A DNA stretch of 64,000 nt from Arthrobacter alpinus (GTDB lineage: Bacteria > Actinomycetota > Actinomycetes > Actinomycetales > Micrococcaceae): positions 3,658,001-3,722,000 of the forward strand of contig NZ_CP012677.1 of the NCBI RefSeq assembly GCF_001294625.1, read 5' to 3'. A model generated the notes under the pieces. The model did not search any database. It was given only the letters and a program-made list of their open reading frames with translations, and was not told the DNA's origin. A program made the position numbers and the translations under genes. Below, piece by piece: positions 1-64,000 of the stretch; positions within the stretch are counted from its first letter, which is position 1; each line of letters opens with the position of its first letter.

Positions 1-301
1 AGCATGGCAGCCTGGACTGGCGCTTCGGGGCTGGAATCATTCACCCCGACCGCCGGGGTACCCACAGCCTGCCACCACCGCCGGTGAGCCGGCCCGTCGC
101 CGTCGTTCCTTCCGGTCCAGGGCTGGGCGGGGGCGTCAACGGCAAGCTGCGTAAAGTCCATGCCCCCAGCAAACCGCACTGCACCCGCGAATGCCAGCCC
201 GAGTGCCAGCATGTGTCCGGGGTCGCAGATTTCACTCTGGGGGGACTGGCCGCGCCCATTCCAGCTCCGTTGCGCAAGCCTCCACGCCACTTCTTCCGCG
301 A

Positions 302-363
302 GAACGGGGCCAACCTGCGAGAACGGGGGAACTTTCCCCCGTTCTCGCAGGTTGCCCCCGTTC
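302..363. repeat. 30-bp near-perfect inverted repeat
   Basis: The arms 302-331 and 334-363 are complementary over 30 bp with one mismatch and a loop of only 2 bases. The arms contain the word GAACGGGG twice. There is no U-run on either side, so it is a long palindrome rather than a standard rho-independent terminator. It may be an intergenic palindromic element. Confidence 0.8.
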
Positions 364-471
364 CCGGTGAATTCAGGCGCAGGGAGAACGGATTGCCAGT
401 CCGCCAGATGGTGATCTCCGGATACGGCGCGATCACTGCATCCCAGCCAATCCGCCGCAATGAAAACAGAA

Positions 472-533
472 CCGGCCCGCAGAACATGTCCGGCCCCACC
501 TTTCGGAGGTTTCGGACATGCCCTGCGGGCCGG
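472..533 (-). terminator. Terminator of the purine permease gene
   Basis: Inverted repeat with arms near 472-492 and 513-533 (CCGGCCCGCAGAACATGTCC paired with its near-complement). It lies 15 bp past the stop of the minus-strand permease. The stem is long and GC-rich, with little U-tract. Confidence 0.65.
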
Positions 534-547
534 CGGAAAGCGTCGGA

Positions 548-2002
548 CTATTTAACCCCGAACAACTCTTCGATGGGGCCGATGCCGAAGAACACCAGGA
601 ATGCGGCCGCAACAACCCACATCAGGGGATGGACTTCCTTGGCACGGCCCTGGAACAGGCGGATCAGCACAAAGGCGATGAAGCCGGCGCCCAGGCCGTT
701 GGCGATCGAGTATGTGAAGGGCATGAGCGTGAACGTCAGGAATGCCGGGATACCGATACCCCAGTCGGACCAGTCGATCTTGCCCACCTGGGAGACCATC
801 ATGAAACCAACCACGACGAGGGCGGGCGCTACGGCTTCGAAGGGGACAAGCTTGATCAGCGGTGTGACGAACATGGCCAGCAACAACAGCAGGCCCGTGA
901 CGATCGAGGCCAGGCCCGTGCGGGCGCCCTCGCCGATGCCGGCGCCGGATTCGACGTAAATCTGGTTAGAGGAAGCCGAGGCGCCACCGCCGGCGATCGC
1001 ACCGAAGGCGTCAACGAGCAGGACACGGTCAACGTTGGGGATGGTGCCGTCCTCGCGCAGGGAGCCTGCTTCGGCGGCCAGGCCCACCATGGTGCCCATG
1101 GCGTCAAAGAAGATGCTGAGCAAGATCACAAACGCCAGCAGTACCGCGGCCAGTGCGCCCAACTTGCTGAAGGCGCCAAAGATGTTCACCTGGCCCAGGA
1201 GGGACAAGTCGGGCATGGACCATTCCGAGAGCTGCGGGGAAACCAGCGACCAGCCCAACGGGTTGTGGGTTGTGCCGTCAAAGGAAGGCCCGATCTTCAG
1301 GGTCAATTCCAAAATGTTCGCCAGGATGGTGGAGACCACAATACCGATCAGGATGGCGCCCTTGACCTTGCGCACCACCAAGCCGATGGTCAGCACCAGA
1401 CCCACAACGAACACCAGCGTGGGCCAGCCCATGAGCTTGCCGTCGAAGCCCAGACCAACGGGAACCGTGGTGCCGGCGACGTCGGGGATCCGGCGGACAA
1501 AGCCGGCATTGACCAGACCGATGAGCGCGATGAACATGCCAATGCCCACCACGATGGCGATCTTGAGCCCCTCGGGGACGGCCTTGAACACGGCGGTGCG
1601 GAAGCCCGTGAGTACCAGTATGAACATGGTAATACCGGACAGGACCACCAGGCCCATCACGTCCGGCCAAGTCAGACCCGGGTTGGAGGCGACCGTGACG
1701 GCCACAAAGGCGTTGACGCCCAGGCCGGCGGCGAGGGCGAAGGGGTGCTTGGCCCAGGCTCCCATCAGGATCGTCAGGATTCCGGCCACAAACGCCGTGA
1801 CCGCGGCAACGCGTTCCAAGCCCAAGACGTCGCCGGAGGAGTCCGGGCCACCGAGAATCAACGGGTTCAACACCACGATGTAGCTCATCGCGAAGAAGGT
1901 GGCGAAGCCGCCACGGATTTCACGCGAATAGTTTGAGCCACGCTCGGTGATCATGAAATATTTGTCGACCGCTGACAGCCGGACGTCCGATTTGGTAGCC
2001 AT
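548..2002 (-). CDS. NCS2 adenine/guanine/hypoxanthine permease
   Basis: This is an integral-membrane nucleobase:cation symporter of the AzgA/GhxP branch of the NCS2 family, which imports purine bases. The 484-residue product is the usual length. It opens with the branch-typical segments REIRGGFATFFAMSYIVVLN and ALAAGLGVNAF, has many hydrophobic segments throughout, and near residue 330 carries a GGGASASSNQIYVESGAG-type stretch, which corresponds to the substrate-binding region of this family. The ATG at 2002 follows a GGAGGG ribosome site. It is transcribed alone, divergent from the copC-like gene. Family membership is clear; the exact base (adenine versus guanine/hypoxanthine) cannot be read from the sequence. 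Confidence 0.9.
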   Translation of the reverse strand: MATKSDVRLSAVDKYFMITERGSNYSREIRGGFATFFAMSYIVVLNPLILGGPDSSGDVLGLERVAAVTAFVAGILTILMGAWAKHPFALAAGLGVNAFVAVTVASNPGLTWPDVMGLVVLSGITMFILVLTGFRTAVFKAVPEGLKIAIVVGIGMFIALIGLVNAGFVRRIPDVAGTTVPVGLGFDGKLMGWPTLVFVVGLVLTIGLVVRKVKGAILIGIVVSTILANILELTLKIGPSFDGTTHNPLGWSLVSPQLSEWSMPDLSLLGQVNIFGAFSKLGALAAVLLAFVILLSIFFDAMGTMVGLAAEAGSLREDGTIPNVDRVLLVDAFGAIAGGGASASSNQIYVESGAGIGEGARTGLASIVTGLLLLLAMFVTPLIKLVPFEAVAPALVVVGFMMVSQVGKIDWSDWGIGIPAFLTFTLMPFTYSIANGLGAGFIAFVLIRLFQGRAKEVHPLMWVVAAAFLVFFGIGPIEELFGVK

Positions 2003-2236
2003 AGATGAGCCCTCCGGGCGAAGTGAAAAGAAATTAAGTCAACCGAAGAAATAATAGCTGGTAATGAGGTGGCGCATGATCGTCATGACGGGGTGGGTTT
2101 TTGTTGATTGTGACCTTCGACGGCGGGTCCTCCTTGGGGGATGGGGCGCCCTTGTGCCCCGAGTTTTCTCGGAGAACTCCCATCTGTCCGGGTTATGGTG
2201 GGGTGCTGATCTTCACCAATCTAAGGAACTCAAGCC

Positions 2237-2878
2237 GTGAAAAGCCCTTTCCAACGCCGGGTCAATGAGACGAACATGACAACCGCCAGGGGACTGCACG
2301 TTCTGTGGCGTGCCATGGCCGCAGCCGCCGTTGTGCTTGTGGCGCTGCTGGGAGTCTCCGGGCCGGCCCTGGCCCATGACGTACTCGAGGGTACGGCGCC
2401 TGCCGACGGCTCCTCCGTTTCCACTGTGCCGGCGAAGGTCACCATCATCTTGTCGAACACCCCTGCCAGCATAGGTTCGCAAATCAATGTGGTGGATGAA
2501 AGCGGGACCAACTGGTCTGCTGGTGCCGTGACCGTTCTGGACAATGTTGCCTCGCAACAGCTCAAGCCAGGTGCGCCGGCCGGAAAATACGCAGTGCAAT
2601 GGCGTCTTGTCTCCTCCGACGGCCACCCCATCGAGGGGCAGTTCACCTTCACCGCGCTTGCGCCCTCCGCTGGCACCGGCGCCGTGGAAAACAGTAGTGG
2701 CCCGTCCGCCGTGGCCGGCCCAGTGCAAGCCGTCCAGGAACCCAGCCCTGCCGCCGCCGAGAAAGCTCCGGACAGCAGTGCCGTGCCGTGGAGCGTGTTT
2801 GGCCTGGTCGGCGTCCTGATTGTGGTGGTTATAGCCATGGTGGTCGTGGCGAAGCGCCGCCTGGGTGCTGCAGACTAG
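2237..2878 (+). CDS. CopC-domain copper resistance protein
   Basis: A secreted, membrane-tethered CopC-like protein of 213 residues. The GTG start at 2237 has AAGGA upstream; a later ATG at 2276 is an alternative. A long signal peptide ends at PALA, so the mature protein would begin with His (HDVLEGTAPADG), the amino-terminal histidine that binds Cu(II) in CopC proteins. The CopC beta-sandwich follows and ends with the family-typical YAVQWRLVSSDGHPIEGQF. A Pro/Ala-rich linker and a C-terminal transmembrane segment with a basic tail (VVAKRRLGAAD) complete it. No CopD membrane partner is adjacent, so the role in copper handling is inferred from the family. Confidence 0.85.
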   Translation: MKSPFQRRVNETNMTTARGLHVLWRAMAAAAVVLVALLGVSGPALAHDVLEGTAPADGSSVSTVPAKVTIILSNTPASIGSQINVVDESGTNWSAGAVTVLDNVASQQLKPGAPAGKYAVQWRLVSSDGHPIEGQFTFTALAPSAGTGAVENSSGPSAVAGPVQAVQEPSPAAAEKAPDSSAVPWSVFGLVGVLIVVVIAMVVVAKRRLGAAD

Positions 2879-2887
2879 CCGAACCGC

Positions 2888-3505
2888 TCAGGCGGGGATG
2901 AGAACAGCAATGGAGTTGCGGGCGGCCATGCGGGCTGAGATGGAGGCCCCTGCCCGTTTGGCCTGGTGCAGAATTTCATGTGTTGTGGGAACCACCAGAT
3001 CTCCCACGCCCACCAGATACAAACCGAGTGAATGCATCACGGATGCGAGCTCATGGCTGGTGCTGAGACCCACGCTGTGCAGGACCCGGCGCAATTGATT
3101 CAAGGCACCACGGGTGAAGACCACGCTGTGGGCGCTCAGTGTGCCGTCGGCCGTGAGAACGGTCCATTGGTGTTCTGTGGGGGCGTCGGTGCCGAGCCGG
3201 TTCAGCTGCAGCGGACTAGTCCCCGGGCGGATGTCCAGCTCGTGGCGGAGTGCGTAGTGCTCCAAGAGTCGCAGGATGTTGGTTCGCTCGCTCAGGGCAT
3301 CCAGGCTGATGCCGCCGGTGTTGGGTGCGGGGGAGCCCGGGCCCGAGGGTCGGAAGCTGTCCACCACAATGGCGTCAATGCCTTGGCGGTTCAGTTCGGC
3401 CGCAACGGCCAATCCTGAAAAGCCGGACCCAATGACAATGGTCGTCGTGGTTTCTGCAAGAGCCGGGGTAACCATGGGCGCGGGTGGTCGCGGAGCAGCC
3501 TTCAC
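2888..3505 (-). CDS. Small FAD/NAD(P)-binding oxidoreductase-like protein
   Basis: The product of about 205 residues begins with a Rossmann dinucleotide-binding motif (TTIVIGSGFSGLAVAAEL) followed by a beta strand and acidic residue (AIVVDSF), typical of flavoprotein monooxygenases. It is much shorter than full oxidoreductases (350-500 residues), so a complete catalytic domain is doubtful. The GTG at 3505 is chosen because AAGGAGG lies about ten bases upstream and a longer reading would run into the preceding gene. It is the last gene of a minus-strand group with the lactone oxidase and the aldolase-like gene, which hints at a shared pathway. It could be a truncated flavoprotein or a specialised small subunit. 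Confidence 0.6.
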   Translation of the reverse strand: MKAAPRPPAPMVTPALAETTTTIVIGSGFSGLAVAAELNRQGIDAIVVDSFRPSGPGSPAPNTGGISLDALSERTNILRLLEHYALRHELDIRPGTSPLQLNRLGTDAPTEHQWTVLTADGTLSAHSVVFTRGALNQLRRVLHSVGLSTSHELASVMHSLGLYLVGVGDLVVPTTHEILHQAKRAGASISARMAARNSIAVLIPA

Positions 3506-3581
3506 TAGCAAAATGCCTCCTTGAACGGTAGGAGAACTTCGGGGCGGTGCGGCCGGGAGCGTGGCTGCGCCGTGGTGCGAA

Positions 3582-4904
3582 TTAAGAGAGTACCCGATCC
3601 AAATATGTGTTCCTGAACACGCGTTTGGGATCAGCAACATTGTGAACCCTATCGAACAAATTCAGCTCTGGGTAGAGGGCGAGAAAGTCATTCGACTGGA
3701 GAAAATGCCACTTGCCCCAGTGCGGACGGCCCCCGTGGGCACGGAAGATTTCTTCGGCCGCGTGGAAGTAGTCAAAGGGATCGATTTTTACGTGCTGGTG
3801 GATGGCGATGTAGCCGGTTTCCCGGCCGTGGGCAGTGGACAGGGGAATGTCATCGCCTGCGGCGCACCGCACCTCGACCGGGAAGGAAATGGTGAATCCG
3901 CGCTGCTTGATCATGACGTCGAGCTCAGCCAGGACGGCCGGAATTTCCAGCAACGGCACGGCATACTCCATTTCCCGGAAACGCACTGTGCGTTCGGTGG
4001 CGAACACACGGTGGGAGAGGTCGGCAAACTCCCTGTTGCCGGTGAGTTGCGACGCCATGGTGTTGACCCGCGGTATGACGGAGGGGACCTTGGCCGTTAC
4101 TTGGCATAAGGCGGAAAAGAGTTTATTGGACACCAGCACGTCATCCACCAAATGGGCTCTGGCGGAAAGTGGCCTCACTCCAGCGGGGCCCTGTCCCAGT
4201 GGGTACCTCGTGTTGCTTTTGGTCAATGCCGTTGAGGTATGCGGAAACCAGTAGAACTCAAAGTGGTCCGTGCTGCGCTGGCGCTCCAGCAGGCTCTCCA
4301 TCACCTGTGCCAGCGGCTCGGGGCGTTCCACTGCGTGCAACGTGAATGCCGGCACGCACTGCAGCGTCACCGAGACAATAATTCCCAACGCGCCCAATCC
4401 CACACGGGCGGCGGAAAAGAGTTCCGCATTTTCTGCGGCTGAACAATGCACCACCTCACCGGTGCCAATGACCAAGGTCAACCCCACCACTTGGGTGGCA
4501 ATGCCGCCAAACGCCAAACCAGTGCCGTGGGTGCCTGTGGAAATGGCGCCGGAGATTGATTGCCTGTCAATGTCGCCCATATTCGTCAGGGCCAGCCCGT
4601 AAGGCGCCAACAGGGCCGGAATATTATGGAGCCGGGTGCCCCCGGCGAGGGTGACCTGCAGTGCTTCCCTGTCCACGCCTTGCAGCCCGCTCAGTCCGTC
4701 GAGGCGGAGCTGCACGCCACTGGTCAGGGCAATGTCGGTAAAACTGTGCCCCGCCCCCACTGCCTTGACGGTGGTTTTCGCCAACGGGCTCCCCGAATCC
4801 GCGGCCGCGCCAACCACAGCAGAAATTTCCTGCACGGTGGAAGGATGCAGCACCTGCGACGGGTAGCAGCGCTGATCACCTGCCCAATTGCACCACTCAC
4901 TCAT
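3582..4904 (-). CDS. D-arabinono-1,4-lactone/L-gulonolactone oxidase family protein
   Basis: An FAD-linked aldonolactone oxidase of about 440 residues. The N-terminal PCMH-type FAD-binding domain is seen in VKAVGAGHSFTDIALTSGVQ and GAISTGTHGTG. The C-terminal ALO domain carries the family hallmark RPHWGKWH near the end. Such enzymes oxidise sugar 1,4-lactones, such as arabinonolactone or gulonolactone, with oxygen. The start ATG at 4904 overlaps the stop of the upstream gene (ATGA), so the two are translationally coupled. A longer reading to 5024 would lie inside that gene and is rejected. Substrate is not determinable here. Confidence 0.85.
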   Translation of the reverse strand: MSEWCNWAGDQRCYPSQVLHPSTVQEISAVVGAAADSGSPLAKTTVKAVGAGHSFTDIALTSGVQLRLDGLSGLQGVDREALQVTLAGGTRLHNIPALLAPYGLALTNMGDIDRQSISGAISTGTHGTGLAFGGIATQVVGLTLVIGTGEVVHCSAAENAELFSAARVGLGALGIIVSVTLQCVPAFTLHAVERPEPLAQVMESLLERQRSTDHFEFYWFPHTSTALTKSNTRYPLGQGPAGVRPLSARAHLVDDVLVSNKLFSALCQVTAKVPSVIPRVNTMASQLTGNREFADLSHRVFATERTVRFREMEYAVPLLEIPAVLAELDVMIKQRGFTISFPVEVRCAAGDDIPLSTAHGRETGYIAIHQHVKIDPFDYFHAAEEIFRAHGGRPHWGKWHFLQSNDFLALYPELNLFDRVHNVADPKRVFRNTYLDRVLS

Positions 4905-6232
4905 ATGAACGCTTTCCCTTCGCCTCGATACGTGGGCGCACCGCCCACTATGTGCCCGCCGTCGAGCACCACAAGGGCATCCACGTGCTCGCAGACCTCG
5001 CCTGACTTGGCGTGCCGGAACCACACCTTGTCCCCGATGCGCAGCCGCGCCGCGGCTGGCCCGCGCAGGGGCGTCTGGACTTCACCGGCGCCCTCGGTGC
5101 CTACCATCGCCAGCCCCGGCGGGTAGACGGGGGCAGGGGACCTGTCAGGCCCAGCCGGGCCGGAGGCGATCCAACCGCCACCGAGCACTGTAACAATGTC
5201 CGGGGCAGGGCGCCGCACCACCTGCGCGGCAAAGCCCACCGCGTGCGCCGGCTTGAAACGGGAGTATCCGTCAAAAAGTGTTGGTCCAAACAATCCGGAT
5301 CCTGCGGCCAACTCAGTGACGGAGGGGTCCTGGGTGGTCAATTCGAGGCTTCCGGTGCCGCCTCCGTTGACGAATTCAAGCTCAACGATGTTCGTCACCG
5401 CCGCAACCACATTGCCCCGGCGTTCAGTAACCTCCGCCATGGAGGACCGCTGGATTTGCTTCAGGACCGCGGATTTGGCCAGATCGGCCACGCGGTTTCC
5501 GGTATGCGGGGTGTCCTGCAGGCCGGCAATTTGGGCTTCATACGCCATGAGCCCCACCAGCTGGAAAAGTTGCTGGCCCCCCAGCCTTCGCGATGCGATG
5601 TCCAGTGTCATGCCGATGGCGTCGGCACCGCTGCGCAGAGGGGAACGGCGTACCCCAATGTGACCGACGTCCCGGCCGCCCACGCGGGGCCGCCACGAGG
5701 CGTCCAGGTCAAGGGCAAGTCGGATCGGGGCGACAGGCGCCGCCTGCGCCAAGACGCCCGCCATCCAGTCCAGCTGTTCAGCGGAATCCACCATCAAGGT
5801 CACCCGGGAGCAGGCCCGGGGGTCGGCTGCCAAAGCGCGCAAAGCCGGTCCATTCGCCGTCGGATAGGCCACCACAATGTCGGTGAATGCGTCATCTGAT
5901 GCCAGCCACAAGGCCTCCGGCAGCGTGAACGCAAGGATCCCGGCATAACCATCCTGAGCCAGCACGGCTCGCAAAACGTCCCGGCTGCGGATGGATTTGC
6001 TGGCGACGCGAATGGGCTTTCCTCCCGCACGGCGAAGCAGTGAGCCGGCGTTGAAGGAGAGCGCTGGCAGGTGCAAAACGGCCACGGGCGCGGACATTTC
6101 GGCGCAGGCAACCCCGGCCAGTCGCCACATTTCAGCTCCTGCGGTACCGCCGTCCGGCCCGCCGGCCCCTCCCGCGACGCTGCTTTCTCCCGCTCGGCCG
6201 CGGCTGATTTCCGGCTGTAAAAGATGCATCAT
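4901..6232 (-). CDS. PLP-dependent amino acid deaminase/aldolase (alanine racemase N-domain)
   Basis: The product is a fold-type III PLP enzyme of about 443 residues related to D-threonine aldolase and D-serine dehydratase. The N-terminal alanine-racemase barrel holds the PLP lysine in PIRVASKSIRS (about Lys79). The C-terminal domain ends with FRHAKSGEVCEHVD, the His/Cys metal-site motif of the DSD1/D-threonine aldolase family. The start is uncertain: paired ATGs at 6232 and 6229 with a weak AAAGTGGG upstream are preferred, and an ATG about 100 bases further in is possible. It leads a three-gene minus-strand operon with the lactone oxidase and the small flavoprotein. Confidence 0.8.
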   Translation of the reverse strand: MMHLLQPEISRGRAGESSVAGGAGGPDGGTAGAEMWRLAGVACAEMSAPVAVLHLPALSFNAGSLLRRAGGKPIRVASKSIRSRDVLRAVLAQDGYAGILAFTLPEALWLASDDAFTDIVVAYPTANGPALRALAADPRACSRVTLMVDSAEQLDWMAGVLAQAAPVAPIRLALDLDASWRPRVGGRDVGHIGVRRSPLRSGADAIGMTLDIASRRLGGQQLFQLVGLMAYEAQIAGLQDTPHTGNRVADLAKSAVLKQIQRSSMAEVTERRGNVVAAVTNIVELEFVNGGGTGSLELTTQDPSVTELAAGSGLFGPTLFDGYSRFKPAHAVGFAAQVVRRPAPDIVTVLGGGWIASGPAGPDRSPAPVYPPGLAMVGTEGAGEVQTPLRGPAAARLRIGDKVWFRHAKSGEVCEHVDALVVLDGGHIVGGAPTYRGEGKAFI

Positions 6233-6346
6233 TGACGCCCACTTTGACTTGGTGACGATTCTCACACCACTTTGCCACAGGTTACTGGCCGGTAGGGCTT
6301 TTGACGCAGATATGACGGACGAACACACCGTCGAGTGCTGTTCGAC

Positions 6347-6374
6347 TTGACGCGGGCCAGCCTACGGACAATAG
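6347..6374 (+). promoter_or_regulatory. Candidate promoter for the universal stress protein
   Basis: TTGACG at 6347-6352 is followed after about 16 bases by an A/T-rich CAATAG at 6369-6374. It lies 75 bp upstream of the start codon. The -10 match is weak, so this is a candidate only. Confidence 0.35.
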
Positions 6375-6448
6375 TCGGAAGTAGACGTCACGATGGGGAG
6401 GCGGACTGTTTTCCCACCCGGCGGCACTTCGACGACGAGGAGCCCAGC

Positions 6449-7453
6449 ATGAGCAATCCACAGGAAAATCCCACGGTTGCCCAGCCAGAGCCAATCCCTG
6501 CCCCCACCGGAATTGTGGTGGGAATTGACGGTTCCGAGCAAAGTAATTGCGCCCTGATTTGGGCCGCCCGAGAAGCCAAATTACGCAAGTCGCAGCTGCA
6601 CCTGGTGACCGCCTACACCGTCCCAATTTTCGCCGCCTCGGGGCTTGACGGCGGGTACGCCACAGTGGACGACGACGTCATTCGCCAGGGCGCCGAGGCC
6701 GTCCTTCGCGAGGCCGCGGGGAAAGTGGCCGATCTTCAGGTGGACCTCGACGCCAGGGTGGAAAACGGCGACGCCGCCGGGGTCTTGCTGGAACTCAGTG
6801 AAACGGCGGAGCTCTTGGTGTTTGGCACCCGCGGACGGGGCGGCTTCATGGGACGGCTGTTGGGCAGTGTCAGCTCTGCATTGCCGGCCCACGCCAAGTG
6901 CCCCACCGTGACAATCCCCTTGAGCTGCGCCGCGCGGCTAGGGGAGGGGAAAGTCGATGAAGAGCCAGCCCCCGAGGTTGAAAACATTGTCACGGTCGGT
7001 GTGGATGGCTCGGGCCAAGCACTGTATGCGGTGCTGGTAGCGGCCGAACAAGCCGAACGTTACGGGGCCACTTTGCGCGTCATCTGCGCCGTCAAGCCTT
7101 ATACGGGGTCACTTTCATGGATACCGGCGCCGGTAGACAGGGATGCGCTTTTCGCCGAGATTCAGCTGCAGCTTGACGCCGGGGAAAAATGGTTGAGCAG
7201 CCACTTCCCGACACTGCCCATCGAGGTCCAACTGGTTGAGGGATCGGCCGTGGACGTCTTGGTGAAGGCCAGTGAAACATCCGAGCTGTTGGTGATGGGG
7301 ACCAAGGGCCGTGGCGGTTTTGCCGGGATGATGCTCGGTTCGACCACTGACGGCGTGCGCCACCATACCAAGGGTCCTGTCATGGTGGTGCGGAACCATG
7401 AAGACCCGCGCCTAGAGGACCGCTCAGGTTTTGGCCCGCTGCTCCAAGCCTAA
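6449..7453 (+). CDS. Tandem universal stress protein (two UspA domains)
   Basis: A cytoplasmic protein of 334 residues with two consecutive UspA domains. Domain 1 begins GIVVGIDGSEQSNCAL and ends with the ATP-binding G-2X-G-9X-G(S/T) type stretch GTRGRGGFMGRLLGSVS. Domain 2 begins NIVTVGVDGSGQA and ends GTKGRGGFAGMMLGSTT. Both glycine-rich motifs are intact, so both domains probably bind ATP. The ATG at 6449 has GAGGAG just upstream; earlier in-frame starts lack this. The gene stands alone and ends at a long hairpin shared with the converging cell-wall hydrolase gene. Confidence 0.9.
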   Translation: MSNPQENPTVAQPEPIPAPTGIVVGIDGSEQSNCALIWAAREAKLRKSQLHLVTAYTVPIFAASGLDGGYATVDDDVIRQGAEAVLREAAGKVADLQVDLDARVENGDAAGVLLELSETAELLVFGTRGRGGFMGRLLGSVSSALPAHAKCPTVTIPLSCAARLGEGKVDEEPAPEVENIVTVGVDGSGQALYAVLVAAEQAERYGATLRVICAVKPYTGSLSWIPAPVDRDALFAEIQLQLDAGEKWLSSHFPTLPIEVQLVEGSAVDVLVKASETSELLVMGTKGRGGFAGMMLGSTTDGVRHHTKGPVMVVRNHEDPRLEDRSGFGPLLQA

Positions 7454-7473
7454 CGGCCCAATCAACGCTTACC

Positions 7474-7530
7474 TCAGTGCATAGATATGGCGGACAAACT
7501 TCACGTTTGTCCGCCATATCTATGCACTGA
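7474..7530. terminator. Bidirectional 26-bp perfect hairpin
   Basis: The arms 7474-7499 and 7505-7530 are perfectly complementary over 26 bp with a 5-base loop. It sits exactly between two convergent genes (usp and NlpC/P60). There is no strong U-tract, but position and stability suggest a terminator in both directions. Confidence 0.7.
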
Positions 7531-7549
7531 ATGAAACCAAAATGCTGCC

Positions 7550-8947
7550 CTAGTAGCGGGCCACATAGGGGTAGACCACATTGGTCATCGACGCAATCGA
7601 ATAGACGCCGACGGGGTAGCCCGTGAAGAGCGCCTGCACAGCCTGGCCGTTGCCGATGTAGATGGCGATGTGGCCGAAGTTGCCGTTTCCGTCAGAGTCG
7701 AACACCACCAGGTCCCCGTACTGTGCCTGTGAGAGCGGCACGCGAGTCGGGGCTGCCCAATACTGGTCCGTTCCGGTGCGGGGAACTGGGACCCCTGCCG
7801 CCTGGAAGGCCTTCCAGACCAGTCCCGAGCAGTCGAAGGCGTTGGGTCCGGTGCCACCCCACAGGTACGACTTGCCCTGCTGGGCCATGGCGTAGCTGAC
7901 CATGGCGTTGATGTAGGAGCCCGCCGGCGGAGGCGTGACGGGCTGCGGAGTGACAACAGGCGGTGCCACCACGGGCGGATCCGGCGTGACAACAGGCGGC
8001 GCAACGGGCGGATCCGGCTGTGTTACCGGCGGAGGCGGAGGCTGAACCGGCTGGTTTCCATTTCCCTGACCGGGGGTGGGTGGGCGTACGGGGGCTGGCA
8101 CGTTGGCGGAGTTCTTGATCTGCGCCGTCAGTGCTTCCTCCTGAGCCTTCTTGGTCAAGGCGTCCACGCGGGCGCCTTCCAATTCCACTGTGGTGTTGTG
8201 CAAAGCGGCCAATTGCTTCAGCGCTGCATCGCGCTGGGCGGAGTTCTCTTTGACCACGGCTGCTTGCTGATCTGTGGCGGATACGGCAGCCGACTTGGAG
8301 TCCTCGGCAGCCTTGGCGGCCTTGTCGGCGGCCGCTTGGGCGTCCTGGGCCTGCGCCTGCAACGCTGCTGAGGTGGCAGCCGAGGCTTCGGCCGAGGCGA
8401 AAGTGGCTGACCTGTTGGCTGTCAGGGCCATCAGGGTTGAGGCCTGGTAGATGGCGTCGTCGGCGTTGGAGCTGACCAGGAAGGTTTGTACGTCCAGGTT
8501 CATGCCGCCGGATTTGTAGAGATTTCCCGCAAGCTGGGCCAGATCGGTCTTGGCGCTCTTGTATTCCTTGGCGGCAACATCGGCCTTGGCTTTGGCTGTT
8601 TCAGCAGCTGCGCGGCGCAGGCCCAGGGCGGTCAGGGCGTCAGAGTAGGTGTTATTGGCACGCATGGCGGCCATGTTGGTGCCTTGGAGACGGTCATTCG
8701 CGGAGCTGAGGATCGCATCAATTTTCGCCGACTCAGCGGCCGTGGCCGCCTCAGACAGCTTGGCCTTGGCGATGTCGTTGTCGCTGGGAATGGCCGGGTT
8801 CATTGGGGCGAAGGGGGCTGAACCCCACGACTTTGACACCACAGGGCTGCTTTGAGCAGCTGCCTGGGCTGGTGACAGCACGGCGGTGGTCGCCAACGCC
8901 ACACAGGCGATGGCCGTGGTTCCACGAATCAAGAAGCGCAAACTCAT
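7550..8947 (-). CDS. Secreted NlpC/P60 peptidoglycan endopeptidase
   Basis: A cell-wall hydrolase of 465 residues built like actinobacterial RipA-type D,L-endopeptidases. A signal peptide (residues 1 to about 32, ending SPAQA) precedes an Ala/Lys-rich region of about 250 residues that should form coiled coils. A linker of PPVVTPDPP-like repeats follows, then the C-terminal NlpC/P60 domain from about residue 345. The catalytic cysteine is about Cys373 in NAFDCSGLVW and the catalytic histidine about His426 in FGHIAIYIG. It would cut peptide stems between D-Glu and the diamino acid during growth or separation. The start at 8947 fits the signal peptide. Confidence 0.9.
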   Translation of the reverse strand: MSLRFLIRGTTAIACVALATTAVLSPAQAAAQSSPVVSKSWGSAPFAPMNPAIPSDNDIAKAKLSEAATAAESAKIDAILSSANDRLQGTNMAAMRANNTYSDALTALGLRRAAAETAKAKADVAAKEYKSAKTDLAQLAGNLYKSGGMNLDVQTFLVSSNADDAIYQASTLMALTANRSATFASAEASAATSAALQAQAQDAQAAADKAAKAAEDSKSAAVSATDQQAAVVKENSAQRDAALKQLAALHNTTVELEGARVDALTKKAQEEALTAQIKNSANVPAPVRPPTPGQGNGNQPVQPPPPPVTQPDPPVAPPVVTPDPPVVAPPVVTPQPVTPPPAGSYINAMVSYAMAQQGKSYLWGGTGPNAFDCSGLVWKAFQAAGVPVPRTGTDQYWAAPTRVPLSQAQYGDLVVFDSDGNGNFGHIAIYIGNGQAVQALFTGYPVGVYSIASMTNVVYPYVARY

Positions 8948-9123
8948 AGTCCAGAGACCTCACTGAAGATCGGTAGGTAAATGCCTGCGGATCAGGGCAG
9001 TATTGCCCGATCATTTCCCCCGGGCGCATTTCCACAGCAATGCTGACATTACGGGCACGGTGTTCGCTTTGGCAACACCAGTAACAGCAGCCACATAAAC
9101 AACACCGGTGTCATTCATCCGGG

Positions 9124-9531
9124 CTATCCCCAACCCAATTCGTGCAGGCGCTCGTCGCCGATACCAAAGTGGTGAGCTATCTCGTGCACCACGGTGACAG
9201 TGATCTGGTGGATAACCTGCTCGCGGGATGAGCAAATCTCCAAAATGGGCCGGCGGTAGATGGTGATGCGATCCGGGAGGGAACCGTGTTCCCACCCGGA
9301 GTCTCGTTCCGTCAGCGGAGTTCCCTCATAGAGGCCCAATAGCAAGGTGTGATGGTTCTCCTCTGGCCCTGGCACGTAACCGTCGTCGACAAAAATAGCA
9401 ACGTTGTTCATCTCCGCCACGATGTCCGCCGGCATGCGCGCAAGGGCCGCCCTGACGGCGTCGTCAAAGTCAGACTCGCTCATGCGGAACGGCCCAAACG
9501 ATGGGATGGAAGCCAACGGGTTGGTGGTCAT
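9124..9531 (-). CDS. Small zincin-like metallopeptidase family protein
   Basis: A 135-residue protein of the actinobacterial zincin-like family (Pfam PF06262 type). It has the zinc-protease motif HEIAHHFG at residues 116-123 and a downstream acidic/His segment (DERLHELGWG) at the extreme C-terminus. The family is usually annotated as a metallopeptidase but its substrate is unknown. The ATG at 9531 is chosen because AAGGAC lies directly upstream and the conserved part begins shortly after; a reading from 9597 would add an unsupported 22 residues. Confidence 0.8.
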   Translation of the reverse strand: MTTNPLASIPSFGPFRMSESDFDDAVRAALARMPADIVAEMNNVAIFVDDGYVPGPEENHHTLLLGLYEGTPLTERDSGWEHGSLPDRITIYRRPILEICSSREQVIHQITVTVVHEIAHHFGIGDERLHELGWG

Positions 9532-9641
9532 GTCCTTAACCATAGTGAGGCAGGCTCGTAAAACGATTTGGGGCGCCAGCGCACCTGCGGCCTCCATGAG
9601 GGGCCGGGTACCCGTCTGGGCCGCGCGCCCCTGAACTCGTT

Positions 9642-9670
9642 TTGTGTTCTGAGGAAATAAGCCCTATAGT
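9642..9670 (+). promoter_or_regulatory. Candidate promoter of the tRNA cluster
   Basis: TTGTGT (9642-9647) and TATAGT (9665-9670) are separated by 17 bp. They lie 59 bp upstream of the first tRNA gene, where a tRNA operon promoter is expected. Confidence 0.55.
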
Positions 9671-9729
9671 TTTTGGAGTCCACTTCGGACAGCACGAAGG
9701 CAACTTCAACGCTGATTCTAAGTGACGAT

Positions 9730-9802
9730 GCCCCCATCGTCTAGCGGCCTAGGACACCGCCCTTTCACGGCGGCGGCACGGGTTCGAATCCCGTTGGGGG
9801 TA
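9730..9802 (+). tRNA. tRNA-Glu (anticodon UUC)
   Basis: The 73-base cloverleaf has acceptor arms GCCCCCA and TGGGGGT, anticodon TTC in CCTTTCACG and T-loop GGTTCGAATCC. CCA is not encoded. It is the first of three co-oriented tRNA genes. Confidence 0.95.
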
Positions 9803-9901
9803 CGAGCGAGTAATGGTAAATCGGGTCAAAAAAACCTGATAAAGTATTACTCGTGAATTTCGCTTGAAAGAGTGGAAGTTGTGATAGCAGTAAATTTGTA
9901 A

Positions 9902-9975
9902 GGCCCTGTAGCGCAGTTGGTTAGCGCGCCGCCCTGTCACGGCGGAGGTCGCGGGTTCGAGTCCCGTCAGGGTCG
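9902..9975 (+). tRNA. tRNA-Asp (anticodon GUC)
   Basis: The 74-base cloverleaf has acceptor arms GGCCCTG and CAGGGTC, D-arm GCGCAGTTGGTTAGCGC, anticodon GTC in CCTGTCACG and T-loop GGTTCGAGTCC. CCA is not encoded. Confidence 0.95.
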
Positions 9976-10040
9976 CTTTGGTTTCCCAATAATATGTTGG
10001 GGGATCTGGTGACAAAAGCATTGTCAGTTCACCAAGGCAA

Positions 10041-10116
10041 GGCTCTGTAGCTCAGTTGGTAGAGCGTTCGACTGAAAATCGAAAGGTCACCGGATCGACG
10101 CCGGTCGGAGCCACCA
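10041..10116 (+). tRNA. tRNA-Phe (anticodon GAA)
   Basis: The cloverleaf has acceptor arms GGCTCTG and CGGAGCC, D-arm GCTCAGTTGGTAGAGC and anticodon GAA in ACTGAAAATC. The T-loop reads GATCGACGCC, an atypical GATCGA in place of GTTCGA. CCA is encoded at 10114-10116. Confidence 0.95.
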
Positions 10117-10119
10117 CAC

Positions 10120-10151
10120 AAAGAACCCCTTAGAAATAAGGGGTTCTTTGC
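10120..10151 (+). terminator. Terminator of the tRNA cluster
   Basis: A perfect 13-bp stem (AAAGAACCCCTTA, 10120-10132, with 10137-10149) closes a GAAA tetraloop a few bases after tRNA-Phe. Confidence 0.85.
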
Positions 10152-10228
10152 TTTAACAAAACCACGGGACCTATGTGATGTTCATCATGGCCCGATGTTG
10201 CTGGAAAGATTGCCAGTCGTCGACGGCG

Positions 10229-10257
10229 TTGCCCCTTATCTTTTCGGTGCATAGGCT
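10229..10257 (+). promoter_or_regulatory. Candidate promoter of the Asp23 operon
   Basis: TTGCCC (10229-10234) and TAGGCT (10252-10257) are 17 bp apart, about 30 bp upstream of the first gene. The match is modest. An alternative-sigma promoter elsewhere in 10152-10287 is possible. Confidence 0.35.
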
Positions 10258-10287
10258 TACCGTAAAAGAAACAGAAAGGGCGCGATT

Positions 10288-10773
10288 ATGGACGGGCACA
10301 CCCAGTCTTCAAAAACACCAGATCCCACCGGCGGCAATTTCGCCCAGGGCCGCACGGTCATCTCGGACACGGCCGTGGCCAAGGTGGTTGGGGTTGCTGC
10401 ACGAGGTGTAGCGGGAGTGCACGCCTTGGGCTCCGGGGCGTCACGATCAATCGGCGCCATTCGGGACGTCGTGGGGGCCACAGACCTCACCCAAGGCATT
10501 CGGGTTGAAGTCGGTGAATCCCAGGTAGCCGTCGACATTGTCCTCATGGCCGAATATGGCTATCCATTGCAGGATCTGGCGAACACCGTCAGGGCCGCCA
10601 TCTATGCGGCAGTGGAGGACCTGGTGGGTCGCAGTGTCATCGAGGTGAACATTGAAATCACCGATGTTTATATCCCCTCCGCGGACGCCGACAAGGTCCC
10701 CCGCCCCCGCCTGACTGAACGGTTGAACGCCGCCAAGCCACCAGCATCCACCGATCTAGAGGACCAGCCGTGA
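10288..10773 (+). CDS. Asp23/Gls24 family envelope stress protein
   Basis: A 161-residue member of the Asp23/Gls24 (DUF322) family, cytoplasmic proteins held at the membrane that respond to alkaline or cell-envelope stress. The domain runs from about residue 20 to 130: ISDTAVAKVVGVAARGVAGV, then an EVGESQVAVDIVLMAEYGYP strand pair, then VNIEITDVYIP. The ATG at 10288 follows GAAAGGG. The 3' end overlaps the next gene by GTGA. This is the canonical full-length Asp23 member of a six-gene operon that also encodes small membrane partners and a second, divergent Asp23-like protein. Confidence 0.9.
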   Translation: MDGHTQSSKTPDPTGGNFAQGRTVISDTAVAKVVGVAARGVAGVHALGSGASRSIGAIRDVVGATDLTQGIRVEVGESQVAVDIVLMAEYGYPLQDLANTVRAAIYAAVEDLVGRSVIEVNIEITDVYIPSADADKVPRPRLTERLNAAKPPASTDLEDQP

Positions 10774-10961
10774 ATCTGACAGTAGTGTGCGCAGCCTTTG
10801 GCGCCTTCCTTGCATTTATGGGCTTCCAATTTGGCTTTTGGGGCTTCCTTATCGGGGCCATCTTCATCGCCGTGGGTGCGTTTGTGGGCCGGGCCGCCGG
10901 CGGGAAACTTGATTGGCGTGGTGTCGTTGACGCCCTGACAGGCCGGCGTTCCTCGTCGTGA
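10770..10961 (+). CDS. Small DUF2273-like membrane protein
   Basis: A 63-residue protein with two close hydrophobic segments (FGAFLAFMGFQFGFWGFLIG and IFIAVGAFVG) and a C-terminal basic cytosolic tail (DALTGRRSS). In many Gram-positive bacteria a DUF2273 protein of this size is encoded between Asp23 genes and is thought to help anchor them at the membrane. The GTG start at 10770 overlaps the previous stop and the end overlaps the next start, so translation of the three genes is coupled. Confidence 0.75.
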   Translation: MNLTVVCAAFGAFLAFMGFQFGFWGFLIGAIFIAVGAFVGRAAGGKLDWRGVVDALTGRRSSS

Positions 10962-11350
10962 GTGAAGCTGGTCGTGAAACGTCAGCAGGGATGGTCGGGC
11001 GCGAGCTCTCCGGGCATAACCGGATCAGCACACAGGCGTTGACGTCCGTGGCGCGCGCGGCAACCGCTGAGATTTTCGATGTGGCTCCGGCTGCGGTGCG
11101 CGTGAGCTGGACGGACGACGCCGGGGCGCTGGCCTTGTCGTTGTCCTCGCCGATCAGTGCGCCCTCACTGGCTGCTGTACGAGCCAGTCTTGATCACCTG
11201 GAGCGCACGGGAGGCAGCATCGTGGCCAGGGCAACGGCAGCCAAGGCCAGCATCCTGAACCAGGTGGAACACCTCACGGGATCCCAGCTCAGCCGCGTGG
11301 ACATCAGAATTTCCGGTATCCATTCCTCCGATCGAGGAAGGGTCTCATGA
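10958..11350 (+). CDS. Divergent Asp23-like protein
   Basis: A 130-residue protein without membrane segments. Its pattern resembles a second, strongly diverged Asp23/Gls24 module: ISTQALTSVARAATAEIFDV, a strand region VRVSWTDDAGALAL, and a final VDIRISGI strand like that of the first operon gene. The GTG start at 10958 overlaps the previous stop. The assignment rests on position and secondary-structure-like pattern rather than on clear motifs. Confidence 0.6.
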   Translation: MSEAGRETSAGMVGRELSGHNRISTQALTSVARAATAEIFDVAPAAVRVSWTDDAGALALSLSSPISAPSLAAVRASLDHLERTGGSIVARATAAKASILNQVEHLTGSQLSRVDIRISGIHSSDRGRVS

Positions 11351-11922
11351 GGGATATCACAGCGGTTATCCTCAAACGGGAATCCCGGTCCTCCCGGGCT
11401 CGCATATCCATTGTGGCAGCCATTCTTGTGGCCTTGTTGGCCCTGTATGGACTCCTTGAAGCCATGCTGCGTGTTCTGGGACAGCCGGCATGGTTGATTG
11501 AGCCGCTCACGGCAGCCGAGCGCCTTTCCCGGCTTCCTGAAGGTATCCTCCCCGCGATGCTGCTCGCGATCGGTGTGTTGATCTTCCTGGTTGGCTTTGT
11601 CTTCTTTGCCAACGCCGTTGTGCCCGGGCGCCGTGCCCGCCATGTGATCCCCGATCCACGGGTCGCGGTGGTTGTTGACGATGAAGTTATTGCCTCCGCG
11701 CTGGCCAAGCGGGCAAGACTTGCCGCGGGCGTCACCCGGGAACAAGTCATGGTGGTGGTCTCGGCCCGGACCGTCCAGGTCAATGTTCGACCCACCTCAG
11801 GCATTCTGTTGGACGAGGTCCAGATCCAAGCAGCAGTGAAAGCCGAGCTGGACGCCATGGCGTTGGAGCCAACTCCGTCCGTCAGGGTGCACTTGGCAAA
11901 TTCCGGGGTGATCGGGGTATGA
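11347..11922 (+). CDS. DUF6286-type membrane protein of the Asp23 operon
   Basis: A 191-residue protein with two N-terminal transmembrane segments (about residues 20-42 and 67-93) and a soluble C-terminal domain of about 95 residues (AVVVDDEVIASALAKRARLA ... VQVNVRP). This layout matches the DUF6286 proteins found in actinobacterial Asp23 operons. The C-terminal part, with its alternating strand-helix pattern, may itself interact with the Asp23 proteins. The ATG at 11347 overlaps the previous stop. No enzymatic motif is visible. Confidence 0.65.
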   Translation: MRDITAVILKRESRSSRARISIVAAILVALLALYGLLEAMLRVLGQPAWLIEPLTAAERLSRLPEGILPAMLLAIGVLIFLVGFVFFANAVVPGRRARHVIPDPRVAVVVDDEVIASALAKRARLAAGVTREQVMVVVSARTVQVNVRPTSGILLDEVQIQAAVKAELDAMALEPTPSVRVHLANSGVIGV

Positions 11923-12539
11923 ACGGTACACCGAGAGGAATAAACAGGTTCTTGCTGGCGGTTCTGGGCCTGGGGTTCATGGTGGTAGGTGCCGGGCTTG
12001 TTGCCGTGGCCGCGGTTCCCTCCGCAGCCCGTTGGTGGCAGGACTTTGCTGGCCCGCTGGTGCTAGACCTTAGCGACTTTGCCACCCGAACACACCTGAT
12101 GCCGGACACCGGCAGTTGGGTGTGGTTGATGGTCGCGGCAGCCCTGCTGCTTGTGGTGATTGTCATGGTGACGTGGATAGCCAATCAAGGCAAGGGCCGC
12201 ACCGGCATCCTGTTCACAGCCGCAGGCAGCAAGGACGACGACGGTGCCGCCGGACGTGTCGTCATCAGCTGCGCTGTGGCTGAGCAGGCGCTGAAAAGGG
12301 CATTGCTGGAGCGCAGTGATCTACTGGGCGTCTCCGTGACGAGCTTTGACTTCCGCAACCAGGCATCTCTGCGTGTGCGGGTACTGCCCCGTCAGGGGGT
12401 TGCCCCGCACCTTGTGGCGGCAGAGGTCGCTGCAATCGTCGAGGCCATGGACGCGCTGGTGGGTGTGCAGGTGCCAGTCCTGCTCAGCATCGGCTCTGGA
12501 GCCAGGTCACGGTTCACCAAAGCCGAAAGAGTCCGTTAG
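11919..12539 (+). CDS. AmaP-like membrane anchor of the Asp23 operon
   Basis: A 206-residue protein with two transmembrane segments (about residues 12-32 and 67-87) separated by a short extracytoplasmic loop, followed by a soluble domain of about 115 residues (VVISCAVAEQALKRALLERS ... VQVPVLLSIGSG). The architecture is that of AmaP, the protein that anchors Asp23 at the membrane in firmicutes. Family assignment is by architecture and operon position. The ATG at 11919 overlaps the preceding stop (ATGA). Confidence 0.65.
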   Translation: MNGTPRGINRFLLAVLGLGFMVVGAGLVAVAAVPSAARWWQDFAGPLVLDLSDFATRTHLMPDTGSWVWLMVAAALLLVVIVMVTWIANQGKGRTGILFTAAGSKDDDGAAGRVVISCAVAEQALKRALLERSDLLGVSVTSFDFRNQASLRVRVLPRQGVAPHLVAAEVAAIVEAMDALVGVQVPVLLSIGSGARSRFTKAERVR

Positions 12540-12608
12540 TCTTTTCCCATCATCGCCCTTGAGCGCACGCAGCCCGGGGGTTCGCGCTTTGAGAACAAGG
12601 AGACGAAC

Positions 12609-12947
12609 ATGAGTGAGAACAACATGGACAAGGGCACCGCGGCAGCGGCAGAGCCCGTGAGTAAGGCGAAGGACTTCGCGGGGGACGCTGCGGAAAAAGC
12701 CAAGGATTTCGCGGGGGACGCTGCGGAAAAAGCGAAGGATTTCGCGGGGGACGCTGCGGAAAAAGCGAAGGATTTCGCGGGGGACGCTGCGGAAAAAGCG
12801 AAGGACTTCGCGGGGGACGCCGGCGAGAACATCAAGGAATTCAGCGAGGACGCAGTGGAGAATGTCAAGGAATTCACCGAGGAAGCAGTGGAAAATATGA
12901 AGGGGTTTGGCGCCAAGGTCGCCAGCCTTTTCAAGCACGAGAAATAG
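12609..12947 (+). CDS. LEA-like protein of 11-residue repeats
   Basis: A 112-residue protein that is mostly seven consecutive 11-residue units of the form AKDFAGDAAEK, later drifting to IKEFSEDAVEN and VKEFTEEAVEN, with a short C-terminal KVASLFKHEK. The 11-mer period and the Ala/Lys/Glu/Asp composition resemble group 3 late-embryogenesis-abundant and apolipoprotein-like amphipathic helices, which associate with membranes or protect against desiccation. AAGGAG lies just upstream of the ATG at 12609. It is the last gene before a terminator and 69 bp behind the AmaP-like gene, so it probably belongs to the same stress operon. Function is inferred from repeat type only. Confidence 0.75.
   Translation: MSENNMDKGTAAAAEPVSKAKDFAGDAAEKAKDFAGDAAEKAKDFAGDAAEKAKDFAGDAAEKAKDFAGDAGENIKEFSEDAVENVKEFTEEAVENMKGFGAKVASLFKHEK
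12666..12896 (+). repeat. Tandem 33-bp coding repeats
   Basis: Seven 33-bp units run in frame from 12666. Units 1-4 are nearly identical, differing by single silent changes (GACTTC/GATTTC, AAAGCC/AAAGCG). Units 5-7 diverge progressively. Near-identity of the first units suggests recent expansion by slippage or unequal crossing-over. Confidence 0.9.
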
Positions 12948-12967
12948 CTCTTCGCAACCCCTTCAAG

Positions 12968-13008
12968 GGTGGGTGTGTCCAACCAAATGGGCACACCCAC
13001 CTTTTGTT
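12968..13008 (+). terminator. Terminator of the Asp23/LEA operon
   Basis: GGTGGGTGTGTCC (12968-12980) pairs with GGGCACACCCACC (12989-13001), followed by TTTTGTTT. Confidence 0.85.
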
Positions 13009-13083
13009 TGTTTAACGCCAGCACTGTACCTGACGCGAAAAAACGGCGTGATTGAGTCGATGGGCAATGTCATCACGATTCGA

Positions 13084-13097
13084 TGTAAGCGCTTGCA
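13084..13097. promoter_or_regulatory. LacI-family operator upstream of the sugar importer
   Basis: TGTAAGCGCTTGCA is a near-perfect 14-bp palindrome matching the LacI/GalR-family consensus TGNAANCGNTTNCA. It lies 109 bp upstream of the binding-protein start, in the expected promoter region. A LacI-type gene closes the same cluster at 16926, so it is the likely regulator. Confidence 0.8.
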
Positions 13098-13205
13098 TTC
13101 TGCCCCACGGATGCCTACAGTGATCAGCATCACTCCGTGGAGGTGCGCAAGGTTCGTGCTTCCACTGGCCTTTACACATTTTTCAATGACGAGAAAGTAC
13201 GTGGG

Positions 13206-14474
13206 ATGAGACACTCAAAGAAGATTGCACCTCTGGCAATTGTGTCGGTGCTCGCCATGGTCCTGGCGGCCTGCAGCAGCGGTACCAGCGGCGGTGGCGC
13301 CGCCGCATCAAACTTGGATGCCCGTGGCCCCATCACCTATGTGCAAGGTAAAGACAATTCAAATGTGATCCGCCCGCTGGTGGATAAGTGGAACGCTGCG
13401 CACCCGAACGAAAAAGTCACGTTCAAGGAGCAGTCGGACAACGCCGACCAGCAGCATGACGACCTGGTTCAGCACTTCCAGGCGAAGACCGGGGACTATG
13501 ACGTAGCCAGCGTTGATGTCATCTGGACGGCCGAATTTGCCGCGCAGGGATGGCTGGAGCCGCTAAAGGACTCGATGACCATTGACACCGCAGGGTTCCT
13601 GCCCGCCACGGTTGCCACCGGCACCTACAAGGATGTCCTGTACGCGGCGCCGCAGACCTCCGACGGTGGCTTGCTCTACTACCGCAAGGACCTGGTGCCC
13701 ACCCCGCCCACGACCTGGGACGAGATGATGGGTATGTGCTCCATCGCCAAGGCTAATAACATTGACTGCTATGCCGGCCAGTTCGCCCAATATGAGGGGC
13801 TGACCGTGAACGTTGCCGAGGCCATCAACACCGCTGGCGGTACTGTGGTGGACAAGGACGGCAAGCCCACAGTAGACACCCCGCAGGCAAAAGCAGGGCT
13901 GAACAACCTGGCCCAGGCCTACAAGGATGGGAACATCCCCAAGCAGGCGGTCACCTACCAGGAAGAGCAGGGCCGGCAGTCGTTTGAGGCCGGCAAGCTG
14001 ATGTTTCTGCGCAACTGGCCCTACGTGTACAACCTCGCCAAGACTGACGGCTCCTCGACGGTGAAGGACACCTTCGGGATCGCTCCCCTTCCCGGCAAGG
14101 ACGGCCCCGGCGCCTCCTCGCTGGGCGGTCACAACCTGGCCATCAATGCCACCTCCAAGTACAAGGCCACGGCCAAGGACTTCCTGACATTCATGACCAG
14201 CGCTGAGACCGAGAAGTTCTACGCGACCCAGGGATCGCTGGCACCGGTCCGCGCAGACCTGTACGCCGACGCCGATCTGGTCAAACAACTGCCGTACCTG
14301 CCGGTGTTGCTGACGTCCATCAAGAACGCGGTGCCGCGCCCTGTCACACCCTTCTACCCGGCCGTGACCCAAGCCATCCAGCAAAACAGCTTCGCAGCCA
14401 TCAACGGTTCAAAATCCGTGGACCAGGCGATGACTGACATGCAAAACGCCATCTCAACCGCAGTGTCAAAGTAG
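13206..14474 (+). CDS. Sugar ABC transporter substrate-binding lipoprotein (LpqY-like)
   Basis: A lipid-anchored extracellular binding protein of 422 residues, family 1 solute-binding. The signal peptide ends at lipobox VLAAC with Cys23 as the lipidated residue. The mature domain shows family features: ITYVQGKDNSNVIRPLVDKW at the start, DYDVASVDVIWTAEFAAQGW, and the late APLPGKDGPGASSLGGHNLA with a glycine-rich ligand-site loop. It resembles trehalose/alpha-glucoside binders of the LpqY/ThuE type. The ATG at 13206 fits the signal peptide; a start at 13137 would put 23 extra residues before it. It is followed by a stem-loop and two permease genes. Confidence 0.85.
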   Translation: MRHSKKIAPLAIVSVLAMVLAACSSGTSGGGAAASNLDARGPITYVQGKDNSNVIRPLVDKWNAAHPNEKVTFKEQSDNADQQHDDLVQHFQAKTGDYDVASVDVIWTAEFAAQGWLEPLKDSMTIDTAGFLPATVATGTYKDVLYAAPQTSDGGLLYYRKDLVPTPPTTWDEMMGMCSIAKANNIDCYAGQFAQYEGLTVNVAEAINTAGGTVVDKDGKPTVDTPQAKAGLNNLAQAYKDGNIPKQAVTYQEEQGRQSFEAGKLMFLRNWPYVYNLAKTDGSSTVKDTFGIAPLPGKDGPGASSLGGHNLAINATSKYKATAKDFLTFMTSAETEKFYATQGSLAPVRADLYADADLVKQLPYLPVLLTSIKNAVPRPVTPFYPAVTQAIQQNSFAAINGSKSVDQAMTDMQNAISTAVSK

Positions 14475-14494
14475 CTACACATCCTTGCGTGCGG

Positions 14495-14528
14495 CGGTTT
14501 GCAGGGCATTTTTAGGCCCTGCAAACCG
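14495..14528 (+). terminator. Intra-operon stem-loop after the binding-protein gene
   Basis: CGGTTTGCAGGGC (14495-14507) pairs with GCCCTGCAAACCG (14516-14528) across an A/T-rich loop. It lacks a 3' U-run. Such hairpins commonly stabilise the binding-protein transcript or attenuate the permease genes. Confidence 0.65.
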
Positions 14529-14599
14529 CGGCAGCGCCACCGCTGACGGCGTCACCGCCCCCTGATGACTCGTGCATCAATTGGAAAAAGGAAATCAGT

Positions 14600-15640
14600 A
14601 TGTCAACACACGTCGAACCTGATGCGTTGCCTGGCAGAAATGCATCCCGCAGGGGAGGCGACAACAAGGGCGGTAAAGAGGTCGGTGCGGACCGCAAGGT
14701 AAAAACTCAAGGACGGGCGGCAGCACTGCTGGTAGCCCCTACCTTGATCGTGCTGGCGGTCGTCATTTTGTACCCGGTCATCAATGCCATTGTCATGTCC
14801 TTCCAGCAGGACCAGGGCTTGGACGCGGCAACCGGCCTGTTTGTCTCCGGTGGCTTCGCCGGATTCGCCAACTACGCTCACTGGCTTCTTCAGCAATGCC
14901 CTACCCCGTCCGGAACCGGCACCTGCCCTCCCGGTACATTGGGCGCCCAGTTCTGGAGTGCCACAGGCGTCACTTTCTTCTTTACCGTTGTCACAGTCTT
15001 CTTTGAAACCATTCTGGGGTTCTGGATGGCAGTGATCATGGCCCGCACCTTCCGCGGACGCAGCGTGTTGCGTGCCGCCGTCCTGGTTCCATGGGCCATC
15101 CCTACCGCAGTAACCGCCAAGTTGTGGTTCTTTATCTTCGCCTTTGACGGGATCGTAAACACCTTGTTTCATTCGTCGATTTTGTGGACGGGAAGCCAGG
15201 GGCCGGCCAGGGCCGCGATCATCATCGCCGACGTTTGGAAGACCACGCCGTTCATGGCCTTGCTGATCTTGGCAGGGCTGCAAATGATCCCTGCAGAAGT
15301 GTATGAGGCGGCCAAGGTCGACGGCGCATCAGCCTGGCAGCGGTTCCGGCTCATCACCCTTCCCTTGGTCAAGCCGGCCCTCATGGTGGCCATCTTGTTC
15401 CGGGTCCTTGACGCGCTGCGCATGTACGACCTGCCCGCCATCATGACAGGTGGCGCCAACGGCACGACCACACTGTCTATTTTGGTGGTGGACCAGATCC
15501 GGGTTGGCTTTAATTCCGCAGCGGCCCTCTCCACCATCACCTTCTTGATTATTTTCATTGTCGCGTTCATCTTCGTGCGGTTCCTCGGGGCGAACGCCGT
15601 CGATTCAGCCAGCGGCAGAGCGAAGGAGAAGCTGAAATGA
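14600..15640 (+). CDS. Sugar ABC transporter permease (SugA/MalF type)
   Basis: A 346-residue membrane subunit. After a basic cytosolic N-terminus it has about six transmembrane segments beginning with LLVAPTLIVLAVVILYPVIN. The inner-membrane EAA loop is EAAKVDGASAWQRFRLITLPLVKP, the coupling-helix motif that docks on the ATPase. A Cys-bearing extracytoplasmic insert (QQCPTPSGTGTCPPG) lies between segments 1 and 2. It overlaps the next permease by ATGA. No ATPase gene is in the cluster, so a shared MsmK/SugC-like ATPase from elsewhere is assumed. Confidence 0.9.
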   Translation: MSTHVEPDALPGRNASRRGGDNKGGKEVGADRKVKTQGRAAALLVAPTLIVLAVVILYPVINAIVMSFQQDQGLDAATGLFVSGGFAGFANYAHWLLQQCPTPSGTGTCPPGTLGAQFWSATGVTFFFTVVTVFFETILGFWMAVIMARTFRGRSVLRAAVLVPWAIPTAVTAKLWFFIFAFDGIVNTLFHSSILWTGSQGPARAAIIIADVWKTTPFMALLILAGLQMIPAEVYEAAKVDGASAWQRFRLITLPLVKPALMVAILFRVLDALRMYDLPAIMTGGANGTTTLSILVVDQIRVGFNSAAALSTITFLIIFIVAFIFVRFLGANAVDSASGRAKEKLK

Positions 15641-16527
15641 GCACAGTAGCCACCCCTGTTAGTTCCCGGACCGTCGCTGCAAAGTCGGTGGCGCGCACCC
15701 GGGAAAACTGGGCCACCACCCGCACCTATGTCAGTGCCGCTCTTATTGTCATCTGGTGCCTGCTGCCGTTCTACTGGATGATTGTCACGGCGTTCCGGGA
15801 TGTAGGCTACACCTTCGACTCCACGCCTTTCTTTACTCATGTCACCTGGGACAACTTCACGACGGCCTTCTCGGCGGAACTCGGCAATCATCTGGGCCGC
15901 GCCCTAGCGAACTCGCTGTTCATCTCAAGCGTCACCACAGTCGTGGCGCTACTGTTCGGTGTTTTTGCCGCCTACGCGCTGGCGCGCCTGAATTTTCGTG
16001 GGAAGTTCCTGGTACTGGGTGTGGTTCTCGGCGCCTCCATGTTCCCTGGGGTGGCGATTGTGACGCCGTTGTTCCAGCTGTTCGGCGACATTGGTTGGAT
16101 CGGCAGCTACCAGGCAATGATCATTCCGAACATCTCGTTTGTGCTCCCGCTGACGGTGTACACCCTGACATCCTTCTTTCGGGAAATGCCTTGGGAGCTG
16201 GAGGAGTCAGCCCGCATTGACGGCTGCACCCAGGCGCAGGCCTTCCGGAAAATCATCATGCCGCTGGCGGCCCCGGCGGTTTTCACCACCGCCATTTTGG
16301 CTTTTATCGCTTCGTGGAACGAGTACCTGATCGCTAGTATCCTCTCCAACGACGCCACACAAACCGTCACTGTGGCAATAGCACGCTTTGCTGGCTCACA
16401 GCCACATCAGGAGCCGTACACGGCTGTCATGGCGGCGGGCACGGTCGTCACCATACCGCTGGTCATTCTTGTGCTCGTGTTCCAACGGAAGATTGTCGCC
16501 GGGCTCACCGCCGGGGCGGTGAAGTGA
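15637..16527 (+). CDS. Sugar ABC transporter permease (SugB/MalG type)
   Basis: A 296-residue membrane subunit with six predicted transmembrane segments. The EAA loop is EESARIDGCTQAQAFRKIIM. The C-terminus VAGLTAGAVK matches the conserved end of MalG-type permeases (GLTAGAVKG). The ATG at 15637 overlaps the first permease stop. It pairs with the upstream permease to form the heterodimeric channel. Confidence 0.9.
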   Translation: MSTVATPVSSRTVAAKSVARTRENWATTRTYVSAALIVIWCLLPFYWMIVTAFRDVGYTFDSTPFFTHVTWDNFTTAFSAELGNHLGRALANSLFISSVTTVVALLFGVFAAYALARLNFRGKFLVLGVVLGASMFPGVAIVTPLFQLFGDIGWIGSYQAMIIPNISFVLPLTVYTLTSFFREMPWELEESARIDGCTQAQAFRKIIMPLAAPAVFTTAILAFIASWNEYLIASILSNDATQTVTVAIARFAGSQPHQEPYTAVMAAGTVVTIPLVILVLVFQRKIVAGLTAGAVK

Positions 16528-16820
16528 CGGTGCGGCGTCCGGGGGCAGCTGGCGAAAGGGAACCGGTGGACTGCGGCACCAGGACCGGCGGGCTGCACAT
16601 TCCAACCAGCCGGCAAAAGAGTGGGGAGGATTTTGACATCATCATCGGCTTCCTCGGGTTCTGGGCCGTGGTTGTGTTTGGCGTGACCGTGTGGAACGAG
16701 CTCACCGGCGGTCCGGCGCTCATTTGGGCCATGGGTCTGTTGGCCGTTTGCCTGTTGCTGTGGGGTATGATTCGACTTCGAGCCAAGCTCCCGGCGCGAC
16801 GCGGAAGGCGAGAAAACTAA
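16524..16820 (+). CDS. Small two-helix membrane protein of the sugar-importer operon
   Basis: A 98-residue protein with a polar N-terminus and two transmembrane segments (IIIGFLGFWAVVVFGVTVW and LIWAMGLLAVCLLLWGMI), ending in a basic tail LRAKLPARRGRREN. The start overlaps the second permease stop by GTGA, so it is a true operon member. I do not recognise a family. An internal start near 16623 is possible, as the first 30 residues look unstructured. It may be an accessory subunit of the importer. Confidence 0.55.
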   Translation: MTVRRPGAAGEREPVDCGTRTGGLHIPTSRQKSGEDFDIIIGFLGFWAVVVFGVTVWNELTGGPALIWAMGLLAVCLLLWGMIRLRAKLPARRGRREN

Positions 16821-16925
16821 GCACGAGCACCTCCTGCTGGGGCGCTACCGTGTCTGTGCAACGTCAGTGGCCGCCACTGCGGGTGGCCCTGGAAGCACCA
16901 AAGCATCGGATCAGGGAGAGCCACC

Positions 16926-17939
16926 ATGGGTGTAAGCATTGTTGATGTGGCGGCACAGGCAAACGTGTCCACTGCCACCGTCTCCCGGGCGCTTCGGGGA
17001 TTGCCGCGAGTCAGCGAGTCCACCCGTGCCAAGGTGCTGGCAACCGCGCAGTCACTGGGGTACGTGGCCTCACCATCGGCAAGTGGCCTTGCCAGCGGGC
17101 GGACCCGAACCGTGGGTGTGCTGGTCCCGTTCCTTGACCGTTGGTACTTTGGGCACGTCATCGAGGGCATGGACCAGGTGCTCCGGGACAACGGATACAA
17201 CCTGCTGCTCTTTAGCCTGGGAGGATACCGGCACGGCAAGATGCGCCGCTTCACCGAGAGCATGGTGCGCAAACAAATCGACGCCCTCGTGGTGCTCACG
17301 CTTGGACTCTCCGCGGAGGAGTTGCGCCAGCTTCACCGCACGGATATCCCGCTCCTGTCCGTGGGTGGACCCGTTGAAGGGTGCAGCGGCGTGTACATTG
17401 ACGACGGTGCCGCAGCAACGGCCGCCGTGGAACATCTGATTGCCCTGGGCCACCGGCGCATCGGATACCTGCGGGCAGGTATCCAGGATGAAAAGAACTT
17501 CGAGGTTCCCGCTTTGCGCACCATCGCATTCGAGACGGCTCTGGCTAAGGCCGGCCTGGAACTGCGTCCCGCATGGTGCATGGTGGGTGACTTCACAGTG
17601 GCAGAAGGGCAGCGGGCCGCCGCCAGGATTTTCGACGCACCCGGGGAACAGCCCACGGCCATTTTTTCCGGTTCGGACGAGATGGCGCTGGGCCTGATCT
17701 TTGAAGCACAGCGGCGCGGCATCCGCATTCCCGCCCAACTCTCCGTGGTGGGCATCGACGACCACGAGTTTTCAGCCTCTGCCGGGCTGACCACAGTTGG
17801 CCAAAAACCGTTGGAACACGGCAAGACAGCAGCCGGAATGCTATTGGCCGAACTTGGTGGAACCCCGCATTCGCTGCGCGAAACTTTGATGCCGTTTGAG
17901 CTGATGGTCAGGGACACGACGGCACCGCCGCCCCGTTGA
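16926..17939 (+). CDS. LacI-family transcriptional regulator
   Basis: A 337-residue repressor. The N-terminal helix-turn-helix is SIVDVAAQANVSTATVSRAL, followed by the hinge VASPSASGLASGRTRTVGV. The periplasmic-binding-like effector domain contains GHRRIGYLRAG and SVVGIDDHEFSASAGLTTV. It lies at the end of the sugar-importer operon with its own ribosome site (GGGAGAG). The near-consensus LacI operator at 13084-13097 is its likely target. The inducer is presumably the transported sugar or a derivative. Confidence 0.9.
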   Translation: MGVSIVDVAAQANVSTATVSRALRGLPRVSESTRAKVLATAQSLGYVASPSASGLASGRTRTVGVLVPFLDRWYFGHVIEGMDQVLRDNGYNLLLFSLGGYRHGKMRRFTESMVRKQIDALVVLTLGLSAEELRQLHRTDIPLLSVGGPVEGCSGVYIDDGAAATAAVEHLIALGHRRIGYLRAGIQDEKNFEVPALRTIAFETALAKAGLELRPAWCMVGDFTVAEGQRAAARIFDAPGEQPTAIFSGSDEMALGLIFEAQRRGIRIPAQLSVVGIDDHEFSASAGLTTVGQKPLEHGKTAAGMLLAELGGTPHSLRETLMPFELMVRDTTAPPPR

Positions 17940-17958
17940 GCTAGGGAGGACGTGGGGC

Positions 17959-18801
17959 CTAGTTGGCCCTGGCCAGTGATCTGACGGGGGTCCACCGCCT
18001 GGCCAGCCTCTGGTAAGCCGCGGCGGCGCCCGTCAGGTCACCGTCGGCCAGGCATTGCAAGCCGGCGTGGACGTCGGCCGGTGACTCATCCGGGTGCACC
18101 CGGTTGGCCACGGGTCCGTAGTCAAGCTCCACCACGCCTGCGTCACTGAAGCCATCCAACCAACCGTGCAGTTCGTCAAGCTCCTCAAACAAGTCCAGCT
18201 CGGGTGCCATTTCGGCCAACATTTTCAAGGTTCGCCCGGCGCGCCCCACGGCAACGGGAACGGGAACCTGGATCCGCACCGTCAGCACCCTGCCATTGGC
18301 TTCGATAACTTCCATGCGGTCGTTGGCGTACACGAGCGTGAACCAGCTAAAGGGGATGCCCCACGTGGAGGTGCGGGTTTGCAAGGCAGTGCCCTGGCCG
18401 GAGGCGGCCGCCAATCGTTCCAGGTTGCGGTCCCATTCGACGTCGGGAACCACAAGTTTCGCCAGCTGGGCCATCGGCCCCGACAGCAACTCAGCCGTGG
18501 CGGCCAGCGATCGAGTCACCACCTGGTTGGGGGCGTACAGCAACGGACCGCCGTCGACCATCGAGAAAACCCGCACCCGGTCAACGTTCGTGGTGGGGAC
18601 GGGATTGGCGGTGCTGCGGCTGACACGACCCAATGAATCCGCCAGTTCTTGGGCATCAACACTCACCGGGTTATGTTCGGGGTCCAGGCGGCTTTGCAGG
18701 TAGCGCATTTCCTCTGCGGTGTATGACTCCTGGGGCAAATAGACTCGCAGGCTGGACACAAACGGCAGTTGCACACCCCCTAAATACAACCCGCTGTGCA
18801 T
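17959..18801 (-). CDS. Conserved actinobacterial hypothetical protein
   Basis: A 280-residue protein with no signal peptide, transmembrane segment or catalytic motif that I recognise. It is mixed alpha/beta (LPFVSSLRVYLPQESYTAEE, WDRNLERLAAASGQG, WGIPFSWFTLVYANDRME) and ends with an AAAYQRLARRW helix resembling a single TPR-like hairpin. It sits two bases downstream of the exonuclease gene, so the two are co-transcribed. The arrangement is reminiscent of conserved uncharacterised proteins in Micrococcaceae, but no function can be given. Confidence 0.7.
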   Translation of the reverse strand: MHSGLYLGGVQLPFVSSLRVYLPQESYTAEEMRYLQSRLDPEHNPVSVDAQELADSLGRVSRSTANPVPTTNVDRVRVFSMVDGGPLLYAPNQVVTRSLAATAELLSGPMAQLAKLVVPDVEWDRNLERLAAASGQGTALQTRTSTWGIPFSWFTLVYANDRMEVIEANGRVLTVRIQVPVPVAVGRAGRTLKMLAEMAPELDLFEELDELHGWLDGFSDAGVVELDYGPVANRVHPDESPADVHAGLQCLADGDLTGAAAAYQRLARRWTPVRSLARAN

Positions 18802-18803
18802 GG

Positions 18804-19607
18804 TCAGTCCAGCTCCACGATCACCGGGGCGTGGTCCGAGGCGCCCTTGCCCTTGCGTTCCTCACGGTCAATCTGCGCGCCGGAGACGCGTGCAGCAAGT
18901 GCCGGCGACGCGAGTGTAAAGTCGATCCGCATGCCCTCCTTCTTGGGGAAACGCAACTGCGTATAGTCCCAGTAGGTGTATACTCCAGGGCCCGGCAGTA
19001 AAGGACGAACGACGTCGGCGAAACCTGCCGCTTCGAAGGCGGCAAACGCTGCGCGCTCGGGCCCGCTGACGTGGGTGAGACCGTTCTCGAGAAAAAAGTC
19101 GATGTCCCAGACGTCGTCGTCCTGCGGGGCGATGTTCCAGTCACCCATCAGCGCTATCTGGGCGTTGGGATCCTGCGCAAGCCAGCTGCTTGCCTGATTC
19201 TTGAGCTCGTCGAGCCACTGCAACTTGTAGGGCATGTGTTCGTCGTCCAAGGCGCGGCCGTTGGGCACGTACAGGCTCCAAATGCGCACACCGTTGCAGG
19301 TGGCTCCAATGGCGCGCGCTTCCTGGACCGGGTCTTTGCCGCCCTTGCCAAACGCGGGTTGGCCGGCGAAAGTTCGCTCCACGTCCTCCAGGCCAACGCG
19401 GGAGGCGATGGCGACGCCATTCCACTGGCTGAAACCAAAGTGCGCCACCTCGTAGCCGTTGTTTTCAAACAGCTCCCACGGAAAGTTCTCGTCCTTGCAC
19501 TTGGTTTCTTGGATGGCCAGCACATCCGCGTCGGTGCGGCGCAGCCAGTCCTCCACACGGTCAGCACGGGCACGCAGCGAGTTCACATTCCAGGTAGCAA
19601 TCTTCAC
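18804..19607 (-). CDS. xth: Exodeoxyribonuclease III
   Basis: A 267-residue AP endonuclease/3'-exonuclease of the ExoIII/EEP fold acting in base-excision repair. All family motifs are present: MKIATWNVNSLRARADR at the N-terminus, AIQETKCKD with catalytic Glu34, a GDWNIAP motif in the middle, and the C-terminal catalytic SDHAPV. The length is normal. The ATG at 19607 begins the conserved sequence directly. Confidence 0.95.
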   Translation of the reverse strand: MKIATWNVNSLRARADRVEDWLRRTDADVLAIQETKCKDENFPWELFENNGYEVAHFGFSQWNGVAIASRVGLEDVERTFAGQPAFGKGGKDPVQEARAIGATCNGVRIWSLYVPNGRALDDEHMPYKLQWLDELKNQASSWLAQDPNAQIALMGDWNIAPQDDDVWDIDFFLENGLTHVSGPERAAFAAFEAAGFADVVRPLLPGPGVYTYWDYTQLRFPKKEGMRIDFTLASPALAARVSGAQIDREERKGKGASDHAPVIVELD

Positions 19608-20146
19608 CAGTCCAAGCTATCAAGTTAACCCGGCGATGGCCCGGATTGGCTTTCTTCTTGGGCCCGACGGCGCATCCGGGGTTCGTGGGACGGCGGCACA
19701 ATGGTGGGCCAACACACATGCTTTGGCACTCCGCGGCACAATTAAGTTGCCTAAGGTTACAATGCCATAACGCCTCCCTGAGACCGCCATGGTAGGCAGG
19801 TGGCGGGCCGAGAGCAGTCTTTGGGGTGCCGAAATGACGACAATTACGCTGGTAGCGAAAGTGTCTTTGTTAGCGTTGGGGTGAACCAGTACACCGACAA
19901 GCCTGCGGGCAACTGAGTCAAACGTTTACAACGGTCTCCTCATCGGAGGCCTGCGAATGCCTGACCCAGCCAGACACAGGCCGTCCAACTGGCGGTTGGG
20001 ATAGCTTCCCGTTGTTCGTCCATCAGGACGGAACCGTCTTTCCTTGCTGCTCCGGCCGGAGCGTGCGGGGAAGCGAAGAGTTTGACGCGTAACAACGCCT
20101 GCAGCACGAGATCACTAATTGCGGCGCAGAAACTTGCGAAGACCAT
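19608..20146. other. Long intergenic region upstream of the betaine importer
   Basis: These 539 bp lie between the exonuclease start and the proV-like gene. No open frame here resembles a protein family. A short G/C stem (GGTCTCC with GGAGGCC near 19943-19961) and several weak hairpins are visible. It may be a long 5' leader for the osmoprotectant operon, but I cannot match it to a known riboswitch consensus. Confidence 0.4.
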
Positions 20147-21529
20147 GTGAACGTCCATGCCTTCGTGGCGGAGCGCTGCGTAGATGGGTACTACGTGTCC
20201 GAAGCACCACACAATGCAAGCAAACAAGAATCAAGCACTCAGGACGGCACCGGGACGGACATCGCCCTCAGCGCGCACAATGTCTACAAAGTTTTCGGCA
20301 AACGACCTGCCGAAGTCATCAAACGACTCAAGGCGGGCAAGACGCGTGAGGACCTCTCAGCGCTGGGCACCGCTGCCGTCATCGACGCCAGTTTTGATGT
20401 CAAAAAGGGCGAAATTTTCGTGGTCATGGGACTTTCCGGCTCCGGAAAATCCACCCTGATCCGCACGCTCAACGGACTGTGGGCACCCTCGGAGGGATCC
20501 GTCGTCGTCGGTGGCACCGATATTTCAAAGATCAGCGATAAGGAATTGCGCCGCGTCCGCCAGGAGAAAATCTCCATGGTGTTCCAGCACTTTGCCCTCA
20601 TGCCGCACCGCACCGTGGCTGAAAATGCTGCGTACGCACTGGAGGTTCAGGGTGTGGCCAAAGCTGAACGCCTGGCCCGTGCCGAAAAGATTCTCGCCCT
20701 CGTGGGCCTTGAAGGCTGGGGTGCCAAGTACCCCGGCGAGCTCTCCGGCGGCATGCAGCAGCGCGTGGGTCTGGCCCGTGCACTGTGCGCCGAGACTGAC
20801 ATCTTGCTGATGGATGAGGCGTTCTCCGCGCTGGATCCGTTGATCCGCCGCGAAATGCAGGAACAGCTGGTGCTGCTGCAATCCGAGCTGGAAAAGACCA
20901 TCATCTTCATCACCCACGACCTCAATGAGGCCATGTTCCTGGGCGATCGGATCGCGGTCATGCGTGACGGGGAGATCGTGCAGATCGGCACTCCGGATGA
21001 GATCCTCACCAGCCCGGCCAACGACTATGTTGCCCAGTTCGTCCAGGATGTGGACAGGACCCGTGTGCTCACCGCCGGCGGCGTCATGGAACCTGCGCTG
21101 GCCGTGGTCAACCTCTCCGGCGGGCCCCGCAACGCCTTGCGCACCATGCGCGATTTGCAGGTGTCGGCCGCGTTCGTCGTCGACCGGCGCCGCAACTACC
21201 TGGGCACCGTCCGTGACCGTGACGTCATGAAGCAGGTCGAGGCGCACAGCTCCGACCTGAACTCCGTGATCCGTAACGGCATTGAGCCCGTCAGCCCCGA
21301 CACTTCGCTGAATGACGTTTTTGGCCGGGCCGTTGAGAGTCCCATCCCCCTGCCCGTCGTGGACGACGACGGCCGCCTCGTGGGGGCCCTGCCGAGAGTC
21401 ACGCTCCTGGCCGCACTGGGCAACGTACCCTCAACCACGGGGGAGTTCCCCGCGGTTGACGTGGCTGTGGCGCCCATCCCTGAACAAGATGTCACCGCCG
21501 CGCTGGCGCTGACCGAAGGAGATGCATAG
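20147..21529 (+). CDS. proV: Glycine betaine/proline ABC transporter ATPase
   Basis: A 460-residue ATPase of the ProV/OpuAA type. Walker A is GLSGSGKST, the signature is LSGGMQQRVGLARAL, and Walker B is ILLMDEAFSALDP. The family-specific N-terminal extension (VYKVFGKRPAEVIKRL) and a C-terminal pair of CBS motifs from about residue 300 (LQVSAAFVVDRRRNYLGTV, IPLPVVDDDGRLVGALP) are present; in ProV/OpuA these sense ionic strength. The GTG start at 20147 is uncertain: no strong ribosome site is seen and an in-frame GTG at 20195 is possible. It overlaps the permease gene by one base. Confidence 0.9.
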   Translation: MNVHAFVAERCVDGYYVSEAPHNASKQESSTQDGTGTDIALSAHNVYKVFGKRPAEVIKRLKAGKTREDLSALGTAAVIDASFDVKKGEIFVVMGLSGSGKSTLIRTLNGLWAPSEGSVVVGGTDISKISDKELRRVRQEKISMVFQHFALMPHRTVAENAAYALEVQGVAKAERLARAEKILALVGLEGWGAKYPGELSGGMQQRVGLARALCAETDILLMDEAFSALDPLIRREMQEQLVLLQSELEKTIIFITHDLNEAMFLGDRIAVMRDGEIVQIGTPDEILTSPANDYVAQFVQDVDRTRVLTAGGVMEPALAVVNLSGGPRNALRTMRDLQVSAAFVVDRRRNYLGTVRDRDVMKQVEAHSSDLNSVIRNGIEPVSPDTSLNDVFGRAVESPIPLPVVDDDGRLVGALPRVTLLAALGNVPSTTGEFPAVDVAVAPIPEQDVTAALALTEGDA

Positions 21530-22383
21530 TGGAACCGAATTTTAGGCTCCCTCTGGGCGAATGGGTCGAAGTCGGCCTTGACTGGCTGATCACCACCCTG
21601 GACAGTGTTTTCGTGTTCATCCGGGCGTTCTTTGTGGGCGCCTACGACGGCCTTGACTGGCTGCTGACGGCACCGCCGTACTGGGTCATCATCGTGGTCT
21701 TTGCAGCCATTGCCTGGTGGGCGAGCAGCTGGAAGATGGGCGTTGGCACAGCGGTGGGTTTCGCGGTCATTGCCGGCGTCAACCAGTGGGAAAATGCCAT
21801 GCACTCATTTGCGCTGGTGGTGATTGCCACGGTTGTGGCCTTGATTATCAGCATCCCGCTGGGAATCTGGGCGGCCAGCTCGAACCGGGCATCGTCCGTC
21901 ATCAAGCCCATTCTGGACTTCCTGCAGACCATGCCGGCCATGGTGTATCTGATCCCGGCGCTGGCCATGTTCCGTGTGGGCGTGGTGCCGGGCATCATTG
22001 CCACCATCATCTTTGCCATGGCTCCGGGCGTCCGTTTCACCGAACTGGGCATCCGCGGCGTTGACAAGGAAGTGGTTGAGGCGGGGCACGCCTTCGGTTC
22101 CAGCCCCGCCCGCATCCTCTACCAAATCCAGCTTCCGCTGGCCCGGCCCACCATTATGGCCGGTGTTAACCAGGTCATCATGCTCTCTCTGTCCATGGTC
22201 GTCATCGCCGGCATGGTTGGGGCACCGGGACTCGGTGGGGAGATTGTTTTGGCGCTGAGTCGCATTGATGCCGGGCTAGGTTTTGAAGCCGGCATCGCCG
22301 TCGTCGTCTTGGCGGTCTTCCTAGACCGTGTGACGGCCAGCTTTGGTACCAATTCCACCAGCAGGGTTGGCAAGAACAGCTAA
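21529..22383 (+). CDS. proW: Glycine betaine/proline ABC transporter permease
   Basis: A 284-residue membrane subunit with about seven hydrophobic segments. The coupling-helix region is EVVEAGHAFGSSPARILYQIQLPLA and the ProW-typical ending MAGVNQVIMLSLSMVVIAGMVGAPGLGGEI is clear. The GTG start overlaps the TAG stop of the ATPase gene. It works with the adjacent ATPase and binding protein to import osmoprotectants. Confidence 0.92.
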   Translation: MEPNFRLPLGEWVEVGLDWLITTLDSVFVFIRAFFVGAYDGLDWLLTAPPYWVIIVVFAAIAWWASSWKMGVGTAVGFAVIAGVNQWENAMHSFALVVIATVVALIISIPLGIWAASSNRASSVIKPILDFLQTMPAMVYLIPALAMFRVGVVPGIIATIIFAMAPGVRFTELGIRGVDKEVVEAGHAFGSSPARILYQIQLPLARPTIMAGVNQVIMLSLSMVVIAGMVGAPGLGGEIVLALSRIDAGLGFEAGIAVVVLAVFLDRVTASFGTNSTSRVGKNS

Positions 22384-22472
22384 GCGGCCCAAGGTAACCG
22401 GAACGAACGAAAAGTTTTACAAACCAATCGCGGCGGCCATGAATTCTGGGCTGCCAATGAAAGGAATGAATC

Positions 22473-23363
22473 ATGAAGAAGAATTTTATGGGATTTGCTG
22501 CCATTGCAGCAACGCTGGCCCTGGGCTTGAGCGCCTGCGGCGGCTCCGGAAACGCGGCCACTGTGGAGAACGGTGACAAGAAGGACGTCACCATTGCCGT
22601 GTTCAACGGCTGGGATGAGGGCATTGCCGCATCCGAGCTGTGGAAGGTGATTTTGGATGAGAAGGGCTACGACGTCGAGCTTCAAAACGCCGACGTGGCC
22701 CCCGTATTCTCGGGCCTGTCCACGGGTGACTACGACTTCACGCTGGACACCTGGCTGCCGGTAACGCACAAGACCATGATGGACCAGTACGGTGACAAGA
22801 TCGCCGAACTGGGACAGTGGAACTCTGAAGCATCACTGACCATTGCCGTCAACGAAGATGCCCCCATTGATTCACTTGACGAACTGGCTGCAAATGCCGA
22901 CAAGTTCTCCAACAAAATCATCGGCATTGAGCCCGGTGCCGGCCTGACGGAAGCCACCACCAATCAGGTCATCCCCGGCTACGGCCTGGAGAAGATGGAC
23001 TACGTCACCTCATCCACGCCGGCCATGCTCTCCGAGCTGAAGACGGCCACCACCAAGGGTGAGAACATTGTTGTCACCCTGTGGCGTCCGCACTGGGCTT
23101 ATGACGCGTTCCCCATCAAGGACCTGAAAGACCCGAAGGGCGCCTTGGGCAAGGCTGAAGGCATCTACGGCTACTCACGTCTTGCCTTCGACACCGACTA
23201 CCCCGTGCTTGATGGCTGGTTGAAGGACTTCAAGATGGAGTCCAACAAGCTGTACTCACTGGAAAACGCCATGTTTGGCGGCGACAAGGTCGACGATTAC
23301 ACCGACGTTGTGAAGAAGTGGATCGGCGAGAACCAGGAATACGTGGACTCCCTGACCAAGTAG
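22473..23363 (+). CDS. proX: Glycine betaine-binding lipoprotein
   Basis: A 296-residue OpuAC/ProX-type binding protein. The signal peptide ends in lipobox GLSAC with Cys22 lipidated. The mature domain has the quaternary-ammonium binder features IAVFNGWDEGIAASELWKV and DFTLDTWLPVTH, with tryptophans (TLWRPHWAY) that normally form the aromatic cage around the trimethylammonium group. AAAGGAATG precedes the ATG. It is the last gene of the operon; its terminator has been split by an IS element. Confidence 0.92.
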   Translation: MKKNFMGFAAIAATLALGLSACGGSGNAATVENGDKKDVTIAVFNGWDEGIAASELWKVILDEKGYDVELQNADVAPVFSGLSTGDYDFTLDTWLPVTHKTMMDQYGDKIAELGQWNSEASLTIAVNEDAPIDSLDELAANADKFSNKIIGIEPGAGLTEATTNQVIPGYGLEKMDYVTSSTPAMLSELKTATTKGENIVVTLWRPHWAYDAFPIKDLKDPKGALGKAEGIYGYSRLAFDTDYPVLDGWLKDFKMESNKLYSLENAMFGGDKVDDYTDVVKKWIGENQEYVDSLTK

Positions 23364-23480
23364 CACCCACACGCTATCGCAGCAATGGATGGTTTTTTGG
23401 AAACGCTCTCGCACCTGGTGTGAACTGCTCCCTGAAAGTTGGACTGAATAATTCAGTACCTTACTTTCGGGGAGTTTTTC

Positions 23481-23972
23481 ATGCGTCCACATAGTTCATT
23501 GACAGCCGAGCAGCGGCTAGCTGCCGTCGATCTGTTTGAGGAAGGGTTTGGGTATCGCGCGGTATCCTCAAAGCTGGGAGTCAGCGCGTCGGCTATTTGC
23601 AAGTTGGAGAGTCGGTTCAAGATCTGGGGTAGAGCAGCATTGGAAATCAAACCAACTAGGCAGGTGTATTCCTTTGAGTTCAAGCTGGCGATTGTTCGCC
23701 AATATCTTGACGGTGAGGGGACGCGGCAGGACCTCGCCCGGATGCATCAACTCAGTTCTCTAGACCTCTTGCGAGCATGGATCCGCGCCTATCGGGACTT
23801 TGGTGAGGAGGGCCTGCGCTCCAAGGCCAAGGGCCGGCCCAAGTCTGTGACTAGGACCCCCTCGGTCGAAGTCAGTGAGTTGGAGAAGCTACGCCGCGAG
23901 AACGAGCGTCTGGCGGCTGAGAACGCCTACCTAAAAAAAGTACGGGCCTTGAGGAACCAACCACGGCGCTGA
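23481..23972 (+). CDS. IS3-family transposase OrfA
   Basis: A 163-residue DNA-binding part of the transposase. It has two helix-turn-helix regions (VDLFEEGFGYRAVSSKLGVS and VRQYLDGEGTRQDLARMHQ) and a C-terminal leucine-zipper-like helix (SELEKLRRENERLAAENAYL). Near its end CTA AAA AAA G contains the heptamer A AAA AAA (23933-23939), where ribosomes can slip -1 into the orfB frame, giving a fused AYLKKSTGLEEP junction. Without slippage it stops at 23972 as a short regulator-like product. Confidence 0.92.
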   Translation: MRPHSSLTAEQRLAAVDLFEEGFGYRAVSSKLGVSASAICKLESRFKIWGRAALEIKPTRQVYSFEFKLAIVRQYLDGEGTRQDLARMHQLSSLDLLRAWIRAYRDFGEEGLRSKAKGRPKSVTRTPSVEVSELEKLRRENERLAAENAYLKKVRALRNQPRR

Positions 23973-23983
23973 AAGTCAGCGCC

Positions 23984-24823
23984 GTGATTGCCCTCAAGGC
24001 ATCCCATTCCCTGCCCCTTTTGCTCCAAGCAGCGGGGTTGCCTCGTTCCACGTTCTTCCACCGCCAAGCGGCCCTGCAGACCCCTGACCGGCACGCTGAG
24101 CTTCGAGCCCAGATCCACGAGGCTTTCATCCAAGCTAAGGGCCGCTACGGCCACCGGCGCATCCACGCGGTCCTGAAGCGCCAAGGCTGGCAGGTCGCAC
24201 GCAAGACCGTGCTGAAGCTGATGCGTGAGGAGAACCTGGTCTGTAAGGTCCGTACCCGAAGCAAATATTCCTCTTACAAGGGCAAGGTCGGCAAGATCGC
24301 CGACAACCTTTTGAAACGAGAATTCGATACCGATGCGCCAAACACCAAATGGGTGACCGACGTGACCGAGTTCAAGATCGCCGAGCGCAAGGTCTACCTC
24401 TCACCGGTGCTAGATCTGTTCGACCGCTCGATCGTTTCCTACTCGGTTTCCGAGTCGCCGACCGTTGCCTTCACCACCGAATCACTCATCGAAGCGATCG
24501 GCACCCTGGCGCCGGGCGAGGCCCCGATGGTGCATTCAGACCAAGGATTTCAGTATCAACACTCCAGCTGGCAGAAGCTCCTCAGCGACGCCAAGATGGC
24601 CCAATCCATGTCGCGCAAGGGCAACTGTTTAGATAACTCGGTGATGGAAAACTTCTTCGGACACCTGAAGGAAGAGATGTTCCATCGCCAAAAATTCACC
24701 GGCATCGACGGGTTCCGCACGGAGCTGGACGACTATATCCACTGGTACAACAATGACCGCATCTCGTTAACGCTGCAGTGCCTGAGTCCGATGGAATATC
24801 GGGCTCAGGCACTGGCCGCGTAG
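23984..24823 (+). CDS. IS3-family transposase OrfB (integrase catalytic domain)
   Basis: A 279-residue rve-type integrase domain. The DDE triad is Asp126 in WVTDVTEF, Asp186 in VHSDQGFQY and Glu222 in DNSVMENFFG, with the standard 35-residue D-E spacing. An N-terminal HTH_21-like region (YGHRRIHAVLKRQGW) is present. The in-frame sequence continues upstream of this ATG to the slippery site at 23933, so the active protein is most probably the OrfAB fusion 23481-24823 made by -1 frameshifting. No internal stop is seen. Confidence 0.92.
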   Translation: MIALKASHSLPLLLQAAGLPRSTFFHRQAALQTPDRHAELRAQIHEAFIQAKGRYGHRRIHAVLKRQGWQVARKTVLKLMREENLVCKVRTRSKYSSYKGKVGKIADNLLKREFDTDAPNTKWVTDVTEFKIAERKVYLSPVLDLFDRSIVSYSVSESPTVAFTTESLIEAIGTLAPGEAPMVHSDQGFQYQHSSWQKLLSDAKMAQSMSRKGNCLDNSVMENFFGHLKEEMFHRQKFTGIDGFRTELDDYIHWYNNDRISLTLQCLSPMEYRAQALAA

Positions 24824-24906
24824 ACTTTTATTTACCGAGTCCAACTTTCGGGGCCCAGTTCAGTGCGAGAGCGTTTCCTTTTTTATGGCCAGTGCTGCGA
24901 GGGCGT

Positions 24907-26655
24907 CTACCGGGGAGGGGCGGGGAACTCGGAATCCAGGTACTCTCGGCCCAGGCCTGTTGGAAGCGGCGCACCCGGCACTGAAGCGTTGCCGTGGCGG
25001 GCTTCCTCGTTGGCACGGAGCTCCACACGCCGGATCTTCCCGGAAATGGTCTTGGGCAGTTCGGCGAATTCCAGTCGGCGGATCCGCTTGTACGCTGGCA
25101 AGTGCTCACGGCAAAACGCAAAAATCTCCCCGGCCAGGTCCTCGCTGGGTGTATAGGCTGCCGCCAGCACGACATACGCCTTCGGCACGTTCAGGCGAAG
25201 CTCGTCGGGGGAGGGGACCACCGCCGCCTCGGCAACTGCCGGGTGCTCAATCAGCACGCTTTCAAGTTCGAACGGCGAGAGCCGGTAGTCGGAGGATTTG
25301 AAGACGTCGTCGCTACGCCCAATATAGGTCAGGATGCCGTTCTCGTCCCGGCTGGCCACGTCTCCCGTATGGTAGTAGCCGCCACGGAACGCCTCCGCTG
25401 TCTTAGCCGGGTCACCAAAATAGCCCTTGGTGAGCCCCACGGGACGGGGGTCCAGGCGGAGGCAGAGTTCGCCGTCGTTGCTTTCCTCCCCACTGAGCAG
25501 GTCCACGAGCACCACGTCGTAACCGGGCAAAGGGCGTCCCATGGAGCCGATCTTGATGGGCTGGCCGGGCGTGTTGGCCACCTGGACGGTGGTCTCCGTC
25601 TGTCCGAATCCGTCGCGGATTAGCTGGCCCCAGGCTCGCTCCACCTGGTCGATCACCTCGGCGTTGAGCGGCTCGCCGGCGGACACAACCTTGCTGGGCG
25701 GGTTTTTGAGCAAGGTGAGGTCGGCCTGGATGAGCATGCGCCACACAGTGGGCGGGGCGCAGAAGCTGGTGACGTGTTCGGCGTCCATTTGCGCCATGAG
25801 GGCCTTGGCGTCGAATCGGGTGTAGTTGTAAACGAAGACGCAGGCCTCGGCGATCCACGGGGTGAAGACGTTGGACCAGGCATGTTTGGCCCAGCCCGGC
25901 GAAGCCACGTTGAGGTGGACGTCGCCAGGTTCCAGCCCGAGCCAGAACATGGTGGACAGGTGGCCCACCGGGTAGGAGGTGTGCGTGTGCTCCACCAGCT
26001 TTGCCTTGGACGTGGTGCCGGAGGTGAAGTACAGCAGCAGGGTCTCATCGGCCAGGGTGGGCGCGTCCGGTGTGAAGTCCTCCGCAGCCTGGGCCGTGTC
26101 CGTATATTCCAGGACCGGCCGGTCGGTCTCCGCGGCTTCCGAGCCGATGCTGACCAGGGTGTAGTGGCCCGGAACTTCGGCGAACTTGGACATGTCCTGT
26201 GCCCGCGCTGCCACCCACTGGGCCTGGCCTCGCTCCACTCGGTCACTTAGGTCCGCCGGGCCCATCATGGTGGTGGTGGGGATCATGACGACGCCGAGCT
26301 TGATGCAGGCGAGCATCAGCTCCCACAGCTCCACCTGGTTGCCGAGCATGATCACCATGTGCTCGCCACGGCGGATGCCTTGGTCTCGGAGCCAGTTAGC
26401 CACTTGGTTGGACCGGACAGAGAGCTCCTTGAAGCTGCGTCGCGTGGCGGTGCCGTCCTGCTCTACGATCACCAGGGCTGGGTTGCCGCCGGTGGCCGGG
26501 TCCGCGGCGAGCGCATCAATCCAGTCAAGGGCGAAATTGAATTCTGTGAACGCAGGCCACGTGAATTCTTTCTGGGCACGGGCGTTGTCCAGACGCATTT
26601 CCAAGAGCTTGTTGCGTGCTGCACGGAACTCTTCAGTGACGTTCATGGTGTTCAT
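24907..26655 (-). CDS. Acyl-CoA synthetase (AMP-forming)
   Basis: A 582-residue member of the ANL superfamily that activates a carboxylic acid to acyl-AMP and then acyl-CoA. The phosphate-binding motif is LLYFTSGTTSKAKLVEHTH. The motif YHTGDVASRDENG and the hinge IGRSDDVFKSSDYRLSPFE follow, then the catalytic C-terminal lysine in KTISGKIRRVELR. The sequence is closest in style to medium-chain acyl-CoA synthetases, but the substrate is unknown. GAGGGG sits six bases before the ATG at 26655, favouring it over a start at 26715. The 3' end lies 45 bp from the IS element. Confidence 0.88.
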   Translation of the reverse strand: MNTMNVTEEFRAARNKLLEMRLDNARAQKEFTWPAFTEFNFALDWIDALAADPATGGNPALVIVEQDGTATRRSFKELSVRSNQVANWLRDQGIRRGEHMVIMLGNQVELWELMLACIKLGVVMIPTTTMMGPADLSDRVERGQAQWVAARAQDMSKFAEVPGHYTLVSIGSEAAETDRPVLEYTDTAQAAEDFTPDAPTLADETLLLYFTSGTTSKAKLVEHTHTSYPVGHLSTMFWLGLEPGDVHLNVASPGWAKHAWSNVFTPWIAEACVFVYNYTRFDAKALMAQMDAEHVTSFCAPPTVWRMLIQADLTLLKNPPSKVVSAGEPLNAEVIDQVERAWGQLIRDGFGQTETTVQVANTPGQPIKIGSMGRPLPGYDVVLVDLLSGEESNDGELCLRLDPRPVGLTKGYFGDPAKTAEAFRGGYYHTGDVASRDENGILTYIGRSDDVFKSSDYRLSPFELESVLIEHPAVAEAAVVPSPDELRLNVPKAYVVLAAAYTPSEDLAGEIFAFCREHLPAYKRIRRLEFAELPKTISGKIRRVELRANEEARHGNASVPGAPLPTGLGREYLDSEFPAPPR

Positions 26656-26742
26656 CTTTCGCCCCTCGTTGCCACAATGCCGTGCCCGGATTTTGGGCCC
26701 ACGTCTACTGTGCAATATACGCTCAGCGGCGGGGCTGCGGGA

Positions 26743-27564
26743 CTAACGCCACCATGTGTCCAGCAGGGACACGGGGACGGTGCGCTTGTGCCGGGTAGCC
26801 AGGAATCGGCGTTCAATGGCGGCCGCGGCGGCCTCGGGGATGGTCTTTCCCTCAAGGTAGTCGTCGATTTGCTCGTAGCTGATGCCGAGTTCTTCCTCGT
26901 CGGTGCGGCCGGGCTTGCCATCGAGCAGGTCGGCGGTAGGCACCTTGTTGTAGAGCTGTTCGGGGGCGCCCAACTCTTTCAACAGGGCACGGTTTTGGCG
27001 CTTGTTGAGGGTGAACAGCGGCAGGATGTCGGCTCCGCCGTCGCCAAATTTCGTGAAGAACCCGGTCACTGACTCTGCGGCGTGGTCCGTGCCGATGACC
27101 AGAAGGTTCTCGTGGCCGGCAAGCGCGTACTGGGCGATCATGCGGCTGCGCGCCTTGATGTTGCCCTTGTTGAAATCGCTGACGTCCGCCATGGCCGTCT
27201 TGGCGAATTCTGCTTCAAAACCATCCACAGCAGGTGCGATGTTGAAAGTCTGCGCCGACTTGGCCCCGATGAAGTCCATGGCAGCTTGGGCGTCGCCCTC
27301 ATCGTGCTGGACACCGTAGGGAAGGCGGACGGCGATGAAGTTGGCCTCAACGCCGTCGTTCGCTAGATCCTCAACGGCAAGCTGGGCCATCCGGCCGGCC
27401 AGGGTGGAATCAAGCCCGCCGCTGATGCCCAGCACAAAGCCCTTGGTCCGGGTTGCTTTCAGGTAGTCCTTCATGAAAGTCACGCGGCGGGTGATTTCCG
27501 CAGCGGGGTCAATGTGGGCCTGAACGCCAAGTTCGGCAATAATCTGTACCTGTAATTCGCGCAT
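26743..27564 (-). CDS. nadE: NH3-dependent NAD+ synthetase
   Basis: A 273-residue enzyme converting deamido-NAD to NAD with ammonia and ATP. The P-loop of N-type ATP pyrophosphatases is [28 protein letters not shown] and the ammonia/ATP-site [27 protein letters not shown] are characteristic of the family. There is no N-terminal glutaminase domain, so it is the ammonia-dependent form. Start and length are typical. The upstream side is a 94-bp repeat, beyond which the catabolic island begins. Confidence 0.95.
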
Positions 27565-27584
27565 GGGCTAAGCGTAGCGGCCTC

Positions 27585-27678
27585 GACGGCGACCCGTGAG
27601 CTATGGCGGCTTAGCGACCCGCCAAGCCGCCATAGCTCACGGGTCGCCAGTGCATCATCAGGCGTGAGGGTGTTCCGC
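27585..27678. repeat. 94-bp repeat, left copy, with 25-bp hairpin
   Basis: Identical over 94 bp to 35926-36019, in the same orientation. It contains perfect 25-bp arms (27588-27612 and 27624-27648, starting GGCGACCCGTGAGC) around an 11-base loop, then a unique 30-bp tail ending GTGTTCCGC. It lies between the nadE start and the regulator stop. The hairpin may terminate the regulator transcript. Confidence 0.92.
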
Positions 27679-27682
27679 TAAG

Positions 27683-28483
27683 CTACCGGTCTGGAATTTC
27701 CGGGTGAGCGCGTCCCCAGATAACGGAAGATTCCTCGACGGACTGTTCTACGATCTTGGCCATCGCCATATGCGCTCCATCGCTGTCGCGATGCTGGATT
27801 GCCGTCGCCACGTCTACGTGGAACTGGAGCGCCTCAAGATTGGGGGTGTGAGGCATCAGGCCATGCTCCGTTCGTCCCACCAATATTTCCGTGACCAAGG
27901 AGTTGAGTTGCGCGAACATGGCGTTTCCTGACGCCTTGAGGATAAGTGAATGAAACTGGATGTCCATTTCCAGAAAGTCCTCGACGCGGCCGCTTTGGGC
28001 GGCGGCCCACATCTGGGCCGACAAACTGACCAAGTCACTTGCCATACCCAGGGTTGCCTGCCGTGCCGCAAGCCTGGCAGCATGTGGCTCGATTGCCACG
28101 CGCAGTTCACTGAGGCTTTTTAACTGCTCCAAGCGTTGATCCGAAGCTAGGCGCCATCGAATCACGCACGGATCAAACAGATTCCACTCGCTTTCCGGCT
28201 GAACAACGGTTCCCAACCGGCGTTTTGAGGCCACTAGCCCCATGGACGAGAGCACCCTTATGACTTCGCGAACCACTGAACGGGACACCCCGTAGCGTTC
28301 TTCGAGGTCGGCCATGTGGATCAAGCTCTGGGGTGGGAACTCCTTCGTCACCACGGCAAGTCCAAGCTTTTCCACCAGCGCAGAGTGGAGGTCCTCGCCG
28401 CTCGTGGACGGTAACGGCCCCGAACGACGACTGGAGGTCGTGGGATGGGTTGAAAGTGCCTGGCCCACCAAGGGAGTCGTCAT
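27683..28483 (-). CDS. GntR/FadR-family regulator of the sugar-acid island
   Basis: A 266-residue regulator. The winged helix-turn-helix is at about residues 35-100 (MADLEERYGVSRSVVREVIRVLSSMGLV), followed by an all-helical FCD ligand domain (LSELRVAIEPHAARLAARQA, MDIQFHSLILKASGN, FHVDVATAIQHRDSDGA) with the Asp/His residues that usually bind a metal and a carboxylate ligand. It resembles DgoR-type galactonate regulators. It is divergent from the importer and catabolic genes, and a TAGT-N3-ACTA site at 28546-28556 is a likely operator. Confidence 0.88.
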   Translation of the reverse strand: MTTPLVGQALSTHPTTSSRRSGPLPSTSGEDLHSALVEKLGLAVVTKEFPPQSLIHMADLEERYGVSRSVVREVIRVLSSMGLVASKRRLGTVVQPESEWNLFDPCVIRWRLASDQRLEQLKSLSELRVAIEPHAARLAARQATLGMASDLVSLSAQMWAAAQSGRVEDFLEMDIQFHSLILKASGNAMFAQLNSLVTEILVGRTEHGLMPHTPNLEALQFHVDVATAIQHRDSDGAHMAMAKIVEQSVEESSVIWGRAHPEIPDR

Positions 28484-28545
28484 GAGGAAAGTGTATCTGT
28501 CGTATCTATCAAGATGTGACCTTGATTATGTAGACCTTATGTGGC

Positions 28546-28556
28546 TAGTATCACTA
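28546..28556. promoter_or_regulatory. Candidate FadR-type operator
   Basis: TAGTATCACTA is a perfect inverted repeat with a 3-base spacer and fits the FadR-subfamily consensus TNGTN(0-3)ACNA. It lies in the divergent promoter region between the regulator and the binding-protein gene. Confidence 0.55.
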
Positions 28557-28631
28557 ATAAGACAGATTTATTCCCGAACTTCCAGGGATGTCTATTTTTT
28601 CTCTTCCACTTCAATCGCAAAGGAAGTCGTA

Positions 28632-29918
28632 ATGAAGCGACGCTCTCTACTTCAGCTGATGGCTGTTGCATCCCTCGTTCCGTTCGGTGTTACTGCCTGT
28701 GGTTCCGGCAGTGATGCTGCTGCATCCGGAACTGTCCGCGTCACGCTGGCCAACCATGTGTGGACCGAAGGTATCAAGGCGGCCATTCCAGAGTTCGAGA
28801 AGGAAAGCGGGCTCAAGGTTGAGCTGACACAGCTTGGTGAAGACCAGCTCTCCGACCAGTACAACGTCAAGCTCAACGCTGGCAGCGACGAAATCGACGT
28901 CATGATGTACCGTCCCCTGCAGGAGGGGAAATCATTTGCGCAGAACACCTACCTGGCAGATCTGACGGGGCATGTGACGTCCAATGCAAGCTGGGGCTGG
29001 GACGACTACCAGGCCGGGCCTAAGACCGCCAGCACTTTTGATGGGAAAGTGGTTGGGGTTCCGATCATCACTGAGCGCGAAGTGCTCTACTACCGCAAGG
29101 ACCTGCTTGAAGCAGCCGGCATCCAAGTGCCCAAGACCATGGAGGAGCTGGAATCTGCAGCAAAGGCCATCTCCGAAGCCAATGACGGCGTTGCCGGGTT
29201 TGTGGCACGAACGAACAAGTCGGCTGCCGTGACCCAGTTCTCAAGCTTCTTGTACAGCTTCGGTGGTGACTTCATGGATTCCTCCGGAAAGTCCGCAGTT
29301 TCATCCGACGCTGCCAAGAAAGCCTATGCCTACTATGGTGGTCTGATCCACAACTACGGTCCGGAAAATGTCAGTACGGACATGAGCTGGCCCGAAGCGA
29401 TGGCCATCTTCACTCAGGGAAACGCGGCGTTCTACACCGAAGCGGATTCCCTGTACAAGAACGCAACAGATCCCAGCAAGTCCAAGGTCTCAGACAAGGT
29501 TGGGTTTGCACCCATTCCTGCCGGACCCGCAGGATCCAAACCGTACAACATTCCGTCGTGGGGCCTGGCAATCAACTCGGCGTCCGCGAATCAGGAGAAT
29601 GCGTGGAAGTTCATTGAATGGGCAACCACCAAGGAGCGGACACTCGCCGCCCAGAAGGCAGGAGTTCCCGGTCCACGCGCATCGGTTTGGGCTGATCCTG
29701 ATGGAACATCGACCTACCCGAAAGACCTCGCGGCAGCGATTGCAGTAAGTGCGAAGAACGGTGTTGGGCATGACAGACCCCTCGTCGTAACGGTGGGCAA
29801 GGCCCGTGAAATCGTGGGTGGCCCGATCGTCACAGCCATCACAGGTGGCGATTCCGGCGCAGCAGCAGATGAAGCGAATACGGCCTTCGGGAAGTTCCTG
29901 GAATCCGACGGCAAATAA
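28632..29918 (+). CDS. Sugar/sugar-acid ABC transporter binding lipoprotein
   Basis: A family 1 solute-binding lipoprotein of 428 residues. The signal peptide ends with lipobox GVTAC (Cys23). The mature domain begins TVRVTLANHVWTEGIKAAIP and contains VGVPIITEREVLYYRKDLLE and IPSWGLAINSASANQENAWKFIEWAT-type segments common to the family. The ATG at 28632 has AAGGAAG upstream; a reading from 28314 lies inside the divergent regulator and is rejected. As the first gene of the island operon it should bind the imported sugar acid or its glycoside. Confidence 0.85.
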   Translation: MKRRSLLQLMAVASLVPFGVTACGSGSDAAASGTVRVTLANHVWTEGIKAAIPEFEKESGLKVELTQLGEDQLSDQYNVKLNAGSDEIDVMMYRPLQEGKSFAQNTYLADLTGHVTSNASWGWDDYQAGPKTASTFDGKVVGVPIITEREVLYYRKDLLEAAGIQVPKTMEELESAAKAISEANDGVAGFVARTNKSAAVTQFSSFLYSFGGDFMDSSGKSAVSSDAAKKAYAYYGGLIHNYGPENVSTDMSWPEAMAIFTQGNAAFYTEADSLYKNATDPSKSKVSDKVGFAPIPAGPAGSKPYNIPSWGLAINSASANQENAWKFIEWATTKERTLAAQKAGVPGPRASVWADPDGTSTYPKDLAAAIAVSAKNGVGHDRPLVVTVGKAREIVGGPIVTAITGGDSGAAADEANTAFGKFLESDGK

Positions 29919-29924
29919 CTTCAA

Positions 29925-29956
29925 GGGGGCGGTAGCACTTGACTGCTGCCGCCCCC
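29925..29956 (+). terminator. Intra-operon stem-loop after the binding-protein gene
   Basis: GGGGGCGGTAGCA (29925-29937) pairs with TGCTGCCGCCCCC (29944-29956), one G-U pair, six-base loop, no U-run. This is the same position and design as the hairpin after the first sugar-binding gene at 14495. Confidence 0.7.
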
Positions 29957-30028
29957 GTACCCCCTGAACTTGGCGCGCAGAAAAACAACCGTGCGCCAAC
30001 CTTCCGCACCCAACTCCTTAGGTGAACC

Positions 30029-30964
30029 ATGTCTGTTTCCACAAGCCCCAAGATCGTTGTTAGGGGAACAAAGAAGCCACAATCTTTCTCTGACTGGGCC
30101 AACAAGCATCGAAAATGGTTGTTTGCCGCCCCCGCAATGATCTTTGTCGGACTTCTAATAATCTTCCCCCTCGTGTGGACTATCTACCTGAGCTTGACCG
30201 ACTCACACGGCTCGGTGCGCGCGCCGTCCCAGTTCATTGGTTTTGCCAACTATATGGAGGTACTTTCGGACACTGAACGCTTCTGGCCTGCAGCCGGACG
30301 CACCGCCTACTTCACCATCACTGCCTTGGCGGTGGAGGTGGTTCTTGGAATGATCATCGCGCTACTGCTTTGGCGGCCCTTTCGCGGAGAAAAGTGGGTG
30401 CGCGTCGCGATCCTCTTGCCACTGGTAGCGACGCCAGTGGCTGTCGGCATGATGTGGCGCCTCATCTTTGACCCGAATATGGGATTTGCCAACCAAATGC
30501 TTGGGTGGATTGGCATTCCGGCCCAGCCCTGGCTCTCCGGCCAGTCAACGGCGCTTCCCACCACAATTTTTATGGACATCTGGCAGTGGACGCCAATGGT
30601 TGTGCTGATCATGCTCGCCGGGCTGACCTCACTCTCGGACGAGCCGGACGAGGCTGCGCGAATGGATGGCGCCAACGCTTGGCAGCGATTCTTCTTTGTA
30701 ACTCTGCCACTGATGATGCCGACGGTGATTGTTGCAATACTCCTGCGAAGCATCGACGCGCTGAAGACGTTTGACATTCTTTACGCCACGAAGGGCAAGG
30801 GCGGCGGTTCGTTTCACGAAGTCGAAACATTGAACATCTATGCCTATGGGCTCAGCTTTGACTACAACGAGTACGGGTTGTCCTCTGCGGTGCTCATGAT
30901 CTTCTTTTTCATCATTATTGGCGTCATGTGGATACTGACTCGACGCAAGAAAGGCATCAAGTAG
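30029..30964 (+). CDS. Sugar ABC transporter permease (island, first subunit)
   Basis: A 311-residue MalF-type permease with six transmembrane segments starting at WLFAAPAMIFVGLLIIFPLV. The EAA coupling loop is EAARMDGANAWQRFFFVTLPLMMP. It abuts the next permease gene with no gap (stop 30962-30964, next ATG 30965). By eye the DNA is richer in A/T than nadE or pyrE. No ATPase gene is present in the island. Confidence 0.9.
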   Translation: MSVSTSPKIVVRGTKKPQSFSDWANKHRKWLFAAPAMIFVGLLIIFPLVWTIYLSLTDSHGSVRAPSQFIGFANYMEVLSDTERFWPAAGRTAYFTITALAVEVVLGMIIALLLWRPFRGEKWVRVAILLPLVATPVAVGMMWRLIFDPNMGFANQMLGWIGIPAQPWLSGQSTALPTTIFMDIWQWTPMVVLIMLAGLTSLSDEPDEAARMDGANAWQRFFFVTLPLMMPTVIVAILLRSIDALKTFDILYATKGKGGGSFHEVETLNIYAYGLSFDYNEYGLSSAVLMIFFFIIIGVMWILTRRKKGIK

Positions 30965-31855
30965 ATGTCCAACAAACTCAGCACCCTTAACCATGAACCA
31001 CCGATGACCAGACGGAATCCTGCCCTGGCAAAGCGCAAACCGTTCGGCGTCCGCATTTACAAGAACTTTCGTTTTGCTGCTTTGGCGCTCGTCGTGCTCT
31101 GTCTGCTCGCCCCGCTCGCCTGGCTAGTCGCGTCTTCTTTGAAGACAAACGTGGATATCTACGACGCGTCCAAGACGTTCTTCTTTGTGCCGACGTTGGA
31201 AAACTATGCCAATGTCTTGACGCGAAACAACTACTTCGTCTTCATCTTTAACAGTTTTTGGGTTGCGTCCGCATCCACCGTCTTGTCGTTGATTTTGGGT
31301 GTTCCTGCCGCGTATGCCATGAGTCGCTTCACCATGCACCGTTCGGCGCTGGTTGTTCTCATGGCGAGGGTTATTCCGGGAATCTCGTTGTTGGTCCCTT
31401 GGTACTACGTGTTCTCAAATATGAAGATGGTTGGTGGGTTCGGTGTCTTGATCCTCAGCCACATGTTCGTAGCGCTGCCGTTGATCGTTTACATCATGAT
31501 GAGCTATTTTGACTCGATGCCTCTGGAGCTTGAAGAATCCGCCCAGGTTGACGGGTTAACGCCAATCGGCGCATTTCAAAGGATAACCCTGCCGTTGTCG
31601 GTGGGAGGTATGGCCACTGCCGGGATCTTGTCGTTCATTTTTTCGTGGAACAACTTCATGTTTGCATTGGTTCTTTCAGGATCCAAGACCAAAACGCTTC
31701 CAGTGGCCATCTTTGACTTCGTCTCCTACGCCAGCATCGACTGGGGCGGGCTCATGGCAGCGGCTACCGTCGTGACAATACCCATCATGATCATTGCGTT
31801 GTTCACACAAAAGTACATTGTCTCCGGCATGACCGCCGGGGCTACCAAAGGATAG
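30965..31855 (+). CDS. Sugar ABC transporter permease (island, second subunit)
   Basis: A 296-residue MalG-type permease. It has six transmembrane segments, the EAA loop EESAQVDGLTPIGAFQRITLPLS and the family C-terminus SGMTAGATKG. It forms the importer with the preceding permease and the lipoprotein, and needs a housekeeping ATPase supplied from elsewhere. Nine bases separate it from the dehydratase gene. Confidence 0.9.
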   Translation: MSNKLSTLNHEPPMTRRNPALAKRKPFGVRIYKNFRFAALALVVLCLLAPLAWLVASSLKTNVDIYDASKTFFFVPTLENYANVLTRNNYFVFIFNSFWVASASTVLSLILGVPAAYAMSRFTMHRSALVVLMARVIPGISLLVPWYYVFSNMKMVGGFGVLILSHMFVALPLIVYIMMSYFDSMPLELEESAQVDGLTPIGAFQRITLPLSVGGMATAGILSFIFSWNNFMFALVLSGSKTKTLPVAIFDFVSYASIDWGGLMAAATVVTIPIMIIALFTQKYIVSGMTAGATKG

Positions 31856-31864
31856 GCGCCGTTC

Positions 31865-33013
31865 GTGACCCACATAGTTAAGATTGAAACTTTCCTGGTG
31901 CCGCCCCGCTGGCTGTTCGTCCGCATTGAGACGGCCAGCGGAATCGTCGGCTGGGGTGAAGCGACCTGTGAAGGTCGGAGTGAAACTGTCCGAACGGCTG
32001 TGGACCAGCTTTCCGAGATTCTGATGGGCCAGGATGCGCTCAGGATCGAAGATCACTGGCAGGTCATGACGAAAGGATCATTTTACAGGGGTGGGCCAAT
32101 ACTCTCTAGTGCCGTTTCGGGACTTGACCAGGCTTTGTGGGACATAGCTGGCAAACACTTCGAAACCCCGGTCCACCAGCTTCTAGGAGGCCCCGTGAGG
32201 GACCGAATTAGGGCCTATGGGTGGGTGGGTGGTGACGAACCCAACGAGGTTGCAGAGTCCATCCAAGCACAGATGGATGTTGGGCTGACAGCCGTGAAGA
32301 TGAACGCCAGTGGCAGGATGAGCCCGCTGGGTTCAGTTGCGGAAATCGATGGCGTTATCAGGCGCGTGGCGGCGGCCCGTGAGGTACTGGGTGACCACCG
32401 CGACGTTGCGGTTGATTTCCATGGGAGGTTCTCCTTGGCGAATGCCCGAAAAGTGGCGCCGCTGCTGGAACCCTACCGCCCGTTCTTCATCGAAGAGCCG
32501 GTTGTTCCCGAGAACACTCACCTATTGCAGCAGTTCACCTCCTCGACCACCATTCCGGTCGCGACGGGCGAGAGACTTTACAGCCGGCAGGAGTTTTTGC
32601 CCGCGTTGCAGGCCGGAATTGCTGTGGCGCAACCTGATCTGTCCCACGCGGGAGGCATCACGGAAGTGCGCAAGATCGCCGCACTTGCCGAAGTTTATGA
32701 TGTTCAGCTTGCGCCCCACTGCCCGCTTGGACCGATTGCTTTGGCGGCCTGCCTGCAAGTTGGATTTGCAACCTCGAATTACCTCATCCAGGAGCAAAGC
32801 ATTGGCATCCATTACAACAAGGGGGCAGAAGTGCTCGACTACGTGGTGGACACGAGCCCATTAAAGTTTGTTGATGGAAATTTCGAACGGCTGACCGGGC
32901 CAGGGCTCGGCATTGAGGTCGATGAAGCCGCAGTCCGGGAAGCAGACAAGCGCGGGCATGCTTGGCGCGGCCCCGTCTGGCGGCATTCCGACGGATCATT
33001 TGCGGAATGGTGA
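31865..33013 (+). CDS. dgoD: D-galactonate dehydratase
   Basis: A 382-residue enolase-superfamily enzyme (mandelate racemase subgroup) that dehydrates D-galactonate to 2-keto-3-deoxygalactonate. The metal ligands are Asp184 (VAVDFHGR), Glu210 (FFIEEPV) and Glu236 (PVATGER). His186 and His285 (LAPHCPLGP) are the expected catalytic bases, at almost the same positions as in E. coli DgoD. ALWDIAGK and QLLGGPVRDRIRAY complete the family pattern. The start is GTG. It overlaps the aldolase gene by a few bases. Confidence 0.92.
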   Translation: MTHIVKIETFLVPPRWLFVRIETASGIVGWGEATCEGRSETVRTAVDQLSEILMGQDALRIEDHWQVMTKGSFYRGGPILSSAVSGLDQALWDIAGKHFETPVHQLLGGPVRDRIRAYGWVGGDEPNEVAESIQAQMDVGLTAVKMNASGRMSPLGSVAEIDGVIRRVAAAREVLGDHRDVAVDFHGRFSLANARKVAPLLEPYRPFFIEEPVVPENTHLLQQFTSSTTIPVATGERLYSRQEFLPALQAGIAVAQPDLSHAGGITEVRKIAALAEVYDVQLAPHCPLGPIALAACLQVGFATSNYLIQEQSIGIHYNKGAEVLDYVVDTSPLKFVDGNFERLTGPGLGIEVDEAAVREADKRGHAWRGPVWRHSDGSFAEW

Positions 33014-33681
33014 GTAAAACAATGCAGACACCCGAAGAATTCGTTATTGGAGTTCAAGAGTCCAAATTGATCGCAATCGTTCGCGGCACCAGTGGAAAAT
33101 TTGCGGCAGCGGCAGCGTTGGCGCTCATGGAAGAAGGGTTCCGTTATGTTGAGGTCGCTCTGACAACTCCGGATGCTACCTCTGCGATCGCAGAAATCCG
33201 AGCCAATGCGCCGCCAGGTTCACTGGTCGGGGCCGGAACAGTCCTGACGGTGGGAAATGTCAAAGACGTCATTGCGGCCGGGGCCCAGTTTATCGTTACC
33301 CCCGCCATTTGTGAATCCGTTCGTGAAGGTGCCCGCCAAGACATACCCGTGGTGGCGGGGGCCCTAACTCCAAGCGAAGTCCACGCAGGCATGAGCCAAG
33401 GCGCCACCTTGATCAAGCTTTTCCCGGCATCATTGGGTGGCCCCAACTACCTCAAGGCGCTCCGTGACCCGTTCCCCACCGTGCCATTCATCGCCGTGGG
33501 CGGCGTCGGATTGACGGAAGCACAATCATATTGGAACCTCGGAGCCCTCGCCGTCGGACCCGGAGGGCCACTGGTCGGCAACGCAGCCTCCTCAGGCGGC
33601 GACCTCGTCCCGCTGCGGCAACGAGCCCGTGACTACCTTGCCCTGGCGAGACGATTCCAGGAAGCGAGCGCACGCCCGTGA
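33007..33681 (+). CDS. KDPG/KDPGal-type aldolase
   Basis: A class I aldolase of about 220 residues that cleaves 2-keto-3-deoxy-6-phospho sugar acids to pyruvate and glyceraldehyde 3-phosphate. It carries the family strands IAIVRG, YVEVALTTPDA with catalytic Glu, VGAGTVLT, and the Schiff-base lysine in TLIKLFPA. The start is ambiguous: ATG 33007, GTG 33010 (overlapping the dgoD stop) and ATG 33022 are all in frame. The 3' end overlaps the kinase by GTGA. Whether it prefers KDPG or KDPGal cannot be told from sequence. Confidence 0.88.
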   Translation: MVSKTMQTPEEFVIGVQESKLIAIVRGTSGKFAAAAALALMEEGFRYVEVALTTPDATSAIAEIRANAPPGSLVGAGTVLTVGNVKDVIAAGAQFIVTPAICESVREGARQDIPVVAGALTPSEVHAGMSQGATLIKLFPASLGGPNYLKALRDPFPTVPFIAVGGVGLTEAQSYWNLGALAVGPGGPLVGNAASSGGDLVPLRQRARDYLALARRFQEASARP

Positions 33682-34646
33682 CAACGGTAGATCTATTGAC
33701 TTTTGGCGAAGCCATGGTCTCTCTTCGCAGTAACGGTCCGTTGGCACAAGGCGGGACATTGACAACGCACATGGCAGGCAGTGAGGCCAATGTTGCCATT
33801 GCCCTGTCGCGATTGGGACACACTGCAAGATGGGTAGGGCGGGTTGGTGAGGATCCCCATGGGGAATTTATTCAACGCCAGCTCCGGGCGGAATCCGTTG
33901 ACGAGTGGGTCACTGTGGATCCTGATCGATCCACTGGCGTCATGTTTCTTGAAAAAAGAACAGCCGACATCAGCAGAGCGCTCTACTACCGGCAAGGGTC
34001 GGCGGGTTCGGAGGTGGGCTTCATCGATGTGGGACCGGCCTTGGAGTCATCGGCAAGGCTACTGCACCTGACCGGAATCACCCCTGCCCTGTCCCCCCGC
34101 TCCCGAGAAGCCTTTGAGCGAGCTGCTGCTGGCGCAGAAGCTCATGGCATGGTGCTCTCCTTGGACGTGAATTACCGAAACAAGCTGTGGTCCCGCAGGG
34201 AAGCCACACAGGTGCTGTCGGCGGCGGCCCGTCATGCGAAAATCGTGGTCGCCTCTGACGACGAGTTATGCCTGCTCTCCTCTCGCCCGACCGGGCCCGA
34301 ACATCCCGCAAACATCCCAGCCGTTGCTGCGGAACTGTTGGCGCTTGGTGTGGAAGAGGTGGTGGTGAAGCTTGGTTCTGACGGCGCCGAGGTCTACACA
34401 GCGTCAGGCAAGTTCCGAGTGGATGCAGTACCAGTCAATGCTGTCGACACTGTTGGTGCCGGGGATGCTTTCACGGCCGGGTATCTCTCAGCATTCCTTG
34501 ATGGGGTGCCGGTCGTGGAGAGGCTCCGTCGCGGCAACCTCATGGGCGGCTTCGCCGTTAGCACCCTTGGTGACTGGGAGGGGCTGCCGAAGAGGGCAGA
34601 ACTGGACCTACTCAGCGCTCAAGCAATTGGAAGTACCCAACGTTAA
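33678..34646 (+). CDS. PfkB-family 2-keto-3-deoxy sugar acid kinase
   Basis: A 322-residue ribokinase/PfkB-fold kinase. It has the N-terminal signature GSEANVAIALSRLG with WVGRVGEDPHGEF, and the C-terminal signature DTVGAGDAFTAGYLS with the catalytic Asp. The sequence TFGEAMVSLR at the start is typical of KdgK-type 2-keto-3-deoxygluconate kinases. In the classical De Ley-Doudoroff galactonate route the kinase (DgoK) belongs to a different fold, so this PfkB enzyme probably serves either or both keto-deoxy acids formed by the two dehydratases. It overlaps the aldolase stop. Confidence 0.85.
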   Translation: MTTVDLLTFGEAMVSLRSNGPLAQGGTLTTHMAGSEANVAIALSRLGHTARWVGRVGEDPHGEFIQRQLRAESVDEWVTVDPDRSTGVMFLEKRTADISRALYYRQGSAGSEVGFIDVGPALESSARLLHLTGITPALSPRSREAFERAAAGAEAHGMVLSLDVNYRNKLWSRREATQVLSAAARHAKIVVASDDELCLLSSRPTGPEHPANIPAVAAELLALGVEEVVVKLGSDGAEVYTASGKFRVDAVPVNAVDTVGAGDAFTAGYLSAFLDGVPVVERLRRGNLMGGFAVSTLGDWEGLPKRAELDLLSAQAIGSTQR

Positions 34647-34696
34647 CCTGATGTGAGCATGCGCTCCATCTATTCCCGTCATGGAAGGAATTCCTC

Positions 34697-35926
34697 GTGA
34701 AAATCATTTCTGCTGAAGTATTTGTGACCAGCCCGAGCCGTAACTTCGTGACGTTGAAGGTCACTACCGATGAAGGTGTTGTCGGTATTGGCGATGCCAC
34801 CCTGAATGGCCGCGAGCTGGCCGTTGCCGCGTATTTGAAGGAACACGTGGCCCAGCTGCTCATCGGCCGGGACCCGCACCGCATCGAGGACACGTGGCAG
34901 TTCATTTACCGCAGCTCCTACTGGCGCCGCGGCCCGGTCACCATGGCCGCCATCGCCGCCGTGGACATGGCATTGTGGGACATCAAGGGCAAGATCGCGG
35001 GCCTGCCCGTCTACCAGCTGCTCGGTGGCGCCTCGCGTAACGGCCTGCGCGCTTATGGCCATGCCTCCGGTGCCGACATCCCCCAGCTCTTTGACTCGGT
35101 CCGCGAACACTTGGAGCTTGGTTATAAGTCCATCCGCATCCAGACTGCGATCCCCGGTATCAAGGCCGTCTACGGGGTGGCCGCCCAGGCTCAGGCCTCG
35201 GGGGAACGTTACGACTACGAACCCGCCGGCCGCGGGAACTACCCGCAGGAAGAGGATTGGGACACCCGCGCGTATCTGCGCCACCTGCCCACCGTCTTCG
35301 AGGCGGTCCGGAACGAGTTCGGCCCGGAAATTCCACTGCTGCACGATGGCCACCACCGCATGACCCCGATCCAAGCCGCCAAACTGGGCAAGTCTTTGGA
35401 GCCCTACGACCTGTACTGGCTTGAAGACTGCACCCCGGCGGAAAACCAGGAGGGACTGCGTCTGGTCCGCCAGCACACCACCACCCCGTTGGCGATTGGT
35501 GAGGTGTTCAACACGGTCTTTGATTTCCAGACCCTGATCAAGGAACAACTCATCGACTATGTTCGGGCCGCCTCGACCCACTTCGGTGGCATCTCGGCGC
35601 TAAAGAAGGTCATGGACTATGCGGCCCAGTACCAGATCAAGTCCGGTTTCCACGGGCCCACCGATATTTCACCGATCGGCTTCGCCGCGCAGTTGCATGT
35701 GGGTTTGGCCATCCACAACTACGGAATTCAGGAGTACATGCAGCACTCGGATGCCACGAACGAGGTCTTCGAGCAGTCCATGACGTTCAAGGACGGCTAC
35801 CTGCACCCCGGCGACGCCCCCGGCATCGGGGTGGAATTCAACGAGGAAGCCGCCGCGGCCTACCCGTATCAGCAGGCCTACCTGCCCTACAACCGCCTGG
35901 TCGACGGAACAGTCCACGACTGGTAG
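34697..35926 (+). CDS. Mannonate dehydratase family protein (ManD/RspA)
   Basis: A 409-residue enolase-superfamily enzyme of the ManD subgroup. Metal ligands are Asp217 (LLHDGHHRM), Glu243 ([12 protein letters not shown]) and Glu269 (AIGEVFN); His319 in [11 protein letters not shown] is in the catalytic position. The long loop [21 protein letters not shown] is specific to ManD/RspA proteins. Characterised members dehydrate D-mannonate, D-gluconate or are catalytically weak, so the product would be 2-keto-3-deoxygluconate. AAGGAATTC precedes the ATG. Its stop codon is the first base set of the right 94-bp repeat. Confidence 0.88.
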
Positions 35927-36019
35927 ACGGCGACCCGTGAGCTATGGCGGCTTAGCGACCCGCCAAGCCGCCATAGCTCACGGGTCGCCAGTGCATCATC
36001 AGGCGTGAGGGTGTTCCGC
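35926..36019. repeat. 94-bp repeat, right copy, with 25-bp hairpin
   Basis: Identical to 27585-27678 and in the same orientation. The hairpin arms are 35929-35953 and 35965-35989. It starts at the last base of the dehydratase stop codon and ends 22 bp before the pyrE start. It could terminate the island transcript. Confidence 0.92.
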
Positions 36020-36040
36020 AGCGCCACTAGAATGGGTGTC

Positions 36041-36607
36041 ATGACTCAGACTCTCGCTGCCGACCGCGCCCGCCTGCTCGAACTCGTCAAGGAATTGGCC
36101 GTTGTCCATGGCAAAGTGATCCTCTCCTCCGGTAAGGAAGCCGACTACTACATCGATCTACGCCGCATCACGCTCCACCACGAGGCTTCCCGCCTTGCCG
36201 GTCGCGTCATGTTGGCCATGTTGGACGACGCCGGCATCGAGTTTGAGACGGCTGGCGGGCTGACCATGGGTGCAGATCCTGTGGGTACGGCGCTCATGCA
36301 CGCAGCCGGCGACGCCGGCCGCACCATCGACGCCTTCGTGGTCCGCAAGGCCCAGAAGTCCTATGGTATGGGCCGCCAGGTGGAGGGCCCCAGCGTTGAC
36401 GGGCGCAACGTCGTCGTGCTCGAAGACACCTCCACAACAGGCGGGAGTGCGCTGGCAGCGGTGGAAGGCGTGCGCAAGGCCGGGGGAAACATTAAGGCCG
36501 TTGCGGTGATCGTGGACCGCGACACCGGCGCCAAGGAGCGCATTGAAGCCGAAGCCGGGGTCCCGTACCTGTTCGTGTTCGGCAAGGACGAGCTCGGCCT
36601 GAACTAG
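36041..36607 (+). CDS. pyrE: Orotate phosphoribosyltransferase
   Basis: A 188-residue enzyme joining orotate to PRPP in pyrimidine synthesis. The PRPP-binding motif is VVVLEDTSTTGGSALAAVE, and the dimer-loop lysine region is VRKAQKSYGMGRQVEG. It begins MTQTLAADRARLLELVKEL at 36041; two upstream in-frame starts add residues with no conservation. It lies just outside the right repeat of the island and 11 bp upstream of the thymidine kinase gene. Confidence 0.93.
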   Translation: MTQTLAADRARLLELVKELAVVHGKVILSSGKEADYYIDLRRITLHHEASRLAGRVMLAMLDDAGIEFETAGGLTMGADPVGTALMHAAGDAGRTIDAFVVRKAQKSYGMGRQVEGPSVDGRNVVVLEDTSTTGGSALAAVEGVRKAGGNIKAVAVIVDRDTGAKERIEAEAGVPYLFVFGKDELGLN

Positions 36608-36618
36608 GCCGCACCGCT

Positions 36619-37245
36619 ATGGCAAAACTTTACTTCCGTTACGGTGCGATGAATTCGGGCAAGTCTACGGGTTTGTTGCAGGTGGCGTACAACTATGAGG
36701 AGCGCGGCCAACGGGTTTTGCTCGCCAAGCCGGGCATCGACACCAAAGGCGCCGGCGAGGTGGTCTCACGGCTGGGCATGACTCGCGCCGTCGACTTCCT
36801 GATTCAGCCCCTTGACGACGCCCGGGCCGTGTTTGCCGCCCACGCCGCAGGAGATGATCCCGATGCGCTGCTGGAACATGTGGATGTGGCGCCCGTGGGC
36901 TGCTTGCTCATTGACGAGGCCCAGTTCCTGACACCTGCCCAGGTGGACGGGCTGTTTAAGATCGCCGTCCTGGACCGCGTGCCCGTCATCGCCTACGGCA
37001 TCCGCACGGACTTCCGCACCCGCGCGTTCCCCGGTGCGGCCCGGCTTCTGGAGATCGCGCACGCCCTGGAGGAATTGAAGACCATCTGCCGGTGCGGGCG
37101 CAAGGCAATCTTCAACACGCGCCGGGTCGGCGGGAAGATAGTGTTCGACGGCGATCAGGTCGCCATCGACGGCGACGAGGTCCGTTACGAGTCCTTGTGC
37201 GGCACCTGCTACCTGGAAGCATCCGGCGGACAGCTGCGCTCCTAA
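36619..37245 (+). CDS. tdk: Thymidine kinase (type II)
   Basis: A 208-residue salvage kinase phosphorylating thymidine with ATP. The P-loop is GAMNSGKST, Walker B is LLIDEAQFLTPAQV, and the lasso/zinc region has two cysteine pairs (ICRCGRK and LCGTCY), which bind structural zinc in type II enzymes. The length is normal. It is co-directional with pyrE at 11 bp, so a nucleotide operon is likely. Confidence 0.93.
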   Translation: MAKLYFRYGAMNSGKSTGLLQVAYNYEERGQRVLLAKPGIDTKGAGEVVSRLGMTRAVDFLIQPLDDARAVFAAHAAGDDPDALLEHVDVAPVGCLLIDEAQFLTPAQVDGLFKIAVLDRVPVIAYGIRTDFRTRAFPGAARLLEIAHALEELKTICRCGRKAIFNTRRVGGKIVFDGDQVAIDGDEVRYESLCGTCYLEASGGQLRS

Positions 37246-37316
37246 CGATTCGAGCGGGTATGAGTGGCCGATGCCGGGCTGAAACATCCGCCACAAGGGC
37301 CCGCTCGGTTCCGGAC

Positions 37317-37340
37317 GCGATGGGCAGCGCTGCCCATCGC
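37317..37340. promoter_or_regulatory. 24-bp perfect palindrome
   Basis: GCGATGGGCAGCGCTGCCCATCGC-type sequence: each 12-base half (37317-37328) is the exact complement of the other, with no loop. It lies 74 bp upstream of the start codon of the next gene. Loopless symmetry suits a dimeric DNA-binding protein better than a terminator. Confidence 0.6.
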
Positions 37341-37413
37341 CGTATGCCGCCTTAGTGGGTAGCCTCGTTGGAGAGACGCCGCAAGAATGCTGCGCTAAAC
37401 AGGAGTTCGTTTA

Positions 37414-38220
37414 ATGTCAATGCAGCCGCCGTGGCCCGGTCAATCCGGTGAAAATCCGCCACAATTAGCCCCGCAGCAGCCCGGACCCCGGCCCTACGGC
37501 CAACCCTACTTCGCTGTTCCCGGTGGCACGCCGCCAGCCCCGAAGAAGAGTTCCGCACTGCCGTGGATTCTCGGTGGCGTCGCCGTCGTGGTGTTCGTGG
37601 TCATCGCCGTCGTTCTAGTTCTGTTCCTCGCCCAATGGGCCAAGCCAGGAACGCCGGTACCGGAAGCCCAAGAAGAGCGGACGCAGGAGACCACGCTCTC
37701 CGCGACCACGGCGGCCACCTTCAGCTACCCGGCCAGCTGGGTGGAAACCGGCAAAAACGTCACCTCCATCGAAAGTGATGGAAGCTCGCCGGCAGAACGC
37801 CTGGTATTGGCGGACGGCAGCAAAGACACCGCCGTGCTCGCCGTGTACGCGGCGTCGGGCAAGCCACAGGGGGACGTCACCACAGAGAAGATCCACGATG
37901 CCATTGACATGGGCCTTCAGGGGCAGCTGGATGCGTCCCCACAAAAGCTGGTTGACATGCGCAGCACGTCCGGGTTCGGCTGCACGGACACCTTCAACTA
38001 CACGGAGGAGCCGGCCATTGTGGACCGCGTGGGCCTGTACGGGTACGGCTACGGCTATACCTGCAATTCCTATCGTGGCCCCATCCAAGGAGAATACGTG
38101 GTGGCTTACGACACCACGGGCGTGGTGCACAGGCTGACGGTTGAAGCGCTGGCGGCACAATGGGCAGCAAACGCCCCAACGCTGCAGGCGATCATCCCCT
38201 CACTGACGCCGGCTGGCTGA
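37414..38220 (+). CDS. Membrane-anchored hypothetical protein
   Basis: A 268-residue protein with a Pro/Gln-rich cytosolic N-terminus (residues 1-48), a single transmembrane segment (about 50-73) and an extracytoplasmic domain of about 190 residues. The domain has PsbP/LpqN-like character (ATFSYPASWVETGKN, LVLADGSKDTAVLAVYAA), and two cysteines (GCTDTFNY, YTCNSY) that could form a disulfide. I do not recognise a function. AGGAG precedes the ATG. The upstream region holds the 24-bp palindrome. Confidence 0.7.
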   Translation: MSMQPPWPGQSGENPPQLAPQQPGPRPYGQPYFAVPGGTPPAPKKSSALPWILGGVAVVVFVVIAVVLVLFLAQWAKPGTPVPEAQEERTQETTLSATTAATFSYPASWVETGKNVTSIESDGSSPAERLVLADGSKDTAVLAVYAASGKPQGDVTTEKIHDAIDMGLQGQLDASPQKLVDMRSTSGFGCTDTFNYTEEPAIVDRVGLYGYGYGYTCNSYRGPIQGEYVVAYDTTGVVHRLTVEALAAQWAANAPTLQAIIPSLTPAG

Positions 38221-38249
38221 AAGCCGCCACAAGCCCCAACGGAAACGCC

Positions 38250-39044
38250 TTAGATGTGCGGGATCAAATCGGCCACCGAGTTCAGCGCCTGGTCGGGGCG
38301 GAACGGGAAGGCGTCAATGTCCTCGGGTTGGGTGATGCCGGTAAACACCAGCACTGTATGCAGGCCGGCCTCCATGCCCGCAACGATGTCTGTGTCCATC
38401 CGGTCACCGATCATGGCCGTGGTCTCCGAGTGGGCCTGGATCCGGTTCATGGCGGAGCGGAACATCATGGGGTTCGGCTTGCCCACAACGTACGGCTCCC
38501 GTCCCGTGGCCTTGGTGATCAGGGCGGCCACGGCGCCTGTGGCAGGCAGCGGGCCCTCCTTGGAAGGCCCCGTTGCGTCGGGGTTGGTGGCGATGAATCG
38601 TGCGCCGTTGCCAATCAGCCGGATGGCCTGGGTGATCGCCTCGAAGGAATAGTTGCGGGTTTCACCCAACACCACATAGTCGGGATTCTGGTCGGTGAGG
38701 ATAAAGCCGGCCTCGTGCAACGCCGTCGTCAATCCTGCCTCGCCAATGACAAAGGCGCGCCCGTGCGGCATCTGGGACTTAAGGAACTGGGCGGTTGCCA
38801 GGGCCGAGGTCCACAGGTTCTCCTCCGGGATTTCCAGGCCCGAGGCCCGCAACCGGGCGGCGAGGTCGCGCGGGGTGAAGATGGAATTGTTCGTCAGGAC
38901 CAAAAAGCGTTTGGAGGTGTCAACCCAGCGCTGGATCAGGTCGGCCGCGCCGGGAACTGCCTTGTTCTCATGGACCAGTACACCGTCCATGTCGGTGAGC
39001 CAGCATTCGATGTCGGCGGGTTCACGGTTTTGCACCTTGCTCAT
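38250..39044 (-). CDS. HAD-superfamily IIA phosphatase (NagD-like)
   Basis: A 264-residue hydrolase. Motif I is WLTDMDGVLVHENKAVPG with the nucleophile Asp; motif II is VLTNNS; the cap is of the C2A type; motif IV is MIGDRMDTDIVAGMEAG. NagD-like enzymes dephosphorylate small phosphorylated metabolites, for example nucleoside monophosphates or phosphoglycolate; the substrate is unknown. AGGAGG is four bases before the ATG at 39044, which settles the start. Confidence 0.88.
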   Translation of the reverse strand: MSKVQNREPADIECWLTDMDGVLVHENKAVPGAADLIQRWVDTSKRFLVLTNNSIFTPRDLAARLRASGLEIPEENLWTSALATAQFLKSQMPHGRAFVIGEAGLTTALHEAGFILTDQNPDYVVLGETRNYSFEAITQAIRLIGNGARFIATNPDATGPSKEGPLPATGAVAALITKATGREPYVVGKPNPMMFRSAMNRIQAHSETTAMIGDRMDTDIVAGMEAGLHTVLVFTGITQPEDIDAFPFRPDQALNSVADLIPHI

Positions 39045-39141
39045 GGTTCCTCCTGGTGGCATGAAATATCTAGGACCAGTCTTGCAGATGCGCCCGGGGA
39101 CACGGGAATGGGGTGTGGAGGACAAGGGCTAAAGTTAACCG

Positions 39142-39828
39142 GTGAGTACTCCGCGCGCCATCCCTTGCCCCGATCCTGCCGCCACGTCAGAGCTGCCCGA
39201 ATATGTTCAAACCCAGCATGAGGTCGGTGTGGGGCCGTGGGAAGGCGAACTGCCCGAAGGCGATCACTGGGATCCGGAGCTGTTGGCAGACGGGGACCGG
39301 CGCAATGTGCTGGATCAGTACCGGTACTGGAGCATGGATGCGATCATTGCCGAGCTGGACACCCGCCGGCACGACTTCCACATCGCCATCGAAAACTGGC
39401 AACACGACATGAACATCGGTACCGTGGTCCGCACCGCCAACGCGTTCCTGGCCAAGGAAGTGCACATCATCGGACGACGGCGGTGGAACAAGCGTGGGGC
39501 CATGGTCACCGACCGCTATCAGCACGTTCGCCACCACCCCACGGTCGAGGACTTTGTGGCATGGGCGCAGGGCGAAGGGCTGGCCATCATCGGCATCGAC
39601 ATCTTCCCAGACTCGGAAAAGCTGGAAACCTACGAGCTGCCGCGCAACTGTGTGCTGGTGTTCGGTCAGGAAGGCCCCGGCCTGAGCGAAGAAGTCCACG
39701 CAGCCGCCCAGACCACGCTGTCCATTGAGCAATTTGGCTCCACACGTTCCATCAACGCCGCCTCCGCAGCCGGCATCGCCATGCACGCCTGGGTCCGCCG
39801 CCACGTATTCAACCAACATGTGAACTAG
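39142..39828 (+). CDS. SpoU/TrmH-family RNA methyltransferase
   Basis: A 228-residue SPOUT methyltransferase. The three family motifs are present: motif 1 NIGTVVRTANAFL, motif 2 LVFGQEGPGLSEE, and motif 3 IEQFGSTRSINAASAAGIAMHAW, which together form the knotted SAM site. It transfers a methyl to a ribose 2'-OH in tRNA or rRNA; the exact site is unknown. The GTG start at 39142 lies about 100 bp from the divergent phosphatase gene. Confidence 0.88.
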   Translation: MSTPRAIPCPDPAATSELPEYVQTQHEVGVGPWEGELPEGDHWDPELLADGDRRNVLDQYRYWSMDAIIAELDTRRHDFHIAIENWQHDMNIGTVVRTANAFLAKEVHIIGRRRWNKRGAMVTDRYQHVRHHPTVEDFVAWAQGEGLAIIGIDIFPDSEKLETYELPRNCVLVFGQEGPGLSEEVHAAAQTTLSIEQFGSTRSINAASAAGIAMHAWVRRHVFNQHVN

Positions 39829-40008
39829 CCACGGCGGGCTCGGGCACCTGCGCCGGTGCCCGCCGTCGCGTCGAGGACGTCCACTCGCTGGGCGTTGGCT
39901 TCATCTTCTTCGACACTGTGAGCGCAATCGCTAAGATGGACAGTAGCCACGCGGGAGGCGGGCACAAGTGCCAGCCTCTTTGTACCGTTTCGCCTCAAGG
40001 AGCTCTCA

Positions 40009-41031
40009 ATGCCCATTGCAACACCGGAAAAATATGCCGAAATGATCGACCGCGCCAAGGCTGGCGGCTTCGCCTACCCGGCGGTCAACGTAACCTCCTC
40101 GCAGACGCTTAACGCCACCCTGCAGGGCTTCGCCGATGCCGGCACCGATGGCATCATCCAGGTTTCCACCGGAGGCGCGGCCTACTGGTCCGGCGCTCGC
40201 GTCAAGGACATGGTTGCCGGTTCCTTGGGCTTCGCAGCGTTTGCCCGCGAAGTTGCGAAAAAGTACCCCATCAACGTGGCACTTCACACCGACCACTGCC
40301 CCAAGGACAAGCTGGACGGTTTTGTAGTGCCCCTGTTGGAAGCCTCAGAGGCTGAGGTCAAGGCCGGCCGCGACCCGATCTTCAACTCCCACATGTGGGA
40401 CGGCTCCGCCGAGACCCTTGAAGAAAACCTCCGCATTGGCCGCGAACTACTGGCCCGCACGCACGCCGCAAAGATGATCCTTGAAGTCGAGATCGGTGCC
40501 GTTGGTGGCGAGGAAGACGGCGTGGAGAACGCCATCAACGACAAGTTGTACTCGACCATCGCCGACGGCCTGGCCACGGTTGAGGCCTTGGGCTCCGGCG
40601 AGCACGGCCGCTACATCACCGCCCTGACTTTCGGCAACGTGCACGGGGTCTACAAGGCTGGTAACGTCAAGCTGCGCCCGGAGATCCTCAAGGAAATCCA
40701 GGCCGCCGTTGGTGTCAAGATCGGCAAGGAAAACCCGTTCGATTTGGTCTTCCACGGCGGATCCGGCTCCTCCGACCAGGAAATCGCCGACGCGGTTGCC
40801 TACGGTGTCATCAAGATGAACATCGACACTGACACGCAGTACGCGTACACCCGCCCGGTGGTTGATCACATGTTCACCAACTACGCAGGTGTACTGAAGG
40901 TCGACGGGGACGTGGGCAACAAGAAGCTGTACGACCCCCGCGTCTGGGGTGCCTCGGCCGAAAAGGGCCTGGCCGCACGTGTTGTGGAGGCTGCCTCGCA
41001 GCTTGGCTCCGCAGGCAAGACGAACAAGTAA
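40009..41031 (+). CDS. fbaA: Class II fructose-bisphosphate aldolase
   Basis: A 340-residue zinc-dependent glycolytic/gluconeogenic aldolase. Zinc ligands and active-site motifs are visible: ALHTDHCPKDKLDGF, the Glu-rich EVEIGAVGGEEDGVEN, and VFHGGSGSSDQEI near the phosphate site, then IKMNIDTDTQYAYTRPV. The length matches the FbaA subclass. AAGGAG precedes the ATG. The DUF3151 gene starts immediately after its stop. Confidence 0.95.
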   Translation: MPIATPEKYAEMIDRAKAGGFAYPAVNVTSSQTLNATLQGFADAGTDGIIQVSTGGAAYWSGARVKDMVAGSLGFAAFAREVAKKYPINVALHTDHCPKDKLDGFVVPLLEASEAEVKAGRDPIFNSHMWDGSAETLEENLRIGRELLARTHAAKMILEVEIGAVGGEEDGVENAINDKLYSTIADGLATVEALGSGEHGRYITALTFGNVHGVYKAGNVKLRPEILKEIQAAVGVKIGKENPFDLVFHGGSGSSDQEIADAVAYGVIKMNIDTDTQYAYTRPVVDHMFTNYAGVLKVDGDVGNKKLYDPRVWGASAEKGLAARVVEAASQLGSAGKTNK

Positions 41032-41457
41032 ATGTCTGACGAGTTCCGCAGGAACCTCCTGGGGCCTGAGCCAACACTGCTCCCTGTTGAAGAGGAAATT
41101 CAGGCGCGTCTAGATGCCGGGGATGAGGCCGTTGACCTAGCTGCCGCAAACCCGACTTCCTCCCTGGTGTGGGCCATCCTGGCCGACGAAGCGTATGCGG
41201 AGGGCCGCACCATTGAGTCCTACGCCTACGCGCGCACCGGCTACCACCGCGGCCTGGACTCCCTGCGCCGCAACGGCTGGCGCGGCACCGGACCGGTTCC
41301 TTACACGCACGAGGGCAACCGTGGGTTCCTGCGGGCCCTGTACGCGCTGGGCCGTGCGGCTGGTGCCATCGGCGAGTCCGACGAAGCCGAGCGCATTGGG
41401 AAGTTCCTGAACGACTCCGATCCGTTAGCCCAGGCTGCGATCGAGGCCGCGCTCTAG
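41032..41457 (+). CDS. DUF3151 family protein
   Basis: A 141-residue soluble protein of the actinobacterial DUF3151 family, which is commonly encoded right after fbaA. Recognisable stretches are LLGPEPTLLP near the start and SYAYARTGYHRGLDSLRRNGWRGTG-like sequence in the centre (a helical, TPR-resembling region). Function is unknown. The ATG follows the fbaA stop codon with no gap, indicating co-translation. Confidence 0.85.
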   Translation: MSDEFRRNLLGPEPTLLPVEEEIQARLDAGDEAVDLAAANPTSSLVWAILADEAYAEGRTIESYAYARTGYHRGLDSLRRNGWRGTGPVPYTHEGNRGFLRALYALGRAAGAIGESDEAERIGKFLNDSDPLAQAAIEAAL

Positions 41458-41478
41458 TCATAGCGTTGGTTCAACGGG

Positions 41479-41547
41479 AAATGACACCGATCCCGCTTTC
41501 TGACACCGAGATATCGGCATCAGAAAGCGGGATCGGTGTCATTTTTT
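41479..41547. terminator. Bidirectional long hairpin behind DUF3151
   Basis: The arms 41479-41503 and 41520-41543 form a perfect stem of about 24 bp (AATGACACCGATCCCGCTTT...), followed on the plus strand by TTTTTT. The loop contains a second small palindrome (CCGAGATATCGG). It separates convergent genes. Confidence 0.85.
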
Positions 41548-41586
41548 CATCCAGCACAGAGCTGAAGGACTGCGAAGCGTGCAGGG

Positions 41587-42348
41587 TCAGTTGCGGACCA
41601 TGCTCAACTTCCACAGCTCCGGACCGTTTTCCACATAGTCCACAGCAAATTTGCCTGCTGAGCGCTGCTCCAACTGGGCCAGAAGCGGCAGCGGGTTGTG
41701 GTTGGCGATCAGCAAGATGCCCCGGCCGGAGGTGAGGCCTTCGAGTGCGCCGAAGATGGTGGCGTGGCGGATGGCATGCGGGATCACTCGCGTGTCCAGC
41801 TCGGATAGGCCCGGCTCGTCGTGGTCGCCACATGCACACCCTCCCGTGGCCGGGCCGCCCCCAACGGCAGCAGCCACCGGCTCCGGCAAGATTCCGGCCA
41901 ATGTGAGCGCAGGATTTTGGGCCAGTGCCGGCACCAGCACTGCGGTGGCTTGGTCCAGGAACGTGGTGGCGGCTTCTTGCAGGCGCGCCCCCGCGTGGAC
42001 CATCTGGGCCGGCGAATCCTGCTGCTCGAGCGCCTTGGTGGCGTCGCCAAGACGGGCAAGGTGTCCGGCCGCCAGGGTTGCCAGGACGGCGTCTGCCCCA
42101 CCCGCGGCCTTGGAAAAGGCGGCAGCTAAGGGCAGCAATTCCTTCTCTGCAAAGTCCACCAGTGCGCTTTGGTCGTTTCCGGCGAGCTCGCCAACAACCG
42201 GACTGCTTGCCGCAGAGCGCAAATTCGCGGCCAGGGTCCCGAGCGTTCCGCCCGCCTCGGCCAAACGGCTTTTGACCTCGTCAAGGGCAGCGGCTTCGGC
42301 GGAGGAGGAGGCAAGTACCAAGTCGTTCACGGCAATTTTCCTTTTCAT
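41587..42348 (-). CDS. DUF2249-domain protein
   Basis: A 253-residue protein. The C-terminal 75 residues (LDTRVIPHAIRHATIFGALEGL ... GILLIANHNPLPLLAQLEQR) form a DUF2249 domain, a family often found beside nitrite and nitric-oxide metabolism genes. The N-terminal 160 residues are helical and Ala-rich, without the His/Glu pattern of hemerythrin. A linker contains GGCACGDHDEPG, a Cys-X-Cys group that could bind metal. It is divergent from the regulator-nnrS-nirK operon with only 48 bp between start codons, so the two probably share control. Confidence 0.75.
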   Translation of the reverse strand: MKRKIAVNDLVLASSSAEAAALDEVKSRLAEAGGTLGTLAANLRSAASSPVVGELAGNDQSALVDFAEKELLPLAAAFSKAAGGADAVLATLAAGHLARLGDATKALEQQDSPAQMVHAGARLQEAATTFLDQATAVLVPALAQNPALTLAGILPEPVAAAVGGGPATGGCACGDHDEPGLSELDTRVIPHAIRHATIFGALEGLTSGRGILLIANHNPLPLLAQLEQRSAGKFAVDYVENGPELWKLSMVRN

Positions 42349-42396
42349 GCGGAGGGTGAATGGAGATTGTGGGTTTATATTACTACACTATATTCC

Positions 42397-43110
42397 GTGG
42401 AAAATAATAAGTTGGAATTGCCGCAGTTGGGCCCCAAAGCGGGTGGCGCGGAGCCCGTCGCGGCGATCTCTAAAGCCCGTGCTGCCGTTCTGGAACGGCT
42501 AAGAGCCGCCGACGGCGCGCTGAGCGTTGAAAAGTTGGCCGCTGGAACCGGCCAACACACCAATACGGTTCGGGAGCATTTGGAGGCCCTCGTTGTCGCT
42601 GGTTTCGCTGCCTGCACGACGGCGCCAAGTACCGGGCGCGGCCGGCCCGCCAAACTGTATTCGGCCACCCTGGGCGAGGTGCGGCCCACAGGTTATGCCG
42701 CACTGGCGGCCGCGCTGGCCAGCCACATTGCCGCGACAAGCAAGGACCCGGCGGGTGCAGGCGACCTGGCCGGACGGCAATGGGCCCATGCAATGACGCT
42801 GCCAGGGAGCGTGCAAGCGCACGTACCGGACGCGGCAGGGGCGCACCAGGCCAGGCGCCGTGTTCTCAGCGCGTTGCAAGATGCCGGCTTCGGCGTCCAA
42901 GGCGATGCTGATGCCACCGAGCTGACCTTGACGACCTGTCCCATCCTTGCCGCTGCCCGGGAAAACCCGAAGGTGGTGTGCGCCGTGCACCTCGGCCTGG
43001 TCAAGGGCTTGCTGGAAGGCAGCGGCATCTTAGAAAACGACGTTGAGTTGGTGCCTTTCTCCGGACCCGGAAAATGCTCACTTCACCTGCCGGCAGTGCC
43101 AACCCCGTGA
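42397..43110 (+). CDS. SufR-like HTH regulator with C-terminal cysteines
   Basis: A 237-residue winged-helix protein. The helix-turn-helix is SVEKLAAGTGQHTNTVREHLEAL with wing GRGRPAKLYSA. The C-terminal part has Cys181 (TTCPILAAARENP), Cys195 (VVCAVHLGLVKGLLEG) and Cys227 (GPGKCSLHL). This spacing is that of SufR-type regulators, which bind an Fe-S cluster. It heads the NnrS-nitrite reductase operon, so an NO- or redox-sensing role is inferred. The GTG start at 42397 is preceded by an A/T-rich -10-like sequence only 5-20 bases away, so the transcript may be leaderless. Confidence 0.75.
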   Translation: MENNKLELPQLGPKAGGAEPVAAISKARAAVLERLRAADGALSVEKLAAGTGQHTNTVREHLEALVVAGFAACTTAPSTGRGRPAKLYSATLGEVRPTGYAALAAALASHIAATSKDPAGAGDLAGRQWAHAMTLPGSVQAHVPDAAGAHQARRRVLSALQDAGFGVQGDADATELTLTTCPILAAARENPKVVCAVHLGLVKGLLEGSGILENDVELVPFSGPGKCSLHLPAVPTP

Positions 43111-44315
43111 GCGGGCGCGAAATTACCGCACGCCAGGCCGGCAGGGGACGCCAGCCCAGCATGGTGCGGCCAGATAGGTTACGGCCAGGGAAATCCGGCG
43201 GCAGGAACGCACGCGACCGCCGCACCAAGGCGTTCCTGCGCAAACCTGTGTTCAGGATGTTATTTCTGCTACCAGCCGGGGCCGCCCTGCTGGTGGGCCT
43301 GAACGCCGGGCTGCAACTCCTCGGAGCAGACGCCCCCGTCAAGCTGGAGCGGTTCCCGGAAATCCATGGCATGTTACTTGTCCTGAGCTTTGTGGGCACC
43401 GTGATTGCCCTTGAGCGCAGCGTCGCCTTGGGCAAGGCCGCCGGATATGCCTCCCCGGCATTGCTGGGCGCAGCGGGGCTGCTCATGATCTCCCCGCTGC
43501 CCTTGTGGATCGGGAAGGTGGCGCTGCTGGCCGGGACAGTCGCCATGGTGCTGGTCTACATCCCACTGTGGCGGCGCCAGTGCGAGAACGTAGTGTTGAT
43601 CCAAATCCTGGGCGGGGTCACCGCAGTGGGTGCTGCGGCGCTGTGGCTGAGAATTCCCAGCATTGCCGTGCTGCTGCCGTTCCTGGTCAGCTTTGTGGTG
43701 CTGACTATTGCCGGGGAACGGCTGGAACTGGCCAGGATCGGCATCTCCAGCCGCAAGGCCGAGCCGCTGCTGACAGCCCTGGCATTTGCCCTGACGGCGG
43801 CAGCGGCGGCCACGCTGCTGTGGCCTGCCATCGGCTACCCGCTCTTTGGGCTGGCGCTGTTGACCATGGTGGGCTGGCTTGTGGGGTTTGACGCGGCCCG
43901 CAAGACCATCCGCTCGGACGGACTTCCGCGGTACATTGCTGCCTGCCTACTGGCGGGTTATGGCTGGCTGGCGGTTGCCGGCGTCGTACTGGCACTACAG
44001 GAGAGCCCCCTGACGGGAGCCTCCTACGACGTGGTGGTCCACTCGGTATTCCTGGGCTTCACCATCTCGATGATCATGGCCCACGCACCCGTCATTTTAC
44101 CGGCGGTGCTGCGCAAACCGCTGCCGTACACCGAACTGTTTTGGGTCCCGGCCGTTCTGCTGCACGGGTCGTTGCTGCTCCGGCTGGGCATGGGCGACGC
44201 CGCCGGAGTCCATGGCGCCTGGGTCGCCGGCGGCGTGCTCAACGTGACCGCGATTTTACTGTTTGCCATCATGGCCGTCTACCAGGCCACCCGTCCACCG
44301 AAAGTCACACAGTGA
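43107..44315 (+). CDS. NnrS-like membrane protein
   Basis: A 402-residue protein with about twelve transmembrane segments. The conserved NnrS feature HSVFLGFTISMIMAHAPVILP is present near residue 320, with FPEIHGMLLVLSFVGTVIALERSVAL at about 85-110; these histidines are the likely haem or metal ligands. NnrS proteins reduce nitrosative stress during denitrification. The GTG at 43107 overlaps the regulator stop (GTGA), which I prefer over an ATG at 43074 inside the regulator. The 3' end overlaps the nitrite reductase start by GTGA. Family assignment is moderately firm. Confidence 0.75.
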   Translation: MSGREITARQAGRGRQPSMVRPDRLRPGKSGGRNARDRRTKAFLRKPVFRMLFLLPAGAALLVGLNAGLQLLGADAPVKLERFPEIHGMLLVLSFVGTVIALERSVALGKAAGYASPALLGAAGLLMISPLPLWIGKVALLAGTVAMVLVYIPLWRRQCENVVLIQILGGVTAVGAAALWLRIPSIAVLLPFLVSFVVLTIAGERLELARIGISSRKAEPLLTALAFALTAAAAATLLWPAIGYPLFGLALLTMVGWLVGFDAARKTIRSDGLPRYIAACLLAGYGWLAVAGVVLALQESPLTGASYDVVVHSVFLGFTISMIMAHAPVILPAVLRKPLPYTELFWVPAVLLHGSLLLRLGMGDAAGVHGAWVAGGVLNVTAILLFAIMAVYQATRPPKVTQ

Positions 44316-47014
44316 ACATCAACCTGAGAGCGCCCGGCACCAGCCCGCCCGGCCTGAGCCGTGCCGGCTGGCACTTGCGCGCCAACGCGCCAGCCATCTT
44401 CTGGCTCGTGGCGCTCGTGGTGGTGGTGCTCATCCACCGCAACATCCCGGCGTCGGGCTGGCTCATGGTGCACCTGCTGTTGCTGGGTGCGGTGACCAAC
44501 TCAATTTTGGTGTGGAGCTGGCACTTTGCCCAGGCGCTGCTGCGCGGCCCCAATCCGGGTTCGCGCGGCATGGTGGCCAGGCTGGTGCTGCTGAACGTGG
44601 GAGTGCTGGCTGTGGTCGCGTCCATGGTGGCGGGGATTTGGTTGCTGACGTTACTGGGCAGCGTCCTGGTGGGTGCGGTGGTCGCGGCGCACGCCGTGGT
44701 GCTAGGCGTTCGTGCGCGCAAAGCCCTGCCATCCCGCTTCGGCGCCACAGTTTGGTACTACGTGGCGGCCTGCCTGCTGCTGCCGGTGGGCGCTGGGGTG
44801 GGGGCCTCGCTCGCCGCCGGGCTGACGGGCGAGGTGCACGCCCGTCTGCTGCTGGTCCACGTCGCGGTCAACGTCCTGGGTTTTGTGGGCCTGACGGTGT
44901 TGGGCACGTTGATGACGCTGCTGCCCACCATGTTGCACACACGCTTGGCCGACGGCGCCGAAGCAGTGGCGCGCCACGGTGCAGTCCCGCTGTGGGCGGG
45001 CGTGCTGGTGACCAGTGCCGGTGCCGCGGCGGGGGTGATGTTCCTGTGCACCCTGGGTTTGCTGGTGTACCTGGGCGGTGTGTTGTATATCTGCCTGCCC
45101 CTGGCGAAGGTGGTCAGGGCCAAAGCGCCCACCACCTTTGCCCCGTTGTCCGCGTTGGCCGCCCTGGCCTGGCTGCTTGTCTCGCTCGCGTGGCTGGTGG
45201 TGTTGACCCTCACCTCAGGGGGGTGGGAGGGCTTGCACCGCGGGCTTGAGACGGTGGCCCCCGTACTGGCGGCAGGATTTGCCGCACAGGTGCTGGGCGC
45301 TGCGCTGACCTATCTGGTGCCGGTGGTGATGGGTGGGGGCCCCTCCGCCATGAAGGGCCGTGTGGCCATCTTGGACAAGGCGGCCGTGTTCCGGGTGGCA
45401 CTGACCAACCTGGCACTGCTGGTATCGCTGCTGCCGGTGCCCAGTCTGGTCCGGGTCGGCACCACGTTCCTGGTGCTGGCCGGGCTGGCCTGGTTCCTGC
45501 CGCTGCTAGCTATGGCATTGCTGAAAAAACCCGCCGTTCCTGGTACCGGTGCGACGCCGGGCGCCACGGTGCCCGCCGTTGCTTCGGCCCCGGCCCCGGC
45601 CCCGGCCGCCCATGACCTCGCCCCGGGAAGAAGGTGGGGGATGGCGGCGACCGGACTGGCCGTCGTCGTGCTGGTCATGGTGGCTGGCATCGTCGCGGAC
45701 CCTTCGGCGCTGCCGGGGCTGAATCAGGCTGGCTCGCAATCAGCCCTGCAAGCCACCGGGCAGACCACCACCGTGGAGATGACCATGAAGGACATGCGCT
45801 TCCACCCGGACAAGGTGGAGGTTCCGGTGGGCAACAAGCTGGTCATCAACGTGGTCAACGAGGACTCCATGGTGCACGATCTTGTCACCGCGAGTGGGGC
45901 AGAATCCGGCCGGCTGTATCCGGGGGAGAAGGCCACCGTGAATGCGGGCGTGATCGGGACCTCAGAGGATGGCTGGTGCAGCATTGCCGGGCACAAACAG
46001 CAGGGCATGGTGTTCACCATTGTGTCCACCGGAGGGCCCGCATCGGCGCCAACGGCCACGCCACCGGGGGGCATGCCGGGGATGGATCACGGCACAACCA
46101 ACCCCTCGGGTGCGCCCAGCGCCGCCTCCCTACTGGACTTCATGAGGGCGCCGGCGGCGGGTTTCACCGCGCACGACGCCGTGCTGCCAGCACTTAGCCC
46201 CGCCGTCCTCACCGGGACCGTTCATGAGCTCACCATGAAAGTATCCGAGGCCGAACGGGAGGTGGCGGCGGGGGTCACGCAGAAACTGTGGATGTTCAAC
46301 GGTACCGCCCCCGGCCCCACGTTGCGCGGAAAAGTGGGCGACAAGTTCGTGATCACGCTCAGCAATGACGGTTCCCTGGGCCATTCGATTGACTTCCACG
46401 CCGGCGCACTGGCACCCGATGGGCCCATGCGGACCATCAATCCCGGCGAGACGCTGACGTATTCGTTCACGGCCACCCGCACCGGGATCTGGATGTATCA
46501 CTGCAGCACCATGCCCATGAGCTTGCACATTGCCAACGGCATGTTTGGTGCCGTGATCATTGATCCGCCCAACTTGCCGCCCGTGGACAAGGAGTACGTC
46601 CTCATCCAGTCGGAGCTGTACCTGGGGTCGCAGGGCGGTGTCGCGGACTTGGCGAAGATCCAGGCGGAGAAGCCGGACGCCGTCGTGTTCAACGGCTACG
46701 CCAACCAGTACAAGTTCAGCCCGCTGCCGGCGACGGTTGGCGAGCGGGTACGGATTTGGGTGCTCGACGCCGGACCCAACCGGGCGTCGTCATTCCATGT
46801 GGTGGGCGGCCAGTTCAGCACGGTTTGGAGTGAGGGCCGGTACCTGTTGGACGGCTCGGACCCCGCAGCCGGTGCCCAGGCGTTGGCTCTTGCCCCGGCG
46901 CAGGGCGGTTTTGTGGAGTTGAGCTTCCCCGAGGCCGGCAGCTACCCGTTTATCTCGCACAGCATGGTCGACGCCGAACGCGGTGCCGCCGGAGTGTTCG
47001 AGATCGGCAACTAG
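44312..47014 (+). CDS. Membrane-cupredoxin-copper nitrite reductase fusion
   Basis: A 900-residue multidomain protein. Residues about 25-430 form a membrane domain of roughly ten segments; a further segment lies near 455. Residues 485-575 are a cupredoxin with a full type 1 copper site: His522, Cys556 (WCSIAGH), His561 and Met566. Residues 607-900 are a two-domain AniA/NirK nitrite reductase: type 1 ligands His691, Cys731, His739, Met744; type 2 ligands His696, His730, His883; catalytic Asp694 (HSIDFHA) and His829 (FHVVGG). It should reduce nitrite to NO outside the membrane, with the built-in cupredoxin as electron donor and the membrane part as possible quinol or electron entry. The GTG start overlaps the NnrS-like gene. 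Confidence 0.85.
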   Translation: MNINLRAPGTSPPGLSRAGWHLRANAPAIFWLVALVVVVLIHRNIPASGWLMVHLLLLGAVTNSILVWSWHFAQALLRGPNPGSRGMVARLVLLNVGVLAVVASMVAGIWLLTLLGSVLVGAVVAAHAVVLGVRARKALPSRFGATVWYYVAACLLLPVGAGVGASLAAGLTGEVHARLLLVHVAVNVLGFVGLTVLGTLMTLLPTMLHTRLADGAEAVARHGAVPLWAGVLVTSAGAAAGVMFLCTLGLLVYLGGVLYICLPLAKVVRAKAPTTFAPLSALAALAWLLVSLAWLVVLTLTSGGWEGLHRGLETVAPVLAAGFAAQVLGAALTYLVPVVMGGGPSAMKGRVAILDKAAVFRVALTNLALLVSLLPVPSLVRVGTTFLVLAGLAWFLPLLAMALLKKPAVPGTGATPGATVPAVASAPAPAPAAHDLAPGRRWGMAATGLAVVVLVMVAGIVADPSALPGLNQAGSQSALQATGQTTTVEMTMKDMRFHPDKVEVPVGNKLVINVVNEDSMVHDLVTASGAESGRLYPGEKATVNAGVIGTSEDGWCSIAGHKQQGMVFTIVSTGGPASAPTATPPGGMPGMDHGTTNPSGAPSAASLLDFMRAPAAGFTAHDAVLPALSPAVLTGTVHELTMKVSEAEREVAAGVTQKLWMFNGTAPGPTLRGKVGDKFVITLSNDGSLGHSIDFHAGALAPDGPMRTINPGETLTYSFTATRTGIWMYHCSTMPMSLHIANGMFGAVIIDPPNLPPVDKEYVLIQSELYLGSQGGVADLAKIQAEKPDAVVFNGYANQYKFSPLPATVGERVRIWVLDAGPNRASSFHVVGGQFSTVWSEGRYLLDGSDPAAGAQALALAPAQGGFVELSFPEAGSYPFISHSMVDAERGAAGVFEIGN

Positions 47015-47069
47015 CCGATTCGCCCGCTCCGGTCCCTCCGTGGGCCCGGAGAGCGGCGAAAATCACGCA

Positions 47070-48752
47070 TCAGGGGTATTTTCTGCTGCTTTCCGTGCGT
47101 TGATTGATGGGGGAGGTGGGGATTTTCCGTGCCGCCGCGGCCACAAAGAACGCTCCCACCAGGCCGATGAACAAGAACATGGCAGCTGCCAGGACGGACG
47201 CGCTGACGGCCTGTGCAAAGCCGTCGGAGAGCGCGCTGACCGCTGCCGGCCCGGCGTCGCCCAATGGACCGTGGGAGCCCTGCTGTGCGAATTGGGGGAC
47301 CACGCCGCCAGCTGAGCTGCTCAGTTGCTTGGCCAGGGTGTCAACCTGGTTGGCGGGCACGCCCGGCACGTCGGCCAGTAGTCCGCTTGCCCGGTTCACG
47401 GCGTAGTGCGCCAGCACGCTGCCCATGATGGCGGACCCCAAGGCCGCGCCCAGCTGCCGCACGGTACTTTGGGTGGCCGAACCTTGCCCGGAAACAGCCA
47501 CGGGGATGTCGGCCAGAACCGTCCCCGTCAATTGTGCCGAGGCCAGGCCAAGGCCCAGGCCATAAATCACAAGGAGCGCTGCAATGAGCCAGACGGATGT
47601 TGATGAGGTGATTACCAGGCCAAGGACAAGCAGTCCCGCTGCCTCTAGCGCCAAACCGATGATCACAACATTGGGCGGTCCCATCCGCACGGCCAGTTGC
47701 CGGGCCGACGCGCCGGAGAAGAAGGCGCCAAGTGCCATCGCCGCGAGCACGAACCCTGCGTTGAGCGTTCCCAGCCCCAAAATGTTGATCAGATACAGCG
47801 GCAGGACCAGGAGCAGGCCGAATTCGCCGATGGCCACCATGGCCGCCACGGAGTTGCCCCAGGAAAAGGTCCGCACCTTGAACAGGCTCAGATCTAAAAT
47901 GGCTGAGCGGTTAAGCCGGGCCCGTCGCATTTCCCACACGATAAATGCCAAGAGCAGGACGATACTTGCGGCGAGGGTGATCGGAACTGCTGAGATGGTG
48001 GCGTCGGCCGGCCAGCTGATGGGGCCCAGGCTCAGGGCACCCTTGGCCGACCACCACCCCAGTGTGGGGCCCTCGATCAGGGCGAACACGAATAAGCCGA
48101 AGCCTCCGGCGCTAAGTAGCAGGCCCAGGAAGTCCAGCCCTGCCTTGTCGTTGGGGGAGCGTGTTTCAGGAACAAACAGCACAGCGCCCACCAACACTGC
48201 CAGACCTAGGGGGATGTTCACGATGAAGATCCACTGCCAGGAAAATGACGAGGTCAGCCAGCCGCCCAACAGAGGGCCAATGGCCGCCATGCCGGAGATG
48301 ACTGCGCCCCAGATGGCGAACGCCGTGGTCCGGTCCTTGCCAAAAAAGGTGGAGTTAACGCTGGACAGTGTCGAGGGCAGCACGGCTGCGCCGCCCACAC
48401 CCTGTAGGACGCGGCTGAGGATCAAGCCGGTGGCGTCGTGCGAGAGGGCAGCGAAGATGCTGCCGGCCATGAACAGGACCACGCCGATCATGAACAGGTT
48501 GCGGCGCCCGAACCTGTCGCCGAGGCGTCCGCTGGTCAGCAACAACGCCGCGAGGACCACCGAGTAGAGGCTGTTGACCCACTGGGCCTCGTTCAGGTCA
48601 AGATGGAGGTCGTTGATGATGGTGGGCAGGGAGACGCCCACAATGGTGCCGTCGATGACGATCATGGACAGGCCGGCCGCCAAGACACCCAGCCCGGCCC
48701 ACTTGTTCGGGGACGGTTTGCCTACCGATTTGTGGTTCGCTAGTTCGTACAT
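47070..48752 (-). CDS. MFS multidrug exporter (DHA2/EmrB-QacA, 14 TM)
   Basis: A 560-residue drug:proton antiporter. Motif A between TM2 and TM3 is LLTSGRLGDRFGRRNLFMIG; motif C, the antiporter motif, is AAIGPLLGGWLTSSFSWQWIF. VDGTIVGVSLPTI-like motif D1 (MIVIDGTIVGVSLPTI) is in TM1. The 14-segment length matches DHA2. An 18-bp palindrome lies 34 bp upstream of the ATG and may be an operator. The substrate is unknown. It is downstream of, and convergent with, the nitrite reductase gene. Confidence 0.88.
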   Translation of the reverse strand: MYELANHKSVGKPSPNKWAGLGVLAAGLSMIVIDGTIVGVSLPTIINDLHLDLNEAQWVNSLYSVVLAALLLTSGRLGDRFGRRNLFMIGVVLFMAGSIFAALSHDATGLILSRVLQGVGGAAVLPSTLSSVNSTFFGKDRTTAFAIWGAVISGMAAIGPLLGGWLTSSFSWQWIFIVNIPLGLAVLVGAVLFVPETRSPNDKAGLDFLGLLLSAGGFGLFVFALIEGPTLGWWSAKGALSLGPISWPADATISAVPITLAASIVLLLAFIVWEMRRARLNRSAILDLSLFKVRTFSWGNSVAAMVAIGEFGLLLVLPLYLINILGLGTLNAGFVLAAMALGAFFSGASARQLAVRMGPPNVVIIGLALEAAGLLVLGLVITSSTSVWLIAALLVIYGLGLGLASAQLTGTVLADIPVAVSGQGSATQSTVRQLGAALGSAIMGSVLAHYAVNRASGLLADVPGVPANQVDTLAKQLSSSAGGVVPQFAQQGSHGPLGDAGPAAVSALSDGFAQAVSASVLAAAMFLFIGLVGAFFVAAAARKIPTSPINQRTESSRKYP

Positions 48753-48785
48753 GATCCCAAGCTACGCCTGCAGGTTCGCTGACCC

Positions 48786-48803
48786 ATCAACCATCTGGTT
48801 GAT
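48786..48803. promoter_or_regulatory. Palindromic operator candidate for the exporter gene
   Basis: ATCAACCATCTGGTTGAT is a perfect palindrome of 8-base arms around TC. It lies 34 bp upstream of the exporter start codon, where a TetR- or MarR-type repressor would bind. Confidence 0.6.
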
Positions 48804-48829
48804 TAGCGCTTCGCGTCCGGTGGCATGCT

Positions 48830-48873
48830 GGTGGTCAAGCCTGGCGAGATCGACTTCGACAGGCTCGACCGCC
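48830..48873 (-). terminator. Imperfect hairpin behind the SDR operon
   Basis: GGTGGTCAAGCCTGGCG (48830-48846) pairs imperfectly with CGACAGGCTCGACCGCC (48857-48873). The TTCGACAGGCTCGACC word is a common dispersed hairpin sequence in actinobacteria. It lies just past the SDR stop. Confidence 0.5.
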
Positions 48874-48879
48874 GGGAGA

Positions 48880-49686
48880 TTAGTCCCAGATGTTGTCTCC
48901 GCGCAGTGAAGCGTCGGCGCCACCGTCGGTGTAGATGGTCTGGCCCGTCGTGTGGGTGTTCTCTTCGCTGGTCAGCCACGCCAGCAGGCGGGCAATCACA
49001 ACGGACTCGGAATGTCCGTTCAACGGCATCGGGACGTTGGAATCAACCATTTTGCGGCCTTCCTCGGTTGCCAGTAGCTTTTCGGTCATGGCCGAAACGA
49101 CGGTGCCCGGTGCCACGGCGTTCAACGGGATGCCGGCGCCGGCCCAGCGCGGGGTGATGGATTCCCGGCGCACCCAGCGGCTCAGTGCGCGCTTGCTGGA
49201 GGGATAGTTCAAGTAGCCTTCGGCCGGACCCTTCTCGGCGAGGGCTGCCCCGATGGTTACCGCGGCCGCCTCATCTCCAAGGAGCAGTGCATCGACGAGT
49301 TCGGGGGAATTCGGTTGAAGCGATGCCATGGAACTGACGACGGCAGCACGCGGGCTTGCGCTCTTAGCCAGGGTGGGGGCCAGGTGCTCGAGGAATTCGG
49401 TGACACCGAAGTAGTTCACCTTGACGGTCAGCGGGATGGGGGCGGAGATGCCTGCGCAGGCGATGACGGCGTCCACGTTTCCCTTGGCCAGTTCCACGGC
49501 CTTGGCCGCGGCCGTGGCGCGTCCCTCGGAAGTGCTGAGGTCAGCTTCGACGTCAGCACCCCTCAGATCGACGCCGATGACCGTTTCACCGCGGTCGCGG
49601 AGCAGGGCTGCGGTGGCTGCGCCAATCCCGGAACCTGCCCCGGTGACGATGTACGTGCGGGGGGAGGAAGTGTTGCTGGTAGTCAT
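48880..49686 (-). CDS. Short-chain dehydrogenase/reductase (3-alpha-HSD-like)
   Basis: A 268-residue NAD(P)-dependent oxidoreductase. The cofactor motif is YIVTGAGSGIGAATA, the Asn-Ala-Gly equivalent is VIACAGIS, and the catalytic residues are Ser (VVSSMAS) and the YPSSK pair in LNYPSSKRALSRW. The insert between strand and catalytic Tyr (LVDALLLGDEAAAV) resembles 3-alpha-hydroxysteroid dehydrogenase/carbonyl reductases. It is the last gene of an SDR-MarR-SDR operon; its ATG overlaps the MarR stop (ATGA). Confidence 0.85.
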   Translation of the reverse strand: MTTSNTSSPRTYIVTGAGSGIGAATAALLRDRGETVIGVDLRGADVEADLSTSEGRATAAAKAVELAKGNVDAVIACAGISAPIPLTVKVNYFGVTEFLEHLAPTLAKSASPRAAVVSSMASLQPNSPELVDALLLGDEAAAVTIGAALAEKGPAEGYLNYPSSKRALSRWVRRESITPRWAGAGIPLNAVAPGTVVSAMTEKLLATEEGRKMVDSNVPMPLNGHSESVVIARLLAWLTSEENTHTTGQTIYTDGGADASLRGDNIWD

Positions 49687-50204
49687 TGTTTTGCTCCTTT
49701 GACGTGGTCCCGGCCTTCTGGGCCGGGCGTGGTTGTGGTGGTGCGGAGGTGCTTGGAGAAGTCGATGGTGGATGTCTCGAATTTTTGCAGCAGGCGGACC
49801 AGTGCGCCGCGGTCCGGCTCTGACCAGCCAGTAAGTAATTCATCGACGAGGCCGTCCCCGGCCCGGACGAAGGCGTTGGCCACACGTTTTCCGGCAGGAG
49901 TGAGCTTGATGAGCTGGGCCCTGGCATCGGCGGGATCGGCGATACGTTCGGCTAGTCCAGCCGCGGTTAGACGGAGCGTAATTTTGCTAATGTTGGACGC
50001 CCCGGTCACCATGCGGTTCGCCAACTGCGAGGGGCGTTGCGGCCCATCCGCAGACAGCACGGTAATGGTGGTGATGGCCGCGGAATCAAGCTCCACGCCT
50101 TCCCTTGCCACGACAGAAGTGAGGAAGTCCGGTGCCGTCCATTGCCCAATGATTCGGGTCAGCGAAGCCATGAGGGCGTCCTGGTAGTGGCTTTCTTTAG
50201 GCAC
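49683..50204 (-). CDS. MarR-family regulator between two SDR genes
   Basis: A winged-helix regulator of about 173 residues. It contains the MarR features RPSQLANRMVTGASNISKITLRLTAAGL (recognition region) and wing RIADPADARAQLIKLTPAG. The GTG at 50204 overlaps the end of the preceding SDR gene by eight bases; an ATG at 50171 is the alternative. Being sandwiched and coupled on both sides, it probably autoregulates the operon, perhaps through the palindrome at 50987-50999. The ligand may be the SDR substrate. Confidence 0.82.
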   Translation of the reverse strand: MPKESHYQDALMASLTRIIGQWTAPDFLTSVVAREGVELDSAAITTITVLSADGPQRPSQLANRMVTGASNISKITLRLTAAGLAERIADPADARAQLIKLTPAGKRVANAFVRAGDGLVDELLTGWSEPDRGALVRLLQKFETSTIDFSKHLRTTTTTPGPEGRDHVKGAKQ

Positions 50205-50940
50205 TGGTGCCGCCGTCCACCGGCAAGATGACACCGGTAACAAAGCTTGCCTCATCCGAGAGCAGCCAGCTGACAGCGTTGGCGATCTCTTCAGGCTGGC
50301 CCAGGCGCTTCAGAGGGACCTCGGCCGTATACCCGGCTTTGGCCTGTGCAGGCAGGGACGCCAGCGCCGCGGTTTCGATGGCGCCCGGGGCGACGGCGTT
50401 GACCCGGATTCCGTGCTCTGCATTTTCCAGCGCCACACTTCGGGTCAGGCTGACAACCCCGTGCTTGGCTGCTCCGTACGGGGTCAGCTGCGGAGTGGCC
50501 GAAAGGCCCGCAACGGAAGCGATGTTGACTACTGCGCCGCCACCGTGGGTGCGGAAGTGGGCGATCTGGGCTTTCAGTGCCAAGAAGGTGCCGCGGAGCG
50601 TGACGTTCATGACCCGGTCCCAGTCGGTGTCGGCAACTTCCTCCACGCGTTGGGGCATGGCGCCGATGCCGGCGTTGTTCACGGCTAGATCAAGGCTGCC
50701 AAAGGTGTCCAGCGCGAAGGCGGTCAAGGCGGCAACATCGGCGGACTGGCTGACGTCCGCGTGCATGTACGCTGCCTTGCCGCCAGCTGCCGTAATGAGC
50801 CCAACGGTTTCAGCGCCGGCGGCGTCGTTGATGTCAGAGACCACGACGGCGGCACCCTCGGTGGCGAGCCGGAGTGCAATGGCGCGGCCAATCCCGGCGC
50901 CTGCGGCTGTGACGAGGGCGGTCTTGTGATTGAAGAGCAT
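50197..50940 (-). CDS. Short-chain dehydrogenase/reductase
   Basis: A 247-residue classical SDR. The cofactor motif is ALVTAAGAGIGRAIALRLA, the structural motif is AVNNAGIGA, and the catalytic tetrad includes Ser (VNIASVAG) and YGAAK. The C-terminal LLSDEASFVTGVILPVDGG is the classical ending. The acidic residue after strand 2 (VVVSDIND) suggests NAD rather than NADP. It is the first gene of the operon with the MarR regulator and the second SDR; the substrate is unknown. Confidence 0.88.
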   Translation of the reverse strand: MLFNHKTALVTAAGAGIGRAIALRLATEGAAVVVSDINDAAGAETVGLITAAGGKAAYMHADVSQSADVAALTAFALDTFGSLDLAVNNAGIGAMPQRVEEVADTDWDRVMNVTLRGTFLALKAQIAHFRTHGGGAVVNIASVAGLSATPQLTPYGAAKHGVVSLTRSVALENAEHGIRVNAVAPGAIETAALASLPAQAKAGYTAEVPLKRLGQPEEIANAVSWLLSDEASFVTGVILPVDGGTSA

Positions 50941-50986
50941 GGGTTCTCCTGGCTATTCGGCTGTGCAAGGAAGACGCATTTTTTTG

Positions 50987-50999
50987 TGTCTTCAAGACA
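50987..50999. promoter_or_regulatory. Palindrome upstream of the SDR-MarR-SDR operon
   Basis: TGTCTTCAAGACA is a perfect inverted repeat with one central base, 47 bp upstream of the first SDR start. It is a plausible MarR operator. Confidence 0.5.
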
Positions 51000-51310
51000 G
51001 CTTATCCCTTTTGGTCCCGGGAAGACAGTGAGGGGGGTGTGGCGGTGATCTCTGCGCAAGCGCATTGGAAGGTACCCGCAAAGGGGGCTGGGGGTCCCGT
51101 CGTCGTTTGTCCCGCAAAGTCAATGTGCGTGTGCTGGGGCATTCCGGTAAACTTAGGACGCAAGCCCCCCTTGATCACTCGCAGGCGCCAGCTTTGCTGG
51201 AGAAGGCAAGTGGTATCCAAGGGGTATTTTCGTGTCCGGACGGTGTACGGCGGAACAACCGCTGAATAATGCAGCGACGGCTCAACTTTTTGAGCAAGGG
51301 GGAGGATCCC
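51000..51310. other. Intergenic region upstream of purA
   Basis: This 311-bp stretch should contain the purA promoter. Short open frames on both strands have no recognisable family and no ribosome site. No clear riboswitch or hairpin was seen. Confidence 0.4.
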
Positions 51311-52600
<1,290 letters not shown>

Positions 52601-52627
52601 TCGCCACTTGCTGGCCCAGTAAATAAG

Positions 52628-52678
52628 AGGCAGGGGCGACGACGGAACGCAAGTTCCGCCGTCGCCCCTGCCTTTTTA
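52628..52678 (+). terminator. purA terminator
   Basis: AGGCAGGGGCGACGACGGAAC (52628-52648) pairs over about 21 bases, one mismatch, with 52653-52673, followed by TTTTT. Confidence 0.92.
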
Positions 52679-52735
52679 CTGTGGCAAAGAGACTAGGCTT
52701 GGTGATATCGATACCCACAGTTTGAGGGAGTTGCA

Positions 52736-53542
52736 ATGAAGGTCAGCGTTGGACAATTCAACCCGGGCGGCGATGTCACGGATAACCTGGCGGTCATGCG
52801 CAGGCTGGCTATTTCAGCGCAGCAAGACGGCGGGCGGCTCATAGTTTTTCCCGAGGAATCCATGTTTTCCGTGGGGCGGGTGGCCGGCGATTTTTCCGCC
52901 GCAGTTGAGCTCCAATGGACAACATTTGTGCAGGGTGTCAGCCATATTGCCGCCGATGCCGGCATCGCCGTGATTGCCGGAGGCTACGAATCCAGTGGCG
53001 AGGACAGGCCCTACAACACGGTGGTGGCAGTCGATGAGGAAGGCGCCATCCTTGGCACCTATCGGAAACTGCACCTTTATGACGCGTTCTCCTATCAAGA
53101 GTCGCGGCGCATCAAACCTGGCGACAACGGGATGACCCTGGTGGATATTGGCGGGTTCAAGGTGGGAATCATGACCTGTTACGACATCCGCTTTCCGGAG
53201 CTGGCAAGGGCGCTAGCATTGGCCGGTGCAGATCTGATCTGCGTGGCGGCTGCGTGGTTTAAGGGAGATCACAAGGTGGATCATTGGGAGACTTTGCTGA
53301 AGGCACGGGCCATTGAGAACACGGTGTGGATTGCGGCGGCGGGCACCTCCAGCGATCACTGCATCGGCCACTCGGCCATCATTGACCCCATGGGAGTTCC
53401 CCAGGATTTCCTCGCCGATGAGGCCGAAGGTGTTGCCACCACCGCTGTCACTCACAAACGCATTGAGGAAGTGCGTGAGTTTTTGCCGGTGCTGCGCAAC
53501 CGCCGCTTTGAAGAGAATTTGGTGGTATCGCCGGCGAGGTGA
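52736..53542 (+). CDS. Carbon-nitrogen hydrolase (nitrilase superfamily)
   Basis: A 268-residue amidase-type enzyme. The Glu-Lys-Cys triad is visible: Glu in VFPEESMF, Lys in YRKLHLYDAF and Cys in GIMTCYDIRFPEL. These motifs fit the NIT2/omega-amidase and deaminated-glutathione amidase branch, but the substrate cannot be fixed. GAGGGAG precedes the ATG at 52736. It follows the purA terminator and is its own unit or leads the short genes after it. Confidence 0.87.
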   Translation: MKVSVGQFNPGGDVTDNLAVMRRLAISAQQDGGRLIVFPEESMFSVGRVAGDFSAAVELQWTTFVQGVSHIAADAGIAVIAGGYESSGEDRPYNTVVAVDEEGAILGTYRKLHLYDAFSYQESRRIKPGDNGMTLVDIGGFKVGIMTCYDIRFPELARALALAGADLICVAAAWFKGDHKVDHWETLLKARAIENTVWIAAAGTSSDHCIGHSAIIDPMGVPQDFLADEAEGVATTAVTHKRIEEVREFLPVLRNRRFEENLVVSPAR

Positions 53543-53604
53543 TCCTTCCCATTGACGGGTTGCCGTGCGGTGATTAGTGTCAGGACTAAGGGTAGGAGAA
53601 AGTC

Positions 53605-54096
53605 ATGAACGACTCCAAGATCTGGGCAGCGCTTGAACCGATGTTCCCGTCGGCTTTGGAAGAGATTCCACTGGACGGGAATTGGCTGAAGCCGCCGTAT
53701 GCCGACGATCCAGAAGGTCGCGCTATCATCTGCAACGACGGTGACTTTCAATATGTTGTGGTGGATCGCAAGAGCAGCTCCGTGCTGTACGTCTGTGAAG
53801 ATGACGAATCAGTGATCGCCTCCTCGTTGGAGATGTTTGTGTCCATCGTTGCCGCGTGGCGGACCATTGACAACGACACGGCCGGGCCTGTTGACGACGA
53901 GGACTTTTCCGAGGTCAAAAAGTCCTTCGAATCCCAGCTTAGGGCGATCGACCCGGCAGCCGCCGGCCCCAACGAATTTTGGTCCCTGTACACGGAGGAA
54001 CTGACCAGCGAGGACTACGTCGAGGTTGAAGACTCTGACGAGGACGATGATGAGGACCTTTTTGTGGAGACGGAAGAGATTCGCGCGGACGCATAG
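53605..54096 (+). CDS. Acidic conserved hypothetical protein
   Basis: A 163-residue soluble, very acidic protein. The N-terminal two thirds look like a compact SUKH/SMI1-type immunity or regulatory fold (LEEIPLDGNWLKPPYA, YVVVDRKSSSVLYVCEDDES), and the C-terminus is an Asp/Glu-rich tail (EVEDSDEDDDEDLF). GTAGGAG lies just before the ATG. I do not recognise a function; the SUKH resemblance is weak and is offered only as a pointer. Confidence 0.65.
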   Translation: MNDSKIWAALEPMFPSALEEIPLDGNWLKPPYADDPEGRAIICNDGDFQYVVVDRKSSSVLYVCEDDESVIASSLEMFVSIVAAWRTIDNDTAGPVDDEDFSEVKKSFESQLRAIDPAAAGPNEFWSLYTEELTSEDYVEVEDSDEDDDEDLFVETEEIRADA

Positions 54097-54131
54097 CCGG
54101 GACGCCTAGCCGGGACGGATAGGCTTGCGGC

Positions 54132-54548
54132 ATGGCACATGTAAACGATCCCGCACTGATCAAGGCACTCCTGACAACCCCGGGGCGCTGGGCAGTGGTG
54201 GGCCTTTCCAACAATCCTTTGCGCCCCGCCGTCGGCGTCTCCCTATTTTTGCAGCAGCACCTCGGTCAGGAAATCATCCCCGTGAGCTTGAAGGGCGATG
54301 ACGTTCACGGAGCCAAGGGTTACACGGAATTGGCTCAGATTCCCGGTCGCATCGACGTTGTTGACTGCTTTGTCAACTCCACTAAGGTGGGCGCCGTGGT
54401 GGATGATGCCATCGCCGTGGGCGCCCGTGCCATCTGGCTACAACTGGGTGTCATTGACGAGGCTGCGGCACAGCGGGCAGCGGATGCTGGCATGGGCGTC
54501 GTCATGGATACCTGTCCCAAGATCGAAGCCGCTATTCTAGGTTTATAG
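54132..54548 (+). CDS. CoA-binding domain protein
   Basis: A 138-residue protein with the CoA_binding Rossmann fold found in succinyl-CoA synthetase alpha subunits. Features are WAVVGLSNNPLRPAVGVSLFLQ near the N-terminus, VDCFVNSTKVGAVVDDAIAVG, and IWLQLGVIDEAAAQRAADAG with VMDTCPKIE at the end. Such stand-alone proteins (YccU-like) are widespread and uncharacterised. No strong ribosome site is seen. Confidence 0.85.
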   Translation: MAHVNDPALIKALLTTPGRWAVVGLSNNPLRPAVGVSLFLQQHLGQEIIPVSLKGDDVHGAKGYTELAQIPGRIDVVDCFVNSTKVGAVVDDAIAVGARAIWLQLGVIDEAAAQRAADAGMGVVMDTCPKIEAAILGL

Positions 54549-54579
54549 AACGCACTTGCCACCCTGCTAGAAGGATCCC

Positions 54580-55482
54580 ATGCCGCGCCATCTCGACACC
54601 AACATGTCCGTGCCCCGGTGGATAATCCTTTCCCTAACGGCAGTTGTTTTGATCGCGATAGGGCTGGGAGTGTGGTGGTTTGCCACATCAAGCACGACGT
54701 CGGCTGGCACCGACACGCCATCCCCACCACCGGCGTCGGCTGGGAAAACTGACAGCCCGAGTACCCCGAGTACCCCGGCGACACCGCCGGTAAGCGCCAC
54801 GCCAACCGCCACGCCGACCCCGGTGCTGAACCCGCTGACGGGGCGGGTGGATACTTTGGATGGGCTGGTGCCGGACTACGTTTTGCCGCCCATCGAAAAC
54901 GGCATGGTCCCCGTTCTGACCAAGGTTCCCACCGAGCAAAAGGTGGTGTTCCTGACCATCGACGACGGTGCCGTTAAGCGCGACTCGGACTTGGCCCTGC
55001 TGGAACAGCACGGCATCAAGGCCTCACTTTTTCTGGCCAATACCTTCATCGCCAACGATCCTGGTTTTTACAAGAAGTACACCGGGGCTGGCCACTTGAT
55101 TGAGAACCACACCATGTCCCACAGCCTGGGTTTCCTCAAGCTCAGTTACGCTGCACAAAAAGCGGAGATTTGTGCCATGGCCGACTTTGAAGAAAAGCAA
55201 TACGGCCGCCGTCCGGTCTTCTTCCGGCCCCCGGGCGGCCCGTACAGCCAGGCAACACGGCAGGCCGTCGCCGACTGTGGCATGAAAGCGATTGTGGATT
55301 GGGAGGCCAAGGCCAACGCTGGCGGAATGGACTACCAGGTAGGTGCCTCGCTACGCCCGGGGGATATTGTGCTGATGCACTTCCGGCCGGAATTCCCGGC
55401 GGACCTGGATGCCTTCCTTGCCGCGCAAAAGGCTGCCGGGTTGAAAGTTGTGCTGCTCGAGGACTATCTGGGCACCAAGTAA
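54580..55482 (+). CDS. Membrane-anchored polysaccharide deacetylase
   Basis: A 300-residue extracytoplasmic protein. A signal anchor (about residues 11-31) is followed by a Ser/Thr/Pro-rich linker and a NodB domain. Motif 1 is FLTIDDGAVKRD (TIDDG in place of the usual TFDDG), motif 2 is NHTMSHS, whose two His bind metal, and motif 3 is FFRPPGGPYSQ. The catalytic Asp-Asp and metal ligands are present, so it should remove N-acetyl groups from a cell-wall or extracellular glycan. AGAAGGA precedes the ATG. Confidence 0.88.
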   Translation: MPRHLDTNMSVPRWIILSLTAVVLIAIGLGVWWFATSSTTSAGTDTPSPPPASAGKTDSPSTPSTPATPPVSATPTATPTPVLNPLTGRVDTLDGLVPDYVLPPIENGMVPVLTKVPTEQKVVFLTIDDGAVKRDSDLALLEQHGIKASLFLANTFIANDPGFYKKYTGAGHLIENHTMSHSLGFLKLSYAAQKAEICAMADFEEKQYGRRPVFFRPPGGPYSQATRQAVADCGMKAIVDWEAKANAGGMDYQVGASLRPGDIVLMHFRPEFPADLDAFLAAQKAAGLKVVLLEDYLGTK

Positions 55483-55517
55483 GGCAAAATCGGGCCCCGA
55501 AAGGTAGCGTTGGTGTC

Positions 55518-56072
55518 ATGACTTCGATCGTGTACAACACTGCGACCACGCTCAACGGCTTCCTTGCCGATGAAAGGAACTCGCTAGCCTGGCTCTTTGC
55601 CGTGGACAATGCAGGCGCCCCGGACATGGCGGCGTTCATGGCACGGATTGGTGTCTTCGTTGAGGGCTCCACAACCTACGAGTGGGTCCTCAAGGAAGAG
55701 AACCTTGTGGCGGAGCCGCACAAGTGGCAGCAGTTCTACGGGAACCGGCCCACCTTTGTTTTCACCTCCCGCCAGTTATCAATTCCTGAGGGGGCCGATG
55801 TCCGGTTCGTCAGTGGTTCAATCGCACACACACTGCCGGCAATACTGGCCGCTGCAGGGGAGAAAGACGTGTGGCTGGTAGGCGGAGGCGAACTTGTTGG
55901 CTCATTCCTGGACGTCGGGGCAGTGGATGAGATTGTCCTCAGCGTGGCCCCGGCAGCACTATCGCAGGGGGCGCCGTTGCTGCCGCGGACCATCGGATCC
56001 GAACGGCTCACTCTGGACAGTGCCGTAAAATGTGGACAATTCGCGCAACTGACGTATTCGATCAAGAAATGA
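55518..56072 (+). CDS. DHFR/RibD C-domain family protein
   Basis: A 184-residue protein of the dihydrofolate reductase-like fold (RibD C-terminal family). It starts SIVYNTATTLNGFLADERNS, has the MARIGVFVEGSTTYEW helix and the NADPH-binding VWLVGGGELVGSFLD, and ends with DEIVLSVAPAALSQGAPLL. The reaction is unknown. The ATG at 55518 follows AAGGTAG; a longer reading overlaps the deacetylase gene and is rejected. Its stop overlaps the next start (ATGA). Confidence 0.85.
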   Translation: MTSIVYNTATTLNGFLADERNSLAWLFAVDNAGAPDMAAFMARIGVFVEGSTTYEWVLKEENLVAEPHKWQQFYGNRPTFVFTSRQLSIPEGADVRFVSGSIAHTLPAILAAAGEKDVWLVGGGELVGSFLDVGAVDEIVLSVAPAALSQGAPLLPRTIGSERLTLDSAVKCGQFAQLTYSIKK

Positions 56073-56476
56073 TCCTGACGGCTGAATCGCTACGGGCCGC
56101 TGCGCTTACCTTGCCCGGTAGCTATGAGGACTTTCCCTTCGGCCCGGAAACCTCGGTTTTCAAGGTCAAAGCCCCCAGTGGTGACGGTTCCAACAGGATT
56201 GGCAAGGTGTTCGCCTTGGGGGATCTGAGCCGGCCAACGCTATCCATCAGCCTCAAGTGTGATCCCATCCTCGCCGCGCAATTGCGGACCGCCAATCCCG
56301 GCGTCATACCCGGCTACCACCTGAACAAGCAGCACTGGAACACAGTTGACTGTGCCCTCGTAGAAGGGGGCACGGTCTTGGACATGCTCGAGGACTCCTA
56401 TGACCTGGTGGTCTCCGGGCTACCTAAAAAACTACAAATTGCCTTGAAATGGAGTGCTGATGTGGACAAAGACTGA
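56069..56476 (+). CDS. MmcQ/YjbR family protein
   Basis: A 135-residue protein of the MmcQ/YjbR double-wing family. It begins AESLRAAALTLPGSYEDFPFG and contains VFALGDLSRPTLSISLKCDP and NKQHWNTVDCALVEGG, both characteristic. The fold is predicted to bind DNA but no function is established. The ATG at 56069 overlaps the previous stop, and the 3' end overlaps the DUF1990 gene, so the three short genes form one unit. Confidence 0.87.
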   Translation: MILTAESLRAAALTLPGSYEDFPFGPETSVFKVKAPSGDGSNRIGKVFALGDLSRPTLSISLKCDPILAAQLRTANPGVIPGYHLNKQHWNTVDCALVEGGTVLDMLEDSYDLVVSGLPKKLQIALKWSADVDKD

Positions 56477-57032
56477 CAAGGGTGCGCTGAACTATCCGCA
56501 GTTGGGACTGACCCGGCTGCTGGCGCTGGAGGCCACAGGATCTGGTATCTGGCCCTACGGCTTTGGACACGTGGACACGCAAATCCGGGTTTCTACCGGT
56601 GATGCTGCATTTAGGAAGTTGACCGAAGGCATCATGACCTGGCAGATCCAGCGCCGTTCAGGGCTGCGGGTTTCGGCACCCCCACGTGCCGTTGTGGGCG
56701 CCCGGGTTACCAGCGGTTTTGGTGTCGGAAAGCTGCGCCTGCCGATCCCCTGCGAGGTGGTGTGGGCGCTTGAACCCACCGTCGTGGTGCGCGCCGACGG
56801 AACCGAGGCGGAGCTTTCCGGGTTCGGCTACGGCACCCTGCCCGGCCACCCCGCACTGGGTGAGGAGGCCTTTTTGGCCATGAAGACTTCCGACGGCGGC
56901 GTGTACTTTCGCCTTCTGGCCTTCAGCAAGCCCGCGGGTCTGGTCTTCAAGCTGGGATCTCCGGTGACACGCCTGACCCAGCGGAACGTAACCAAGTCTT
57001 ACTTGCACGCTGCACGTTCTCTGGCCGCCTAG
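56460..57032 (+). CDS. DUF1990 family protein
   Basis: A 190-residue protein of the DUF1990 family. Recognisable stretches are LNYPQLGLTRL near the N-terminus, FGVGKLRLPIPCEVVW in the centre and the Tyr/Gly-rich GFGYGTLPGHPALGEEAF that is the family's best-conserved part. The ATG at 56460 has GGAG five bases upstream. Function is unknown. It ends at the hairpin shared with purL. Confidence 0.85.
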   Translation: MWTKTDKGALNYPQLGLTRLLALEATGSGIWPYGFGHVDTQIRVSTGDAAFRKLTEGIMTWQIQRRSGLRVSAPPRAVVGARVTSGFGVGKLRLPIPCEVVWALEPTVVVRADGTEAELSGFGYGTLPGHPALGEEAFLAMKTSDGGVYFRLLAFSKPAGLVFKLGSPVTRLTQRNVTKSYLHAARSLAA

Positions 57033-57038
57033 ACAACT

Positions 57039-57100
57039 AAGTACCAAAAAACGTACACGTTCAGCCAATAATGGATGAAAGTGTACGTTTTTTGGTACTT
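57039..57100. terminator. Bidirectional 20-bp perfect hairpin
   Basis: The arms 57039-57058 (AAGTACCAAAAAACGTACAC) and 57081-57100 are perfectly complementary, with a 22-base loop. It lies between the convergent DUF1990 and purL genes. The stem itself carries T6/A6 tracts. Confidence 0.75.
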
Positions 57101-57112
57101 GTCGCCAAGGTG

Positions 57113-59446
57113 TCAGCCGAAGTACTTCGGCAGTGTTCCCTCATGTGCAACGCGGAGTTCCTCCAGCGGGGCGCTGAACTGACCCTGCAGATCCAGGGCG
57201 CCGCCGGCCGCGTCAACCACACCGATGCGGGCCACCGGGAAGCGGCGGGCCGTGCACATGTCGTTGAAGCGGACTTCTTCGCTGCGGGGCACGGACACAA
57301 TGGCCCGGCCCTGAGTTTCGGAGAACAGCAGGGTGAAGGTGTCGACGCCGTCTCGTGCGGCAACCTCGTCAAGGGCCACACGGGCACCGGTGTTGAAGCG
57401 CAACGCCGACTCCACCAAAGACGCAGCCAAGCCGCCCTCCGAGAGGTCATGTGCAGAGTCGATCATGCCGTCGCGGGAGGCGTTGATCAGGATTTCGCCC
57501 AATTCACGCTCGCGTTGCAGGTCAACCTTGGGCGGTAGGCCACCCAAGTGGCCGCGCATGTTGGCCCATTCGGAACCATCCATCTCGGCGGTCGTGGTAC
57601 CGAGCAGATAGATGGCCTGGCCATCTTCCTGCCAGCCCGATGGTGTGCGGCGGGCGACGTCGTCGAACTTGCCCAGCACGGCAACCACGGGGGTGGGGTG
57701 GATGGGGGTGGACCCGGTCTGGTTGTACAGAGAGACGTTGCCGCCGGTGACCGGGATACCCAGCACCATGCAGGCGTCGGAGAGTCCGCGGATCGATTCG
57801 GCCAGCTGCCACATGACCTCAGGATCCTCGGGAGAGCCGAAGTTCAGGCAGTCGCTGACGGCCATGGGCACGGCGCCGGAGGTGGCCACGTTGCGGTACG
57901 CCTCAGACAGTGCCAACTGTGCACCGTGGTACGGGTCAAGGAAGGTGTAGCGGCCGTTGGCGTCGGTGGCCAGGGCCACACCCAAACCGGTTTCCTCGTC
58001 GACACGGATCACGCCGGAGTCGTCCGGGAACGCCATGGCGGTGTTGCCGCCGACGTAGCGGTCGTACTGGTTGGTGATCCAGTCCTTGGAGCACATGTTC
58101 GGTGAGGCGATGAGTTCCAGCACAGCGGCCTTCAATCCAGCCGCCGTTGCGGGGCGGCCACCGTCTTGGACAGAGCCGGTGAACGTGTCGGCCTGCAGGG
58201 CATCCTGCCATTCCGGGCGTGCGTAGGGGCGGTCGTAGACTGGCCCGTCGTGTGCCACGGTGCGCGGGTCGACGTCGACAATAACTTCGCCGTCCCACTT
58301 GATGATCAGGCGGCCGGTGTCGGTGACCTCGCCCAGCCAGGAGTACTCCACAGCCCACTTGTCCATGACAGCCTCAAAGGCTGCAACGTTGGCGGGGGAG
58401 ACCACAGCCATCATGCGTTCCTGCGACTCGGACATGAGGATTTCGCCCGGGGTCAGGGTGGGATCGCGCAACAGTACGGAGGTCAACTCGACTTCCATGC
58501 CGCCGTCGCCGTTGGAGGCCAGCTCGGAGGTGGCGCAGGAAATACCTGCGGCCCCCAAGTCCTGGATGCCTTCAACCAAGGAGCCTTTGAACAGTTCCAG
58601 GCAGCACTCGATGAGTACCTTCTCTGCGAAGGGGTCTCCCACCTGGACGGCGGGGCGCTTGGACGGCTTGGAGTCGTCGAAGGACTCCGAGGACAGGATA
58701 GAAGCCCCGCCAATGCCGTCTCCGCCGGTCCGTGCACCGAACAAGACCACCTTGTTGCCCTTGCCGGAGGCGTTGGCTAACCGGATGTCCTCGTGGCGCA
58801 TGACGCCCACTGCGAGGGCGTTCACCAGCGGGTTGCCCTGGTAGACGGAGTCGAAGACCATTTCGCCGCCGATGTTCGGCAGGCCCAGCGAGTTGCCGTA
58901 GCCGCCGATCCCGGCGACAGCGCCGTGCATGATGCGGGCGGTGTCGGGGTGGTCGATGGCGCCAAAGCGCAGCGGATCCATCACGGCCACAGGGCGGGCG
59001 CCCATGGAGATGATGTCGCGGACAATGCCGCCGATGCCGGTAGCGGCACCCTGGTACGGCTCCACCATGGTGGGGGAGTTGTGGGACTCAATCTTGAACG
59101 TGACAGCCCAGCCGTCGCCCAAGTTGGTGACACCGGCATTTTCACCGATGCCCACGAGCAGGTCCTTCTTCATCTCCTCGGTAACCTTCTCGCCAAACTG
59201 GCGCAGATGGTTCTTGGAAGACTTGTAGGAGCAGTGTTCGCTCCACATGACCGAGTACATGGCCAGTTCCGCGGCGGTAGGGCGGCGGCCCAAAACCTTC
59301 ACGACGTCGTCGAACTCATTTTGCTTCAGGCCAAGCTCGGCCCAGGGCAGTTCAACCGCGGGGGTTGCGGCGGCGTTTTCAACGGTGTCGATGTTGAACT
59401 TCTTCACGGGCCCTGTGGCCTCGGTGGGGCGCGAGATCTCACTCAT
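57113..59446 (-). CDS. purL: Phosphoribosylformylglycinamidine synthase subunit PurL
   Basis: A 777-residue small-type PurL, the ATP-dependent catalytic subunit converting FGAR to FGAM. Conserved segments include [38 protein letters not shown] (ATP/Mg site), [12 protein letters not shown] and [11 protein letters not shown] in the first half, and the second AIRS-like repeat later. It works with PurS and PurQ, encoded directly upstream. The ATG at 59446 is adjacent to the purQ stop with no gap. Confidence 0.96.
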
Positions 59447-60199
59447 TTATTTGTCTCCCAGAAGCGTGTTCAAAACTGAGGTGAAGAAACCCAGACCGTC
59501 GGTGCCCGTGTGGCTGGGGCCGTAGCCGGCCTCCACTGCGTGCTCGGGGTGCGGCATCAGGCCCACCACATTGCCGGCGGCGTTGGAAATCCCGGCAATG
59601 TCGCGGCGGGAGCCGTTCGGGTTGAGCCCGACGTACCGGAACACGACCAAGTTTTCGGCCTCAAGAGCGTCGAGGGTCTTCTCGTCGGCAATGTACTGGC
59701 CATCCTGGTTCTTCAACGGGATGGTGATTTCGGTGCCGGGCGCGTAGGCGTTGGTCCACGCGGTGGTGTTGTTTTCCACGCGCAGCACCTGGTCGCGGCA
59801 CAGGAACTTCAGGTGGTCGTTCTTGATCATGGAACCGGGTAGAAGGTGAGCCTCGGTGAGGATCTGGAAGCCATTGCAAATACCCAAAACGGGCAGCTTG
59901 GCAGCCGAGTTTGCGGCGTCGACAATGCTGGACATCAGCGGCGCAAAGCGGGAGATGGCGCCGGCACGCAGGTAGTCGCCGTAGGAGAATCCGCCGGGGA
60001 TGATGACGGCGTCCACGTCGCCCAGGCTGGAGTCGCCATGCCAAAGTTCGACGGCGGTGGCACCGGAGGCGCGCACGGCACGGGCCGCGTCGCGGTCGTC
60101 AAGGGTCCCGGGGAAGGTGACAACGCCGATGCGGGCTCCTGCCAAACGGGAATCAATTGGGGCCAGGGTGGCCCCGCCAATCAAGGGGGTTTCGCTCAT
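59447..60199 (-). CDS. purQ: Phosphoribosylformylglycinamidine synthase subunit PurQ
   Basis: A 250-residue class I glutamine amidotransferase that supplies ammonia to PurL. The nucleophile cysteine is in VLGICNGFQ, preceded by [18 protein letters not shown]; the His-Glu pair is in MPHPEHAVE. It is three bases downstream of purS and abuts purL. The first 18 residues ([18 protein letters not shown]) extend beyond the usual start, so an internal GTG could be the true start. Confidence 0.95.
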
Positions 60200-60201
60200 G
60201 A

Positions 60202-60453
60202 CTAGTCCGCCACAACTTCCACGTTGACCACATCTTCGATCACCGGGTTGGAGAGCATGGTCGCTGCTGCTTCGCGGGCCTGGGCCAGGATTTCCTCGGT
60301 CACCTCGCCGTCAACGGTCAGTTCAAAGCGCTTGCCTTGGCGGACGGCGGAGAACGCGGTGAATCCCAAGCGGGGCAGGGCGCCAACGATGGCTTTCCCC
60401 TGGGGGTCAAGGATTTCGGGCTTGAGCATGACGTCGACAACGATCCGGGGCAT
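60202..60453 (-). CDS. purS: Phosphoribosylformylglycinamidine synthase subunit PurS
   Basis: An 83-residue subunit that bridges PurQ and PurL. The typical pattern [26 protein letters not shown] and VRQGKRFEL is present. AGGAG lies upstream of the ATG. It is the first gene of the purSQL operon. Confidence 0.95.
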
Positions 60454-60503
60454 CCGGTGACTCCTGATTTAAACGAGGGTGGCCACGGATTGCCGTCTTA
60501 CGC

Positions 60504-60536
60504 CGTTTTCAGGATCAGGCTAGGGACCTGAAAACC
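60504..60536. terminator. Small hairpin upstream of purS
   Basis: GTTTTCAGG (60505-60513) pairs with CCTGAAAAC (60527-60535). It lies between the gene ending at 60620 and purS. It could terminate the former or act in the purS leader. No U-run follows on the minus strand. Confidence 0.4.
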
Positions 60537-60619
60537 GTTAAAAAGATGCGCTCCGCGAGCTTGCCATCCCATTCTACGCAGTGAATGCAAGGTGCAGGAA
60601 TTCGCGTGGCGCACATCTC

Positions 60620-61573
60620 CTATGCGGGTGTCTGGGATGGCTTGGGGTTCCCAGAGACCAGCGCGTCAACAGCCACGCGAAGCCGTTCCCGCAGCACCGC
60701 CGATTCCGCGGCAAAGCCCCGCTGGAATTGGACATAGTCGGCCTTGCCTGCGGCCGTCTCAATCCGGATCGGCGGGTACCCCCACTCGGCCAGGTCATAG
60801 GGGGAGGCCCGCATGTCCATGTCCCGGACCCGCCAAGACAACTCAAAGCAGTCCATGACCAGTTCGCTGGGCAGCGCCGGGGAAAGTTTGTACGCCCACT
60901 TGTACAGGTCCATGTTCGCGTGCAGGCACCCGGGCTGCTCCATGTCTCGCTGGTTCTCCCGCGTGGGCGTCAGCTCGTTGAGGCCGGTGGCCTGCGGCGT
61001 GTAAAAGCGGTACGCGTCAAAGTGCGTGCAACGGATCTTGTTATCCTCCACCACGGCGTCCGTGCCGTTGGTGCCGAGCCGCAATTCCAGATACTCGTGC
61101 CGGACCTCGTTGGACTGCTGTTTGTACACCATGGCCCACTCGTGCAGCCCAAAGCAGCCAAATTGTGCGGGCCTGGCGGCCGTCCGACCAAGGATGATCT
61201 GGGCAAAGTCAACGGCGTCCTTGCGCTGTTCCAGGAACTTTTCCAGATCAAGCACGACGGCGGGACCCTCCGCCGTCTGCCCGCTCGCGGCCCGCTCGGC
61301 GTCGTTTGCGGGGCGGTAGAACTTCCAGCCGAGCCGATCGGCGGCGGCGTCGCCGTGCAAGACTGTGCCCGCACCGGGGTGCCATCGCCGCAGCTGGCCC
61401 GGCTTTTGGGTGTAATACGTGAACAGGAAATCTTCCACGGGGTGCTTTTGCCCGGACGACCTGCGGGCCAAATATGGCACGGCGTAGCGGTCAACACGTT
61501 TCTGGTGTGCCGCCGCCCGGGCCTGCCACGTGGCATGGTCCAAGTGCTGGTGGGGTGTGGCGGCGGCGGTCAT
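60620..61573 (-). CDS. Conserved actinobacterial protein (often named 3-methyladenine glycosylase)
   Basis: A 317-residue soluble protein. The family-typical segments are YLARRSSGQKHPVEDFLFTYY, QLRRWHPGAGTVL, FGCFGLHEWAMVYK and CLHANMDLYKWAYKLSPALPS, rich in conserved His and Trp. Homologues in actinobacteria are often labelled as 3-methyladenine DNA glycosylases. I see no AlkA/HhH or AAG motif in it, so that name is doubtful. It is its own minus-strand unit upstream of purSQL. Confidence 0.75.
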   Translation of the reverse strand: MTAAATPHQHLDHATWQARAAAHQKRVDRYAVPYLARRSSGQKHPVEDFLFTYYTQKPGQLRRWHPGAGTVLHGDAAADRLGWKFYRPANDAERAASGQTAEGPAVVLDLEKFLEQRKDAVDFAQIILGRTAARPAQFGCFGLHEWAMVYKQQSNEVRHEYLELRLGTNGTDAVVEDNKIRCTHFDAYRFYTPQATGLNELTPTRENQRDMEQPGCLHANMDLYKWAYKLSPALPSELVMDCFELSWRVRDMDMRASPYDLAEWGYPPIRIETAAGKADYVQFQRGFAAESAVLRERLRVAVDALVSGNPKPSQTPA

Positions 61574-61607
61574 GGGATCAATTATCCGGCACTAACTGCT
61601 TGGGCGT

Positions 61608-62060
61608 TTACTTAGGGGCCTCAGCATGGGTGGCGGCGTCGATCAGCGTCATCATGCTGTGGTGCAGGGTAAGGGCTGAATCGCGATCCAAGCCCAGTCG
61701 CGCCATCATGGTGCCGGGAACGTTCAGGGCCTTTGCCCGGAGCTCAACTCCGGCGGGGGTCAGGTCAACGGCCAAGGCGCGTTCGTCGCTGGCGCTGCGG
61801 TGCCGGGTCACGTAGCCAAGAGCCTCAAGGCGTTTGAGCAGCGGGGAAAGGGTTGCCGATTCCAGCAACAGTGCCGTGCTGATGTCCTTGACCTTGCGGG
61901 GGGCCTGCTCCCACAAGGCCAGCATGACCAGATATTGCGGGTGGGTCAGCTGCAGCTCCGCCAGTACAGGCTTGTAAGCGGCGATGACACTGCGCGAGGC
62001 CACGCTGAGGCCAAAGCAGAGCTGGCGTTCCAGCAAGAGGTCATTGTCGAGGGCAGTCAC
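61608..62060 (-). CDS. OhrR-like MarR-family redox regulator
   Basis: A 150-residue winged-helix protein. It contains LERQLCFGLSVASRSVI, where the cysteine corresponds to the peroxide-sensing N-terminal Cys of OhrR, then LTHPQYLVMLALWE and the recognition helix LLLESATLSPLLKRLEALGYV with wing RHRSASDERAL. OhrR represses organic hydroperoxide resistance genes until its Cys is oxidised. AGGAG seven bases upstream favours the GTG at 62060. No ohr gene is adjacent. A 14-bp palindrome 41 bp upstream is a likely operator. Confidence 0.85.
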   Translation of the reverse strand: MTALDNDLLLERQLCFGLSVASRSVIAAYKPVLAELQLTHPQYLVMLALWEQAPRKVKDISTALLLESATLSPLLKRLEALGYVTRHRSASDERALAVDLTPAGVELRAKALNVPGTMMARLGLDRDSALTLHHSMMTLIDAATHAEAPK

Positions 62061-62100
62061 AGGGAAACTCCTACACAAGAGTGGGTCACACAAACAATTA

Positions 62101-62114
62101 GTTAGTGCACTAAC
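62101..62114. promoter_or_regulatory. MarR/OhrR-type operator palindrome
   Basis: GTTAGTGCACTAAC is a perfect 14-bp palindrome between the divergent OhrR-like gene and the first small paralogue, well placed to control both. Confidence 0.7.
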
Positions 62115-62165
62115 ATAGAGGCTACTATGAATTTATTGCCACCGAGAAGATACTAGGAAAACTCC

Positions 62166-62390
62166 ATGTCTGACGAGCGTTTTGTTCACCGGCTCATGCG
62201 CTTTACCGGCCATTTGCGAGCCATTCTTGGTCCGGCCAACAGCAGCCCGTTGGATCATGAGATGACAGCCGAGAACAAGGCCCTGTTGACGGCGCAACAG
62301 GCGGTCACGAACCAGTGGGCCACGGTGACGCGGGCTGACGGAACCACCTACCTGGTCCCCAAGGACGCGAACGACCAGTCCCTGCGGTAG
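62166..62390 (+). CDS. Small conserved protein, paralogue 1
   Basis: A 74-residue soluble protein beginning MSDERFVHRLMRFTGHLRAI and continuing LGPANSSPLDHEM. Its first 25 residues match the next gene (DEKFVNKFMHATDHLRKVFGPA) at most hydrophobic and charged positions, so the two are paralogues. The C-terminus (TRADGTTYLVPKD) differs. No known family is recognised. It is divergent from the OhrR-like gene and shares its palindromic control region. The ribosome site is weak. Confidence 0.65.
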   Translation: MSDERFVHRLMRFTGHLRAILGPANSSPLDHEMTAENKALLTAQQAVTNQWATVTRADGTTYLVPKDANDQSLR

Positions 62391-62496
62391 CCAGACTGAT
62401 TACATTTCCGCGGGCCTTTGTGGCCCCCGCGGCGTAAGATGGGGAAAAGAACTTCACGCGATTCCCGGTATAAACCGGTATAAAGAGGTGTTGATG

Positions 62497-62718
62497 ATGG
62501 CAAACGATGAAAAATTCGTCAACAAGTTCATGCATGCCACCGACCATCTTCGCAAGGTCTTTGGACCGGCCGATCAAGGCGATATGGATTCCCCGGTGGT
62601 GCATCGCCATGACGCGATTGAAGACGAAAGCGAAGAACAGCTCTCGCAAATCGAGGAACATACCGACTCGGGCGGGCACCACTACGCCGTCAAGAAAACA
62701 GACCAGACGGGGGCTTAG
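62497..62718 (+). CDS. Small conserved protein, paralogue 2
   Basis: A 73-residue soluble protein, MANDEKFVNKFMHATDHLRK at the start and a very acidic centre (AIEDESEEQLSQIEEH), ending in GGHHYAVKKTD. The N-terminus is homologous to the preceding gene. GAGG at 62485-62488 fits the ATG at 62497; ATG 62494 is an alternative. A strong terminator follows. Function is unknown. Confidence 0.7.
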   Translation: MANDEKFVNKFMHATDHLRKVFGPADQGDMDSPVVHRHDAIEDESEEQLSQIEEHTDSGGHHYAVKKTDQTGA

Positions 62719-62729
62719 GGAATAAAAGA

Positions 62730-62769
62730 GAAGCGGTGATCGAGCACCAGGCTCGATCACCGCTTCTTT
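62730..62769. terminator. Terminator behind the small paralogues
   Basis: GAAGCGGTGATCGAGC (62730-62745) pairs perfectly with 62751-62766, followed by TTTG. It also suits the converging aldehyde dehydrogenase gene. Confidence 0.9.
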
Positions 62770-62788
62770 GTGTCGCAATGTGCGGGGG

Positions 62789-64000
62789 TTACCGCTGCTT
62801 GAAGACCGTGTTCTGCCATTCCTTGTGGATATCAGTGTCGTGGGAGATGAGCACGTGCTTGACGTTGGTGTATTCCTCGAATGAGTAGGAACTCATGTCC
62901 TTGCCGAAACCGGAGGACTTGAAACCGCCGTGTGGCATCTCCGAAACAATCGGAATGTGCTCGTTTATCCACACACAGCCGGCTTCAATTTCAGCGCCGG
63001 CACGCATGGCCAGGTGCACGTTGCTGGTCCACGCCGAGGCGGCAAGCCCGAAGGCGGAATCGTTGGCCAAGGCAATCGCCTGGTCCTCCGTCTCGAAGGG
63101 CAGCACAACAAGAACCGGGCCAAAAATTTCATCCTGCACAATTTCACTGTCCTGGGCGGCACCCACGATCAGTGTTGGGCGGTAGAAGGCCCCGGCCAGA
63201 TCCGGTGCACCACCACCGGTCAGGACCGTGGCACCAGCGGCCACCGCACGGTCAACCATCGAGGCGACCTTGGTGCGGTGGGCTTGTGAGATTAGCGATC
63301 CCATGTCGGTGTCTTCCAACAAGGGGTCACCCACCACCATAGTTTCCATGAGGGCGGCGACCCTGGCGGTGAATGCCCCAAAGAGCGAGGAGTGCACATA
63401 GGCGCGGGTTGCCGCAGTGCAGTCTTGGCCTGCGTTGATGGTGGATCCAGCCACTGCCCCATGGGCCGCGGCTTCCACATCGGCATCCTGGAAGACAATC
63501 AAGGGCGCTTTCCCGCCAAGCTCAAGGTGGACACGCTTGCCGGATTCGGCAGCCATCGCCATGACCCTGCGGCCCACGGCCGTGGAGCCGGTGAAGGAGC
63601 TCATCTTCACCAGGGGGTGCCTGACCAGTGCCTCGCCCACTTCCTGACCGGAACCAACCACCACGTTGATGACACCGTCAGGGAGGCCCGCTTCAGAGGC
63701 GATTTGAGCAAAGAGCAAGGAGGTGCCGGGGGTGAGTTCGCTGGGTTTGAGGACAATGGTGTTTCCGGCGGCAATGGCCGGCAGGACCTTCCAGGCCGCC
63801 ATCTGCAACGGATAGTTCCATGGGGCGATGGAACCGATGACCCCAATGGCTTCGCGCCGGACCATGGAGGTGGACTTTCCTGCATAGTCACCTGCGGCAA
63901 GGCCCTGGAGATGACGGGCCGCACCGGCAAAGAAATTCACATTGTCAATGGTCCCCGGTATGTCAAATCCGCTGGACAGGCGCGCTGTCTTTCCAGTTTG
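62789..64000 (-). CDS. Aldehyde dehydrogenase, 5' end outside the window
   Basis: An NAD(P)-dependent aldehyde dehydrogenase, open to the window edge; about 403 residues are visible of the usual 475. The cofactor region is APWNYPLQMAAWKVLPA and FTGSTAVGRRV, the catalytic Glu is in LELGGKAP, the nucleophile Cys is in NAGQDCTAATR, and EIFGPVLVVLPF and GGFKSSGFGKDMS close the domain. The sequence resembles gamma-aminobutyraldehyde/betaine aldehyde dehydrogenases (PatD type), so polyamine or amino-aldehyde breakdown is likely. Upstream residues QTGKTARLSSGFDIPGTIDN continue in frame to 64000, so the apparent start at 63940 is internal. Confidence 0.88.
   Translation of the reverse strand, partial: QTGKTARLSSGFDIPGTIDNVNFFAGAARHLQGLAAGDYAGKSTSMVRREAIGVIGSIAPWNYPLQMAAWKVLPAIAAGNTIVLKPSELTPGTSLLFAQIASEAGLPDGVINVVVGSGQEVGEALVRHPLVKMSSFTGSTAVGRRVMAMAAESGKRVHLELGGKAPLIVFQDADVEAAAHGAVAGSTINAGQDCTAATRAYVHSSLFGAFTARVAALMETMVVGDPLLEDTDMGSLISQAHRTKVASMVDRAVAAGATVLTGGGAPDLAGAFYRPTLIVGAAQDSEIVQDEIFGPVLVVLPFETEDQAIALANDSAFGLAASAWTSNVHLAMRAGAEIEAGCVWINEHIPIVSEMPHGGFKSSGFGKDMSSYSFEEYTNVKHVLISHDTDIHKEWQNTVFKQR

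Follow-up and report, generated by a model that had tools for sequence, protein, structure and literature searches.

The window, a stretch of 64,000 nucleotides from the genome of Arthrobacter alpinus (NZ_CP012677.1, positions 3,658,001 to 3,722,000), contains a galactonate/mannonate operon of about 8.3 kb that is bracketed by repeats and located between two core genes, nadE on the left (NAD+ synthase, 26743 to 27564, reverse strand; NF001979, 395 bits for a cut-off of 250) and pyrE on the right (orotate phosphoribosyltransferase, 36041 to 36607, forward strand; TIGR00336, 119 bits for a cut-off of 107). Next to nadE, gntR encodes a GntR/FCD-family regulator (27683 to 28483, reverse strand; PF00392 and PF07729). 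The other genes, all on the forward strand, encode a sugar ABC solute-binding protein (28617 to 29918, start approximate; PF01547), two ABC permeases (30029 to 30964 and 30965 to 31855; PF00528 for both), the galactonate dehydratase DgoD (31865 to 33013; NF010624, 578 bits for a cut-off of 311), a KDPG/KDPGal-type aldolase (33010 to 33681, start approximate; PF01081, with TIGR01182 at 149.6 bits, just below the 156-bit cut-off), a PfkB-family kinase, probably a 2-keto-3-deoxygluconate kinase (33678 to 34646; PF00294, NF040938 below cut-off), and the D-mannonate dehydratase ManD (34697 to 35926; NF043051, 689 bits for a cut-off of 550). A first reading of this DNA from its sequence alone had described a regulator, an importer and four enzymes of one pathway. 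The regulator, the importer genes and the enzymes are present, and the single pathway is only an approximation since no ATPase subunit was found among the eight operon proteins and ManD is an enzyme of the hexuronate branch. Mobility functions (integrase, excisionase or others) were not detected among the eight proteins, nor was any tRNA near the locus. An ORF pair at 23481 to 24823, which we take to be IS3-like, sits outside nadE.

The operon is bordered by two direct repeats of 94 bp in the same orientation. The left copy (27585 to 27678) lies between the gntR stop codon, 4 bp away, and the nadE start codon, and the right copy (35926 to 36019) shares the final base of the manD stop codon and runs into the pyrE leader. 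The copies are identical at 94 of 94 positions, the identity extends on neither side, and their starts are 8341 bp apart, as the sequence-only reading had reported. Each copy consists of a hairpin half and an asymmetric tail of about 30 bp, also in agreement with that reading, except that the hairpin arms are 29 nt long rather than 25. The arms are 97% complementary and enclose a 3-nt loop (27588 to 27648 on the left; 35929 to 35989, of the same sequence, on the right). The predicted RNA fold has an energy of -67.6 kcal/mol (z of -9.5 relative to shuffled sequences). When up to 3 mismatches are allowed, the 29-nt arm matches four places in the window, whereas 100 shuffles gave no match, which excludes chance. 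The full 94-bp unit was found only twice in the 4.05-Mb genome, and the tail had no good match elsewhere in it (best match of 23 bp at 87%, E of 0.6).

The first reading had offered a dispersed terminator element as its alternative. This was half right, since the hairpin half belongs to a family dispersed at gene ends whereas the unit as a whole is not dispersed. In a survey of the genus comprising 23 genomes, one per species, the hairpin family occupied 27 places in seven genomes at E ≤ 0.01, including four places in the genome of the window (G000). Alignment of 16 of the 27 places, with a stem of 26 aligned pairs, showed pairing in 92.1% of cells and a covariation score exceeding those of all 500 shuffles. 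There was no T-run 3' of the stem and no match to the hairpin in Rfam at gathering thresholds. The gene-end context nonetheless suggests a possible transcription terminator. None of 17 other copies examined, out of 24 other places in the genus, lay between divergent genes according to heuristic gene calls, and among the sites lacking the operon the hairpin was present in only one of 13 (G012). The location of the hairpin between divergent genes, odd for its family, and its restriction to G012 among the operon-free sites suggest a scar.

nadE and pyrE were less than 13 kb apart in all 23 genomes of the genus. The operon occupied the interval in eight genomes, including that of the window, 13 had no operon, and two had other genes. 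The cargo of the interval differs in G005, G011, and G004. In other genera, 60 of the 63 dgoD-positive genomes had nadE and pyrE on one contig and separated by no more than 34.8 kb, with gaps of up to 600 bp (n = 13), 0.6 to 3 kb (n = 11), 3 to 15 kb (n = 16), or more than 15 kb (n = 20). Constant border genes and strongly varying length and content, two of the features by which hotspots flanked by core genes are recognized, were both found here. nadE-pyrE is an integrase-free variable interval in the family of the host, probably the Micrococcaceae. The operon was not simply relocated in the genomes lacking it at this site: in the 15 genomes checked, dgoD-like genes were present at 52 to 56% identity in seven and absent from eight (E ≤ 1e-120).

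The first reading had named empty nadE-repeat-pyrE sites in relatives as support for its claim, and operon-free sites exist in 13 of the 23 genomes. They and the atypical GC content support gain or loss of the operon as a unit, but the cluster is old and widespread rather than simply a foreign island. The repeats do not provide a general basis for its presence or absence, as six of the seven other carriers have no exact 11-bp word common to both 500-bp flanks. In the remaining carrier, G010, the repeat is degenerate and unlike that of the window, with an exact core of 27 bp; on the nadE side of gntR, this genome retains the 3' end of its own operon as a decayed second copy (83% over 101 bp).

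The closest comparison is provided by G012, which is sister to G000 in the rpoB, nadE, and pyrE trees. G012 lacks the operon and harbors, directly upstream of pyrE and in native order, a single diverged copy of the repeat segment, with a hairpin and a tail that align with those of the window. G012 is another species, and the tails are identical at only 17 of 33 positions, so that the case for homology relies mainly on the hairpin, the position, and the adjoining leader. TAGAAT at 36028 to 36033 (forward strand), 8 bp outside the right repeat, is the likely -10 box of pyrE. A script detected TAGAAT or TACAAT close to the pyrE start codon in 22 of the 23 genomes; in the last, G009, TAGAAT lies further up and the start codon was set too late. 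Given the single related copy in G012, the likeliest interpretation of the 94-bp repeats is that the native junction, comprising the hairpin and the pyrE leader, was duplicated, rather than that they are attachment sites. Recombination between the two copies, the route of loss proposed at first, would leave a product that aligns with the G012 junction.

The composition of the operon is atypical in G000. The GC contents of the permease genes, noted initially as rich in A/T, are 51.9 and 54.6%, versus 61.4 to 64.9% for four flanking genes. GC3 of the operon, averaged without manD, is 14.8 points below the flanks, versus -6.2 to +0.4 in the other seven carriers. The contrast is milder relative to all ORFs of the window, since GC3 is also below 70 in 10 of 54 others (heuristic calls). 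We did not retain manD as a marker of the age of the operon because it is 99.35% identical over 1228 bp to a second manD gene of the host (genome positions 2,314,349 to 2,315,575). The eight differences are all synonymous and the near-identity ends at the ends of the ORFs. In the manD tree, the island genes of G018 and G019 also group among the chromosomal manD genes of the genus and not with the operon manD genes of genus g10; recruitment or homogenisation of manD may therefore have occurred repeatedly. The near-identical pair calls for caution when the age of such operons is judged from the gene that most resembles the host.

The operons of the genus form a single clade in the protein tree, which fits old residence and repeated loss better than many invasions. 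G000 is the first branch of this clade, whereas it joins G018 and G019 in the nucleotide tree of the eight carriers (support of 1.000), so that the two trees disagree on the origin of this copy. DNA identity to the other carriers was 75 to 77% for four concatenated genes and 58 to 68% for gntR, the aldolase gene, and the kinase gene. The search did not reveal any donor, the nearest dgoD being 92% identical in protein. A plasmid donor was not retained, the best dgoD match in PLSDB being 69.4% identical, although records close to the genome of the window may be missing from that database; two Arthrobacter plasmid records matched manD, but not dgoD, at 93 to 94%. Transfer of the operon with long flanks from a distant donor was discarded since the nadE and pyrE trees keep G000 beside G012.

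The best explanation, to which we accord slightly less than an even chance, is that the nadE-pyrE site, once emptied, took up a new fragment that recombined with the junction left behind. The operon is resident at this site in part of the genus and would have been lost many times. After its deletion in an ancestor of the strain, the hairpin of its 3' end and the leader of pyrE would have stayed behind between nadE and pyrE, which diverge, as in G012. A fragment carrying operon, hairpin, and leader would later have entered from a relative, either circularised and integrated by a single crossover at the surviving junction, or linear, with homology serving at one end and an illegitimate join forming the other. 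This would produce the order nadE, junction, operon, junction, and pyrE, with two identical 94-bp copies. nadE and pyrE would each retain a likely -10 box and native upstream sequence, the symmetric hairpin would lie at the end of each outward-facing operon transcript, and the repeats would now permit one-step loss of 8341 bp by RecA-type recombination. We infer the order of events, loss before regain, and the recombination route. This explanation draws on the occurrence of only two full units, the 13 operon-free sites, and the G012-like product expected upon deletion; on the large GC3 offset of G000; and on the absence of a recombinase from the operon and of a nearby tRNA, together with the independent case of G010, which shows an older, analogous remnant. 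Against refilling, the position of G000 as first branch in the protein tree fits plain vertical retention, in which case the low GC3 could reflect slow local drift. The milder GC3 contrast over all ORFs of the window, the conflicting position of G000 in the nucleotide tree, the weak match of the G012 tail, and the failure to find a donor also weigh against it. A circle, a one-sided insertion, and a tandem duplication lead to an identical end product.

Tandem duplication is also the first of the alternatives, although we regard it as unlikely. The operon and its downstream junction would have been duplicated and the first unit deleted up to the hairpin, with no gene transfer. What is left of an operon 3' end adjoining nadE in G010, an old trace, matches this scheme, and the protein phylogeny does not conflict with vertical descent. 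However, two events are needed, the second ending at the start of the hairpin, and neither the large GC3 offset in G000 alone nor the hairpin in the operon-free G012 is explained. Somewhat less probable still is a repeat pair predating the split between G000 and G012, in which G012 deleted the operon, leaving the kind of single-copy junction that it has, and gene conversion kept the G000 copies identical. The 1.2-kb near-identity tract of the two manD genes suggests that conversion occurs in this genome. Yet the junction has strongly diverged between G000 and G012 whereas the two G000 copies are identical, and we would expect a direct pair of 94 bp to suffer deletion more often than conversion. 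It is very improbable that a repeated terminator inserted twice independently, in no relation to gain or loss: the hairpin half is indeed a many-copy family at gene ends, but such insertions would not yield 94 identical bases including a tail that has no other good match in the genome and continues into the pyrE leader. Least probable of all is an integrative element targeting nadE-pyrE. Direct repeats at both ends resemble attL and attR, and operon-free sites exist, but no recombinase was found among the eight operon proteins, there is no tRNA nearby, six of the seven other carriers have no 11-bp word in common between their flanks, and the tail reads as an ordinary pyrE leader.

Refilling of an emptied site can be extended into a more general proposal, which we consider doubtful: an operon-end hairpin and the leader of the next gene may act as a recurrent docking site, the scar of a deletion allowing the same kind of operon to re-enter without an integrase. 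The recent pair of G000 (94/94) and the old one of G010 (83%) would be two stages of a loss-and-regain cycle at nadE-pyrE. The locus offers a trace, at the sequence level, of the way in which operons for nutrient use may appear and disappear at a single chromosomal site without mobile-element machinery, a question that concerns the numerous integrase-free variable spots. The repeats predict a measurable rate of clean loss, with a G012-like junction and both core neighbours intact.

Among open-licence PMC papers, we found none on D-galactonate and mannonate dehydratase in Arthrobacter or on loss and regain of operons, and none on the Arthrobacter nadE-pyrE locus among the matches listed; for Arthrobacter islands with direct repeats and hotspots, the one match concerned, by its title, naphthalene/carbaryl operons. 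The type of site is already known, and its repeat signature departs from it modestly. Horizontal-transfer hotspots likewise have fixed core-gene borders, very different cargo, and empty versions; according to PMC5635113, many lack integrases and double homologous recombination at the flanking core genes is proposed. That work compares genomes within species, and ours compares species. Here the cargo is bordered by a duplicated junction of 94 bp, and nadE and pyrE of G000 group with those of its sister G012, so that import with long flanks is not seen. The hairpin resembles the repetitive extragenic palindromes and terminator hairpins of PMC12306157 in being a palindrome with conserved pairing that is dispersed between genes, close to their ends, but it has a long stem (26 aligned pairs), four places in G000, and no T-run, and it accounts for one half only of the 94-bp unit. 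For the circular route, PMC3240628 reports that circularised linear DNA integrates by single crossover in E. coli, which would place a direct repeat as long as the region of homology on both sides of the insert without an integrase; that is a laboratory result, whereas ours is deduced from a natural chromosome. For the linear route, PMC5361080 proposes, rather than shows, that modules of the T6SS arrays of V. cholerae were inserted by homology-facilitated illegitimate recombination, with homology needed at one end only and old 3' remnants left in place. There too, new modules are found next to what remains of the 3' part of older ones, but these remnants consist of entire immunity genes belonging to other types, whereas here they are a non-coding hairpin junction (G000) or a kinase 3' end (G010), and the module that enters resembles in kind the one lost.

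The two 94-bp copies (window positions 27585..27678 and 35926..36019) are identical and directly oriented, with a start-to-start distance of 8341 bp, and each combines a long hairpin (29-nt arms and a 3-nt loop; fold z = -9.5 and -9.0, one value per strand) with a 30-bp tail. The interval between the copies encodes GntR on the minus strand and, divergently from gntR, a solute-binding protein, two permeases, DgoD, a KDPG-type aldolase, a PfkB-type kinase, and ManD. DgoD is expected to dehydrate galactonate and ManD mannonate, followed by phosphorylation and aldol cleavage into pyruvate and triose phosphate. No ATPase of the sugar importer (28617-31855) was found among the operon genes, and the ATP-binding subunit may be a shared ATPase encoded elsewhere.

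The sequence-only reading had raised the alternative of a terminator dispersed in many copies. The complete 94-bp unit was detected in only two places of the 4,046,453-base genome, and dispersal concerned the hairpin by itself, present in two additional places at 85-86% identity. Weaker matches to the unit were partial (E >= 0.18), one of them covering 23 bp of the tail. Other long hairpins, unlike the 94-bp unit in sequence, occur at 41479-41544 (31-nt arms, 94% complementary) and 294-371 (38-nt arms, 89%). A 109-nt repeat at 12597-12903, in seven overlapping copies spaced 33 bp apart, forms an array of 33-bp units. Two consecutive ORFs at 23481-24823, which resemble an IS3-type transposase pair, lie on the far side of the acyl-CoA synthetase-like gene adjoining nadE.

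Within the genus, the hairpin was found in 27 places in seven of the 23 genomes, including that of the window, G000 (E <= 0.01). Sixteen copies were aligned, the two window copies being entered as one and three short fetched copies omitted; standard pairs accounted for 92.1% of the pair cells. Cells altered on both sides numbered 27, versus a mean of 10.2 in shuffled alignments (reached by 0 of 500 shuffles), pairs with changes on both sides 9 versus 6.0 (7 of 500), and further pair types 19 versus 15.4 (27 of 500), in counts that take the structure from the same 16 sequences and ignore their relatedness. According to a heuristic gene call, 8 of 17 non-window loci were convergent, 9 tandem, and none divergent, in a set of 19 loci (two being the window copies) that omits seven further places with E <= 0.01 and the hairpin of the nadE-pyrE spacer of genome G012, which stands between divergent genes. 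The element looks like a putative gene-end hairpin that could act in both directions.

The nadE and pyrE genes are divergent, and in 13 of the 23 genomes they are separated by 62 to 483 bp without the operon, the longest such spacers being those of G014 (482 bp) and G021 (483 bp). Only G012 harbors the hairpin at an operon-free site. By rpoB (93.5% nucleotide identity, in a comparison to which G001 and G020 contributed shorter frames than the other genomes), this genome is the sister of G000, as it is in the trees of nadE (support 1.0) and pyrE (0.9). The alignment of the predicted bare site of G000 with the G012 spacer runs through the hairpin, the tail, and the pyrE leader, with weak conservation of the tail (17 of 33 positions; 34 of 54 including the leader). 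A -10-like motif of pyrE, TAGAAT or TACAAT, was matched by script in 22 of the 23 genomes; in G009, whose pyrE start codon had been set too late, the motif is located further upstream. Since the box lies 8 bp beyond the right repeat in the window, the tail joins the -10 sequence at pyrE and not beside gntR. A TANNNT box, a loose pattern, is present upstream of nadE in all 23 genomes. Also upstream of nadE, tandem repeats of a GC-rich unit starting GGCCGAGGGGCCCC occur in G022 (locus L063), G006 (L050), and G012 (L065), and match between the three genomes.

These data point to duplication of the native junction, comprising the operon-end hairpin and the pyrE leader, when the present arrangement was formed. 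Refilling of an emptied nadE-pyrE site through the junction left behind, which we consider to have nearly an even chance of being correct, would generate this arrangement in one step, whether a circularised fragment entered by a single crossover or a fragment recombined through one-sided homology. Single-crossover integration of circularised DNA has a precedent in E. coli (extract of PMC3240628), and one-sided homologous insertion has been proposed for Vibrio cholerae modules, although it is termed rare there (extract of PMC5361080). Tandem duplication followed by deletion could also have produced the repeats, but requires two steps and appears unlikely. An old repeat pair, predating the split of G000 and G012, would require long-lasting conversion and is less probable still. 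Site-specific integration of the operon is highly improbable, no integrase being found among the operon proteins.

A second and older case, in which sequence of the right end is present towards nadE, comes from G010: the 3' end of its kinase gene and the sequence following it recur, in decayed form, left of gntR (blastn identity 83% across 101 bp; exact core of 27 bp). The same test revealed left-right flank similarity in no carrier besides G000 and G010.

The operon occupies the nadE-pyrE interval, with conserved gene order, in 8 of the 23 genomes, although the aldolase and kinase genes were not recognisable in G008; manD is inside the interval in G000, G018, and G019 only. In G004 and G011, the interval is filled by other genes. 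The carriers form four separate groups on the midpoint-rooted rpoB tree and a single clade (support 1.0), in which G000 branches first, in the tree of four concatenated operon proteins (25 loci; L254, in which only dgoD was recognised, was omitted). This pattern is better explained by loss from an old residence, or by exchange at the site within the genus, than by four new insertions. In a nucleotide tree of the eight carriers alone, G000 joined G018 and G019 (support 1.000), a grouping that may be distorted by their shared low GC3.

In the family as a whole, dgoD was detected (E <= 1e-200) in 71 of the 395 genomes searched, 8 of them from this genus. Among the 63 dgoD-positive genomes of other genera, to which the survey was confined, 60 allowed the distance between nadE and pyrE to be measured (104 to 34,770 bp). 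The gap contained dgoD in every genome of genus g7 (8 of 8) and in no other (0 of 52), indicating that variability of the interval extends far beyond this operon. In genus g10, pyrE was searched in 61 genomes and 30 loci were read; nadE was at most 1.5 kb away in 6 of the 30. The pyrE end of the interval encodes a sensor kinase, a response regulator, and an NMT1-type ABC importer in G005 (L059, 11339-16715), and its pyrE-side part an NMT1-type protein in G011 (L060, 14836-16767). By eye, the pyrE-side flanks of G008, G013, and G022 (L061, L062, and L063) are alike.

In G000, GC3 averaged 65.0 over six operon genes (manD and gntR excluded) and 79.8 over four genes flanking the operon. In the seven other carriers, the offset was -6.2, -5.2, -4.3, -4.0, -3.1, -2.7, and +0.4, the last based on four genes of G008. 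The contrast is milder against the 54 ORFs called heuristically elsewhere in the window (mean 74.5, sd 5.1; 10 of 54 below 70), and the operon composition is thus atypical without being extreme. Compared with the other carriers, the DNA is 75-77% identical over four concatenated genes, and 58-68% identical in the genes for GntR, the aldolase, and the kinase; no close donor of the G000 operon was found.

The manD gene of the island (34697-35926) is the only operon gene with host-like GC3 (80.7). A second manD (2,314,349-2,315,575; L218), adjoining what are presumably uxaC- and uxuB-like genes, shares 1220 of 1228 bases with it (99.35%); the eight differences are all at third codon positions and the proteins are identical. 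Near-identity ends at the start and stop codons, and the stretch directly before the island gene is, by eye, closer to the G018 island manD than to the second host copy. The simplest interpretation is that the coding region underwent gene conversion or was recently copied with precision, which would account for the exceptional GC3 of manD. In the manD tree, the island copies of G018 and G019 likewise cluster with the genus's chromosomal manD genes, and no second manD was detected in these two genomes at E <= 1e-120. The closest manD genes in named relatives belong to Arthrobacter, Specibacter, and Paenarthrobacter species, which points to the family Micrococcaceae. In Arthrobacter sp. M4 (L146, from 10001), the presence of manD some 60 bp upstream of pyrE indicates that this adjacency recurs; the 10 kb fetched on each side contained no other recognisable operon gene.

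Regain of the operon, by loss and then refilling, is favoured by the low GC3 of the G000 operon and by the hairpin of G012, which resembles a scar in standing between divergent genes. This preference is weakened because the first branching of G000 in the protein tree is also expected from vertical retention, because the two operon trees conflict, and because the genomes compared are all of other species.

No prior report of the nadE-pyrE locus was found among the open-licence papers listed by the searches. Spots of variable content flanked by core genes have been described, many of them lacking integrases (extract of PMC5635113), and so have extragenic palindromes close to gene ends (extract of PMC12306157). 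The duplicated junction around a metabolic operon, with a single-copy counterpart in the sister genome and an older analogue represented by G010, amounts to a modest variation on these known systems.
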